Positions 1 through 64,000 of a stretch of DNA of 64,000 nucleotides are shown one piece after another. The notes below the pieces were generated by a model. That model made no database searches, was not told the origin of the DNA, and worked only from the letters and a program-made list of their open reading frames with translations. This DNA is from Russula earlei. Lineage: Eukaryota; Basidiomycota; Agaricomycetes; Russulales; Russulaceae. The stretch's first letter is position 1. Each line of letters starts with the position of its first letter. The position numbers were made by a program, and so were the translations under genes. The stretch is from contig JAGFNK010000056.1 of the NCBI GenBank assembly GCA_025769875.1, positions 1-64,000 of the forward strand, in the 5' to 3' direction.

Positions 1-259
1 AGACGAAACTGAAGTATCTACTGTATGTACAACGCTCTTAAGTATCTGAGAGCGTCCCTAATTATTTTGTCTATAGTAACTATCAAATTGTTTCACGATC
101 GCTATGTGCTAGCTACCGATTGTCTTAGATCCATACTATCAATTTTGTTTCGTATGCATTTCAGCAACTGATCTGAAACACTTATGTGGTCCGGGCCTGT
201 GGGCCACCCAGACAGTTTGGGCCGACGCGTCAATGCTTCGGCTACTCTTTATCTCAACA
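1..259 (-). repeat. 3' LTR of copia element A (truncated by window)
   Basis: Matches the inner part of the ~436-bp LTR seen complete at 4466-4901 and, inverted, at 56542-56977 and 61285-61721. Roughly 177 bp lie before the window. It ends in the canonical CA (TG on the minus strand). Confidence 0.92.
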
Positions 260-292
260 TCCCCCCGTGATCTAGACAGTCAGTAGATTAGA

Positions 293-3200
293 TCAGATGA
301 GACCTAATCCAGTGATGGAAGTCTGAAGCAACACATGAGCGTGCGGCTTGGTTAAGCCATCAGCAAGCATCTCTGCTGTGGGCGTTCTGACTAGATCAAT
401 CAGTCTGTCCTCGATGTACTGCCTGATTGCGTGATGCTTTATGGGGATATGTTTTGATCTTCTTCCAGTGACGGGATTGAGCGCAAGATCTACGGCGCCT
501 TTGTTATCACCATGGAGCGGAATCGGATCAGTGATATCGTAGCCGATTTCGGAGAAGAAGCTCCGATACCATGCGGCTTGATTAGCTGCGTCGGCTAGGG
601 CCATATACTCGGCTTGAGTGGTGCTCTGGGCGATGGTCTTCTGCTTACGCGAGGACCAGGAAATTGCAGCTCCAGATAGCAAGAATACATAGCCCGAAGT
701 GGAGTGAAAGTCATCTGCGTCATCTCCAAGACTAGAATTGGAGTATCCATGTAGTCCGACACCTTGCGCGCCATCATAATGTAGCTTTAGTTGGGCTGTG
801 CTGTTAAGATAAGATAGCACATATTTTGCAAGGCGTAGGTGCTGTGCTGATGGATTGCTGGAATACTTGTGCAAGACGCGAGACTGCAAAAGAGATGTCT
901 GGATGCATTCCGATTTGCACATACAGGAGGCTGCCAATTATTCTCTGGTAGTACTTTATTTCCGAAGGCGTTGCCTGTCCAGTATGCTTAACCAGATGTA
1001 TTTCCGCGCCGGACGGAAGTGGGGTGCAGACCGGATTGGAATCCGCCATCCCAAAGCGATTAACGATCTCCAAGATGTACCTAGATTGGTCAATGTCTAA
1101 CACTTTAGCCGAGCGATCGCGCATTACGCGGATCCCAAGATAGGACTCGATCTCACCTAGATCAGTCCATCTCATAGTGTGTAGACAGTGATTGTTTGAT
1201 GCCAGTAATCTGCGCGCGCGAGTCGCTTAAGATTGTGATATCATTGCAGGTTCCATGTGCGCGAAGCTTGTTTGAGACCGTAGATTGCCTTCTTTAGGCG
1301 GCAAACTTGGTGTGATGTCTCCAGAACAGTGAATCCTTGTGGTTGCTCCATGTAAAATCCTCTTCGTCCAGTAGCCCGTTCAGGAACGCCGACTTGATGT
1401 CCATCTGGTGGATCTCCCAATCCTCTAGCGCGGCCAACGCTAACAAGAGTTGCAAAGACTCAAATCTCGCTACTGGAGAGAAGGTGTCACTGTAATCAAG
1501 TCCTTCAATTGTGTAAACCCCTTGGCTACAAACGCGCCGCGCGAAATCGGCCATCCGATTTGCGTGCAAATACCCATCTTGATTTCACGGCCTTACGGCC
1601 CGGCGGTAGATCGACTAGATCCCAGGTACCATTTCTGGCAAGCGCGTCTATCTCATACTGACACACAGCTTTCCAATCATCAGCTGAGTCCGATTCCATC
1701 GCTTCCTGATAAGATACAGGGTTTAGCGCCTCGGCAGTCGCTAACAGGGCCATATGCGATACGCGCCCTCTCCGAGCTGGACGTTCCGCGTTGTCCTCAC
1801 CGAAATATCTTGGGTTTGGACGCGGGTTAGCTCTAAGTCTACAAGGCGAGGGTGGACGCGTCATAAAGGCGGGGTCGCAGAAGTGCTGGATGGGTCGGGA
1901 TAGAAATGCGGGATTGGGGGAGTATGGTACACTGAAACATTCTGAGGTGTTGCTGCAAGATTTGCAGGGGTTTCCGGAGGCGCGCGGCCATCCAGGTTGG
2001 TGAGGGACAGGTTCTGGGAGGGAAAATGTAATAGGTCCGGCAGGGACCAGGGGTAGCATGGGCAAGGCGGACGGTCCACCGCTTGCCTTTGCTGGGAAGA
2101 ACGCTTCGTCGAATGTTACATCAGCGAAAGTACTATTTTCCGGGTGGCTGGATTCCATAGGCGGTAGCCTTTAGATCCTGATTCATAGCCGATGAATGTC
2201 ATTTCGATCGCCTTGGGATCGAGCTTCTTCCGCTTAGCGTCAGGGACATGTACATATGCCCTGCATCCGAAAACTCGGAAGTAAGAGACGTCTGGGATGT
2301 GTCCGGAGTCCCACAATTCATGAGGGGTGCGCCAACTGAGAACGCGAGTGGGCGTGCAATTGTGAATGTGAACTGCAGCATCAGTAGCCAGTTCCCAAAA
2401 CCCGAGAGTAAGACCGGCGCTGTGTATCATGGCGCACATCTTGTCTTCCAGGGTCTGGTTCCATCGCTCCGCTAATCCGTTCTGTTGTGGGGAACCCGGC
2501 ATCGTTAATTTGTGCTCGATCCCCTTCTGCGTTAGTACCGATCTAAGGGCGCCCGACATGTATTCTCCACCGCGATCCGAGTGCAAAGCCTTAACTGTTT
2601 CGCTTGTTTGATTTTCAGCCCAAGCCATATATTTCTTGAAGGCGTCTGCACACTGATCTTTTGTTTTGAGAAAATACACTACTCCAAAGCGGGAGTAGTC
2701 GTTGATAAATGTCGCAAAATAACTTGCGCCCCGGATAGACCGGACCTGCATCGGACCGGCTAGATTGCTGTGAACGATTTGCAATCTCCGTTCCGAGCGT
2801 TTAGAGGAACCCAAGAAAGGAAGTCTCGGCTGCTTGCCGAGTTGACACCCTGGGCAAGGGGCGAGATCCTTGTCGGTTGAGCTAAGCAAAATTCCATTAA
2901 CAGAGTCGCTGTAATGTATGAGAGCGTTCCGGGACATATGTCCCATCTGCTGATGCCAGATGTCGAGTGATAGCGCACCGCTCTGCGCATGTAGGGATGG
3001 AATGGATAGGTCAAACCAGAATAGATTATTCTCCATGTACCCTTGCGCGATCTTCCGATCTTTGATGTGGATCTGGAAGCCATCTTTGGTGAATGTTATT
3101 TGACCCCCCTTCCGGAGTAGCGCTGACACTGAGAAGTACCGCGCATTGGCTTCCGGAACATGCATAACATCTGAAAGGGTCAATTGAACATCCCCAGTTC

Positions 3201-4216
3201 CTCCTGACGGCCTGACGGAAACCAATCCAGTCCCAATCTGTGAGATGACAGCATGACCTCCAAGACTAACAGATCCAGACGCTGGAGCCCAAGAAATGAA
3301 GTTGGAGCGGAACGGCGTAATATGATGAGTCGCTCCGGAATCAACCATCCAACGGGATCGGGCTGTCGCGTAGAGAGAAACACGTATTTCATTATCATCA
3401 TCCAATACTTCAGTAATAGTGGCAGTAGTCTCCACTATGTGCGCGTTGACTTTGGACGTCTGAGCGCCTCCTGCAGCCCCCTGTCTTTTCTTCGCCTTCT
3501 CCTCCTCATCCTTCTTTTTCTTCCTGCACTCCGGTGACTTGTGTCCAAGTTTCTGACAATAGTAACACTTTATTTTGGACTTGTCTTTGTCCTTCTTTAC
3601 TGGAGCGACTTTATTGAGGGACGCGGAGGGGCCGGCCCGGCGACCTTCCTCATTGAGGATCCATTCCTGGATCGTTTGCGGGGAAAGATCTTTTGGAGCG
3701 CCAGCCACGAGAATAGTCGAGGCAACAGCCAAGTAAGCGTCGGGTAACGCTTTGATCAGAATGAAGCTAAATTGAAGATCAGAAATCTTCATATCATTGT
3801 TTTGGAGAGTGTTCCGCACATCATTAAGTTTCTGTAATTGTGGAAGCATTGGAGTAGCGTCATCTAGGGCCGTTCCTGTCAGGGAGACCCAGCTATTGAA
3901 GGCGGCCATAGACCCCACGCCTCCGTATGCGCGCTTTAGTTCCTCCCATTTGTCTTTGCACGATTTGAACTTAGTATCATCGGAAACTGCCAGCAAGATG
4001 TCTTTCTGCACATAGACCTCAAAGACTCCAAGGAGGACCTGTTCCTCCGAGTCCCAAGCTGTGTCCGGAGGGGACAGCGGGGGAATCCGTGATATGATGC
4101 CTAAATCCGTTCATTCGGCAAACTGCGAGTACACATGAAGACCAAGTGGACCAATTAGACCCATCGAAGATCTCCATTGTGACTCCGGGCGGGAACATAA
4201 AAATTGAGGGTGCCAT
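293..4216 (-). pseudogene. gag-pol polyprotein of copia element A, frameshifted
   Basis: Reading from 4216 downwards there is a gag start whose first residues match element B, then a frame change near 4015. A 631-codon frame to 2116 holds the rest of gag, a CCHC zinc knuckle (CYYCQKLGHKSPEC), the protease motif (MVDSGATHH) and integrase with HHCC and DDE residues. Further frame breaks near 2150, 1530, 1330 and 930 split reverse transcriptase and RNase H into short frames. The RNase H tail around 293-900 shows TQAEYMALADAANQ, typical of copia. With at least four breaks this copy cannot make a single polyprotein. Element B is the close relative used to read it. Confidence 0.9.
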
Positions 4217-4450
4217 GTGATTCGATTAGGTAAACAAGGTGATAAAACCAATCTGGGCAAGTGGAGCAAATACGTGTGCCAGATGTTAGAAATCTGATCA
4301 GTACCCCTGACGCGTGGGTCAAAACTTCGATCCAAGTACCAAAAGTGTGGGGTGTCGTTCGGATGAACAGTGGCCCGTGAAGGAGAGAGAATGTGTCGAT
4401 AGACTGTGTGAGCTTGTGTGTGGATTTCTGTCTTGGGAATTTACTAGTGG

Positions 4451-4465
4451 GCAGGGCCCATAACC
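4451..4465 (-). other. Primer binding site of copia A (half-tRNA type)
   Basis: Directly inside the 5' LTR, on the minus strand, lies GGTTATGGGCCCTGC. The first 12 bases complement the anticodon stem-loop of initiator tRNA-Met (TGGGCCCATAACC), the internal half-tRNA priming known for Drosophila copia and yeast Ty5. The same site occurs in elements B and C. Confidence 0.8.
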
Positions 4466-4901
4466 TGTTGAATCGCGCAGTGATAAGGTAGATTAGATCG
4501 TAATAGATCTAATAAAAATGATATTCAGTTTCTGTGAGACGAAGCTATTGTGTCATATTTACCTAATAAAAATGATACTACAACGCATAATCAGCTACTG
4601 ATAAGATCGTGAGATAGTAAGTACTTACTTCAGTTTCTGTGAGACAAAACTGAAGTATCTACTGTATGTACGATGCTCTTAAGTATCTGAGAGTGTCCCT
4701 AATTATTTTGTCTATAGTAACTATCAAATTGTTTTCACAATTGCTATGTGCTAGCTACCGATTGTCTTAGATCATACTATCAATTTTGTTATCGTACGCG
4801 TTTCAGCAACTGATCTGAAATGCTTATGTGGTCCGGGCCTGTGGGCCACCCGGACAGTTTGGGCCGACGCGTCAATGCTTCGGCTACTCTTTATCTCAAC
4901 A
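4466..4901 (-). repeat. 5' LTR of copia element A
   Basis: A 436-bp LTR bounded by TG and CA, nearly identical to the LTRs of element B. It contains the same small palindromes (CAGTTTC/GAAACTG arms) found in the B LTRs. Confidence 0.93.
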
Positions 4902-5006
4902 AAAGGTCAATATATATCATTGTTATAGCTGCCTGTAGCCACTGCTCACACATATGGTCTTGTGCTGGCTGATTGGACCACCTGTAACATGGCATTAAGA
5001 GGATAA

Positions 5007-5282
5007 AACAGCAGTGACCCAGACTCCTCCAACAGTGATCACACAGCTGGAATCAAACTCTGCACTCCACCATGACAGAAAGCGTGATGCAGGCATGACT
5101 CCCAGCCAAAATACTACTCAAAAACCACTCAATGGACCTCCATTTTTCTTTGCTAGAATGACATTAATGGCATTCAATAGTATAACTACAAAGTTTTAAA
5201 TGGGGTTGTTTGAGCAGATACAGGGAAAAATGAAATTGGCAAGATGGTTGTGGAATGGCAAGTTCCCCATAGGTGATAGTAT
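5007..5282 (-). repeat. Partial copy of the 62.47-kb MITE, inverted
   Basis: About 275 bp match 62467-62750 in reverse orientation, including the terminal segment reading CCCATAGGTGATAGTA at the right end. The other terminus, present in the 62-kb copy, is missing. It lies ~290 bp upstream of TPR-CHAT gene 1, just as the complete copy lies upstream of TPR-CHAT copy 4. Confidence 0.7.
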
Positions 5283-5371
5283 GTTTGCTTGATTTGGAGA
5301 GTCGTCTGTCAACGGACAAAGCCGGACCGTACGTGTAAATATTTCGAATACTTGTCGTTCGATTTTTTCCT

Positions 5372-5562
5372 CAGTCTTTCATACACAAGACTGAGGTCAG
5401 TACAACATTCTTTTACCATTCTCTCTAAAATCTAATACCGTACATAGCAACAATCCTTTTAGGTTAGCTTACTAACTAATACAGTCTTTTATACACAAGA
5501 CTGAGCAACAATCCTTTTAGCTTCAACACAGGTTAGTTCAGTCTCTTATGCACAAGACTGAG
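5372..5562. repeat. Three copies of a 24-bp hairpin repeat upstream of TPR-CHAT gene 1
   Basis: Copies at 5372-5395, 5482-5505 and 5539-5562 each have the arms CAGTCTT/AAGACTG around an 8-10 bp loop. The third has slightly diverged. A second short motif, CAACAATCCTTTTAG, is also duplicated between them. The last copy ends 13 bp before the inferred ATG at 5576, so the array lies in the 5' UTR or promoter. The architecture resembles the palindromes in the nearby copia LTRs, so the array may be LTR-derived. Confidence 0.6.
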
Positions 5563-5575
5563 TTATCATCCTACA

Positions 5576-8500
5576 ATGGGTGACCAACTTTGTAAGTTCT
5601 CCAATCCCCGCCCTTATCAGAGGCAGCCCATCTTCTGTTAATCCAGCTCCCCATCTACTCGATGCCGTCATTTCTCGTTTTCAAGATGAGATGTTGTTAT
5701 TACCCCGATCCCATCCTCGTCGTGTTTTCTGTGTTCAACACCTGGCGTTGGGACATTTCATACGTTATCGGAGGTCAACACAACAGGACGACCTCGAAAA
5801 ATCAATACTCTGCTTCACACAAGCTATATTCCTCCCACTTCCTTGGGAAGAGTGCCCCCTGAACATGGTTCAAATATTATATCTTCTCATGGTCGCCCTT
5901 TCTTTTCGCTCCCATGAGTTCAGACAACCTGAAGACGTCAAGCGGTGCATTAGGTGCCTTCGTTACCTCCTCGACCAACCACTTGAATGCAAAGCGTTCA
6001 AAATTTCTCCCGAGGGTGTCATCGAAACTCTTGCAGAAGAGTTAAAGCTGCAGACGGAGTTGGCTCCGGGAGCTACGATGCGGGACATCGAGGAGATGGC
6101 AGTCCGTTGCCATGAATTTCTCAACTCTGACATTTCGAAGCCCTCGCTGATTGCCCACATCATGGCCTTCGTTAGTGCTGTCGATGCTGGTTACAGAAAA
6201 GGAATCGAATGGAGAGCACATTCAGAGAATGTGATTGAGTGCCTCCGGGAGGCGAACAGAAGGCTACCGCATTTGCACGAGGTATCGATTGCACACGTCC
6301 AGTGTCTCTTTGGCCGCTTCGAAAGGACTGTTTCCAATGATGACTACGATGCGGGGATGGCAATTCTGGACAAAATTATTGCATTTCCTCCCCCCAAAAA
6401 CCGGTCAAGTGAAGTCCTGAGAGACGCTTTGCAGTTGGCCGCCTCCTTCGCGACAGCCCAATGGTTTTTTTGTGGAAAACTGGAGTATTTAGAGAAGGAG
6501 ATCTATCGCCTTCGAGTGTTGTTTTCTGAGACTTCTCTTGAGGACCACGTTCGTTCTGTCATCGTCGGATTGCTTTCTCAGCTTCGTGGACTGCGTCGTA
6601 ACGATTTTCGTGCCGCTCCTAGGATTCCAGACGCGTTTCTAGATTCGGCTCCAGTCCCTCCATTCCGGGACCTAATCAATTCCCTCTCCCAGAAGGTCCC
6701 CGTCGAACTGCCTCGAGATGTGTTTCTCTTTCCACGACGTGATCTTACCGGCATGGCGGACATCGAACCAGCAATCGAGTATTATCGACTTGTCCTCAAT
6801 TCTTATCACTCAAATATTGAAACTGCCTTCCATGCTGGCTTGTGCCTTAACAGCGTCCTTCGCATAGCCTTTAAGCTCACCCATAACATTGACTACCTCA
6901 ACGAGTCAATTTCTGTCAGCCTTGAACTTTTAACCTCCATTGTTCGGCCACAACAAGGCACTACGGTGATTTGGTCGCTTATCCCTCCTCTGCTTACCCG
7001 TTTCGACCTCCTTCATCACAAAGAGGACTTAGACGGAGCCATGAAGCTATGCCACGCGGTCGTCAACAATAATATCAATATACACGACCGGTTTGCGACG
7101 TCGTGTTACTGGGCGCGCGTTGCACACATGCACGAACACCCATCCGTTTCAATGGCGTATGATTTTGCGATGTCATTCATGCAGAACTCCCTTACATTCG
7201 CACCAACGCTTGATACACAACATTTCCAACTTGTTTCTATGCGCGATGACTACGAGGTACTGCCTTTGGATTATGCATCCTATCTCGTCCACACAGGTCA
7301 ACTTCATCAGGCCATCGAGACCCTTGAACAAGGAAGGGCCCTACTCTGGTCCGAGATGCGTGGCCTTCGTACCTCAGTTGATAAACTTCACACAAAAGAC
7401 TCACATCTAGCAGACCAAGTCGCGGCGCTCAATAAGGACCTCGAAAAGTTGATGTTGACCATCTCTTTAACCAGCAATGGTGATGGTGAAGATGACGACC
7501 TCGAAGGGATGGATCGAACTGGCCTTCTCCTGTTGAAGCAACGGAAACTTTTGGATGACCGTGACGATCTTATTTCTCAGGTCCGATCCCTGCCAGGATT
7601 CGATTCTTTCCTGAAGACACCTTCCTTTGACACTCTCACTTCGGCGGCGTCGCATGGTCCCGTCATCATCATCAATCATTCCAAGTGGCGTTCCGACATC
7701 GTCATCCTTCACCACAATTCCCCTCCTTCCTTTATAACTACTACCAACGATTTTTATCACCGTGCAATGCAACTTAGGGATCTGCTCAAGAAATGTCGAA
7801 TCGAGCACGGTCTCGACTCGAGGCAATACGATCGTGTTTTATGCACCGTACTTGCCGACCTTTATGATCTTGTTGGCCGGCCGGTTCTCGAAAGGCTCCG
7901 GACACTGAATGTACCTGAACAATCGAGAATTTGGTGGTGTCCAACTTCGGTGTTCTGCTCTCTTCCCCTTCATGCGATGGGACCAATTCCATCAGGTGAT
8001 GGTACCAACCGCTATTTCTTCGACCTATATATCCCGTCATACACCCCCACACTATCTGCACTCATCGAATCCCGAAAGCCCAGCGGACAAACGTTGGACA
8101 AGCCTTCAATCCTTCTTGTGGCACAACCAGATCAATCTCTACTCTCCGCATTCCCGGAGATCTGGGTGATCAACCAACTTGATACGCGCGTAACAACACT
8201 GATGTCAAGTAAAGCAACACCCTCTGCTGTGATGGAGAGTCTCCAAGACCATCAGTTTTCGCACTTTGCGTGCCATGGAAAGCTAGAATATGGGAAGCCA
8301 TTTGAAGCGTCGTTCCAGCTTCATGATGGCGAGCGTCTCACATTACTTGACCTTATTCGATCCCCACTTCCTACTGCCGAGTTTGCATTCCTATCGGCTT
8401 GTCATACCGCAGAGATGACAGAAGGAAGCATCGCTGATGAGGCACTGCATCTTACGGCGGCGATGCAATACTGTGGATTTCGAAGTGTAGTTGGGACGAT

Positions 8501-8690
8501 GTGGGGGATGGCTGATGATGATGGACCAGAATTGGTCAAACACTTCTACAAGTCGATGTTCTCGCGAAAACAAGACGGGACACCGTACCACGAGAGATCT
8601 GCAAGGGCACTCCGGGACGCAGTGCGGCGACTGAGAAAGAATCGGATCCCCTTGGAGCGGTGGGTAAACTTTGTTCATTATGGTGCGTGA
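5576..8690 (+). CDS. TPR-CHAT domain protein 1 (caspase-like)
   Basis: A ~1019-residue protein predicted from a 16-nt first exon (5576-5591), an intron at 5592-5646 with a GTAAGT donor and CCAG acceptor, and one long second exon. The same exon layout occurs in gene 3, which supports this start over the in-frame GTG at 5580. The N-terminal ~700 residues are helical, TPR-like solenoid (for example IEYYRLVLNSYHSN and AIETLEQGRALLWSEM). The C-terminal ~300 residues are a CHAT domain: the catalytic His is near residue 882 in SHFACHG and the Cys near 924 in LSACHTAEMTEGS, followed by GTMWGMAD. CHAT proteins are clan CD cysteine proteases related to caspases and separase. Substrate and trigger are unknown. 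No signal peptide or membrane span is seen, so it is probably cytosolic. It is one of four copies in the window. Confidence 0.88.
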
Positions 8691-10154
8691 TGGGCGGATG
8701 TCGGTCAGTGGATCGAGTTTATCATGATCATGTATTGTCATTAACTTCGAGCGCAGGAGGGTCGAAATGTCTGTTGCATGAATGTCGGTGGTCATGCATT
8801 TACGAGACCAGAAAGTGTCGCTCACGTCGAATGCAAATGGAACATGGGATCTACGTGATCCTGTCTCTCCCCCACCTGGTGTTCCGAGTCTCTGTCAAGC
8901 AGTTACCCACACGCTTTTTATCCGCACACAACCGCTACGATGTCTACGAGTTTATACTCTTTCGTCCGTCTTGGGCTCCTTACTGTGGTGCTACCGAGGA
9001 CCGCCTTTAGTCATGCTGACCCGTATTTTCGTTTTCGGCATGCACACTTCAGTCGTCTCCTATCAGTGCCTCGGTCTCTGTGTGTCCTCTTCACGTTTCA
9101 TTCACATGATGCCGGCACTCTGACAACATGCCTTTCTGGCTGTTACTGTGTATGCCCTAGGACCAACAGGGCCTTGAGCTATTGGCCAAATGCTAGTAGA
9201 TTAAAGCGTGCGCATGCATTCAAAGCATACTCACCCTTCGGCAACGATAGCAAGCTGCGGTGCCAAATTGAAGCGCAAAACCGTATGTCAGTGGAGCAGA
9301 GAACACGGGAACAAGTCACGTTGATGCCATATCGTACTACATGATACCTTAACATTCGTCAAATGTGTAGTGGTACGAGCCCAAGGTGCGGGTCAAAATC
9401 CATGCAAGGAACAAGCATCGGTTACAGTTAGGAGTCGTCAGCGCGCGGCGCGACAAGTGGGTCCAAAGAAAGAAGAGACCGTAAAAGTTAAAGGCGTTGC
9501 GTATGCGCAAAAGGGGGTATCGCAGACGGGCGGGTCCGGTGCTTTGCAAGGCGTGAGAACTGAACGTCGTCGGGGGGACTTTAACGAGGCGCTTAGGAAA
9601 CGAGGACTAGCCTGGTGTGGCAAAAATGCCTTTCTAGAAGATGGGGAGTCGATCGTGTTTGTGGATGCTTCAGGCGTTGCGTGGGCGACTCGATAGGATG
9701 TGGGCTCCGAGGCATCCCGTTTCAGGTTGCAGCAGCAGGGCCTGCCCGCATTAGAGGTAGTGTTGGAAAGCTACCGGTTTTGAACTGCATTTGAATCACG
9801 ACGACAACGCTATCACAAGGTTGTAAAAGTCAACCAAATTTGGGGGTGGAGCTGTGGGTTGCATCAAAGGGAGGCATTTTGCGCCGGCCCAAACTTGCCG
9901 AACTTTGATGCCCGAAGTCTCGAACATAAGCTTCGAACAGAACAAAACTTTGCATAGCCGATAAAACTTTCTCCATGTCATGAGTGATGCTTCTCCGGTT
10001 CCATTCCATTGGTACGCATTTTGATATCCGCTGACTGCGAAATGAGTGTAACCGTATTTTGGTCAACTTTAGAAGAAAAACTTTGAAGTAAGTAATGACG
10101 CCAGAAAGGAAATCTAGATGAAGGAAAGGTAGAGATGTACGCAAGGGCCGCACC
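8691..10154. other. Intergenic, no recognised gene
   Basis: The first ~400 bp resemble the 3' flank of TPR-CHAT gene 3 (54820-55100), so they belong to the duplicated segment. A 108-codon plus-strand frame at 9370-9696 (many Gln, Arg and Gly) resembles nothing I know. The remainder, 9700-10154, shows no feature. Confidence 0.5.
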
Positions 10155-12083
10155 CTAAACAGTCCCGTTAACTACCACCATCCGACGATTGTCGTCTCTG
10201 AGAACATCTGCTTCGGCCGCGAGGAAGATCTTGCCCTTCCAGAAGGCAAGCGCGGTCAGTCCGAACAACACCACCCAAACGGTGCACATCACGAAAGTCA
10301 TGGTAGCATGCAGGGCGAAAAAACCTGGGATTTGCAGCGTGTCTCCGAGGACGCGCAGCGTCGAGATCCAGCCCACGTTCGGAAACGTCAACGCCCAACC
10401 TGAATAAAATGGAACGCCGATTGGTAAGTCAGGATTGACACATGAATAAAAACGAGTGGGTGAGGGTTGGCGCTGACTGACATCCTAGGATCTCGCTGAG
10501 GTGCTTGTGGACTTTGAACCAGTATGGTAACAGACCGAATGCGAAGAAGAAAATGGCAAGTCCGAAGAGGAGAAGTCCGATCAGCACACTCGAGGAAAAC
10601 CAGATCTCGCCAGAGAGAGGAGAGACGAGATTGTGCTGCGGAAGGCTGAAAAATGGAACAACCAAGCATGATCTAGAATCAGTACTTGTGGACCGTAAAT
10701 GTAGGAGGAGTCACTAGGAACATTTTGCGAGCATGGGATCCGAGATTGATCAGCGCAAGCGCCGTAAACCCAGGAGGACCGCAAGCGACAAACGCCCCAT
10801 TTGCTTGATGTCCTTCCATAAACCCAGTCTGTGGGGCAAGCACGCAATGTTCGGGCCGTTGTTTGGCGCCTTTAGCGATTGTGGGGACGTACCGTCATAA
10901 TCCTGCAAAGCGGCAGATGCTCCTTCAGTACTGATGATTGGAACACACGAAGACCCGATACATACCGAAGAATATAGATACAAATATAGAACATGGTGAT
11001 GAAAAAGCCAACGCCTTGGAAGAAGTAGCCTACGAAGAGAACACCGACTGCGCGAAAATCGGAGGGATCCAAGACACGCAGGACGTTCGACGCGACGACA
11101 CCGACGAGCATCTATATTTCATTCAGTCGCACCCTCGGCAACAAGTCGGACATGACATCACCATAGGGAAGACCTATTTGCGAGGTGAACGAGTCAGTAT
11201 GGCATGTCTGCGATTCCAAAATTGGACGGCGTACCAGAAAAGCCCACGCGGGCGTAAATGTAGATAGGTCATGGGGCTTGTTGTACCAGATCATTAACAT
11301 CGGGAAGCACACGAAAACAGACAGGAAGACGTAGATCCTGATCACGATGGGCACATGTTAAAAGGGAGATCAACATATTGGGGAGTCATTCACCAGAAAA
11401 GAATGTAAATCCCTTCTGGGGAAATATGCCCCGGTATAACCCCGTAATTGATGGTCCCAATCACAATTGTCGCGAACGACAAAACCTATTGTGCAAAGTT
11501 AAGCTTGCAATACGCCAAGTGCAGTAATTGCTCGTACTATGAGGGGAACAAAGACGCCTTTGACTGGATCGTTAATTAGCCGCCTGGACTGCTGGGGATA
11601 TACTGTTTTTTTTTAGGGTAAGACGGGGAACTTAAGCATAGCAAAACAGGCCGTACATAAGGCTTGAAGAAGGAGCGTCGACGAGTTGAGGATGAAGAGG
11701 GAGAGGTTTATAAAGAAAAAAAAGGTCTCGACGCTCGTGAGAGGTCCTGGATGGCCCTTCAAGCCGGACAAAGTGACATAGACAGCACCGGTGCCCATGC
11801 CTATTGGGAACTATCAAGAGGAATGAGCAAGGATCACGATTCCACCGCCTCGGGCGGGCAAACGTACCGCTTGCCAGGACCATCCGTGAATACGTCGCGC
11901 CAGCCTGCTGACACTTGGAGCAGCACCACTAGGGGATGACTGTTCTGGATTCACTAACGATGTTCCCTTGGCTTCGGCATAGGAAATTGACGAGCTGAGG
12001 TTCTCATCGGAGTCATGCTTTGAGGGTAGATCAAAGTGAAGAGAGCCAAGAGCCGCGGGCTTGGGAGACGAGTAGAAAGACAT
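10155..12083 (-). CDS. TDT-family anion transporter (SLAC1/Mae1/Ssu1-like)
   Basis: Multi-exon membrane protein of the tellurite-resistance/dicarboxylate transporter fold, the family of fungal malate permease Mae1 and sulfite pump Ssu1. Exon 1 (12083-11868, 72 codons) ends in RRIHGWSWQA; intron 1 is 11867-11811 with GTACGT donor; exon 2 (11810-11657) starts FPIGMGTGAVYVTL, the first membrane helix. Later exons carry DPVKGVFVPLI, IVIGTINYGVIP, FPMLMIWYNKPHDL, LVGVVASNVLRVLDPSD, YFFQGVGFFITMFYICIYI, GHQANGAFVACGPPGFTALAL, LPQHNLVSPLSGEIWFSS and FPNVGWISTLRVLGDTL. About ten membrane segments are expected. The last exon ends at 10155. At least six introns of ~50-60 nt interrupt it. Substrate is not decidable from sequence: malate, sulfite or another anion. 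Some middle splice sites are approximate. Confidence 0.85.
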
Positions 12084-13073
12084 TGAGAGGCGCGGAGAGA
12101 AAGGAGAGACAGTTGAAAGAAAAAGAGACGAGAAAGAGGGAGCTTTTAATAGCGTCCAGCCGCAGTTTCGACCAGCGAGCCATATGAGAAATGGATGAGA
12201 AAGTGAACTGAGGGATGACGACGAACGCGGAGACCGGATTGCCTTGAGCGAAGAGAGGATGTACGCACCCAAGAGTCTTAAGTAAATGAGGATGCGTGGG
12301 TGGGGTGACGATGCCAAGGATGAGTAGGCATCCGGCATCGCTTTGTTTCATCGCTTCTAGAGTGCCAAGTCGTGTCCAGGACGATGTCGATAAAAGGGGA
12401 TGCGAGATGCCTTGATAAGAGTCTGCACACATAGTCGTTGTTCCACAAAGCCTTGGCGTATGACTGGAAAGGACTTGTCCGACAAGTGGCTGACGTTAGT
12501 CGGGAATAAGCCATGTGCATCTCCCGGCAATCCAAATGCGATCTGACGATGATCTCATAGCAAGTCAAAGCCGAGCTGCGTGAATATATGTTCCAAGTCA
12601 GGGCACAAAAGGCATGGGCATGTGGCCTTGCCCCGGTTGCGTCGAAAGTGAAAGTTCTTCCAGAGCGGAACACGCCAAGTGGAACTGCAGCGCACTGACC
12701 TCAACGTGGAACATCGATTGCATCATAGCGATGATTAACAATATTATGAGTCACATGCCCTCTGGAAAAAGAAAAAAAAAAAAAAAGGTCCATGTCCTTC
12801 GGTTGCATCGACCATCCGACTCTTGTGGGTGTGGATCGATTATGTGTAGAGAGCGAACGAACCCCGAGCTGGGCGGCGGCGGAATCCGGAGCGCCCATGT
12901 GCCGGGCCAATTTTTGGCTGCTTGGCTGTTTCACCCGTCCTCTCACCCTCGACTACTATCTCAAAGCACTAGAGCTCTCCCCGTATCCCTTGCTCTTGGA
13001 CAGGCTATCCAGGCAAACTAGAGATATATTTTTACCATAGACATATCTTCGTTCAAAGTTAATTCATCGCCTC
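12084..13073. other. Divergent intergenic region between TDT transporter and phosphate carrier
   Basis: Upstream DNA of two genes facing away from each other. It contains a long A-run near 12770-12787. Short frames on both strands show no family resemblance, so it is read as a bidirectional regulatory region. Confidence 0.45.
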
Positions 13074-14245
13074 ATGTCGCACCTCGCTCCGTCTGGGAAG
13101 TGGGATGCCCGGTGAGCTGGCACAAGTCCTCTTCTCCAAGCGCCTCTCTGACGATACCCTCCCAGTTATCTTGGCCCCGTTCCCCACGATACTTCCTACT
13201 ATGCCAAGTGCATGCTTGGCGGTGTTCTTGCATGTGGTCTGACGCATGCTGGCATCACTCCACTCGATGTTGCCAAATGTAACATGCAGGCAAGCACATT
13301 ACCTCTCGGGGAAATTTATACTCAATGCCACCGCTCTCTCTTAGGTAAACCCTGCCAAGTACACGGGCAGCATCAGTGCCCTGAAAACCATCGTCGCCGA
13401 AGAAGGTACAAGGGGTGTGTGGAAAGGCGTCGGTCCCACTCTCGTCGGATATTCGCTCCAGGGCATGTTCAAATATGGCCTGTACGAGATTTTCAAGGAT
13501 CAGTACATGAATCTCGCCGGCGAGGAGGCGTCCGCGAAATATAAGGAAGCCATCTGGCTTGCGGGCTCCGCAAGCGCCGAGTTTTTCGCCGACATTGCGC
13601 TCTGCCCGCTCGAGATGACTAAGGTTAAGGTCCAGACGAGCCCCGCTGGTACCTTCCCCGTCCCCTTCGGCGCTGCGTGGGCGGAAATGAGCCGCACGAA
13701 AATTGAGACTCGGTTCCCCTTCGGCTCTATCATCCCGCTATGGTCCCGCCAGGTATGGATTGTTCCCTTCCATGCGCCTCTAAACGATCTTACTATGTCA
13801 TCTCCTTCTAGATTCCGTACACGATGGCCAAGTTCTTCTGTTTCGAGAAGATTGTTCAGCAATTCTATACCCACGTCTTCACCGAGCCAAAGGAGACCTA
13901 TAGCAAGCCGACACAACTTGGGGTTACATTTACCTCTGGTTACCTTTCGGGTGTCGTTTGCGCTGTTGTCTCACACCCTGCCGACTCCCTTGTCTCCCAA
14001 CTTGGCAAGCCCCAGAACAAGGGAAAGAGTCTCGGCACGATTGTGGGCGAGGTCGGCTTTGGTACTCTAGCAACAAAAGGTCTTTTCACGCGTGTGGTCA
14101 TGATTGGTACCCTTACTGGTACGTCTGCGTTGTTCGGTCTATCGACGTGATCTGATCAACGGATTCCTTGCGTGTAGGTTTCCAATGGTGGATCTACGAT
14201 ACGTTCAAGGCCACGATGGGCATGGGCACAACTGGTGGCAAGTAA
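13074..14245 (+). CDS. Mitochondrial phosphate carrier (PIC2/MIR1 type)
   Basis: Imports inorganic phosphate into the mitochondrial matrix for ATP synthesis; inner-membrane protein of the mitochondrial carrier family (SLC25A3 group). Five exons: 13074-13111, 13166-13289, 13345-13752, 13812-14118 and 14178-14245. The N-terminus has YYAKCMLGGVLACGLTHAGI, then the first carrier signature PLDVAK. The second repeat has PLEMTKVKVQ; the third is PADSLV, degenerate as is usual in phosphate carriers. The end reads GFQWWIYDTFK. Intron 2 (13290-13344) has a GC donor (CAG|GCAAGC) instead of GT; splicing there restores NMQ-VNPAKYTGS, expected for the family. Total about 314 residues, the normal length. 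The SHG1-like gene follows 258 bp downstream on the same strand. Confidence 0.93.
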
Positions 14246-14503
14246 ACGTAAGACCCATACCCCCGGAAAATTGTCTCATTGGTGCGTGTGGTCTGTCTCG
14301 ATTCATTTCGAGCACCTCCTTACTCTTCTCAGAGGACATATGATACACTCGGCTCATCTGCGCTGATCGTCTTCATTCTTGACTGTCTTTTTCCTAGTCT
14401 GTCCCTAGCTAGTTGGTATAGATAATATTCGCAGTGCCGGTGTGACGTCGTGTTTTCAGCAGTCGGACCGGACATCCGCCTCACACCTTTAAAGACCGAC
14501 AAC

Positions 14504-15277
14504 ATGCCAGATCCACTCAAGACACCCGACGCCCTCGTCAAAGAGTAAATTCACTTTGTACTTGTACACGTACGATTAAGGAATTGATCGGTAAACCATC
14601 CGACAAACCAAACGAGTCCAGATTCAAAAAATCGGGCGAATTCGACCGTCTACGGCGTGAACTACTCACGCAATTCCAAAACGGAGTGCGGTCCCATCAA
14701 CTTTTCCTTCTCTTTTCTCGGTAACAAAAATTGCAGGATGGAGCAGACGCGTTTTGGTCGCGCGTGGACGAGATCGCGCGTGCACGTCTCAACGCCGAGG
14801 ATAAGCTCCACCTCAAGGCGGCGGACACGCTCAACCGAGAGCTGCTCCAGGAACTCGATCGGTAGTGTACCCCCCCCCTCATTCCTTTCCCGATCGTCGT
14901 GCTCAACAGCGCTTGCAGATTCCCGCTCGTCGAGCGGGCGGTAGCGGACGTGCCGGCGCTGGCCGATCCCGGGTTTGCGGCCGGCATACGCAGGCACGCT
15001 CAGAACATCGTGCGGCGCTCCCGAGGCGATCCCGGTGCGTTCCTCCCCTCCTCTTCCGCTGGCAGTGGGCTATAATCGTTTGGCTCCTTCCGGGTTGTGA
15101 TGATCGTACGTGAGCTTATGGTCGTCGTCGTCGTCCTTAGCCGAGGAAGATGTGTCGCGGCCGAACGGCGCCGTCCCTGCACCCGAACCTGCGCCTGTGC
15201 AGGACGAGCGACGGAATGGAGCTGCTCCGCGTGAGGGGCCACCCCGAGACGAAGGAATGGAGATATCGGATGGGTGA
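14504..15277 (+). CDS. SHG1/BOD1-domain protein, likely COMPASS subunit
   Basis: A 160-residue protein from five exons: 14504-14544, 14622-14685, 14737-14861, 14919-15034 and 15141-15277, all with GT-AG introns. The first half matches the SHG1/BOD1 domain: TPDALVKEFKKSGEFDRLRR, then LLTQFQNGDGADAFW and SRVDEIARARL. The central part, LKAADTLNRELLQELDRFP, is helical. The C-terminal third is Pro/Glu/Arg rich and looks disordered. Yeast Shg1 belongs to the Set1/COMPASS histone H3K4 methyltransferase complex; human BOD1/BOD1L share the fold. The role here is inferred from that domain alone. The small exons meant it had to be assembled by splice sites, each of which keeps frame. Confidence 0.75.
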
Positions 15278-16244
15278 TTTTCATTCGTGGCATATGGTGG
15301 AACCGTATCATTCGGGGCGGGGGTTATCTGTTGTGCCTCGGACGAACCGCACGGGTGGTCGCGTGGGCTTGCAGTGCATAGCGTTTAACTTAGCGTACGG
15401 TCCAGCGTGATATACAGTCTTAACCAAAGCTAAGAAATCGTGTCACTGTCTGCTCGTCGAGGACTCGTAATGGGCATGCGCCGGGGGCCGCAATTGTCAC
15501 AGGCCATCTGACCAGCAATCTCCATTCATGTTGTACCGAAGCCATACCCTCCACGCCCCTTCCGACGGTGCGCCCGTCACTTGGTGAGACTCTGGAGGAA
15601 CTCGGTGGTATTACATACATATCGATACTTAACCAACACCGAACACGTGAGTGAATACGCCTTGCCGTGGTCTCGCGATGTGATCAGTGACCACAAAGTA
15701 AAGATGCCGCCACCACATCCGAGTACACAGCCTCACCACGGCCACGCCCACCCACATCTTGAGCCACGGGCTAGCAGCAGTGGGCCAGCACATTCCACGG
15801 TCACAACTACACACGAGTCTTCCCCGGGCCCTGCGTGCGTTCTCACATCGTTCGAGCCCTTCTTCTAGATGCTGTATATCTGTATTCATTGTCACTGCGC
15901 ACCACTCCTCGTGCATTAAGGCTTCAGGCCTCGCCTGTCATACTAGTAAGCATCATCCCCTGGAGTTTTGGCGTCCTTGTGAACTTGCTAAAAAGGTATT
16001 TGCTTCTGCCCTACCATCATTGCCACCGCGTCCCCTCTTAAGTTCAACTCTCAAAACGTCTGACATCCCACTCCCTTTTGCGTCTACGTGCTCCCATGCG
16101 GATGACAACGTCATATTCGCACTGACGTTTATACCACTCCATCTCCGTAGACTTGATCACCTCCATTATCTCCAAATAGCCAGCGCCGTGTGATCGCTAC
16201 GCTAACCTGAGCCTTAGCGTACTTTAAGGGCTCAAGTCCTGGCA
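15278..16244. other. Intergenic with direct repeat and CHAT 5' flank
   Basis: Contains the left direct repeat (15483-15682). From about 15717 onward it has DNA shared with the upstream regions of TPR-CHAT copy 4 (63105-63580) and of the remnant at 55.5 kb. No independent gene is recognised. Confidence 0.55.
15483..15682 (+). repeat. Direct repeat, left of TPR-CHAT copy 2
   Basis: About 200 bp, starting GGGGGCCGCAATTGTCACAG and ending in GTGGTCTCGCGATGTGA, repeated in the same orientation at 19936-20159. The pair brackets copy 2. Confidence 0.8.
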
Positions 16245-19211
16245 ATGGCAATCGCAGCACGAGGCGAGCGCCGTACGTTAAATAGACAACAAAACGATCC
16301 CGAACAAGACATCCTTCGCCTCACCGAGGCGATATTCGTTCCTTGGGATCAAAGACCCCTGATCATCGTTTGGATATTCTTTGGAATTGCGTCCGCCCTT
16401 TCTATTCGCTCCCGTGAGTCCAGGCAGCCCGAGGTCGTCAACTGGTCCATTAAGTATCTTCGTTATCTCTATGAGCAACCACTTGACGCCTTCGACCTCC
16501 CACACAATGTTATCACAGCAACTCTTGTAGATCAGTTTGCATTCAAGATCAAGTTGGATCCCGAAAATGTCATTTCGGACATCGAGGAGATGGCGAATCT
16601 CTGTCACGAGCTTCTCAACTCTGACATCTCGAAAGCCATACTAACAGCTGCCTTGGAGATCTTTGCTAACTCTCTTTTGGCAACACATTCCCTACGGAGC
16701 CAACTATCACTGTCGCCCTCTGAGAAAGTGATTGAATGTCTCAGGGAGGCGAGCGTATGTCTACCAGATTTGCATCGAGTATCCGTCGTGCTCGCTATGT
16801 CTCTCCTTACACGGTTCGAGATAACTTTATTGAACGACGAGTACGAAGAGGGAATGGCCATCGTTGACAAAATCATTGCCTTCCGTGGGCCAGGAGATAG
16901 GCCAAGCCAATTCCAGGGACATGGCATTGCAATTGGTTGCGTTGTTTGCAATGGTCCAATCACATTATTGTGGGAATATGGAGTATATCGAGAAGGAGAT
17001 TTACCGCTTTCGAACCTTGCTTGCTGGCGCTTCCCTGGAAGATCCCGTCCGTGCTGTCATCATCAGAGGGCTCGCTGATCTTCAGGGGTTGCGTGATCGT
17101 CGTGCTTTTGGTGTTGTTCCAAGCGTGGATTCCACCGATTCATCACGTCCAATCCCTCCATTTCGGGAGTTGAGTGCGTCCTTCTCCCAGTCGGACAGTA
17201 CTAGTCGCGGATTTATCCTGGAGAAAGACCATGTCGACGCGCTCCTGTCATACACTCGTATCACCGATATGGAGGATATTATAGAGGCCATCAATTATTA
17301 TCGACTTGTCCTTGCCTCTTTTCACCCTGGTACTCAAATTGCAACCGTTGCCGCGCACGCCCTCGGCACCGTCCTCTACAAGGCCTTCTCATGCACCAAT
17401 AACATCGACCACCTCAACGAGTCAATTTCCGTCCTTCAACATTCTCTCGCCATCACGGTTGAATCATTCTACCAATTCATGCAGGCTCGATTGCTCATCA
17501 CATCCCTACAAGCCCGCCTCGTCCTTCTCCGCAATGAAGAGGACTTGGACGAAATCATGCAGCTCTTCCATGTGACGGTCAACAATAAACACGTGAAGAC
17601 ACCTGACAGGTTCGATATGTCATGCAGCTGGGCGAAGACTGCGCGCCGCTCCAGACACCCCTCCATATCAACTGCGTATGACTGTGCCATCTCGTTGATG
17701 CGTGACACTCTCACATTCACACCAACCCTCTTTACACAGCATTTCCAACTTGCTGCCATCCTAAATGAACACAGAGTACTACCACTGGACTACGCATCTC
17801 ATCTGGTCCAAACAGGTCGATTCAATCAGGCTATCGAGACCCTGGAACAAGGAAGAGCGTTACTCTGGTCGGAGATGCGAGGCCTTCGTACACCAATGGA
17901 TCAACTCCAGGCAGCCGACTCTCAATTAGCAGACAACCTCGCTGTTGTCAATAGGGATCTTGAGATGCTCACCCTGACTGACTCATCAAACATCGATGGT
18001 GATGGTGGAGATGGGCTCGAGGGGATCGATCAAATTGGTCTTCTCCTGTTGAAGCAACGAAAGCATTTGGACGATCGTAGCAAGCTTATTTCTCAAGTCC
18101 GATCTCTGCCTGGATTTGAATCCTTCTTGAAGGCACCTTCCTTCGACACTCTCATTTCAGCTGCATCGCGGGGGCCAGTAATCGTCATCAATCATTCCGA
18201 GTGGCGTTCCGACATCTTTATCCTTCTTCACAATGACCCACCTTCCCTAATCCCTACCACCGACGATTTCTACCACAGTGCAATAAAGCTCAGGGATCGG
18301 CTTATGAGATACCGATCCTCCAGAGAGCATGGTCTTGACTCAAAACAATACGAGCACGATCTACGCTCCGTACTTGTGGGTTTGTATGATCTTGTCGGCC
18401 GGCCAGTTATCGAAAGACTGCGGACCTTGAATGTACCTGAACAATCCAGAGTTTGGTGGTGTCCGACATCCGTGTTCTGTTCTCTTCCCCTGCACGCGAT
18501 GGGTCCGATTCCATCAGATGATGGTGTCAAGCGGCATTTTTTGGATCTGTATATTTCATCATATACCCCGTCACTATCTGCGCTCATCGAATCCCGAAAA
18601 GTCAGCGAGCGATCATTCGAAAAGCCTTCGATCCTTCTTGTGGCACAACCCGATCAGTCTCTGTACGAGGCGTTCCCAGAGATCTGGGCCATGAAACGGC
18701 TCGATACGAAGGTAACAACACTGATGTCAAGCAGGGCAACACATTCTGCTGTTACAGAGAGCCTCCGAGAGCATCGGTTTTCGCATTTCGTGTGTCATGG
18801 ACAGCTGGAACACGGGAAGCCATTCGATGCTTCCTTCCTGCTTCATGGTGGCGAGCGTCTCACACTACTTGACCTCATTCGATCGCAACTTCCCGCTGCC
18901 GAGTTTGCATTCCTCTCTGCATGTCATACTGCAGAGTTGACAGAAGGAAGCATCGCAGACGAGGCACTGCACCTTACGGCGGCAATGCAATATTGTGGAT
19001 TCCGAAGTGTAGTTGGGACGATGTGGGGAATGGCTGATACTGATGGACCAGAACTGGTTGAAAGCTTCTACAAGTCGATGTTCTCGAATAAACAAGCTGG
19101 GATACCGTACTATGAGAAATCCGCAAGGGCACTCCGGGATGCGGTGCGGCGACTAAGGAAGAATCGGGTTTCCTTAAGCGATGGGTGAACTTTGTTCATT
19201 ATGGGGCGTGA
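16245..19211 (+). pseudogene. TPR-CHAT copy 2, two frameshifts
   Basis: Homologous over its full length to TPR-CHAT genes 1 and 3 but in two frames. The first frame (from ATG 16245) runs in homology to about 16905. An extra base in the run around 16910-16918 moves the homology to the next frame (DMALQLVALFAMVQ), which continues to 19188. There a missing base near 19174 replaces the conserved RWVNFVHYGA ending with a short tail; the homologous stop would be at 19209-19211. The CHAT dyad is intact (SHFVCHG and LSACHTAEL). The start is shorter than in genes 1 and 3, lacking ~40 N-terminal residues, as in copy 4. Sequencing error cannot be excluded, but two breaks make a pseudogene the simpler reading. 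Confidence 0.85.
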
Positions 19212-20400
19212 TTGGCGGTTGTCAGTGAGTGCAAATTTGTCATGGCAAGTATGATCGCTAATTGTCATGGACTGGAAGAGTCATCCGCTTCGGTTCTTGG
19301 GACTTCTTCCCGACCACGCCTACCTCTGCATGACACTCCCTTCGGGCACCTCTTCAATATTTTCGAAAACCGTGCTATCAAGCCGTCGCGTTGTAAGTTA
19401 TGGCTGCGTTGTGTGTGGGAAGAGGATGTCCGCCTGAGGGGAACATGTAGACTGGAAAGGAGAAGGGGGAGGGGGAGGGGGGGAGGACGGGACGGGAAGG
19501 AGTGAGAGGGATTGCGGCGGCCTGCGCGAGATGACCGGATAAAAGGAAAAACTGACCTGTACGACTCGGACTTGGGGCAAAGTTGGTTGATGATTAAACC
19601 ACCGAGACGGGTCGACGAACGTACCCACGACGTTCGCGCATGACACCCGTAATCAATGGCAAGTTTGAAAGCCGTTATCATAATGGGAAAGCCAGTACCC
19701 TTCGTCAGTCGGGGGACCTGTGAACAGTGGCATTTCAAGTTTATTTTGATGGGAATAGCAATTATTGTGTAATTCCCCTTGCGCTCATGGTACGACAGGT
19801 CGTGGTTGAAGCTTGAAGCTTAAAGGCTCCTTCCGTCTGCTCTCCCCGCGTCTCGTGGTCGCACGACGACAGGGGAGGATGAGATCGCTCCAAGCCATCA
19901 CATGGACGCTTTGACCGAGTCGACCGACTCGAGCAGGGGGCCGCAATTGTCACAGGCCATCTGACCAGCAATCTCCATTCATGATGTACCGAAGCCATAC
20001 CCTCCACGCCCCTTCCGACGGTGCGCTCGTCATTTGGTCAGATTCTCTCCGGAGGAACCAGCAGGTATTACATATCGAGCACAGCCAACCATACTTACCA
20101 ATTCCCGCTCTGTCGTAACACCTGAGTGAATACCCCTTGCTGTGGTCTCGCGATGTGACGACATTATAAAGTGGTGGGAGAAGGCCAGGTATGGACAATG
20201 TGGGAGTAGAAATTGCTTCAATTCGCGGGCCCACGCGAGGGTAGTTAAAATCACAAGTACGCTACGGGCTTTGTAATCGTACACCGAAGTACATACTTGT
20301 AAGTAATTTTTTATGATTTTATTTATGATGTTGTATGAGCTCATAATAAAGCAGAACATACAGATTTATTGCGGATACAAAATATATGTGCACATGTGAA
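19212..20400. other. Intergenic downstream of TPR-CHAT copy 2
   Basis: The first ~60 bp resemble the 3' flanks of the other CHAT copies. There is a G-rich stretch at 19460-19500 and the right direct repeat at 19936-20159. No gene is recognised. Confidence 0.5.
19936..20159 (+). repeat. Direct repeat, right of TPR-CHAT copy 2
   Basis: Second copy of the 15483-15682 repeat, same orientation, with small indels in its last third. The two starts are 4453 bp apart. Confidence 0.8.
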
Positions 20401-20587
20401 ACATACAACAAAAAACATACATTTACATCACACCCCCACATGTGCAACACAGACTGAGGGTTTGGACATGGGTCTTTACTTTCCATTTAGGCAAAGCCTT
20501 TGTCAGAATGTCTGTGGGCATGTCCTCTGATGGGCAGTACTTCAAGTCCACAGTTTTGGCAGCTACGACTTGACAAATGAAGTGGTA

Positions 20588-21376
20588 TCATAGGTCAATA
20601 TGTTTTGTATGCATGTGGTAGTTGTTGTCTTTGGTGAGCTTCAAAGCAGGTTGATTGTTGCAGTATAAAGTAATAGAACTGTAGAGTGAAGGAAATAGTT
20701 TGCTGATAAGTTTGCTAAGCCAAATAGCTTCTTTTGCTGCATGCATAACTGCTACATATTCTGCTTCAGCTGTGGAGAGTGTTACAAGCTCCTGTTTCTT
20801 TGAAGCCCAAGATATTGTGCCTCCATCAATAAGGAATGCATATCCAGAAATTGTGTGCCAATGTTCTTGGGAGGCACCATCTGCATTTGTATACCCAATG
20901 AGATTGTGCTTCTTGTTACCATAGGTAAGTTCCATTAATGGAGTGTCAATAAGATAGCAGAATGTCTGATTTACTGCTTCCCAGTGCACAATGCCCAGGT
21001 TGTCAAGAAATTGAGAGAGCATTGAGATGGCAAAAGCTATGTCTGGTCATGTCACAATGGCAAGGTACATGAGGCTGCCTATGGCTTTGCAGTAAGGCAT
21101 CTTCCACATGTGAGCAATCTCATCCAGTGATGAAGGTGCATCCATCTTTGATAACATCGTACTGGGGACCATAGGTGTACCATACAGCTTTGCATTGGCA
21201 AATGTGAATTGCGCTAAGATGGTGTCAATGTATGATAATTGGGAAAGGGATATGGTTTGGGCTGCTACTCTCAAGGTGGACAGTGTGCCAAATGTAGACA
21301 AGGCAAACCACTTGCCAATACTGGAATCAACTCCTACTGGCCCATCCCCAACAACTGCCAGTCCCCCCATGATCAT
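20588..21376 (-). pseudogene. Copia reverse transcriptase/RNase H fragment
   Basis: Minus-strand remnant of a third copia family. From 21376 down it has the end of the RT region (SQLSYIDTILAQF, then AIGSLMYLAIVT), a break near 21040, then RNase H (GYTNADGASQEHWHTISGYA, STAEAEYVAVMHAAKEAIW) to the HTKHID motif near 20590. Everything upstream in the element (gag, protease, integrase) is missing, and no LTR was identified next to it. Confidence 0.85.
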
Positions 21377-21859
21377 TCACAATTCAGCCAGCTTGCATAA
21401 CCTTCCTGTTGTTTAGGTGACCTCCCCACAGCACCCTCCATTGCAACCTCAAGCCCTGGATATCCCTTCTCAAAGTGATGATGATGTCATGGACATCATA
21501 TTGAGAAGTGCCCAGTCAAGTGCCAGCACACAGCTCCCTTTGTGTTGAAGAAGCATCAGATTGTTATCAACCCTGGACATGCATCTGTTGTGTTGCTATG
21601 CTTTTCACTAAACATCTCACAACTAATTTCTGTGTAAACATAGGGTTGATCCTCCAACTACCTCTCAGGGTTTTTTTCTTCCAACTTGATATATTGGTGT
21701 GAAATGTGCTGCCCCCATCTGGTGCTGTGACACATCAAGAATCAACAAATATGCCCAAAGGCTCTGTGCTTCCCTCTTGGAATCTTCACCTCTGCTGATT
21801 CCCAGGCCTTCCACCCCTCCACCCCCATTGCCATCCCTATCCTTGGCTGAACTGGGCCT
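21377..21859. other. Gene-poor stretch before solo LTR D
   Basis: Short frames only. A Pro/Ser-rich plus-strand frame ends inside the LTR and resembles nothing recognised. Probably further retroelement debris. Confidence 0.35.
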
Positions 21860-22244
21860 TGTTGAACCGGAACCCGAACGGATCAAAGAAGGCGAAGACC
21901 TTCATACAAGGTTCAAGATCCGCTCATAGATGTTACGTGTTAGACAGAACTTTAGTATATGCGCTTATGGCAATAGGGTTATGCATAGTATGCTATCTAT
22001 CACAAGATGCAGCCTTATGCTGCGTCTAGAACGTTTCCACATCACGCGTCACTTAATGCGCAATATAGTGGACACCTGTAGTCACCTCTTTTGGACTTAG
22101 GAACAGCCCTGGGTCATAGAGGTATAAATACCATACTTGTAGACAAGTATACACATCGCTCTACACCCCAATATCACTTGAGCATTAGCACAACCTCTAA
22201 GGTGGGTTGCTTAGCCTGTTAGCTGCGCTCTATGCTGCGCAACA
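21860..22244 (+). repeat. Solo LTR D (family of copia element C)
   Basis: A 385-bp LTR bounded by TG and CA, nearly identical to the LTRs of element C at 37452-37835 and 42911-43295, including the TATA-like GGTATAAATACC. No internal region follows. Flanks are GGCCT on the left and CCCCT on the right, only a partial match, so this is not a clean single insertion followed by LTR-LTR recombination. Confidence 0.9.
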
Positions 22245-23337
22245 CCCCTGGGCGGGAGATATATAGCGGATTGTGGCTGTCTACATCATCGCCCCTATCG
22301 TGCGTCCGGTCACCTCCAGTTTTCCCTCGCGTCACATCCCTCACGTCCCTCGACTATGTTCTCAAGTGCTCGCCACGCGGATCGCCACGTGCCAGCGCAG
22401 CCACCGGAGCCGACGCCTTGACGCCTTGTGTCGTCCGGTCTGACCCCTTCCACTGACCTGGACTCGGACTTCCTTTCATACTCCTGTCTTTCAGGCCTTT
22501 CCTGTCCCTCAGCTCCTCTCCTGTATATAAAAACATATTTCGAGTACAGGGAGTGGCACTTTTGTTCCCTTTGTATGTGCCCGAGCGGATCTGAATGAAC
22601 GAATGCACGCAAACGTCGTCTCCTGCGTGCCCGCTGGGTTTCTCGCTCCTCTCCCCTTTCATCTCATCTCATCTATTCCATCATTGGGTCCATCAGCTTT
22701 ACGAACCCACTTGCGTCCGGACACGTTTCACTAGGCGAGGGGCGAGAATTGGGTGGGGAGAAGGGGGCATGGACATTGTGATGGCCATGCAGTGAGCCGC
22801 TTGAGGGTGATGGGAAGAGGGATGAGAGGATGAGAGAGAACCTGCAAAAATGAAAATGAAAACAAAAAATACACACGCAACTTGTGTCACATGGGAAGAA
22901 GCGAGTGGAAACTTGAGAGAACTGGCACGTTGGGCACAGAGGTAGCTTGGGACCGGGACCGTGGGGGAAGGAGCAGTATGAAGGACAGGAGAGACGAAGA
23001 GGGAGAACGGAGCCAATCTGGCCACTGAGTTGACTAGAGGGTGCTCGGCCTCTCGGAAGTGGTCCCCGTCATGTTGCGCGCTCAGGGTTCTCAAGCCTGC
23101 AAGCCCGGAAAGCAATCTATCAAAGTACTGATAGATCATGATGTGATTAAGCAGATCTCTCTTCGGAGGTTCACTGTTGGCCACGTACAGGAGCGGGCTC
23201 ACCAGGAGTATAAGAGCCAATGCCTGGATTCCCAATGCCCTCCAGCAGCGCTCCTCTTTGTTTCTCTTTTGGTACTGGTTACCAACAGCATTTTCTCCAC
23301 CGCTTTCCTAACTGCATTTCAATCGACGATAATTACA
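22245..23337. other. Intergenic with a dispersed repeat at 22440-22620
   Basis: The segment 22440-22620 resembles 32930-33115 in the same orientation: a CT-rich part, then TGTTCCCTT and an ATGAACRAATGC motif. The rest up to the small secreted protein gene shows short frames with no family resemblance. Confidence 0.4.
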
Positions 23338-23775
23338 ATGCGCACGTCCGTTATCGTCGCCTTTATCTGCCTCACCATGGGGGTCGCCCCGTCCTTCTCG
23401 CTTCCTTCGATCTCGGTTAGGTGCGCCCACTCCCTCAAATTCTATTAAATCCCTTAGTTTACTTTTTGTTGTAGATCTAATCCGTCCAAAAGATCAGTCG
23501 ATCAAAGTCACGGTGGCACGAATGGCAGCAATTCTGGCCAGAGTGTTCCCCCCGACTTAAATGAAATAACCCCGCGCTTTTTTAGCAAGGGTGGAATCTC
23601 CTCGTCCCCGTACTTTCGTAACAAGAATGGTAAAGTTGGGTATCTAGCTCTAAGTGATCATACTCCTGATTTGAACTTCATTCATGTAGTGTATGGTAAA
23701 CATGGGGGTGTTCACAGTAGTGATGTGCAAGGCCCAGCCTCAAGCCATGAGCCAGGCCAAGCCAGGCCTGAATAG
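23338..23775 (+). CDS. Candidate small secreted protein
   Basis: Two exons give 127 residues: 23338-23420, an intron at 23421-23474 (GTGCGC donor, pyrimidine tract, TTGTAG acceptor), then 23475-23775. The splice keeps frame over 100 codons. Residues 1-22 form a classic signal peptide (MRTSVIVAFICLTMGVAPSF followed by SLP). The mature part is Ser/Asn/Gly-rich with PPDLNEITPRFFSKGGISSS and no cysteines beyond the signal. The last ~25 codons run into the GGCC-rich repeat, so the original C-terminus may have been replaced by insertion. No family is recognised; it could be an effector-like protein or a chance frame. Confidence 0.45.
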
Positions 23776-23870
23776 GCCAAGCCAAGCTGGGCCAAAATAG
23801 TGGCTTTGTGAGGGCTTTGGCCTGACCTAGAGTTCTGCCAAGCCAAAGCCAGGCCATCAGCAGCTTTTGA
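23722..23870. repeat. Degenerate GGCCAAGCC-type low-complexity repeat
   Basis: About 150 bp rich in short direct and inverted variants of CAAGCC and AGGCC. It overlaps the end of the candidate secreted-protein gene. Confidence 0.6.
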
Positions 23871-24211
23871 CTTTTAGTGGTGGGTTGGATGATCAAGAAT
23901 TACTATAAAAGGCAATTGGGTTTGCAAGAGAATCAGGCGTTCAATCACATGTTAACTTATGCATATAAGTGAGTTAACAATAAGATAACTACTTACCTTT
24001 TTCCCCTATCAAAACAAAACAAAAAAGTTATCATGTTTCTGATTGACCAGTGCACCATCCACCCCATCACCCCTTCCAGCCCAAGCAAGTGCTCCTCACA
24101 CAACACAATGTTTGAAGTTCAGGCATTGTTACAGCATTGTGGCCATTGGAGCATTAGCTCAGGGTTCAATGGGGCTAAGTCCCTGTGACTTGGTTCAAGG
24201 GTTCAATGGGG

Positions 24212-25010
24212 GCTGGTGTCCAGACTCACTGTGGAACAATCCAGTTCAAGAGTGAGATAAGAGCTCGGAGATGAGTTGGCTGAGTTCAAGGACAAAGTTG
24301 GCAAAGAGCATGGTCCAAACAAGTAGCAAGTACCAGAGAGGGACTGGTACTGGCTGTGAGAGGTGATCACAGAAAGAGAGGGCCAGATTGTGTTAGATAG
24401 GGTGGTCACAAAGGAGTACCCTCAGTAGCAGAGTGCCACAAATCAAATGGACAGTCTGAGGAATGTCTGCTACTTTATTGAGTGCTTATATACTACAAAG
24501 GAACTGCTAAATAGGGAACAAGTCATAACCTTGTTACAAAGCACAGTTGATGGGTGAGTAAGAAGTTGGAGTATGCTTACTGAGCATGCTCAGTCATGCT
24601 CAGTAAGCTGCTGAGTAAGAAGGCTCATATTGATGAGTAAGAGCCTTTTAGTGTCCACATGTTCACTGCTAGTACATGTGCAGAGCACCTGATTCATTTA
24701 CTGTTAGTTAGTTAGTTTAGGGCCGGTCATCTGAGGACTTGTAGTTTGATTCAGGGAATAGAGTTGTCCATAAGGCCCCTTATATAGTTCTATTAGGGTC
24801 TTTAGAGTTGACCCTAATACTTCTATTAAGGTCCCTAGTGTTGCCTTATAGTTTGTTCTGAGGTTATTAGAGTTATTCTAATAACATGTTGTAGGGCCTT
24901 TAGTATCTTTGTTAGTGCCTCTTGTAGAGCACTTTGGGTCATCCTACAGGGTCTTTAGGGAGGCTATAATACTGTCCTGTATTGCTAAAAGGGTTGCCTG
25001 TCACCAACTG
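24212..25010 (-). repeat. LTR-like repeat, copy 1
   Basis: About 800 bp, repeated directly at 25424-26205 with moderate divergence. It starts at a TGTCCAGACTCACTG-like end and holds GGACAGTCTGA, TGCTTATATACTAC and the near-palindromic GAGCATGCTCAGTCATGCTC. Parts resemble the solo LTR at 27170-27998 read on the opposite strand, so these look like a related LTR family on the minus strand. Exact ends were not settled. Confidence 0.6.
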
Positions 25011-25423
25011 GGGGTGGTGTTGCTGACAAATTGTTTCATGCATGAGACATGCGCACTGAGTTGAGCGAGAACAAGAAGTTCTCACAAAGATTGGGGATCT
25101 TGGTGACAACAATGCTGAGGCAATTATGTACTGTGGAGAGGAAAAGCAACTGTTAAGTCTTCACATTTGAAGACTTAGAGGTTTGAGAGGGATTTCGAGA
25201 CAATTGTGTTAAGGCTCCAAAGTGCCTTAAATAAGATCAATGGTTGCATCTATGAACATGTCCTACCAATGCAGATATGCTTGAGTCAAGCAAGCAATGC
25301 TTGTGGAGGGGAAGGAGTGTTAGATTTTTCTGGAGTATGGCAACAAGATGAGAGGGGCTCTGCAGATGGGGTAGGAGTCAACTGTTTGGAATTGGCAAAC
25401 TAAGTCAAGCTTAAGGCTCAACT
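25011..25423. other. Internal remnant between two LTR-like repeats
   Basis: About 410 bp between the two repeats. A 65-codon frame at 25206-25403 shows no recognisable motif. If the repeats are a pair of LTRs, this is a much-deleted internal region. Confidence 0.4.
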
Positions 25424-26205
25424 TGTCAAGACTCACTGTTGAACAATCCAGTTCAAGAGCGAGGGAGAAGTTCAAAGACGAGTCGATTGACATCCAAGAC
25501 TGCATGAGCAAGGAGTAGGGTCCAAAGCAGTGCTAGGTACCAAAGAGGAACTGTCACTGGTAGTATTGAGAAGTTACGCAGGGAAGAGGCCAGAATGATC
25601 ACAAGGGGACAGTCCTTAAAGGAGCATCCCAGGGATAGAGAGTGCTGTAAACAAATGGACAGTCTGAAGACTGTCTGCTACTTTATTGAGCGCTTATATA
25701 CTACAGGGGAACTGCTAAATATGGAACAAGTCATAACCTTGTTATCAAGCACAATTGCTGGATGAGTAAGAAGTCGGAGTATGCTTACTGAGCACGCTCA
25801 GTCATGCTCAGTAAGCTGCTGAGTAAGAAGGCTCTTATTGATGAGTAAGAGCCATTACTGTCCACGTGTTCACTGCTTTAGTACACATGTGAAACACCTG
25901 ATTCATTTACTTGTTAGTTAGTTTAGGGCTGGTCATTTGAGGACTTGTAGTTTGGTTCAGGGAATAGAGTTGCTTATAAGGCCCCTTATATAGTTCTATT
26001 AGGGTCATTAGAGTTGACCCTAATACTTATACTAAGGTCCTTAGTATTGCTCTATAGTTTGTTCTATGGTTATTAGAGTTAGTCTAATAATGTGTTGTAG
26101 GCTTGTTAATGTCTTGTTAGTGCGTCTTGTAGAACACTTAGAGTCATCATAAAGGGTCCTTAGAGAGGCTATAATACTGTCCTTTATTGCTAAAAGGGTT
26201 GCCAC
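25424..26205 (-). repeat. LTR-like repeat, copy 2
   Basis: Second copy of 24212-25010 in the same orientation, sharing the run of short TTAGRGTYRACCCTAATAC-like motifs and the GGCTATAATACTGTCC end. Confidence 0.6.
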
Positions 26206-26835
26206 TAAGTGGGGCTTGCTGTATGTCGATTGTGCCAAGAATCGCTCGCGCGACAATGTGTGCACGATATTGTGGACACCTCTACTCACCCCTTTTGTCC
26301 ATGTGAACAGGGTGGCATCATAGAGGCTGGGTTTCCTCTAATAAGGAAGGGTCCTTCAAGGGCCCTCCCTGGGAAATGGTTCATGACAGGGAGAGGGGGA
26401 GCAAATGTGGTAGGAGGGGCTGCGAGTTCTGATGGGAGAGTTGGTTCTGTGTGTAGGAGAATGGTTGCCAAAGGCACGAAGTATTGTAGAAAGGGAGTCG
26501 TCTTCCCAAAGTTTGCAAGCCTGTATGATCATTGCTGCATGTTGTGCAGCATGTTGGACAAGTAGTTGGGTGTTGATAGTTGCAGCTGTTGAGGGGATGG
26601 CTCTCTAGACATTGGTAGGTGGATAAGTGCAGGGGAATAAGGAGGAGTGGGGACAAGGGTAGTGGAGGAGGCAGTGGGAGAGTTTGGTGTGGATGACATA
26701 TTATTGAGTGTTTGAGGGGAAGAGAGGTAGGGAACTAATGGTTGTTGATGAGGGTTTTTATACATCAGGTCATCCAGCCAAAGTGGAGTAGAATTCTTTT
26801 AGGAGTTTGGGGGCATTGAGGTCATGGTGATCAAC

Positions 26836-28766
26836 CTATGAGTCATCTGATGTCGGGTAGCCTTTCCAGTGTATGAGGTATTGAAGTTTACACGTTCGTC
26901 CGAATCTTCTGATGTCTAGAATTGCTTCAATCTTGTATTCTTCTTCACTTTCAATGATTGGAGGGGGGCATGTAAATGGTGTGCAGTATTCCTCCGTTTC
27001 CATGTATGGAAGGAGTAGGTTGACATGGAAGACATCATGTATTTTCATTGATGGTGGGAGTCAGAGTTGATAGGCAACTTTGGAAATTTTCTTCATGATG
27101 GGGAAGGGTCTGTATCTTTTAGGCATTAGTCTGTGTGTCCCTTGTGTTTTGAGATTTTTTGCCTCTAGCTGTTACGAACCAAGGCCAAGTCCTGGCCATA
27201 TATTATCCTGTTTCACTCAAGAAAGAACCCTCTCACATTACATCGCCAACCCACTTCTGTTTCATGGGCTACTACTCCTGTCGTACAAGATATCACTATT
27301 GCAAAGGCATTATGACATGACCAGGCACCCATTTCCTAATCTGGTAATCATCGCATGGCAGCCACATGGCCACTCAGCCACCAGGAGCCCGAAACAGCAG
27401 CATGAACTCCTACAACTTGTTGCATAACTCATATGATGTCATTCAGCTCCAATAACATCATGGCTGACTGAGCAACTCCACACTGACCTCATCCACTCAC
27501 CAAGCACTCCACAGTGATATCATAATGATGTCATTGCTCCACAATGATCAGTAATATGCTCAGTAAGCCTGAAACCTGACACAAGCGAGTTTATGACTCT
27601 GCAGTCCTATTGGATAGTACCAAGGAGTCTAGAATAGTCCCTGTTCTTTGTAATCGACCATGTACACAGTATATAAGCACCAATGAAGCATGGCAGTTGT
27701 CAGACTGTCCATTTGTGATACTCTCATCTTCCTGGGTACTCCTCTGCTGACCGCTCAGTCTAAAGTCTCCTCTTGTCCTCAGGGTACTCTTTAATGACCG
27801 CCTTGCCTAAAGCCCCTTCGCTGCACTGGCCTCCAACCTTTGCCTCTGCCTCCTGCAACACATACCAGTCCCCATCTGGTACATCCTAGTCATTTGGCTC
27901 GTCCTCCTGTTCAACGCTGCCTACACCGCATACCATCTGTTCCAACCCTTGCCCACCTGCTCCTGAGTCCTTAGTGATCAGCAGTATGTGTCTTGACACT
28001 AGCCATACAAGGGTTCCTTCTTTCATTTCTGAGATGTCTGGTCATAGGGGTTGTTGTTTACATTCTAGGAGCTGTTGTACATCCTTCCTTGCTTCTTCTA
28101 GTTCTTTGAGTTGATTGATTGAGGAAGGTACATTGTTGTCCTCAAGGCTGATGTTGATTTGGGGTTTGAATCCCATGAGGAGTTCATGCAGTGATTGATG
28201 TGATGTTTCATGTTTCCAGGAGTTGTGTGCATATTTGGCTAAGGGGAGTAATTTTGCCCAGGAGTGAGGGTGAGTCAAGGTCCAGGGTCTTAGGTACTGT
28301 TCTAGCCAGGCATTCATTCATTCTGTCTGTCCATCAGTTTGGGGGTGGAATGTGGTGGACATGTTTTGTTTGATGGCTAGATTCTTACACATGGGTTTGG
28401 AGGAGTTTGATGCAAATTGAGGGTCCCTGTCAGAGATGATTCTTTTGGGGATGCCAAACCAGGGCATGAGGTGTTTCAGATATTTGTGTGCAATGCCTGT
28501 TCCATCAATCATTTTGTTGCATGGGATGAATTTAGTCACTTTGGAACATCCTTGATCAACGATGGTGAGAACACTATCAAATCCTTATGATTTGGGTAGG
28601 TCCATGATAAGGTCCATTGACACATATTGGAAGGGGCCTTGTTCCACATATGTGTCAAGTGGAAAAGTTGTAGCTTTGTTTTTGGGTATGTTAGTTTTGG
28701 ACTCTTGGCATTTAGCACAACCTTTGATGTATCATTCCACAAATTGTTGTAGTCTGGGTCTCTCAT
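26836..28766 (-). pseudogene. Ty3/gypsy chromovirus integrase and chromodomain remnant
   Basis: Read from 28766 down: an RNase H/integrase linker, integrase core pieces (WFGIPKRIISDRDPQFAS, TTFHPQTDGQTE), then NAWLEQYLRPW and WAKLLPLAKYAHN, and after an interruption the C-terminal chromodomain (KIHDVFHVNLLLPY, then YKIEAILDIRR and LQYLIHWKGYP). This order is diagnostic for chromoviruses, whose chromodomain guides integration. Gag, protease and most RT are missing. Several stops and frame breaks are present, and the solo LTR at 27170-27998 splits it. Beyond 26836 there is only degenerate sequence. Confidence 0.87.
27170..27998 (+). mobile_element. Solo LTR inserted in the gypsy remnant, TSD CTAGC
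   Basis: An 829-bp unit from TGTTACGAACC to GTCTTGACA, flanked by the exact 5-bp duplication CTAGC at 27165-27169 and 27999-28003. Removing it joins the two parts of the gypsy integrase. A TATA-like ACAGTATATAAGC near 27665 fits plus orientation. No internal retroelement sequence is present. Confidence 0.88.
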
Positions 28767-29454
28767 AATGTTGTTTGATTAAACAAGCTGAAGCTTGCTG
28801 GGGCTACACCCCAGGGGTGCGCCTTTGGTGGTCCATGAGCATTCTCTTCATGTGTAATCCTTTTTTGGATAAAGGGAGAGGAGGTATATCATAATCCCAC
28901 AATGATAACCATGTGTAATCAAACCTTTTTACTTATAAGGCCCATTTTAGCAGTTATATTGGTGATTTCTGAAAAATCCTTGAGTTTCAAAAGTTTCAGT
29001 TTGGGTTCAAATTTCTGTTTCTAAAAGGCCCTAATATGCCTTTAGTATCACTCATTACTGGGTATAAGCCTTTTTTTGAGTGAATGTGTAATCTTCATGT
29101 CATCTAGCAGAATAATCCATATCAATACACTAAATCTCAACCAAAAACAGAGCTCTTACCATGATCCTATCAAAGACAGCAATTCATATGGCCAAGTCAA
29201 CTGCCAATCAGTATGTCCTTGATGTTAATCACTCAACCAACCATAGTGCTACAGCTCAGCCCAGTTAAACTGGATATAGATCAACTCATTTATCAATGGA
29301 AAATAAAACTAATCTTTATATTGACTGAAAGTAACATAATCAACTGGATGATCACATCCACATGGTGATTTCAGGAAATGGGCTGAGAGAAGAGAAGGCC
29401 AAGATGTTGGATATACAATCTGTCATATAGATTAATCCACTTCACTGTACCCAA
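28767..29454. other. No gene recognised
   Basis: AT-rich stretch after the gypsy remnant with frequent stops in all frames, probably more decayed element sequence. Confidence 0.4.
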
Positions 29455-29690
29455 GGCTAGGTAGCTCAGTGGTTAGAGCACCTGGTATATATCCAGGAGG
29501 GCCTGGGTTCAATCCCCAGTCTGGCCATTTTCTTAATTGCACCAGGATATAAGGGAATCATGTGAGCACATGTCAACCCCCTCCTCTGAGGTCCCCAGGT
29601 TGGGTCACATAGTGTTGAACCCACAAGTTGGACCCAAGAGGGTGGCAATGACTAAGCACCTCCTCTGAGGTCCCTCTATCTGTGGTTGCA
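29455..29690 (+). repeat. tRNA-derived SINE-like unit
   Basis: Positions 29455-29527 fold as a tRNA: a 7-bp acceptor with discriminator A, A box TAGCTCAGTGG, B box GGTTCAATCC, and a 5-bp anticodon stem CCTGG/CCAGG. The anticodon loop is TATATAT, lacking the near-universal T at position 33, so it is unlikely to be a working tRNA. A ~160-bp body follows, holding two copies of CCTCCTCTGAGGTCCC (near 29580 and 29662). That head-plus-body layout suggests a SINE. The 3' end and a target duplication were not found. Confidence 0.55.
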
Positions 29691-30985
29691 TTTCACAACA
29701 CAAGACACAACTCAATGCATGACATTGCATGTGCCAGAAACTGTCACATGCCATCAGGGTTTCAGGGGTGTGGGAATTGGCTGGTCATGCATCATGTCGA
29801 AGGGGTTGAAGAAATTTGAAGAAACTAAGATAGGGATGAGGGTATTAGATAAGAAACCAAAACAGGAAAGGAATGGAAAAATGCACACATGCATGGGGAA
29901 AAGAAGGCCAGGAGAACGTGTTCACAATGGAGATCATGATCATGCGGCATGTGCTGGCATGATGGAGGTGGCAAGGGAGTGGCATTGGGTGGGGCCATTC
30001 AGCCTTCATGTGGTGTGTTGATTTGTCGGGAGGCCACGTGCAATGGCACAGCATGCATTGAGGGCAAGATGATAAAGGTGGGGGAGTGGTGTTGAGCTGG
30101 ACTGTTTGCCTTCAGGTGCGTCAGTTGTCAGGAGAACACACATGCAAAGGTGATCGCAGTTGTGCGGCGTGTGTTGGTGTCATGGTAACTAGCCATGTCA
30201 GTTCTCAAGTGCAAAGACAAGTCAATAATAGAGATGTGTTCAAGAAACGGGCCGGTTCCCATGTATAAAGAGTAAGGATCCCTGCAGTGGTCAAAGTGTT
30301 TTATGCTAAACAGGTTATGGCCAATAGACCCTTCCTAGTACGACTCAGTCCATTGAGAAGCTAGGGTAAGTTTATAATGGGATAGACTAGGGCTGGTTCC
30401 ACTAGCTATATGCATTCAAGTCTGTCAGCGACCTTGAACAACATGGAGAGAGTAGAGGAAGGTAGGTCTTAAAGGAGGAGAGCTCTTCTCAGGGGAGTGA
30501 AGAGAGACTCTTAGGGAAGGAAGGGATAGGTAGAGTAGATGGTGATTGGTGTGTGTGAAGAGTTGGTGAGATGGAGATGTGGATGTGGTTTGAGGATTAG
30601 GAGCAAAGTGGGTTGCAGGTGAATATGTTGGACAAGAGTAGGTTGGATTCTACAAGAGACCAAGCTTAGGGCTTTGGTCACAAAGTACTGAGCTTATATA
30701 TACAGGAGAAGTGCAGCAATAGCTGTGCTTTGACTGTGCTACTAGTATAGTAGGAGTCATAATAAGTAGGAGTCATAGAAATGAGGCCACAAATGAGTCA
30801 TAACCAAGTAATCATGCTGCACAGCAAAAGTGCACAGCATTGCACAGTCGAAAACTAAGAAGTAGATATAAATGGAAGGAGAACCAAACAAAGGGAAAGT
30901 AACAGCAATCCAGTGTTACCTGGATGTGTATGGATCACATGATAACACAGAAAGGATCACAAGATGTAAGAGATCACAAGACTAG
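29691..30985. other. Retroelement-like debris, no gene recognised
   Basis: 29691-30280 holds imperfect internal repeats (CAGGAGAACRYRYWCA-like) without a coding signal. 30310-30985 has a TATA-like CTTATATATACAGG flanked by purine-rich DNA, like the other LTR-type repeats here, but I could not fix its ends. Confidence 0.35.
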
Positions 30986-30989
30986 GAAT

Positions 30990-31095
30990 ACACACATATG
31001 TACTCTTGTAAGTGATTTGCGGCCAGCCATATAGCTGTGTGGGTGAGTCGACATTGAGGCCGTGTGCCTTTGCGACAATTTTGCATGTCTTGTGG
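30990..31095 (+). repeat. Left arm of a ~105-bp inverted repeat
   Basis: Matches 32224-32334 in reverse complement, around the central GCGGCCAGCCATATAGCTGT. The arms are ~1.1 kb apart. Confidence 0.75.
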
Positions 31096-32223
31096 TCCAT
31101 GCGTGTGTGCTGTAGTGAGTTCCCAGGCTTCTGCATTTACATAGGCATAGGACTCTTCCTCCCCATCCTCATCAATAGCAGGAAGGGATGTCTTGGAAGC
31201 CTGAGCTTGTGGTTGTGATTGCTTTGGTCGAGTGGGAGTGCCTGAGCTGTCATTTTCATTTCCACCAGTTTTTTTTCGGGCAGCCTTCCTTTGGCCAGTA
31301 GTACATGTCGGTGCAGGCCGGCACGTTGCTTTGAGCCCATGAGGGTTTAGGGGATTGAAATGGAGGGGTAGAGTAAGGTATGGTGAGCAGCTCTGGGAAG
31401 GGAAGAACACCCTGTCATCATCCTGGAGTAGGAGTGGACAGGTGGACAGTTGATGAATAAGCCACATGACTCTTTACGCACTCGCTTTACGCTTTCTTTA
31501 CATCACGCTTTTCATCGCACACTCAACTAAACATATGCCACATGGCCAGGTGTTGTCTGATGATGCACACTGGATTATCTTACATATGTCTTCAAGATTG
31601 ACCCTTGACAATATCACCCATCACGTTAGCTCAAGGTTCAGTGGGGCCAAGTCCCTGTGACTTGGTTCAAGGGGTTCAGTGGGGCCGGCTCAAGGAGACC
31701 GGATCAAAGGTTTAGCGTCTCAAGGCGAGTCAGACAATGACTCAGTCCCGCAGACAGAGTTGATCTTCTGGTTTCACAGAAGAGTAGGGCGATGAAAGAG
31801 AGGCAGAGGAGGAAGAGGAACACAAGGGTTCCTTGAGGTGTGCTTAGGTCAAGCAAGGTGTAGGCCCAGCACAAGCGAAGTTGTGATTGAGAGAGAGTAC
31901 AGGGCAAGGGATGCGACAGGAAATGGACAAAGCTAAGCTTGGGGCATTCCCCAGCTTTTACAGGCGCTTAAATACTGTATGTAGCGAGGCTGTACAGTAC
32001 TATAAGCAGAACAATAAGTACAAGGCAGAATCAATAGCAAAAGTAGCTCAACAATAGATGAACAATAATAAGTGAAACACAATAGATGAAACACAATAAG
32101 GGATCACCATCAAGGGATAAAAACGGTAACCACGGAAATGGAGGTAATAAAAGGAACAATGATGGGAAAGAGATTATGGACGAACCGACAAGGGGGGTAA
32201 TCAATAACAGGAAGTACAAGTGA
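31096..32223. other. Spacer between inverted arms with an LTR-like repeat
   Basis: 31625-32223 begins with a direct-repeat motif (AAGTCCCTGTGACTTGGTTC flanked by GGTTCARTGGGG) also seen at 24150-24210, and has a TATA-like GCGCTTAAATACTG at 31967. It is probably another degenerate LTR. A 161-codon minus-strand frame at 30982-31467 crosses the left arm and encodes a Lys/Gln-rich segment I do not recognise. Confidence 0.4.
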
Positions 32224-32334
32224 GTTCCCCACAAGACATGCAAATTGTCGCAAAGGTGCACAGCCTCAATGTCGACTCACCCACACAGCTATATGGCTGG
32301 CCGCAAATCACTTACAAGAGTACATATGTGTGTA
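32224..32334 (-). repeat. Right arm of the ~105-bp inverted repeat
   Basis: Reverse complement of 30990-31095 with few mismatches. Confidence 0.75.
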
Positions 32335-33779
32335 TTCCTTTCATGCCATCTCCTCTTTGTCCTCACATCATCATCATCATCGCCACCAGCACAGCACCAC
32401 CCTTGCCCCCATCAACCACTGCACGCCCTCGCCCTCAATGCCCCCACCTTCACCATGCACCGACGAGTCCCAATGCACAGCTGAAGAGCCCCATACCATG
32501 CCACCGTCTTCGTTGCCATCAGACAGTGTTGCTACTGTACATTTCGGTATGCTTTTCTCCCCTTTTTTACTAGACTCTCATTTTGTTAGTCAGAGATCTG
32601 CACGCCGCCTATGCGTCCATTTCCCAGCCTGCCACCATCTTCCCTCTCCCTTTCTACTTCCATGCCCCCTCGCTCCTCTACCTCGCATCTGCCATCCAAG
32701 TTCTCCAATCATCCCACCCGCAATCGCGTTCAGCAGCGCCATCAGCGCCCAAGTGACCACCCACCAGCACTCTCCCTATCCCCCCTCCAGCCTCTCCTTT
32801 GCATCGTCTCCCCCTCCTCGTGTCAGTGACTCGACCACACCCCTTGTCACCACACCTGGCCTCGGCCATCCTTCACAAATTGCCACATGCCACTACCACA
32901 GCCACTGGAGACCATGACTCGATACCTCACGTTGTCCAGCTTCAGTCCCCTTCTCATGTCTAGATTTCCTTTCATATGCCTGTCTTTTGTGCTTTTCCTG
33001 TCCCTTAGCCTTAGTTCCCACCTGTATCTGCTACCATGTTGAATAAAGTTGCCCTGTTGTTCCCTTATCATCTGTGTGAACCTGAGTGCAGTCGAATGAA
33101 CAAATGCGTTCTTGCATTCCCACTAGGTGCTCCTCCTCTTTGGAGCTTCAGTCTTATGAAGTCATTCTGCATTCTTGGACACACTTCACCACCCCATGGG
33201 CTCAGGTGTGCACTTCCTGGGGGGGCTCCTTCCCAGCACATGACCATGCTACTGTCACACAATATGAGGGAAATGACGTTGCACACCACAATGCTTGAGT
33301 CAAAAACACTATGGGGCTGCCTCAAGACAGCCCATGGGTACAACATGAGGGAAAAATAATAGATATAGACTGCGATTTTGAGTTGTAATTCATCTAATAC
33401 ACATGTGGAGGTGGCTTGAGTCCAGCTCCACCAATTCTCACTCAAATCTCATGAAAACAATGGGGCTGCCTAGCCCTCATTCAGGCGATTCAGGGACAAT
33501 AAGTTTTATGTGAATTGAAGCTGTTTTGAGGGAGATATTTGCCCTGCACATTTGAGAGGGTTTTCTGTGCCGATTTGGGTGGAATTCAAACTCCACCAAA
33601 TGCGCTGAAAACTGGCAATAATTTTGTAAATAGGTGTGGAACTTGATCTTCTTCCTCAGTAGTAAGACTTCTCCAATTGTTCATAGGCTTTAAATGATGG
33701 TTATTGTCCAATGGCCATTGTTCCAAGGATATGTTATGGTGTAGGCTGGTTTTAGTCTTCCTTGGTGTTTTCTTAATGT
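32335..33779. other. No gene recognised; Pro/Ser/His-rich frames
   Basis: The plus frame 32330-32917 is His/Pro/Ser-rich and CT-biased, as expected for low-complexity DNA. 32930-33115 repeats 22440-22620. 33400-33779 has no coding signal and ends at the left terminus of the TIR element. Confidence 0.4.
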
Positions 33780-33898
33780 CGTTTTCACGTGACCTTGCAC
33801 TTGCCATTTATGGATGTCATTTCAAGTGTGAAATTAAAACTGCTATATCTCAACAGTTTCTCAACAGATTGCCTTGAAATTTTGCCAGTAGAACCTTA

Positions 33899-34463
33899 GG
33901 CCCCTTTTACCAACCAAGAATTCTTGAATCTTGAACTTGAACTTGATTTCAGGGATTTTCCAGGAGTGACAGGAGTGACAGGAGTGATGTAAGTAATATG
34001 ATGTATATGATAAATTAATATGCATTTTTTTCTGTTGTCATTTGCATATTCGCATATATGGGGTTACACATGATGTGTCAGCGTCAAACTTGGAGTCAAG
34101 CAGTCCAACTTGAGCTCAACATCTGGGTGCTTGCAGCCCCATTTTCACCAGAGCTGCACATACAAAATTTGCACAAAGATGTGCACCCACACATTGGTGA
34201 CACATGTGCTGCCTTAATGACATGCTTGCAATACCCCACTTGGAAGGAGTGGAAGGAAGGGGTTAGAAAAAATATTTTACATATCACATGCAAACCCAAC
34301 ACATGAATGCAAATCACACTGAAAAATAACTCATTTTGAAATAGACTCATATTAGTTTATTCATGTCACTTACATCACACCTGACATTCCCATCACTCCT
34401 GGAAAATCCCGAAATCCAAGTTCAAGTTCAAGATTCAAGAATTCTTGGTTGGTAAAAGGGGCC
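33899..34463. mobile_element. PIF/Harbinger-type MITE, TSD TTA
   Basis: A 565-bp element with ~70-bp near-perfect inverted termini starting GGCCCCTTTTACCAACC, flanked by TTA at 33896-33898 and 34464-34466. The 3-bp TTA duplication and GGCCC terminus are characteristic of PIF/Harbinger. The empty site is preserved in the right TIR near 46200, confirming the ends. It has no coding capacity. Confidence 0.9.
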
Positions 34464-34618
34464 TTATATACTATATCTAGGTGCAGCAAAAATATGGGAG
34501 TCTAATATTCAGTTCTTGAGATGTCAATTTTCAGGTGCTGACATGAGTGCAAAACTTTGAACTGCCATATCTCAACTGTTTCTCAACAGATTTACTTGAA
34601 ACTTCGACAGTGGGATCT

Positions 34619-35170
34619 TGTTAGGATTCTCTCGTTCTCTGACTGTCATTTGTCTTGATGACTCATCTGTGATTACTCATATGTCTGCTTACTGATCTTG
34701 ATCATGGTCGCTTACTGATTGCTTACTGATTGCTTACTCACTGCTTACTGATTGCTGAGTGATTGCTTACTGATTCATGACTGATACTAGGAAAGAATGA
34801 CTCACGCGTGAGTCATTTCTAACATTCTTCGAACTGCGCTCTCTGTATTTGCATACTACTGGTTCTCAGCTATGTGTACCCCGAGTTTCAGTACAAATCG
34901 GATCAGTAGTTATTGAGATATCGTATAAATAGTCTGTGGTACCAAGAAGTCGAGCCTTATGCTCGACTTACTCTCTCAACAAGACAACTATCTTGTTAAC
35001 CAATCTAAAACAACATACAGTGCAGACTCTAACTGAAAGAGGACCCTCTCTCTCTTTTCTACATTCAATCTTCCTGAGATAATATCAAAGGGTTCGAAGT
35101 CTAGTGCTTGAACTATATCAAGCAACTCTTTCACTAAAGAGTTGGTACTAAGATCCGCAGGATCTTAACA
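34619..35170 (+). mobile_element. Solo LTR, TSD GATCT
   Basis: A 552-bp LTR from TGTTAGGATTC to ATCTTAACA, flanked by GATCT at 34614-34618 and 35171-35175. TATA-like CGTATAAATAG is near 34930. GCTTACTGATT is tandemly repeated at 34700-34775. The right TIR keeps the empty site (GAGATCCCACTG near 46048). Confidence 0.92.
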
Positions 35171-35599
35171 GATCTCATGTCCTGTATCTAAATGCAGCCC
35201 AAGAGTTGGGGCATAATTATCAGTTCTTGAAGTTTCGATTTTTGGGTGCAATCTGAGTGTGAAATTTCGAACTGCCATATCTCAACCATTTCTCAATAGA
35301 TTGCCTTGAAACCTGGAAAGTAGAACCTTATATACTGTATCTAGGTGCAACTAAAATATGGGAGCCTAATATTCAGTTCTTGAAGTTTCGAATTTTGGGT
35401 GCCGATCTGCATGCGAAATTTTGAACAGCCATATCTCAACTATTTCTCAATGGATTGCCTTGAAACTTGGACATCAGAACCTCATGTACTGTATCTAGAG
35501 GCAGCCAAATAATTGGGTTTCATTTCACATTGTGGGGTGCCGACCCCAAGCATGATAAGATTACATTTGCTCTACAGCTGAAAACATGACATGATACAA

Positions 35600-36367
35600 C
35601 TATTTACAACTGTAGCACGCAAGAAGGGCACGCTTGAGGTGTTCATGGGAGGTAGCGATTGCGATCGCGCATGAATGTGTGAGGAGCGGCGTGTAAGGAA
35701 AGTTGGGCTTAAGGCACGAGGATACAATGAAGCGGAAGTGGGAGCCTGTCGGGAGATGCGGATCTGGGAAGGTGCGGAAGCGGATGGGAGAGGGTGGGTA
35801 AAGCAGGACGGTCTTGTTTGTATGTGCCAAGACATCTGAACAAGGCCAGGAGCAGGTTCACCACGCGATCGGAGAGCGTGGGGGACGTATACGCACATTC
35901 GTATTTATTGGAGGGCCAGAGCTTGGTCAGCTTGTCCACTCAGGTTGCAGATGAAGAGTTGGGCCATCCATCCATGACTCAGTGGAAGCAGCAGTGGCGG
36001 GACGCCAAAGGAGGAGGACATCATGTTCAGTCGCATTGGCACCAGTGAGAGGATATCAGATGACAACTTTGACGGCGTCTGGATAGACTGCCCAAATGCG
36101 CGTAAAGATGACATCAGTGGCAGAATTGATGAGCGGCGCAATGACAAAGTCTGTAGCAAACAAGATCAGGAGGGTATTGATGGACAAGGTTATGATTGAT
36201 GTGAGGCGAGTTGCAGGAAGAGAGAACAGCATTTTCCATAGCACGTCTTTTTTTTGTTGGTCTGTGGGGGCAGTCAGAACAAAGTGAGGCGATAGACAAA
36301 GGTGAGGAGCAAGGCTTGCCTCGTTTCGAGCCACAGGTGTGGTCGACTCATCTTCCTTGGCATCCAT
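35600..36367 (-). pseudogene. PhoD-like phosphatase gene fragment (captured)
   Basis: The minus-strand frame from 36367 encodes a membrane-anchor region (LFATDFVIAPLINSATDVIF) then TRIWAVYPDAVKVVI. An internal stop follows where an Arg codon is expected. Homology continues in other frames with WPSNKYECAYTSPTLSDRVV and FRTFPDPHLPTGSHFRFIVS before a Pro-Asn-Phe-Pro-Tyr segment. These match the N-terminal part of fungal PhoD/alkaline-phosphatase-D-like proteins as I know them. The catalytic metallophosphatase core is absent. The fragment ends in the inner part of the left TIR. Confidence 0.6.
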
Positions 36368-37451
36368 CGGAGGGGGAGGTGGTGATGGTTTGGAAAGTTG
36401 AGGTGCAAGAGAAACAGTCAGGCATAAGCGAAATAGAGACTTGGAAGCAAGTATCTACACCCACGGAATGGGGCCTAAAGCATGTTCACAGGTCAGAAAG
36501 CAGCCGAGAGAGAAAAAAAAAAAAGGACCAACCACACGAAGAAAAAGATATGAAAATAGAGGAGGACGGTCGGAGACTGCAGAGAGGGGAGACAGGGGAA
36601 GGGAAGAAACTTGGGGCAGCGACACCGCTCGGTACTCGCCATGCTGTGTCATGTGAGAACAGGTACTTCATTGCAGAAAATGCCAGCTCAATTGGGTTAT
36701 AATCAGGGGAATAGGGCAGCAGAAATTCGTCATGCATGCCCCTAAATATGAACAGGAGTGTCAACGCTTGTCAATAGATGTGAATAGAATTTACCGAGAT
36801 TCAATAAGCTCTATAATGGCAGGGTCCTTGTGAATTCAACAATTGTCCATAACAATGACTGAATTGGGGGCCGGAAATGGCTGCATATGGTCCAAGAGGC
36901 AATTGATGAATGTGCAGAAAAGCTCAGTGTTGAAAGAGCCTTCAACGATGTCACAGTGTATAATACCATCATTGAGAGATAACGCAGGAAGGACAGAATA
37001 TCTGGCACATGAAAATCATGAGTTACATGGCATTATGGATGGCATGTCACTCACCGTCGTCCTCGACAGAAAAATGCCTTGCGCGTGGCTTTCCTGCCAC
37101 GAATAGCCCAAGCTCGTCCATGGTATGTTGTTCGGTGATCAACAGAACTCTCATCCACAAAGATAATCTGATTTGGATGCTAGGTTCCAATACGTGCAGC
37201 AAATGCAGCTTGCTTTTCTTCACAACACTCAAGTGCAGTGCGTGAGAGCTATCCATCATGTATCAGAAGCTTGAAATGTACATAAGGAAAAGTGCGTACC
37301 TTCTTCAAGCTATAGCCAGCCTTGACAAGTGTCCTCCATATCGTTGACACTGATACCAACACCCCACATGTCTCTAACATTTCCATACACAACTCATCGA
37401 GATAGAGATCTGGCAGGCTATTCAGAGTTGTCAACAGGTGCTGTATGGGTC

Positions 37452-37835
37452 TGTTGAACCGGAACCCGAACGGATCAAAGAAGGCGAAGACCTTCATACA
37501 AGGTTCAAGATCCGCTCATAGATGTTACGTGTTAGACAGAACTTTAGTATATGCGCTTATGGCAATAGGGTTACGCATAGTACGCTATCTATCACAAGAT
37601 GCAGCCTTATGCTGCGTCTAGAACGTTTCACATCACGTGTCACTTAATGCGCGATATAGTGGACACCTGTAGTCACCTCTTTTGGACTTAGGAACAGCCC
37701 TGGGTCATAGAGGTATAAATACCATACTTGTAGACGAGTATATACATCGCTCTACACCCCAATATCACTTGAGCATTAGCACAACCTCTAAGGTGGGTTG
37801 CTTGGCCTGTTAGCTGCGCTCTATGCTGCGCAACA
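37452..37835 (+). repeat. 5' LTR of copia C
   Basis: 384 bp, TG...CA, with TATA-like GGTATAAATACC near 37712. Confidence 0.95.
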
Positions 37836-37850
37836 GGTTATGGGCCCTGC
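37836..37850 (+). other. Primer binding site of copia C (half-tRNA type)
   Basis: GGTTATGGGCCCTGC directly follows the LTR, the same site as in elements A and B although the LTRs and proteins are unrelated at family level. Confidence 0.8.
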
Positions 37851-38003
37851 AAGCCATGCGCCTTCATCGGCTGCAACAATGGCGAAGCATCCCTGAAGCC
37901 TGCATGCTGCGGCGAGCTAGTCTACCCTATGGGGAGACTATGTTGGCTTGTTTAATACAAATACTCTTACTGACGACCTCTAAGCCCTCTTCTAACAGCT
38001 ACA

Positions 38004-39170
38004 ATGTCGTCGTCTCAACCCTCTGCCCCTGTTGTCCCCATCCTTGATGGCGCAAACTATGGTATTTGGTCAAAGGCTATGAAAGCCTACCTCATGTCCG
38101 TTGGACTGTGGGGTTATTGCAATGGCACTTTTGAACTGCCTACTGTCCCTGCCCTTCCTCAGGCGCCTCTTGCCGAAGAGATTGCTGCCCAGGCTGTCGC
38201 TCAGGCAGCCCTGAAAGAATGGAACAAAGGGAATGATATGGCAGTCGGTCATATGGTCCTTAGATCGAGCATCGCGATCCAACAAGATCTTACGTCTTTG
38301 GATAACGCTGAGACCATCTGGAATCGCCTTGATACCCTTTATGGTACGGCGACTACCACCAGCATCTATAAGGACTTCAAAGAAGCCATTTCCATTCGCA
38401 TTAACCCGAGCCAGCACCCTGGCCCTCAAACGGATCGGATACACGCTGCGTTCCAGCGCCTCACCGCATCCTCCCTTATTATTCCTGACACCTTACAGGC
38501 GCTCATCATGCTTGCAGCTATTCCCCCGAAATGGGAAATGCTTGTCCACATCGTCACTCAGAACTATGATCTAACCGATCTTAGTCCATCTCACGTCCGA
38601 GAGGCGATTATCTCTCAATATCAAACCGAGATCAATCGTGGAACAAGCAAAAAGCACAGCGCGCAGAAGCTTTCAGCTGTCAAGCGCAAGCATGGTGACC
38701 CCTCCTTCTCCAATCAGCAGCAGGGCAATAAGCCCAAGCGCGATGAAGATAAGGACAAGCGCCAGCGCGGCAAGCGCGGCGGCAAAGGAAAAGGGAAAGG
38801 CAAGGAGAAGGCTGATAACAGCCATGGTCCCGGACACTCCCATATTGCGGATGTTGCCGCACTCCCACTCCCGACCATTACCACTATCGCCCATCTGGGT
38901 CCTTCGGGGATCCAACAACGTACCGTCCCAACTGCGACTGACCATCGCAAACGCACTCACGGCCCTTACAAGGCCTTAAACAAAGCGCTTGATCTTGCTG
39001 ACAATCTTGGGGTAACTCCCACTATACAGACAGTCAAGACCCTCGAGCAGCGGATCTCGACTCAATCCGCTGCCTCGACAAGTGCAGTCAAACTTCCGTC
39101 GCCCGTCCCTGAGCCTATGGACCAGGACGATGGCGACTTCACACAAACTAATACAGTCGGATTTATTTGA
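38004..39170 (+). CDS. Gag protein of copia C
   Basis: 388 residues from ATG 38004. The N-terminus has the copia gag opening VPILDGANYGIWSKAMKAYL. The C-terminal third has no CCHC zinc knuckle; instead there is a strongly basic tract (KRDEDKDKRQRGKRGGKGKG) that could bind RNA. It overlaps the following pol frame by 89 nt in the +1 frame, which would allow frameshift translation, or the overlap may be a lesion like those further down. Forms the virus-like particle in the cytoplasm. Confidence 0.85.
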   Translation: MSSSQPSAPVVPILDGANYGIWSKAMKAYLMSVGLWGYCNGTFELPTVPALPQAPLAEEIAAQAVAQAALKEWNKGNDMAVGHMVLRSSIAIQQDLTSLDNAETIWNRLDTLYGTATTTSIYKDFKEAISIRINPSQHPGPQTDRIHAAFQRLTASSLIIPDTLQALIMLAAIPPKWEMLVHIVTQNYDLTDLSPSHVREAIISQYQTEINRGTSKKHSAQKLSAVKRKHGDPSFSNQQQGNKPKRDEDKDKRQRGKRGGKGKGKGKEKADNSHGPGHSHIADVAALPLPTITTIAHLGPSGIQQRTVPTATDHRKRTHGPYKALNKALDLADNLGVTPTIQTVKTLEQRISTQSAASTSAVKLPSPVPEPMDQDDGDFTQTNTVGFI

Positions 39171-42100
39171 CATATACGACGGTATCCCAGAAGGTGCTGC
39201 CACCCCTGAGCGTGCTCCGACTCTGTCGGATGAAGCGCTTGATTGGGGCAGCGACCCCGAAGATAATGAAGCGTGCGTGCGCCTCCCTCTCTCCTTTCAC
39301 TCGCTAAAGAACCTATTAGCATCTCCCCAGCCCCAAAGCGGGCTAGATATGTCTAATAAATGTTCGCTTGTATCATATAATGTACAAATTAGCGAAGGGA
39401 CTACTTCCCTTCAAAGTGAATGTAACAAAAATTGTTCGAGATGTAGAGGAAAGCACGACTTGAGTAAAATGGGATCCTTATGGCTCCTTGACTCTGGCGC
39501 GTCCGCACACTTCACCTTCGAAATAAAAGACTTTATAGAGTATACGCCGGCTTTGCCGCACGAAAGATCCCCTGTTAAAACTGCCGATAACACTATATAT
39601 GTGGAAGGCAAAGGCGCTGTGTTACTTCGGCACACTGTCAACTCCAAAACGGTTGTCACGCGCATTTCTCCTGTTCTTTATATTCCGAAAATTAACACTC
39701 GGATATTATCTATGGGGGAGTTTTTACAACAAGGGATGCATGCATTAGGGAATAGAAATCATATTTCCCTACGAGAGGACGGACGTATAATCCTGTCCTC
39801 TTACCCCTTATTCCCGGGTCAAACCACGTATTGGTTAGACGCCTCAATTGAAAGCGCGCAAGCGCATTCTCTTATCTATGCGGTAGATTATGATGTCATA
39901 CACCGATGCCTTGGCCACCCATCTAAGGATGTCGTAACACGTGCTAAGACACATACCAAGGGTCTCCCTGAAGACCTGAAAATCCCTCAGGAACAGCCGG
40001 TATGTCCTGGCTGCGTGCAAGGCAAAATGCCTGCATCTGCGCACCCCCCTTCTGAAACTCGTGCTTCCGCACCGTTCGAGCGTATCCACTCGGACCTCAA
40101 GAGTTTCCCTGTGAAGTTGTATCATAAGTACGAATATTTCGTCAGCTTCATTGACGATTATTCCTCCTATGCATGGATCACACTCTTAAAAAATAAAAAG
40201 TCGACCATAATGGCCGTCAAGCAATTCCTTGCTATGGTGAAGAACCAATACAAAGCAGGAATCAAAGAGTGGATGTCCGATGCTGGCGGAGAGTACAAAT
40301 CCGAGGCCTTTGATAACATCCTAAAGGACGAAGGAATTAAAATCCTGCAAAGTGCCCCATACACTCCACAACAGAATGGACGCGCAGAGCGCTTTATGCG
40401 CACTGTAATGGACAAAGCTCAAGCAATGCGCCTTGAAGCTTGTCTACCTCCCTCCTGGTGGGAATTTGCAGTGAATCATGGGACACACTGTTACAATAGG
40501 ACACCTGCCAGACGCCTTCAATGGCGTACACCCTACGAAGTCCTAAAGAACGAGGTCCCTGATATTTCACACCTCAGAGTATTTGGTTGCGGTGCATATG
40601 TGCACATACCAGAAAAGCGTCGAAGTCAACAAGCTTTCGCCTAAAAGCGAGCTTATGATCTACCTTGGTCACACTGAGGGGATCAAAGCCTCACTCTTCA
40701 TGAGGCTCCCAAATAATACGCTTTACACAAATGCTACCGCCCTGTACGATGAGACCCTGTACCCCAAATGCGACAAAGCGCGCACTAAAGGTACCACACG
40801 GATTAATGAACCGCGTGAGGAACTACCGCAACAACCTGTCGAAGACACCATTCCTGGTGTTGACGACCCATTCCCTACAATTAAAAGTGAGGACGATGAG
40901 CAGCCTATACAGGCGCCACAAGAAGAGGAACGCGAGCAAACGCCCGTCCCTCCTACACCGTCCCCTCCTCCCGTTGAAGAGCCTGTACCTCTTCGAAGGT
41001 CTCAGCGGTTGAGGAAAGTACCTACCCGTCCAGGCAACGTCTATGGTGAACGCAGACACCCCACAGAAGTGGAAAAAGACGTTCAGGCGCACACGCACAT
41101 GGAGAACAATGACAGAAAACCAACCCGGTAGCTCCGGTGAGGGTAGTACGTCAGGATCGGCCGCACCAGGCCCTTACCCTCCTGTCGTCCTTGACGATCA
41201 ACCGCCGCAAGCCTCTGAGGATGAGGTAGAAGACATTCTACGTCTTGCAAGGGAAGGGGGAGTCAAATTTCTGAACTATCTGCTCGCCCAAGCAGTTCCA
41301 CTAAGTTCAGATGCACCTGATACTGCGAAGATTCGCGAATGGACCTTTAGGGACATTCTGCGAATGCCAAGTGAACTCCAAAAGGAGTGGAAAGATGCTT
41401 GTCGCGAGGAGTTGGAATCCCTCCGCAGACGCAAAGTCTTCGAACTAGTCGATCCTCCCAAGGATCGCAAAATAATCAAAAATAGATGGGTATTCGACCT
41501 TAAGTCTGATGGTCGTAAAAAAGCCAGACTAGTCGCCAAAGGCTTCTCCCAAGTAGAAGGCATTGACTATGACGAAATATTCTCACCCGTGGTACGGTTT
41601 GAGACAGTCCGCCTGATGATTGCGCTCAGCAGCGCTCAAAAACTGGCACATTAGCGGACTAGACGTCAAGACTGCCTTTCTCTATGGAGAGCTCGATGAA
41701 GAGCTCTATATGGAGCAGCCTGAGGGCTTCAAAATAAAAGGCCAAGAGCGTAAAGTCATGCACCTTAAACGCGCAATATATGGACTCAAGCAAGCGGCAC
41801 TTGCTTGGTGGAAAGCCCTTGACAAGTCCATGGCCTCGCTCGGCCTTATTCGCCTTATGTCTGACTCTGGGCTCTTTGTCAGTAAAGACAAGAGCATCAT
41901 AGCCATCGTCTATGTTGATGATGTGCTCTTCTTTGGAGCAGACAAAAAACAAATCAATAAAACAAAGGAGCGCTTCATGAAGCTCTGGGAATGTCGAGAT
42001 CTGGGCGATGCCCAAGAATTTCTATGCATGCGCATCATACGCAAGTCTGGGCAAATACATTTGGACCAGACTGAGTACCTAAGGAAAGTGCTGCAGCGTT

Positions 42101-42861
42101 TTGACTTGCTTAACGCAAACCCTGCTCCTACTCCGCTACCAGAGGGCTATCACCCCTCTCCCAACACTTCCGCTGCTGACCCAGCCTTGCGGTCAAAATT
42201 CCAGCAAGTTATAGGATCACTCCTATACATAATGCTTGGAACGCGTCCAGACATAGCCTTTGCTGTCACAAAGTTGTCGCAACATGCTGCCAATCCCTCA
42301 GAGGATCATTTAAATCGTGCATACTATATTTGCCGATACCTCTTGGGAACCGCCAATTATGCCTTGGTCTATGATGGACCATCTAATGGTGGTTTGATGG
42401 CATATGCCGACTCTGACTGGGCTTCTGATCCGACTAATCGGAAGTCCACTACAGGCTATATGGTGAACCTGGCTGGAGCAATATTTTCGTGGAACTCACG
42501 AGCGCAGAAAACAGTTGCGCTCTCCTCCACTGAAGCCGAGTACATGTCGCTCTCTGACACGAGCAGACAGTTAGTTTGGATTAAATCCTTACTAACAGAA
42601 CTTGGCATCAATCTTGCTCCCATCCCACTGTTCGGTGATAACCAAGGCTCAATATTCTTAGCCTCCAACCCTGTGCAAGAAAAGCGCATCAAACACATTG
42701 ATTTGCGCTATCACTTCATTCGTGAAGTCATACAAAATAAACAGGTGGAGCTATTCTTTATTGAAGGGGCTAACAACCCAGCCGACATGTTCACCAAGAA
42801 CCTTGGTCGCGTCAAGTTCCTCAAATTCAGGGAGCAACTAGGACTAACGTTCTACCCCTGA
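39082..42861 (+). pseudogene. Pol polyprotein of copia C, three frame breaks
   Basis: Protease (LLDSGASAHF near 39485), integrase (HRCLGHPS and CPGCVQGK zinc residues; HSDLKSF, DAGGEYKS and NGRAERF for DDE), linker, reverse transcriptase ([24 protein letters not shown] near 41910) and RNase H (YADSDWASDPTNRKSTTGYM; STEAEYMSLSDTSRQ). Homology shifts frame near 40620, between 41043 and 41131, and near 41635; each needs one or two bases. Domain order is copia. With these breaks no full Pol can be made as written, despite very young LTRs. Confidence 0.88.
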
Positions 42862-42910
42862 ATGTGGGAAAATGCTCACGGCATCTACCGATGCACTTAG
42901 CAAGGGGGAG

Positions 42911-43295
42911 TGTTGAACCGGAACCCGAACGGATCAAAGAAGGCGAAGACCTTCATACAAGGTTCAAGATCCGCTCATAGATGTTACGTGTTAGACAGAA
43001 CTTTAGTATATGCGCTTATGGCAATAGGGTTACGCATAGTACGCTATCTATCACAAGATGCAGCCTTATGCTGCATCTAGAACGTTTCCACATCACGCGT
43101 CACTTAATGCGCGATATAGTGGACACCTGTAGTCACCTCTTTTGGACTTAGGAACAGCCCTGGGTCATAGAGGTATAAATACCATACTTGTAGACGAGTA
43201 TATACATCGCTCTACACCCCAATATCACTTGAGCATTAGCACAACCTCTAAGGTGGGTTGCTTGGCCTGTTAGCTGCGCTCTATGCTGCGCAACA
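42911..43295 (+). repeat. 3' LTR of copia C
   Basis: 385 bp, nearly identical to the 5' LTR. Confidence 0.95.
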
Positions 43296-43559
43296 GGGTC
43301 CAATTTCAATAAAAAATGTGCTAGTACATTTTTTGTGCCACATACCTTGACATCATAGTCACAAAGCGACCGATGGAGTAGAGGTTTTCGCTTGGCAGGG
43401 AAGTTTGACACCACCAGTGTGCTTGAAGTTGGCGAGGATCCCTTCAACTTTTCGCACACTTACATCTGTATACATGGAGATATCCTCCGCCAACATGTTT
43501 GTACTGAGATGAATGATGATCCATTGCACTTCTTCTGAGATTGCTTTGCCTTGAGCCAT

Positions 43560-44204
43560 GGCAGTGATGGGTGTGTTGAAAGTTTTCCCTCTTTGGGTAT
43601 GCTGTGACCAAAATGGACATCTCTATCTCCAACCTTTCCCATCATGCTGTCTCACTCAGCCTTGTCCATTGTCCATCCACCATCAACCCTGCATCTGTTG
43701 CACCTGCCGTATCCTTATCGTGAGCCATCTTAGCTTCGTCAGCCACTCCATTCTTTGCCTTGCCAAGTTGTCGCCATCACATCCCCAGTTCTGCCCACTG
43801 CTGCCTCTTGTCCATCGGCACCTGCTTCGTCCACCGAGTCTTCATATTGCCTGCCGCCGTCATTTCAGCATCACTGGCTGTCTACATCACCAACACTATC
43901 CCTGTCTCTAGTTGTTTCAATTCTGTCGGCCATTCTGTTGGCCACATGTGCTGCCTTGCCGGCCTTATCTGCCCCAGTTGTCTCAATCCCAGTCGCCGCA
44001 GTCTCAGTCTCCTCCTCATCTCCTCTAGCCGCCGTTACTTCAGTTCAACCAGCCCCTACAAAGTCAGCTTCGTCTGGCTTCTTCCACAGCTTCAGTCTCG
44101 CTCGCAGCCATTACCTCAGCTCGTCCACTGCCACTGTTTTGGTCTCGACCCTGTCCATCATTTTAGTCTCATGCAACACATGTTGTCCAAGAAGGCCCCG
44201 GACC
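43560..44204. other. Unrecognised DNA inside the TIR element
   Basis: CT-rich with Ser/Pro/His-rich frames on the plus strand. No family recognised; possibly another captured non-coding or decayed fragment. Confidence 0.35.
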
Positions 44205-45075
44205 TGAGCTCTGTCACTTCGCCACCTCAGGAGGAGCACAAACCGCCTCCACACTGCCAGTGCCTGAGACGCTGCTGACACAAGTAATATGCCCCACACC
44301 ACCCCTCATGTCGCCTCATCCCCGTGGGTCTGACTGTGTCATACAACTGTGTTGACCATTAGGCATTCAAACATCCCAACAAGGTCCATACTGCCATAGA
44401 TTATGATTGATCAGAGCCATTTCCGGGTATCTCCGTGTTGGATGGCTCATCTATCCCAGACCACTATCATTTACAAAGCTGATGAGCCCAACAAAGGTCG
44501 AGAGGTCCCTATGCTGAATTGCCACATGACTGTTTCTAGTGTTGCCAATGTACTGAAATCTCTCGGCATCAAGAAAGGTGATTCCATCTCTATCTACCTT
44601 CCTCTGGCATGACAAGCGGTTGCTGCCCTCCTCGTGTGTGCGCACATTGGTGCCATAAGGACGACGCGGCTCTGGCAGTCATTGATACGGTCACGATTTG
44701 CCCCTGCAGAGAAGCCAGAAAACACGACAGAGTGGACGGCCGAACAAGGGCGTCGTGGTGGGAAGACTATCGCAACCAAAGCAGTCGATTCAGCACTGAA
44801 GGGCTGCCCACACGTTGAGCACGTCCTCGTTCTTAGGCACATGGGGAACAAAGTTCCGTGGATGCAGGGCCGTGACAAGTGGTGGCACAAGGAGCCGATG
44901 CGAGTCCTCAATCACTGCACGCCAGAGATCTTGTCAGCGAAGATCCACTCTTTATTCTTTATGTGAGATGCCTGCTTGCACATGCCCATCGGCACACATC
45001 TGAACTCACTGCAGAGGAGGGAACCCATGACGTGCAAGTTCCATGTCTTGCTCGAGACCAAACACATATGATAGT
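44205..45075 (+). pseudogene. Acetyl-CoA synthetase gene fragment with internal micro-inversion (captured)
   Basis: Covers roughly the N-terminal third of a fungal acetyl-CoA synthetase. Visible pieces: SVTSPPQEEHKPPPH at the start; AFKHPNK; TIIYKADEPNKGRE; SVANVLKSLGIKKGDSISIY; QAVAALLVCAHIGA; EQGRRGGKTIATKA; CPHVEHVLVLRHMGNKVPW; GRDKWWH; and SEDPLFILYV. Between HIGA and EQGRRGG the expected segment (VHSVVFSGFSAGANRDRIND and the next few residues) is present only on the opposite strand, at 44655-44737. Several stops and frame breaks occur, and the adenylation P-loop and everything after it are missing. It is a dead copy of a host gene; the parent is not in this window. Confidence 0.85.
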
Positions 45076-45629
45076 ATGATGCACTGTGTGGGAGAACAAA
45101 ATGAAAGGTAGACAGGAATGATGAAGGTATGTCTCCCTGAATCCCATCCTTCCTCCAGACCCCTCTGCTCCTTCACACGCGTCCGGCTGCTAACAGGTCG
45201 AGACTTGTACACCGGTGCTTGTGGTCCCATCATCCCTCGATAGAGAATGTGACAGACAGCTGGCCACAGTCGGACCAGAAGGGAATAATGATTTCCACCT
45301 TCAGAGTCATGTAATTGAATGCCCAGGTGAAAGGGGCAAGCTTTCATATCCAAGGGTCAACAACAATGTCCTGATATCAGGTATGTATGATGCACCACAT
45401 ATGATAGAGCTGTCCTGATCCCTCTAATGATAAATGAGCACATTTTTCTGCGGGTTGGGTAGGCAATGAAGGTAGTGCGCATGTGAATGCCGCGTCACAC
45501 ACAACAAACGCTGAAAGGTGCCCAAGCATACACTGTTGCTCACCGCGTCACTCCAGCCTACCAAGCCATCCCTCCATCATTCGCCATTGTTTGCCGCCGC
45601 CGTACGCGAGGGCTCGCAGCCCACTATTC
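45076..45629. other. Unrecognised DNA inside the TIR element
   Basis: A plus frame at 45215-45418 (containing NNDFHLQSHVIECPGERG) looks like part of a coding exon followed by a GTATGT donor, but I do not recognise the gene. It may be a further captured fragment. Confidence 0.35.
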
Positions 45630-46308
45630 GCCCATTCACGTGCGATCGCAATCACTGCCTCAATGCACGCCTTGCATCATTGTTTCGATTTTGTCTTATT
45701 GCTCTTCCGTCAGTCCTTGTCCGGTCCTATGAATGTACCCTTCTCGTGCGCTACGTCATAAATAGTTGTATCATATCATGTGCTCAGCTGTAGGGATAAT
45801 GTAATTTTATCATGCTTGGGGTCAGCACCCCAAAACGTGAAAATTCAATGAGTGAAACCAATTATTTGGCTGCCTCTGGATACAGTACATGAGGTTCTAC
45901 TGTCCAAGTTTCAAGGCAATCCATCGAGAAATGGTTGAGATATGACAGTTCGAAAAATCACACGCAGATGGGCACCCAAAAATCGAAACTTCAAGAACTG
46001 ATAATTAGACACCAACTCTTGGGCTGCACCTAGATACAGTACATGAGATCCCACTGTCGAAGTTCCAAGTCAATCAATTCAGAAACAGTTGAGATATGGC
46101 AGTTCAAAGTTTTGCACTCATGTCAGCACCTGAAAATCGACATCTCAAGAACTGAATATTAGACTCCCATATTTTCGCTGCACCTAGATATAGTATATAA
46201 GGTTCTACTGGCAGAATTTCAAGGCAATCTGTTGAGAAACTGTTGAGATATAGCAGTTTTAATTTCGCACTTGAAATGACATCCAAAAATGGCAAGTGCA
46301 AGGTCACG
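45630..46308 (-). repeat. Right terminal inverted repeat, three ~153-bp units
   Basis: Reverse complement of the left arm without the two insertions. Unit cores start at about 45908, 46061 and 46216 (spacing 153 and 155 bp). It keeps the empty sites for the MITE and the solo LTR of the left arm. Confidence 0.85.
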
Positions 46309-46433
46309 TGAAAACGATAGTAATCAAATTCGAGAGTAATTGTGATGGTAAGAGTGCATTTAGCAAACTCGGCTGGGATGTCGTGAGATTAACGTTCGTC
46401 CTTTCGTACGCGGTGATAGGTTAAAACGTTCAT

Positions 46434-48423
46434 TCATTCTCTTTTGTTATTGCCAGGATCCGATGTCACTCTCACGAGCTGCTGCAGTATGTTCCCCGCA
46501 ACAGACTTCAAACCACTTCCAACCGCCCCCGCAACCCGAGCTCCGCTGACGAGCGCCTCCAACCCATTTGCGACCGTACTCCATGGAAAGCTTTCGCCAC
46601 CAACGGCGCGGGACTGTCCACCCGCGGCGCTTATGATGCCTGCCTTGAGCGCGTCAAGCTCGTTAAGCACCTCGACACCAGTACTGCGAGCCCAGACGAC
46701 GGGGGGCGCCGTGGTTGCGTAGAGCTTGTGCAACTTGTCCACAGCAGACATTATCTTGTGGTTTTCAAAGTAGCGTTCCCGAGAGTAAGGCATGAGAGCG
46801 GTGCGGGAGCCTAGGCCCGACTTATTTGCGTTAGCCCGTATTTCCCAGAGAACGAGGAGTCACGCACCGATATCGCCGCCATACATGATTACCGACTGAA
46901 CGCAGCGCGCCAGTGCCTCCGCGTCCCCAAGTCCAAGGTTGAGCCCCTGCCCTGCAAGCGGATGCATGACGTGCGCCGCATCCCCAATAAGGACCGTTCG
47001 GCTTCCAACATAGGACTCAGCGTGCCGGAAGCGTAAGGGAAAGGACGCGACAGTCCCTGGTTGGATGCTGGCGACCAGCGGTGGGAGCATCTCGGCTCCC
47101 TGGTCAGGAATGCCAACGATTGTGTCATTAGGTTGGACATCCACGGACGCGAGTGCTGAATGCGGAGGGATCGCGTGAGCCTTCTCGCGAAATGCAATTT
47201 CAGCCCGCAGGTCGTCGAGAGAGATCGAGGGAGCTTCGAGCAGGCGTTCGTGAAGGTAGCGGACGGACAGCTCGGGCAGGCGAAACGCAGCGTTGATCAT
47301 GCTCGCGAGAATCGCAGGGTCGGCTTTAGCGAGCACAGCGGCCAAGGCTTGTGAAGTGGACCACACGAGGGAAGACGCAGTCGGGGAGAGTGGGAGGAAA
47401 GCAATCGGTCCCGTTGGAAGAAAACGTTGATAGGCGGTTGTGTTGAATAGAACAGTCCGCGGAGGGTGTTGAAGGGTGGCGACGATAGCGCGGGCGGGGT
47501 AATCCCAGCCATACGAGTCAATCTTGGAATAAGAACGGACTACAGATTTAATGCCGTCGGCGCCAACCTGACACTATTCATCAGCCAACGCTTTAAATCT
47601 CATCAGACGGCAGAACACACCACAAGCCGAGCTCGTAAAGCTCTCCCGACAGAAGGTTGGACCACTGGCCAACCTCCACTTAGTATGTCATCTCCAAAGA
47701 TGTTCTCCACTTTGGTGTTGTCCAGCAGCGTGACGTTTGTATATTTCTTTAGGTGTCGAAGAAGACCCCGTTGAAGGTTCAAGGTCTCGATAATCCGGGC
47801 CATTTGATTGGATCCGTCTCTCGCACTTATTCCCAAGGTAGCTGCATTGAAGTCTATTCGCACGTCAGAGACACCATCCCAGACCTGGTGCAAAGTAAGC
47901 GATGGGGAGCAGGTTTGGATTTCGACAATACCTGCATGTCTACCATGGGACAAGTTCGCTCAACGTCAACGTGCGACCATGCACCCATCTCTGACACGAT
48001 CAGTGTCACAGCCGGAGTTGGACGAGCGATCATGACATACCGATAAGAAAGTCCAAAGACGCATTTGTAAGTGAGACTACCCTGTTAGAGAACGCATCTG
48101 GAGGCGGGTCCCAGTCGCGAATTCTGTTCAAGTCGCTGCTTTCTAGTAGGGTTACTTTGAGGGAGTTGCGCAGAGTGTCGTTTGAACCTGGGAGAGTATG
48201 AAGACTGATGAGCCGTTTAAGATCTCAAAGGGTACGTACTGAGGGCGCTGGCAAGTGCCAGCCCCACTGGACCACCGCCAAGGATTACAACGTCGCAATC
48301 ATCGTACTCGGGCATCTTTCCGCTAGAGCCAGAAATGAGCCTTCCTGATACATGGGGTGAGCCTCTTCTTGAAAGTTTGCATAGTAATGACCGTCGAATG
48401 TTCGAACTTGGCCTCGGTAACAT
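46434..48423 (-). CDS. COQ6: Ubiquinone biosynthesis monooxygenase COQ6
   Basis: FAD-dependent mitochondrial hydroxylase of the coenzyme Q pathway (C5 hydroxylation of the ring), inner-membrane CoQ synthome. From ATG at 48423 a basic, Ser/Arg-rich leader (RRSLLCKLSRRGS) fits a mitochondrial presequence. The FAD Rossmann motif is VVILGGGPVGLALASAL, the DG motif VVGADGIKSVVRS forms across a splice, and the second FAD motif is RTVLIGDAAHVMHPLAGQGL. The C-terminus has YSRERYFENHKIMSAVDKLH, typical for COQ6, and ends at 46434. About six introns of ~45-80 nt; exon 1 ends at 48240 with a GTACGT donor. The last junction works best with a CCTAG acceptor near 46813. Divergent with Sec6, 74 bp apart. 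Confidence 0.9.
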
Positions 48424-48497
48424 GGATGGCTATGTTGTGACCTTCCGGGCCGGGAAACGCTTCTCGATTTCATTCCTGCACAGAGGCTCTGCTGGCC
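48424..48497. promoter_or_regulatory. Shared COQ6/SEC6 promoter region
   Basis: Only 74 bp separate the two inferred start codons, which face away from each other, so the 5' UTRs and promoter elements must overlap the neighbouring transcript or be very short. No TATA box is seen. Confidence 0.55.
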
Positions 48498-50911
48498 ATG
48501 GCCGCGCAAACAATATCCGCAGCACAGGCCATTGGCGAGTATCTACAATCCCCTGACGACCTTATGAAGATCCCCGCCTTTCGCAAAAAACTTGAGAAGG
48601 AGAAGGCGTCCATCGACATACGTCTCAAGAGTGGCGTAAAGGAGCAACTCAGCGTAACGAGCGAGAGCCTTCGACAACTTTTCAGCACCCGCGAGAACGT
48701 GCAGGCTATCAGGGATGACATGGTCACCGTGGACCGCATGTGTAGCGATCCTCAAAACGTAGTGTCAACGTTTGACCAGATCAGTCGGGTGCGTCGTCCC
48801 TTGCTCACCTCTCTTGCGATGCCCATCAATCCGTAGGTGTCGATGGTCCACAGAAATTTCGAACGAACAGAAGAGATGGTCAATAATCTCTTGGAAATGA
48901 ATTCGCGACTTGACAGTATCGAAGCGATGCTTGCCGCAGACGAGGATGACCTCCTTGGGCCTGCGGCGAACCTTCTCCCCATCCACCTCCAACTTACACA
49001 ACTCCAGAATTTCCGTAACGAAACCGTGCATCAAGCGAAAAAGGCATCCGCCGAATCGCGCAACAAACTTACTCGCAGGTTTGAACGTCTAACAAGAGTA
49101 ATCGGGCAATTCGATGAATATTTAATGGAACTTGCCCGGAACATTCTCTCCTTGGCGCGTGCCGGGCACCCCGAAGTCGTCGTCAAAATTATCAAAATAG
49201 CCGAGGTTGAAGAGAAGGAGGACGAGAAGGTGATTTCCAAAGCCATTTTGTCTTCTGCGCTAAATGGGATTTTGATTCAGGCAATTGCGATCCGTCTTGT
49301 CAAAAAAGCGGCCAAGTTGGATGCGGCATCCAAGTTCAAATCCATGCAAGCCAACGCGCGGGTATTCAAACACTACCGTTCCAAAGTCATGAAGGCCATA
49401 TCTCAAACCATAAAGGACAAGTTTGAGACAGCCTACTTGCGGGACGAGAAAGCCCCGGCTGCGTTTCTTGACAATCTTGGTTGGATATATCAAGACTTGA
49501 TCGTAGTTGAGCGTGACGTTGTCGCCTGTTTCCCTCAAGACTGGGACATTTATTCGCACTTTGTACGCGAATATCACAAGACACTTGACTCTACCATTCA
49601 GAAACTCGTCGCGTCTGAGCCAGAGGCGACCGCGCTCCTGACGTTGCATTCATGGCTCAAGGAGTACAAGGACAGCATGAAGGAGCTCGAGGTCCCGCCA
49701 GAATGGCTCGAACCGCCGCTTTTAGGTGGCAAAGAGCAATCGCTCATAGACGACTACCTCAAGTTGATCGTCATAAAGCTCGACGAGTGGAGTACGAACC
49801 TCATGAAAACGGAGTTGGCGGAATTCACCTCACGCGCGGAGCCACCAGAGCTGGATGCAGACGGGCAGTACGGGATGCAAGGCGCGGTGATTCTGTTCCA
49901 GATGGTAAATCAGCAGGTCGACGTGGCAATGGAAAGTGGGCAGGGCATGATCCTCTCGCGGGTGATATCTGAAACGAACCGCGTCATGCGCAGCGTGCAG
50001 GACCAGTGGACGCGTCTCGTCGAGGCCGAGTACAAGAAAATGACTGAGCGCCCAGAAGAGGCGCCCGGCGGACTGGTCGAATATGTAATCGCTCTGGCGA
50101 ACGACCAGATCAAATCGGCTGACTACACCGAGGCCCTCACCGCACGACTGGAACCGCTCGTCTCGGAGAAGTACCGCGTGATAATCAACGAGCGGCTGAA
50201 CGACGCGATCGATGGGTATCTCGACGTAGCAAAAAAGTGCACACAGACGCTAATTGACATCATCTTCAATGACCTTCGGCCAGCCACAAAGCAACTCTTT
50301 CAGGGCCCATGGTACGACGGGAACATCGTGCAGATCGTCGAGACGATGCGCGACTATATGTCGGACTATCAGACATACCTCAATCCGTCATTGCTCGACC
50401 TCCTCGTCGAGGACCTACTCGACGCCTTCCTCGTTCTGTACCTCACGGCGCTTGCGAACACGCAAAAGTTGCGCATGCCTGCTGCCGCGGAACGGATTAA
50501 GGACGACGTTGCGGATGCGTTCAAGTTTTTCAGCACGATGAAGCCTGCCAAGGAACTCGAGTCCTATTTCGAAGTCGTGGAGATGGTGCTTTCGCTCCTC
50601 GAAGCATCGAAGACTTTGGTGTTCTTGTCGTTCTGGTCCTTTGCCAAGGTTCACGGGCCAAACTTGGCATTTGTCGAGGGTTTGATGAAGGCACGCGGAG
50701 ATTTGGACCGCTCGTCGGTTAACGAGGTGATGGACAGTATCAAGCGCAAGGTAAAGGAGGAGAACCTGACGGATCGTAAGTGATCCCCAGTCTCCTAACA
50801 CTTTGACCCATGGATTTACCTGTTCACCGCCTAGCCCCTGAACCTACGATAATGAAGAAAATCACGATCGAGGGCACATTCTCACGTCTACTACGCGCTG
50901 GAAAGTCCTGA
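48498..50911 (+). CDS. SEC6: Exocyst complex subunit Sec6 (EXOC3)
   Basis: Subunit of the octameric exocyst that tethers secretory vesicles to the plasma membrane at growth sites. Exons 48498-48788, 48837-50775 and 50835-50911 give 768 residues, the normal Sec6 length. The N-terminal part is helical coiled coil (VHRNFERTEEMVNNLLEMNS); the remainder is the CATCHR-type helical rods, with QRFxxL-like Sec6 segments such as LDNLGWIYQDLIVVERDVVA and NPSLLDLLVEDLLDAFLVLY. The first intron (48789-48836) is needed to join DQISR to VSMVHRNF. A last intron, 50776-50834 (GTAAGT donor, CCTAG acceptor), adds a 25-residue tail, PEPTIMKKITIEGTFSRLLR and five more; without it the frame stops at 50783. Confidence 0.92.
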
Positions 50912-51695
50912 ACGCCTGTTGCCACATTTGTAATCATAAACGATACTATCTAATATACTAGGAACATCATACTCATGCCAGCCGTCGGCCCAGGACAAAA
51001 GTCAGTACGTATCTTGTTACCTGACTCTTACACGACCCATTAATGTTATATCTAACCCTCATACAAGTAAATATGTAATATAATCTTTTACTCCAAGGCA
51101 GTCGACGATACATGGTGAATGACTGGAATGCTGGTGGTTTACAAATACCCTGAAGTAGAGTTGGTGAGGGCAGTGCAGTATTTATTGGGCAAGCCTTTTA
51201 GCTGCCGCGATCCCCGAGGTCTCCTGAGATTAGGAAAGGTTGTGTAGTGATCCAGGAAGGGGCATGCTTGAGTTCGCAGGGAATGTCCCAGGGCAGAGGA
51301 AACAGAGGAGACAGTAATTAAGACCCTACGAGACGGTAGATGCGGAGGCGAGACCTTGGGTTCACAGAGAGATATGGGACAAGACTTTCCTTGCTTTCAA
51401 GAGAGGAGTGGATGTGAGGGGCCTCAGGTGTATGTCCTACCTTCGTTATCTCGTTTCCTTAGCCTATGCCTAGATAGCTCTTATCTAGTCTAGACCCTCG
51501 AAAGTGGGCACGCGAATATGCGTCGACTCGGAATCCACAAATCCTATAAAGTGCCCCTCACAGGCACTCGCTCAGGCCAGATTACAAATCACGGCAATGA
51601 TCTACACGGCTGATCTACACGGCTATTCCCCAAGTCGAGTCCGAGTAGATAAGAGTCCGTTCATTGATCACATTCTCATGATCGAATTTTGAGTT
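50912..51695. promoter_or_regulatory. Upstream region of TPR-CHAT gene 3
   Basis: No gene seen. A TATA-like CCTATAAAGTG lies near 51543, about 150 bp before the ATG, and a 13-bp unit (TGATCTACACGGC) is tandemly doubled at about 51600-51625. Confidence 0.45.
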
Positions 51696-54600
51696 ATGGA
51701 CGACCAATCATGTAAGTTATCCAATACCGCCTTTATCATAGCCATCCAGCTTATCTTCTGTTAATCCAGTCCCCCTCCGACTCGATGCCCACATTTCTCT
51801 TCTTCAAAACGACATGTTGTTATTATCCCGACCCAATCACCGTCGCATTTCTTGCGTTCAACACCTGGCGATGGGTCGATTCATACGTTATCAGAAGTTA
51901 AAACAACAGGACGACCTCGAAAAATCGATACTCCACTCCACAGAAGCCGTATTCCTCCCACTTCCCTGGGAAGAGTGCCCCCTGAACATTTTTCAGATAT
52001 TCTTTCATCTCATTGTCACTCTTTCCCTTCGCTCCTATGACTCCAGGCAGCCTAAAGACGTCAAGTGGTCCATTAACTGCCTTCGTTACCTTCTCGACCA
52101 ACCGCCTGACAGTGAAGCGTTCAAAATTTCTCTCGATGGTATCACACGAACCCTTGCAAAGGAGTTAAAACTTCAAACGAAGATGGAACCGGCAGCTACG
52201 ATGCGGGACATTGAGGAGATGGTGGCCCGTTGCCATCAACTTCTCAAGTCTGACATTTCAAAATCCTTGTTAATTGCCCACACCATGGCCTTGGTTAGCG
52301 CTGTCGATGCTGACTTTATAAAAGGCATTGAATGGAAATCGCATATACAGAAACTGATCGAGTGCCTCCGGGAGGCGAACGGAAGGCTACCGGATTTCCA
52401 CGAAGCGTCGATCGCTCTCGCCCATTGTCTATACAGTCGCTTCGAGACAACTCCTTCAAATGATGACTACGAAGAGGGAATGGCCATTCTGAACAACATT
52501 ATTGCCTTTCCTCCCCCCCGAGACCAGTCAAGTGAATGCCTGCAACAAGCTGTGCCGTTAATTACCCTCTTTGCAGTAGGCCAATCTCTTTCGTGTGGAA
52601 AGCCGGAGTTTTTAGAGAAGGAGATCTCCCGTTTTCAAAACTGGCTTGCTGTGGCTTCTGCTCAGGACCCCATTCGTCCTCTCATCGTCGAAACCCTTTC
52701 TGGGTTTCGTGAGGTGCGTCGTCTCCATTTTGGTGTAACATCGAGGTTTCAAGACTATCATTCCATTGATCCGGCTCCCGTCCCTTCATTCCGGGACCTG
52801 ATCACGTCCTTCTCCCAGTCGAGCGGTAGCTCAAAGGTGACCAACGATGAACCTCCCGACTCGGTTCTCTTAACATGTGATCTTACCGACAAGGCGGACA
52901 TCGAACAAGCAATCGAGTATTATCAACTTGTCCTTGCTTCTTATCACCCGAGCAGTCCAATTGCCTTCCTTGCCGGCTGGAGTCTCGGTAAGGCCCTCCG
53001 TAACGCCTTTTCGCTCACCCATGACATCGGCTACCTCGACAAGTCAATTTCGGTCTATCGTGATCTTCTCACCTCCATTGTTCACTCGAGGCCAAACTTT
53101 GCGCTGGTTGTATCACTTGGCAGTTGTCTGCATGACCGTTTCTGCTGGCTCCGTCACAAGGAGGACTTAGATGATGCTCTGCAACTATTCCAAGCGGGAG
53201 CACATCATAACAGCGCAAATATACAAGACCAGTTCCATATTTCTTGCATCTGGGCGACCGTTGCACACAGGCACGGACACCTATCCATCTCGATTGCGTA
53301 CAATCGTGCCATGTCGTTAATGCGAGACTCTCTTACATTCACACCAACGCTTGATATGCAACATTTCCAACTTGTTTCCATGCGCAAATATTACGAAGTA
53401 CTGCCATTGGACTGTGCATCATATCGAATCCATGTAGGTCGACTCCATGAGGCTATCGAAACCCTCGAACAAGGAAGAGCTCTACTTTGGTCCGAGATGC
53501 GCGGCCTTCATACCTCGGTTGATCGACTTCGCGCAGCCGACTCGTGTCTAGCGGATAAATTCGTGGCCGTCAATGAGGGCCTCGAGAGGCTGTTGTTGAT
53601 CGACAATGATGACGATGGATATGATGATCTCGAAGGGATGGATCGAATTGGCGATCTCCTGTTGAAACAACGAGAACTTTTGGACGATCGTGACGATCTT
53701 ATTTCTCAGGTCCAATCCCTGTCAGGATTTGAGTCTTTCTTGAAGACACCTGTCTTCGACACACTCACTTCTGCTGCGTCCCATGGGCCCGTCGTCATCA
53801 TCAATCATTCTCAGTGGCGTTCCGATATCGTCATCCTTCACCATAATTCCCCTCCTTCCCTTATTACTACCACCGACGATTTCCACCGTCGTGCAATAGA
53901 ATTTAGGGATCAGCTCACATCATGCCGAATAGAGCACGGTCTTGACTCAAATCAATACGAGCGGGTTCTATGCTCCGTACTTGGCGGCCTTTATGATCTT
54001 GTCGGCAGGCCAGTCATCGAAAGGCTCCATACACTGAATGTACCCGAACAATCCAGAGTTTGGTGGTGTCCAACATCCGTGTTCTGTTCTCTTCCTCTTC
54101 ATGCGATGGGTCCAATTCCATCAGGTGATAGTACCAAACGGTATTTCTTCGACATGTATATCCCGTCATATACCCCAACGCTATCTGCACTCATCGAATC
54201 ACGCAAAACCAGCGAACAGTCATTTGAAAAGCCTTCAATCCTTCTTGTGGCACAACCTGATGAAACTCTACTTTCCGCATTCCCGGAGATCTGGGCAATT
54301 AACCAGCTTGATGTGCACGTAACAACGCTTATGTCAAGCAAAGCAACACCTTCTGCTGTGATGGAGTGCCTCCAAGACCATCGGTTTTCACACTTCGTGT
54401 GCCATGGAAAGCTTGAATACGGGAAGCCGTTCGAAGCTTCGTTCCGGCTTCATGATGGCGAGCGTCTCACACTACTTGACCTTATTCGATCCCCACTCCC
54501 CGCTGCAGAGTTTGCATTCCTATCGGCCTGTCATACCGCAGAGATGACAGAAGGAAGCATTGCTGATGAGGCACTACACCTTACGGCGGCGATGCAATAC

Positions 54601-54819
54601 TGTGGTTTTCGAAGTGTAGTTGGGACAATGTGGGGGATGGCTGATGATGATGGACCAGAATTGGTTAAACAATTCTACAAGTCGATGTTCTCGAGCAAAC
54701 GAGCAGGGACACCGTACTACGAGAGATCTGCCAGGGCACTCCGGGATGCAGTTCGACGACTTAGAAAGAATCGGGTGCCCTTGGAGCGATGGGTGAACTT
54801 CGTTCATTATGGCGCATGA
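51696..54819 (+). CDS. TPR-CHAT domain protein 3 (caspase-like)
   Basis: About 1021 residues from a 16-nt exon (51696-51711), a 58-nt intron (51712-51769, GTAAGT donor, TTAATCCAG acceptor region) and one long exon. The reading frame stays open across the junction through the Met at 51814. The N-terminal solenoid resembles gene 1 throughout (LEKSILHSTEAVFLPLPWEE; IEYYQLVLASYHPSS; AIETLEQGRALLWSEMRGL). CHAT domain: His near residue 884 in SHFVCHGKLEYG, Cys near 926 in LSACHTAEMTEG, then VVGTMWGMADDDGPELVK and the conserved end RWVNFVHYGA. It is the copy most likely to be functional, together with gene 1. A role in regulated proteolysis or cell death is an inference from the caspase-like fold. 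Confidence 0.89.
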
Positions 54820-55490
54820 TTTGCAATTGTCGGTCAGTGGGTGACATTTGTCTTGGTGATGTGTCGACACTAACTGCAATTCTAGGAGGACCGTCGTTTG
54901 TCCAAGATGTACGACTTAAGGAAGGGCCACTCGCCAGCACTCAGGCAACAAACAAGCAGCTCATGGCAACACCTTCGCCTGAATTCGAAGTTGCCCCTCT
55001 TAATCAGCGTTTCGAGTCTCTCTCCCATGCAATTACCTGCACGCTTTACCTCCTCGCGCGAACACCCAGTACTTCAGCCCTACCACTTTGACTAAGTCTC
55101 CGTCTGATGCTTTTTTCTGCGATGTTACTGACTGAACACGCCTGTGCTCTCCGAGCTCGTTCAACCAAAGCTACCGGAAGGCTTGGATTCCACACCGGGA
55201 GCGTCGCATGCTTCCGCACCAACCAAGGGCGAGCTGATCCTTGGTACGTTTTCCTCCTGTCCATGGGGCTGCGAAGTTTTTCGGACCAATCTCTTGTAAA
55301 TCCGTCCACGTTGCATTTGCACTTCCACATCAGCGGGTCTTTTGTTGCATTCAGAAGACTCGGCGATCCGATTGGTGGGACGTTGACTCTCGTCGGGCAC
55401 GGTCTAGGAGAAGATAGCTATTGAGTCGCCGACTTGTATGAATCCAGACATAACATCGTAACCGCGTAAGCCCCCGCTTCTTTTGTAAGG
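54820..55490. other. Downstream flank of TPR-CHAT gene 3
   Basis: The first ~280 bp share sequence with the 3' flank of gene 1. A possible spliced frame at 55107-55424 is not recognised. Confidence 0.4.
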
Positions 55491-55880
55491 ATGCCACCGC
55501 CACCGTGTCCTACATACATCCAAGCACACAACCACCTCACATCTCGCCATTCACCACTTGAACCACGGGCCAGCACGGTGGTTAGTCGGCCAGCACATTT
55601 GACGGCGAACCACGAGTCTTCCCCGGGCCCTGTGCGCGTCCTCACAAATCGTTCAAGCCCAGTACATCGCTCAGATATTCTTTCACATCACCCTCGCGGT
55701 TTGTCTTCACCCCTGTGAGTCCAGGCAGCAGCCTTGTGCATTAGGTATCTTCGTTATCTCAATGACCAACCACTTGAAATGAAGCCAGGCCGGCCTATCT
55801 CCTGCTTGCTTGCGCCTCTGGAAGATCCCGTTCGTCCTGTCATCATCGAAGAGTTGATACAGCATATATACAGCACAATC
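55491..55880 (+). pseudogene. TPR-CHAT family remnant
   Basis: Begins with the 5' flank shared by copies 2 and 4 (CACGAGTCTTCCCCGGGCCC), then degenerate N-terminal coding sequence: an AQIFFHITLAVCLHPCESRQ-like segment, IRYLRYLNDQPLE near 55740, and after a deletion of several hundred bases, APLEDPVRPVIIEE near 55810. No CHAT domain remains. A fifth, mostly deleted family member. Confidence 0.72.
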
Positions 55881-56536
55881 TGACATGTCTTACAACCATC
55901 TTTCAGTCATCGACCAAGTTAAATGTGTCAATGGCAGCCGCCTATCCGCGCGTCATCGCAGAAAATATACTCGGGCAGGGCGACAAGACGGACGACTGGT
56001 GATACGAGCTGACGCTCTTCTAGAGAACACAAACTACGCACGGCAAATGAGCCAAGCAAGGCACATGCACACGACGACTCGAAGTAGTGTGCGTGCTTAC
56101 CGCGGCCTGGAAATCTCTTACGGCAGCCTCGTTGTCGGTGGAAGCCACACGAGCGCGACCGACTAGATTGGGTTGAGGACCTGGCCAGCGGGTTGTGAGC
56201 AGCTCGTATATGCGTAGTCGGGGACATAACCCACCGAGGCGCGGGCGAGGAACTTGGGGGATGGCCTGGAAGACATGTCGATGGGTTTTGCGAAGGGCAG
56301 CGTGGGCGTCGGGACGTCGGGGCGGAGAAGGGAGCGGTGAGCGGTGAGGAGCCTCGTGGTGCCTGGTCTTAAGGGAGGAAGGAGGAAGGGTAGATATCGT
56401 CGAGGCAGTCGAATAATGGCATGTCATCGCGCGTGCGTCGTGTGTCCAAGTAGCCAAGTGTTGCCATCCTTACTCACTTCTCCGTTTCCGGAAGTCATCG
56501 AGGCCCGCTGCAAGGAAAGACAACAAATGCAACACA
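55881..56536. other. No gene recognised
   Basis: A 145-codon minus-strand frame (56020-56457), with possible splice sites inside, encodes a Pro/Arg-rich stretch and VGRARVASTDNEAAVRDFQA. It could be part of a small gene interrupted by element B upstream, but I cannot name it. Confidence 0.35.
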
Positions 56537-56541
56537 GGTAT

Positions 56542-56977
56542 TGTTGAGATAAAGAGTAGCCGAAGCGTTGACGCGTCGGCCCAAACTGTCCGGGCGGCCC
56601 ACAGGCCCGGACCACATAAGCGTTTCAGATCAGTTGCTGAAACGTGTACGATAACAAAATTGATAGTATGATCTAAGACAATCGGTAGCTAGCACATAGT
56701 GATCGTGAAAACAATTTGATAGTTACTATAGACAAAATAATTAGGGACGCTCTCAGATACTTAAGAGCGTCGTACATACAGTAGATACTTCAGTTTCGTC
56801 TCACAGAAACTGAAGTAAGTACTTACTATCTCACGATCTTATCAGTAGCTGATTACGCGTTGTAGTATCATTTTTATTAGGTAAATATGACACAATAGTT
56901 TCGTCTCACAGAAACTGAATATCATTTTTATTAGATCTATTACGATCTAATCTACTTTATCACTGCGCGATTCAACA
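56542..56977 (+). repeat. 5' LTR of copia B
   Basis: 436 bp, TG...CA. Contains two copies of a palindrome with arms AGTTTC/GAAACT (56791-56812 and 56897-56917) and repeated ATCATTTTTATTAG motifs. Confidence 0.96.
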
Positions 56978-56992
56978 GGTTATGGGCCCTGC
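56978..56992 (+). other. Primer binding site of copia B (half-tRNA type)
   Basis: GGTTATGGGCCCTGC adjoining the LTR, complementary to the anticodon arm of initiator tRNA-Met. Confidence 0.82.
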
Positions 56993-57226
56993 CCAATACT
57001 AAATTCCCAAGACAGAAATCCACACACAAGCTCACACAGTCTATCGACACATTCTCTCTCCTTCACGAGCCACTGTTCATCAGAACGACACCCCACACTT
57101 TTGGTACTTGGATCGAAGTTTTGACCCATGCGTCAGGGGTACTGATCGGATTTCTAACATCTGGCACGCGTATTTGCTCCACTTGCCCAGATTGGTTTTA
57201 TCACCTCGTTTACCTAATCGAATCAC

Positions 57227-60200
57227 ATGGCACCCTCAATTTTTACGTTCCCACCCGGAGTCACAATGGAGATCTTCGATGGATCTAATTGGTCCACTTG
57301 GTCTTCACGCGTACTCGCTGTTTGCCGAATGAACGGATTTAGGCATCATATCATGGATTCCCCGCGTCCCCTCCGGACACAGCTTGGGACTTGGAGGAGC
57401 AGGTCCTCCTTGGAGTCTTTGAGGTCTATGTGCAAAAAGACATCTTGCTGGCAGTTTCCGATGATACTAAGTTCAAATCGTGCAAAGACAAATGGGAGGA
57501 ACTAAAGCGCGCGTACGGAGGCGTGGGGTCTATGGCCGCATTCAATAGCTGGGTCTCCCTGACAGGAACGGCCCTAGATGACACTACCCCAATGCTTCCA
57601 CAATTACAGAAACTTAATGACGCGCGGAACACTCTCCAAAACAATGATATGAAGATTTCTGATCTTCAATTTAGCTTCATTCTGATCAAAGCGTTACCCG
57701 ACGCTTACTCGGCTGTCGCCTCGACTATTCTCGCGGCTGGCGCTCCGAAAGATCTTTCCCCGCAAACGATCCAGGAACGGATCCTCAATGAGGAAGGTCG
57801 CCGGGCCGGCCCCTCCGCGTCCCTCAATAAAGTCGCTCCAGTAAAGAAGGACAAAGACAAGTCCAAAATAAAGTGTTACTATTGTCAGAAACTCGGACAC
57901 AAGTCACCAGAGTGCAGGAAGAAAAAGAAGGATGAGGAGGAGAAGGCAAAGAAAGGAAAGGGGGCTGCAGGAGGCGCTCAGACGTCCAAAGTCAACGCGC
58001 ACATAGTGGAGACTACTGCCACTATTACCGAAGTATCGGATGATGATAATGAAATACGTGTTTCTCTCTACGCGACAGCCCAATCCCGTTGGATGGTCGA
58101 TTCCGGAGCGACTAATCATATTACGCCATTCTGCTCCGACTTCATTTCTTGGGCTCCAGCGTCCGGATCTGTTAGTCTTGGAGGTCATGCTGTCATCTCA
58201 CAGATTGGGACTGGATCGGTTTCCATCAGGCCGTCAGGAGGAACTGGGGATGTTCAATTGACCCTTTCAGATGTTATGCATGTTCCGGAAGCCGACGCGC
58301 GGTACTTCTCAGTGTCAGCGCTACTCCGGAAGGGGGGTCAAATAACATTCACTAAAGATGGCTTCCAGATCCACATCAAAGATCGGAAGATCGCGCAAGG
58401 GTACATGGAGAATAATCTATTCTGGTTTGACCTATCCATTCCGTCCCTACACACGCAGAGTGGTGCGCTATCACTCAACATCTGGCATCAGCGGATGGGA
58501 CATATGTCCCGGATCGCTCTCATACGTTACAGCGACTCCGTTAATGGAATTTCGCTTAGCTCAACCGACAAGGATCTCGCCCCTTGCCCAGGGTGTCAAC
58601 TTGGCAAGCAGCCGAGACTTCCTTTCTCGGGTTCCTCTAAACGCTTGGAACAGAGATTGCAAATCGTTCACAGCGATCTAGCCGGTCCGATGCAGGTCCG
58701 GTCTATCCGGGGCGCAAGTTATTTCGCGACATTTATCGACGACTACTCCTGCTTTGGAGTAGTGTATTTTCTCAAAACAAAAGATCAGTGTGCAGACGCC
58801 TTCAAGAAATATATGGCTTGGGCTGAAAATCAAACAAGCGAAACAGTTAAGGCTTTGCACTCGGATCGCGGTGGAGAATACATGTCGGGCGCCCTTAGAT
58901 TGGTACTAACGCAGAAGGGGATCGAGCACAAATTAACAATGCCAGGTTCCCCACAACAGAACGGATTAGCGGAGCGATGGAACCGGACCTTGGAAGACAA
59001 GATGCGCGCCATGATACACAGCGCCGGTCTTACTCTCGGGTTTTGGGAACTGGCTACTGATGCTGCAGTTCACATTCACAATCACACGCCCACTCGCGTT
59101 CTCGGTTGGCGCACCCCTCATGAATTGTGGGACTCCGGACACATCCCGGACGTCTCTTACTTCCGAGTTTTCGGATGCAAGGCATATGTACATGTCCCTG
59201 ACGCTAAGCGGAAGAAACTCGATCCCAAGGCGATCAAAATGACATTCGTCGGCTATGAATCAGGATCTAAAGGCTACCGCCTATGGAATCCAGCCACCCG
59301 GAAAGTAGTACTTTCACGTGATGTAACATTCGACAAAGTGTTCTTCCCAGCAAAGGCAAGTGGTGGACCGTCCACCTTGCCCATGCTACCCCTGGTCCCT
59401 GCCGGACCTATTACATTTTCCCTCCCGGAACCTGTCCCTCACCAACCGGATGGCCGCGCGCCTCCGGAAACCCCTGCAAATCTTGCAGCGGCACCTCAGA
59501 ATGTTTCAGTGTACCATACTCCCCCGTCCCGCATTCCTATCCCGACCCCTCCAGCACTTCCGCGACCCGCCTTTATGACGCATCCACCCTCGCCTCGTAG
59601 ACTTAGAGCTAACCCGCGTCCAAACCCAAGATATTTCGGTGAGGACAATGCGGAATGTCCAGCTTGGAGAGGGCGTGTATCACATATGGCCCTGTTAGCG
59701 ACTGCCAAGGTGCTAAACCCTGTATCTTATCGGGAAGCGATGGAATCGGACTCAGCCGATGATTGGAAAGCCGCATGTCAGTATGAGATAGACGCGCTTG
59801 CCAGAAATGGTACCTGGGATCTAGTCGATCTACCGCCGGGCCGTAAGGCTGTGAAATCAAGATGGGTATTTGCACGCAAATCGGATGGCCGATTTCGCGC
59901 GCGCGTTGTAGCCAAGGGGTTTACACAAATTGAAGGACTTGATTACAGTGACACCTTCTCTCCAGTAGCGAGATTTGAGTCTTTGCGACTCTTGTTAGCG
60001 TTGGCCGTGCTAGAGGATTGGGAGATCCACCAGATGGACGTCAAGTCGGCGTTCCTGAATGGGCTACTGGACGAAGAGATTTACATGGAGCAACCACAAG
60101 GATTCACTGTTCCGGAGACATCACACCAAGTTTGCCGCCTAAAGAAGGCGATCTACGGTCTCAAACAAGCTTCGCGCGCATGGAACCTGCAGTTTCATGG

Positions 60201-61251
60201 GGTTCTCATTGAGCTTGGCTTCACGCGCACGCATTCTGATGCCAGCGTCTATCATCGCCAAGACGCGGGGGGATCCACTATCATTATCATCCTCTATGTC
60301 GATGATATCACAATCTTAAGCAACTCGCGCGCGCAGATTACTGGCATCAAACAATCACTGTCTACACGCTATGAGATGACTGATCTAGGCGAGATCGAGT
60401 CCTATCTTGGGATCCGCGTAACGCGCAATCGCTCGGCTAAAGTGTTAGACATTGACCAATCTAGGTACATCTCGGAGATCGTTAATCGCTTCGGGATGGC
60501 GGATTCCAATCCGGTCCGCACCCCACTTCCGTCCGGCGCGGAAATACATCTGGTTAAGCATACTGGACAGGTGACGCCTTTGGAAATAAAGTACTACCAG
60601 AGAATAATTGGCAGCCTCCTGTATGTGCAAATCGGAACACGTCCAGACATCTCTTTTGCAGTCTCGCGTCTTGCACAGTATTCCAGCAATCCGTCAGCAC
60701 AGCACCTATGCCTTGCAAAATATGTGCTATCTTATCTTAACAGCACAGCCCAACTAAAGCTACATTACGATGGCGCGCGAGGCGTTGGACTACACGGATA
60801 CTCCGATTCTAGTCTCGGAGATGATGCAGATGACTTTCACTCCACTTCGGGCTATGTATTCTTGCTATCCGGAGCTGCAATTTCCTGGTCCTCGCGTAAG
60901 CAGAAGACCATCGCCCAGAGCACCACTCAAGCCGAGTATATGGCCCTAGCCGACGCAGCTAATCAAGCCGCGTGGTATCGGAGCTTCTTCTCCGAAATCG
61001 GCTACGATATCACTGATCCGATTCTGCTCCATGGTGATAACAAAGGCGCCGTAGATCTTGCGCTCAATCCCGTCACTGGAAGAAGATCAAAACATATCCC
61101 CATAAAGCATCACGCAATCAGGCAGTACATCGAGGACGGACTGATTGATCTAGTCAGAACGCCCACAGCAGAGATGCTTGCTGATGGCTTAACCAAGCCG
61201 CACGCTCATGTGTTGCTTCAGACTTTCATCACTGGATTAGGTCTCATCTGA
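57227..61251 (+). CDS. Gag-Pol polyprotein of copia B, one frameshift near 57365
   Basis: The gag start is ATG 57227 (FPPGVTMEIFDGSNWSTWSS), but its frame is lost after about 45 codons. The remaining 1286 codons (from 57391, where the first codon is TTG) are uninterrupted to 61251. In that frame: zinc knuckle CYYCQKLGHKSPEC near residue 162; protease MVDSGATNHI near 236; integrase zinc site HQRMGHMS...CPGCQLGK; DDE residues in HSDLAGP, HSDRGGEY and NGLAERWN; reverse transcriptase with NRTWDLV-like start, KSRWVFARKSDGRFRARVVA and YVDDITIL; RNase H with STSGYVFLLSGAAISWSS and QAEYMALADAANQ. The single small indel is the only visible lesion. Element A has a different 2-nt length at the same place. 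Confidence 0.9.
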
Positions 61252-61284
61252 TCTAATCTACTGACTGTCTAGATCACGGGGGGA

Positions 61285-61721
61285 TGTTGAGATAAAGAGT
61301 AGCCGAAGCGTTGACGCGTCGGCCCAAACTGTCCGGGCGGCCCACAGGCCCGGACCACATAAGCGTTTCAGATCAGTTGCTGAAACGCGTATGATAACAA
61401 AATTGATAGTATGATCTAAGACAATCAGTAGCTAGCACATAGTGATCGTGAAAACAATTTGATAGTTACTATAGACAAAATAATTAGGGACGCTCTCAGA
61501 TACTTAAAGAGCGTCGTACATACAGTAGATACTTCAGTTTCGTCTCACAGAAACTGAAGTAAGTACTTACTATCTCACGATCTTATCAGTAGCTGATTAC
61601 GCGTTGTAGTATCATTTTTATTAGGTAAATATGACACAATAGTTTCGTCTCACAGAAACTGAATATCATTTTTATTAGATCTATTACGATCTAATCTACT
61701 TTATCACTGCACAATTCAACA
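61285..61721 (+). repeat. 3' LTR of copia B
   Basis: 437 bp, nearly identical to the 5' LTR. Confidence 0.96.
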
Positions 61722-61726
61722 GGTAT

Positions 61727-62464
61727 AACCCGATTTTAGCGTCATGAATGCGCGTCGAAGGAAACCTCAGCGTTTAAGCGCTCATGCGTTCCACCATCGA
61801 GAGCGAGGACGCCTTGAATACATGTACCGGTGGTTGTCTCACGCTCAGGTCCGGTCTCTATTATTCGGTAGACGTAGTCTTTTCCGTTGCCTCTTTCTTC
61901 TCCCGGGCCTTTCGCTCTCTGACCCAGTCCGTTCACCCAGGGCCTTCGATGCAGCATCACTAATCGATGTTGTATGCCGAAACAGTTATATGCCGATGAC
62001 TGCGATAAGTGTTGATGAGGGTGTTCATCCATGGGGCAACGGTAGACTGAGAGGAGAGGAAGGGGCGAAGACGTTCGGGAACAAGTGGCCTCGCGTGTGA
62101 AGCGATTGAATCGAGAGGAAGGAACCGATCTCTATTGCTCGGTTTCTCTACTTCTATATACACACATCCGAGTACACAGCCTCACGTCTCGCCGTCCACC
62201 ACCCACGGCTTGGACTACGGGCCAGTAGTAGTGGTGTAAGGTATCTCGTCAGGCTACGAACGGATCGCCTGAGGCGGATCGCAGTATTGGCCCATGCCTA
62301 CCTTGCCCTCACGCTTCCCGCTCGTGCTATATCGTTTTCGGTCAGTTCATTCTTCCTGTTTTTGTTTAGGCTTGCTTGCGCCCCTGTTCTCGACCACGCG
62401 CGCTCGTATCTTACGTTTAGTTTCATTACATTACCTTAGCTTTCCACTCGTCACTGGAATCATG
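61727..62464. other. No gene recognised; CHAT 5'-flank fragment
   Basis: 62165-62240 resembles 15717-15790 and 55505-55580 (CCGAGTACACAGCCTCAC), the 5' flank shared by CHAT copies. The rest shows only short unrecognised frames. Confidence 0.4.
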
Positions 62465-62466
62465 TA

Positions 62467-62888
62467 TACTATCACCTATGGGGAACTCGCCATTCCACGA
62501 CCATCTCGCCAATTTCATTTTTCCCTGTATCTGCTCGAACAACCCCATTTAAAACTTTGTAGTTATACTATTGAGTGCCATTAATGTCATTCTAGCAAAG
62601 AAAAAATGGAGGTCCATTGAGTGGTTTTCGAGTAGTGTTTTGGCTGGGGTCACACCTGCATCACGCTTTCTGTCATGGCGGAGTGCGGAGTTTGATTCCA
62701 GCTGGGTGATCACCGTCGGAGGAGTCTGGGTCACTGCTGTCACCTAATCAAATTGCCTTTGTAAATACACGGGAATGTTTCATCCCGGGCGGACTTTAAT
62801 TTGGCATGTGTTACATGTCCGTTACTTTCGTGACATTTGTGACTGGCGAGATGGTCGTGGAATGGCGAGTTCCCCATAGGTGATAGTA
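62467..62888. mobile_element. TIR MITE, probable TA duplication
   Basis: A 422-bp element with perfect ~47-bp inverted ends beginning TACTATCACCTATGGGGAAC, flanked by TA at 62465-62466 and 62889-62890, as for Tc1/mariner-type MITEs. It has no coding capacity. A partial inverted relative is at 5007-5282. Confidence 0.8.
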
Positions 62889-63582
62889 TAACCTTGACCC
62901 TTACCTCGGAAATCTCACCCAATACTTATGCCACCTTCGAAGTAGTCCCGAACGTCCGCACGCACGCACGCCATCGCTGTCCCACTCGCTCGCGCTCGCT
63001 TTAGCATTCTCCTTGCCCCATATTTCTTCTCTTCCCATTCGTCTACCCTTCCCCTCGAGCGACTGCCCATCCTTAACGCAGCCAACTGTACACAAACCCC
63101 GATCTATGCAGTGGGCCAGCACATTCGACGGCCACGATCACAAGTCTTCCGGGCCCAGGCCTCACGCGCGCCCTCACAAATCGTTCGAACCCTTCTTCTA
63201 GATCTTGTATCTCATTGTCACTGCACACCACTCCTCGTACATTCAAAGCATCAGGTCTAGCCTGTAATACCAGTAAGCATCATATCCTAGGGTTCGGCGT
63301 CCTTGTGCGAAATCGAAAGCGTGCTAAAAGGGTATCTTGCCTCAGCCCTAGCCCATCATTGCCACAGCGTCTCCTCTTGAGTTCAAGTCTCAAAACCTCT
63401 GACATCCCGCTCATTTTTGCGTCTACGTCCTCCCGTGCGGATAACAACGGTACATTCGCACTGACATCTAAACCACGCCATCTACATAGACTTGATCATC
63501 ACATCCCTTTTCTTCAAATAGCCAGCGCCGTGTCATCGCTACCTAATCTGAGCCTTGGCGTGAGTGCGTTCAAGTCCTGGCA
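62889..63582. promoter_or_regulatory. Upstream region of TPR-CHAT copy 4
   Basis: From about 63105 on it is homologous to 15780-16244 upstream of copy 2 (GGGCCAGCACATTC, TCATTGTCACTGC, ACCACTCCTCGT, GCCAGCGCCGTG), so the promoters of copies 2 and 4 share ancestry. Confidence 0.6.
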
Positions 63583-64000
63583 ATGGCACGAGACGAGTAT
63601 CATAAGTTAAATACACACCAAGACGATCTCGAACAAGACATCCTTCTTTACACCGAGGCGATATTCGTTTCCTGGGATCAAACAATCGTTCAGACATTCT
63701 TTCAAATTGCGCTCGCCCTTTCTCTTCGCTCCCGTGAGTCCAGGCAGCCCGAGGATGTCAACTGGTCCATTAGGTATCTTCGTTATCTCTATGACCAACC
63801 ACTTGACGCCTTCGACCTCCCACACAATATTATCACAGCAACTCTTGTAAACGAGTTCGCATTCAAGATCGAGTTGGATCCCGGAAATGTCATTTCGGAC
63901 ATCGAGGAGATGGCGAATCTCTGTCACGAGCTTCTCAACACTGACATCTCGGAAGCCATACAAACAATTGCCTTCGAGACCTTTGCTAACTCTCTTTTTG
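63583..64000 (+). CDS. TPR-CHAT family protein 4, N-terminal part (runs off window)
   Basis: Open from ATG 63583 to the window end, 139 codons. Closely matches copy 2 (RQPEDVNWSIRYLRYLYDQP, then LDAFDLPHN; FKIELDPGNVISDIEEMANL, then CHELLNTDIS). In-frame homology to genes 1 and 3 extends ~8 codons upstream of the ATG (CVQVLAM against CVQHLAM), so a short upstream exon may exist or the gene may be truncated at its 5' end. The CHAT domain would lie beyond the window. Confidence 0.72.
   Translation, partial: MARDEYHKLNTHQDDLEQDILLYTEAIFVSWDQTIVQTFFQIALALSLRSRESRQPEDVNWSIRYLRYLYDQPLDAFDLPHNIITATLVNEFAFKIELDPGNVISDIEEMANLCHELLNTDISEAIQTIAFETFANSLF

What the first reader, a model, noticed from the sequence alone, without database searches (positions are those of the whole stretch)
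33780..46308. Large TIR element carrying PhoD and acetyl-CoA synthetase fragments with tandem ~153-bp terminal units
Two inverted arms of ~630-790 bp (without insertions), each an array of three or four ~153-bp units, enclose pieces of unrelated host genes. Long TIRs plus captured genes recall Pack-MULEs, but repeat-built termini of this type in a fungus are not something I can match to a named superfamily. It may be an undescribed gene-capturing element.
Basis: partly seen in the sequence, partly recalled or inferred. Interest (0 to 1): 0.8.

Follow-up and report, generated by a model that had tools for sequence, protein, structure and literature searches.

The report
Gene-capturing long-armed fungal jumping gene
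It is one copy of a fungal DNA transposon whose ends are long arrays of a repeated 154-letter unit and which carries broken pieces of its host's genes; it looks like a Tc1/mariner element that has grown foldback-style arms, an unusual pairing of known traits rather than a new class of mobile DNA.

Summary
The element spans 33773-46323. Its arms are arrays of a ~154-bp unit, one unit more on the left (517 of 555 aligned positions identical), and it carries acetyl-CoA synthetase (ACS) and PhoD fragments. Leaving out a nested MITE, a solo LTR and a 5.8-kb Copia element gives ~5.58 kb, matching a 5,576-bp copy elsewhere.

The terminal 34 bp matches 420 times in the genome, 0 in the reversed control. 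Flanks and cargo differ between copies. Parent ACS and PhoD genes were located; the ACS capture includes an apparent intron.

It is not a MULE. Two usable empty sites show insertion at TTAA with a TA duplication. Forty places, this one included, carry a Tc1/mariner DDE exon at 85-100% identity (whole remnant DDE_3 E=3e-22). All nine copies whose transposase I read carry stops.

Some subfamilies turned one half into 1.7-2.9-kb palindromic arms.

Verdict: a Tc1/mariner element with foldback-like, unit-built arms and transduplicated host gene fragments. Each trait is known; nine capped open-library searches listed no report of the combination in a fungus.

The parts
33773..46323 (.). Whole element with nested insertions; about 5,577 bp without them (my arithmetic)
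   Evidence: Termini TTAATGTCG.../...CGATAGTAA; uninterrupted 5,576-bp paralogue in L041 222-5797
33773..35606 (+). Left arm: about four 154-bp units, interrupted by a MITE and a solo LTR
45759..46323 (-). Right arm: about three 154-bp units, inverted relative to the left arm
33899..34463 (.). Nested MITE, 565 bp with ~113-bp TIRs, target duplication TTA; PIF/Harbinger-like by TSD and termini (recalled)
34619..35170 (.). Nested solo LTR, 552 bp, TG...CA ends, target duplication GATCT
37452..43295 (+). Nested Copia-type LTR retrotransposon, LTRs ~384 bp (381 of 387 aligned columns identical), target duplication GGGTC; absent from paralogue L041
   Evidence: Copia assignment read from the ORFs (recalled motifs, no family search run)
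43392..43553 (-). Transposase remnant, N-terminal piece, split from the rest by the Copia insertion
   Evidence: tblastn with P0001
36639..37446 (-). Transposase remnant: HTH_Tnp_Tc3_2 and DDE_3 pieces, interrupted and without the C-terminal ~45 residues of relatives
36059..36454 (-). Captured 5' part of the host PhoD gene with sequence upstream of a plausible start
   Evidence: parent C43:78025-78401; PF09423 at C43:76488-76763 on the same strand
44326..45015 (+). Captured ACS fragment including an apparent intron
   Evidence: (parent L077 830-1522)

Best explanation
The feature is a defective copy of a Tc1/mariner (IS630-Tc1-mariner, DD34E) cut-and-paste transposon lineage. Its terminal inverted repeats have grown into arrays of a ~154-bp unit, and it has captured genomic fragments of host genes (ACS, PhoD and others). 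Inferred mechanism: a Tc1-type transposase acting in cis or in trans recognises the terminal ~30 bp, cuts the element out and inserts it at TTAA, duplicating TA. Capture happened a few times, from genomic DNA; each captured form was then multiplied by transposition. In some lineages one half of the element, captured gene included, was copied over the other half in inverted orientation, making palindromes that were then amplified without the transposase. Shown: mobility (same element, different flanks, two empty sites), TA duplication at those two, transposase family, parent genes for two fragments, cargo differences, palindromic derivatives. Inferred: trans-mobilisation, how the half-copying happened, its order in time, and that the 154-bp units aid transposase binding.
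For: Termini: 235 forward and 185 reverse matches, 0 and 0 in the reversed control; 21 inward-facing pairs 3.6-5.8 kb apart among the first 100 listed. Of 41 distinct ends read, 38 carry TTA at the boundary, and flanks beyond it look random; 12 of 13 complete copies (two of them, C23 and C688, with the same flanks) read TTA...TAA. Two usable two-sided empty sites in other copies of the same retroelements both show TTAA (C33, C169). The window DDE piece has 40 rows at 85-100% identity among 135 matches. The concatenated transposase of copy L061 matches DDE_3 at 3.3e-22 and HTH_Tnp_Tc3_2 at 6.4e-5; its best hit is an Amanita protein at 58%, and relatives have 34 residues between D and E. Parent genes: ACS C133, PhoD C43. 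Cargo differs: L042 and L043 share only the arms with L041. Palindromes: L039 2,927 bp at 98.9%, L042 1,739 bp at 97.2%.
Against: No copy with an uninterrupted transposase was found: all eight copies read and the window have at least one stop; the other copies were not read through. Only about 40 places carry the DDE exon, against about 200 elements implied by 420 ends, so trans-mobilisation is assumed. The T before TA is almost invariant (38 of 41 ends), stricter than an ordinary Tc1/mariner TA target. Terminal sequence and 154-bp unit share no significant similarity (shuffle fraction 0.44), so the units have no demonstrated binding sites. Comparisons at five other loci (L012, L015, L016, L035, L036/L011) do not show a clean TTAA in the empty copies held; at C220 (L036/L011) both flanks come from the same side of the site. 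C290's left end reads TGAC instead of TTAC.
Confidence: 0.84

Rival explanations
1. The transposase is a passenger: a Tc1/mariner gene captured like ACS and PhoD, while the arms are moved by an unidentified TTAA-targeting transposase (for example piggyBac- or Kolobok-like).
For: Target TTAA; only ~40 places hold the DDE exon against 420 ends; near-invariant TTA. The genome was not searched with piggyBac or Kolobok models.
Against: piggyBac and Kolobok duplicate all four bases TTAA (recalled), whereas here only TA is duplicated. The transposase lies in the interior, collinear with L041, in most carriers compared, and its family predicts the observed TA duplication.
Confidence: 0.1
2. A Pack-MULE or MULE-type foldback element.
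For: Long TIRs with captured gene fragments; other foldback elements are MULEs, such as Tm1 with mostly 9-bp duplications (PMC3169594, passages).
Against: No direct repeat of 6 bp or more (one mismatch allowed) beside any of 13 complete copies; two empty sites give TA only. The enclosed transposase is DDE_3, not MULE.
Confidence: 0.03
3. Not a transposon: a segmental inversion or inverted duplication of satellite DNA that trapped gene pieces.
For: Arms are tandem repeats; one locus (C220) has matching inverted flanks.
Against: Hundreds of precise ends, 41 distinct flanks among those read, and clean empty sites.
Confidence: 0.01

Closest known systems
Tc1/mariner (IS630-Tc1-mariner) DD34E transposons of Agaricomycetes, e.g. 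Amanita phalloides protein P0001
   Same: HTH plus DDE_3 transposase, 58% identity to P0001; 34 residues between D and E in four relatives; TA duplication
   Different: 5-6 kb instead of the usual short element (recalled); unit-built arms and palindromic arms of up to 2.9 kb; host gene fragments; near-fixed TTAA target. The DNA around the relatives was not seen
Galileo (P superfamily foldback-like element, Drosophila)
   Same: Long TIRs with internal tandem repeats (~210-bp units in subfamily F), TIR growth by recruiting internal sequence, chimeric copies (PMC3573991 and PMC3688188, passages)
   Different: P-superfamily transposase with THAP domain and 7-bp duplications (passages)
Tm1 and Tetris foldback elements
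   Same: Foldback arms with tandem units (Tetris ~220 bp, Tm1 ~14 bp); Tm1 also has histone-hairpin-motif and MITE-like derivatives (PMC3169594, PMC4079207, passages)
   Different: 8-10 bp duplications; Tm1 transposase is MULE (Phantom-like)
Pack-TYPE transposons, including Pack-Mariner of rice and maize
   Same: TIR elements, Mariner ones with TA duplication, carrying host gene fragments, some from several loci (PMC8903248, passages)
   Different: Reported there for plants, Mariner ones mostly low copy; no unit-built or palindromic arms in the passages read
hAT histone-H3 transduplication in Dothideomycete fungi
   Same: DNA transposon in a fungus amplifying a captured host gene (PMC3538342, PMC6710886, passages)
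   Different: hAT superfamily, 8-bp duplications and 18-20 bp TIRs in the passages of PMC6710886

Membership tests
Tc1/mariner (IS630-Tc1-mariner) | DDE/D transposase of the Tc1/mariner type with HTH domain | tested here: met
   DDE_3 3.3e-22 and HTH_Tnp_Tc3_2 6.4e-5 (below its curated cut-off) on the concatenated remnant of one copy; window pieces 0.001, 0.001 and 0.017 for DDE_3 and 1.4e-4 for HTH_Tnp_Tc3_2
Tc1/mariner (IS630-Tc1-mariner) | 2-bp TA target duplication | tested here: met
   Both usable two-sided empty sites; 12 of 13 complete copies read TTA...TAA; five further loci not decisive
Tc1/mariner (IS630-Tc1-mariner) | DD34E spacing | tested here: met
   34 residues in the four relatives for which the motif was printed, of six asked; in this family it needs an inferred intron left out; P0001 itself has K in place of E
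Tc1/mariner (IS630-Tc1-mariner) | Intact transposase in the same family (shows autonomy; not needed for membership) | tested here: inconclusive
   Nine copies read, all with stops; C241 and C228 keep the C-terminus, the PhoD-behind copies compared do not; other copies not read through
Foldback-type (structural, not phylogenetic) | Long TIRs built of tandem sub-repeats | tested here: met
MULE / Pack-MULE | 8-10 bp target duplication | tested here: not met
   0 of 13 complete copies have a direct repeat of 6-12 bp with at most one mismatch; empty sites
MULE / Pack-MULE | MULE transposase in the lineage | not tested
   The enclosed transposase is DDE_3; the genome was not searched with a MULE model
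piggyBac / Kolobok | 4-bp TTAA target duplication | tested here: not met
   TTAA is the target but only TA is duplicated
Pack-TYPE (gene-fragment-carrying TIR element) | Host gene fragments between TIRs, parent gene elsewhere in the genome | tested here: met
   ACS and PhoD

The most novel reading that the evidence does not exclude
An undescribed fungal Tc1/mariner lineage has evolved a capture-and-palindrome cycle: it takes up genomic pieces of host genes next to its arms, then copies that half over the other half, so captured host sequence becomes part of multi-kb inverted repeats and is amplified. If transcribed, such palindromes would be natural hairpin-RNA genes able to silence the transposon, and perhaps the host genes the pieces came from.
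Probability: 0.15. Interest if true: 0.75.

Novelty: new variant of a known kind. Interest (0 to 1): 0.52.

Why it matters
In the papers whose passages I read, long unit-built arms belong to MULE and P elements, and gene capture in fungi to Helitrons (cited in a passage of PMC6431247) and hAT elements. A Tc1/mariner lineage with both, with hundreds of ends and several cargo classes, would show that foldback arms and gene capture arise independently in a further superfamily. It would also give a genome-internal series (plain arms, half-copied arms, full palindromes) for testing how inverted repeats grow and whether gene-bearing palindromes feed small-RNA silencing.

Tried and rejected
MULE/Pack-MULE: rejected on target duplication and transposase. 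Segmental inversion of a satellite: rejected by unrelated flanks and empty sites. The abundant 360-aa-ORF Tc1 family as mobilising partner: the one copy fetched (L076) has 221-bp TIRs and no match to these termini. Secondary binding sites in the 154-bp unit: local similarity of terminus and unit is no better than shuffles (fraction 0.44). A shared MITE as proof of later movement: C424 has a MITE at the same TTA of the outermost unit, but C146, C241 and C695 share only the left junction, so repeated insertion at a favoured TTA is not excluded. Nudix name for the C25-class cargo: Pfam gave nothing and no parent gene stood out; the name rests on a recalled motif. L043 cargo: Pfam gave nothing for the one fragment tried; a transcription-factor-like start is recollection only. 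PDB search with the transposase: no match at E<=1. The host species was not identified; kinship is by transposase hits only. Two paper searches gave nothing on topic in the rows listed.
Full report
Observation. The arms are real. The repeat finder gives inverted pairs at 73-96% complementarity between 33768-35606 and 45759-46328, and TRF finds a 154-bp period in both arms. With the nested insertions left out, the left arm (716 bp) and the right arm (565 bp) agree at 517 of 555 gap-free positions, and the left has one extra unit. The element ends read TTAATGTCGTTTTCACGTGACC on the left and, reverse-complemented, TTACTATCGTTTTCACGTGACC on the right.

Nested insertions. Three other elements lie in it. 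A 565-bp MITE (33899-34463) is flanked by TTA. A 552-bp solo LTR (34619-35170) is flanked by GATCT. A Copia-type retrotransposon (37452-43295) is flanked by GGGTC, with LTRs alike at 381 of 387 aligned columns and gag-pol-like ORFs (motifs recalled). Subtracting them leaves about 5,577 bp. L041 (C200) holds the same element without the Copia, MITE or solo LTR, 5,576 bp long; its two long collinear matches to the window are 93% and 95% identical. The flanks of the two copies found no match in each other among the loci then held.

It is a mobile family. The 34-bp terminus with up to 3 mismatches occurs 235 times forward and 185 reverse in the 66.6-Mb genome, against 0 and 0 for the reversed pattern (only the first 100 places are listed). 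Among those 100, 21 inward-facing pairs lie 3.6-5.8 kb apart. The right arm alone gave 76 match rows, with 40 of 608 candidates scored. In 41 distinct ends read, TTA stands at the boundary in 38, and the ten bases outside it show no consensus. Some contigs carry near-identical flanks (C23/C688, C146/C241), so counts of ends somewhat exceed counts of insertions.

Target site. Two insertions lie in retroelement copies for which other, uninterrupted copies are held on both sides. For C33 the empty site reads GACTTGC-TTAA-CGCAAACC and the filled site GACTTGCTTA|TTGTC...GACAA|TAATGCAAACC. For C169 the empty site reads AAGGACC-TTAA-TAGAAG and the filled site GACCTTA|CTGTC...GACAG|TAATAGAAG. Both show insertion at TTAA with TA doubled. 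One-sided comparisons at L033 (C210) and L019 (C335) agree. L012, L015, L016 and L035 are not decisive because the available empty copies differ at or near the site (L015 and L035 by one base in a TTAAA/TTTAA stretch), and at C220 (L036/L011) both flanks come from the same side of the site. Of 13 complete copies, two of them (C23, C688) with the same flanks, 12 read TTA...TAA; none has a direct repeat of 6-12 bp with at most one mismatch beside its ends, and two have a 5-bp one with one mismatch.

Transposase. L041 2850-3700 has 42 match rows, 40 of 60 candidates scored. One of its reading frames carries HTH_Tnp_Tc3_2 (4.2e-5, under the curated cut-off), and the downstream part is DDE_3; the best DDE_3 hit in the genome, 4.6e-18, is in this family at C1 (150 of 408 candidates scored). 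The window's own pieces match DDE_3 at 0.001, 0.001 and 0.017 and HTH_Tnp_Tc3_2 at 1.4e-4. A read-through of copy L061 with X at stops scores DDE_3 3.3e-22. It finds 629 proteins at E<=0.001 among 966 candidates, led by an Amanita phalloides protein at 58% identity; those of the 120 listed that bear an organism name are nearly all Agaricomycete fungi (taxonomy recalled). The window DDE piece has 40 rows at 85-100% identity; most of the other 95 rows, at about 49-67%, mark other Tc1/mariner families. In 22 distinct copies of the DDE exon pN/pS is 0.43; 3 of the 22 have a stop (pairs are not independent). Relatives continue ~45 residues to ...FGW..HCGY. Searching the last 50 residues of three relatives against the loci held, C241 (L074) and C228 (L069) match at E<1e-11, and no other locus does better than 0.05 in the rows shown, the output being cut. 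The ten PhoD-behind copies compared there, C200 included, and the window match only to about residue 280-297 (rows of P0001 and P0003; those of P0014 were not printed); C290 (L040) also lacks the end. PhoD lies behind that point in those copies, so PhoD capture goes with loss of the transposase C-terminus. The eight copies I translated and the window all have at least one stop outside the inferred introns.

Captured genes. The genome has one ACAS_N match, in C133. L077 from there aligns with the element over 699 bp at 84.8% (C33) and 703 bp at 81% (window), including a stretch that breaks the ACS reading between ILY and TSGSTGKPKG and looks like an intron, so the source was genomic DNA. For PhoD the genome has one PF09423 match, C43:76488-76763 (-). 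The window fragment matches C43:78025-78401 on the same strand, upstream, at 65-78% in three rows, besides 40 other rows, many at places known to belong to this family; it includes sequence upstream of a plausible start.

Other cargo. C25 (L042) and C150 (L043) share with L041 only the arms, about 0.5-0.8 kb at 77-92%. Their interiors belong to other high-copy classes: 40 of 87 candidates scored, full-length rows at 95-100%, and 40 of 651 scored. L042 carries a Nudix-like motif, recalled; Pfam did not report it.

Palindromes. C33 (L039) is a near-perfect palindrome: 2,927 bp at 98.9%, consisting of the ACS half of an L041-like element repeated in inverted orientation around a short spacer. C290 (L040) has 2,700-bp arms at 95.3% with transposase remains between them. 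C25 has 1,739-bp arms at 97.2%. A plausible order, inferred only, is plain arms (C200, window), half copied over the other half with transposase kept (C290), transposase lost (C33 and kin). Gap repair or gene conversion between arms would do this; I did not test the mechanism. Galileo shows the same two routes of arm growth, tandem-unit expansion and recruitment of inner sequence (PMC3573991, passages).

Decay. L041 and the window differ by 275 transitions and 27 transversions in 5,284 aligned bases; 173 of the transitions are in CpG context. The C25 arms differ by 48 transitions and no transversion, the C33 arms by 23 and 4. This suggests cytosine methylation or a RIP-like process.

Mechanism, shown and inferred. 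Shown: many precise ends, TTAA target with TA duplication at two sites, Tc1/mariner DDE exon at 40 places including this one, two parent genes, different cargo, palindromic derivatives. Inferred: mobilisation by a DD34E transposase, largely in trans; capture from genomic DNA followed by amplification; a possible role of units in binding, for which the one similarity test was negative.

Known or new. Fungal transduplication is on record for hAT elements (PMC3538342, PMC6710886, passages), Pack-Mariner for plants (PMC8903248, passages), and foldback arms for P and MULE elements (passages). Nine searches of the open library, each showing 9-20 rows of up to 1,581 papers, listed no Tc1/mariner foldback element with captured genes in a fungus; subscription papers and repeat databases were not searchable. 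I therefore call it a new variant of a known kind.

Noticed in passing
window 33899-34463; High-copy 565-bp MITE with TSD TTA and GGCCCC termini, PIF/Harbinger-like (recalled); one search gave 133 match rows, several per place, with 40 of 1,445 candidates scored. It also sits in other elements' arms at a favoured TTA.
   Followed up: partly
window 37452-43295: Copia-type retrotransposon with 384-bp LTRs; another copy of the same family is the target of the C33 insertion.
   Followed up: partly
L076 (C44:36700-39700) and many of the 150 DDE_3 places: An abundant separate Tc1 family, ~1.6 kb with 221-bp TIRs (one copy fetched), many places with 320-360-aa open frames, apparently more intact than the finding's family.
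   Followed up: partly
C60, C99, C95, C747 and others: Further Tc1/mariner families at about 49-67% identity in the DDE piece, many with open frames of 100 aa or more; their termini were not examined, and one could be the mobilising partner.
   Followed up: no
C220:66981-77648 (L036, L011): Both flanks of this copy are inverted repeats of each other (96% over 300 bp), a larger palindrome that may be a rearrangement or misassembly.
   Followed up: no
L035 229-230, window 24828, L030 3021: The same TTAA of one retroelement LTR appears to have been hit by two copies (C169 and C335), a recurrent target.
   Followed up: partly
C23/C688, C146/C241, C116/C860: Near-identical flanks on different contigs suggest haplotype duplicates or segmental duplication, so copy counts are somewhat inflated.
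   Followed up: no
L041 5778-6425 (-): Chromodomain-bearing Ty3-type integrase end (SH3_Tf2-1 8e-17, Chromo 3.5e-11) directly beside the C200 copy.
   Followed up: no
L041 vs window, L042 arms: Substitutions between copies are about ten to one transitions, mostly at CpG, pointing to methylation-driven decay or a RIP-like process.
   Followed up: partly
L040 3963-4409: 148-aa open frame with no Pfam match in the centre of the C290 copy, possibly another captured gene piece.
   Followed up: no
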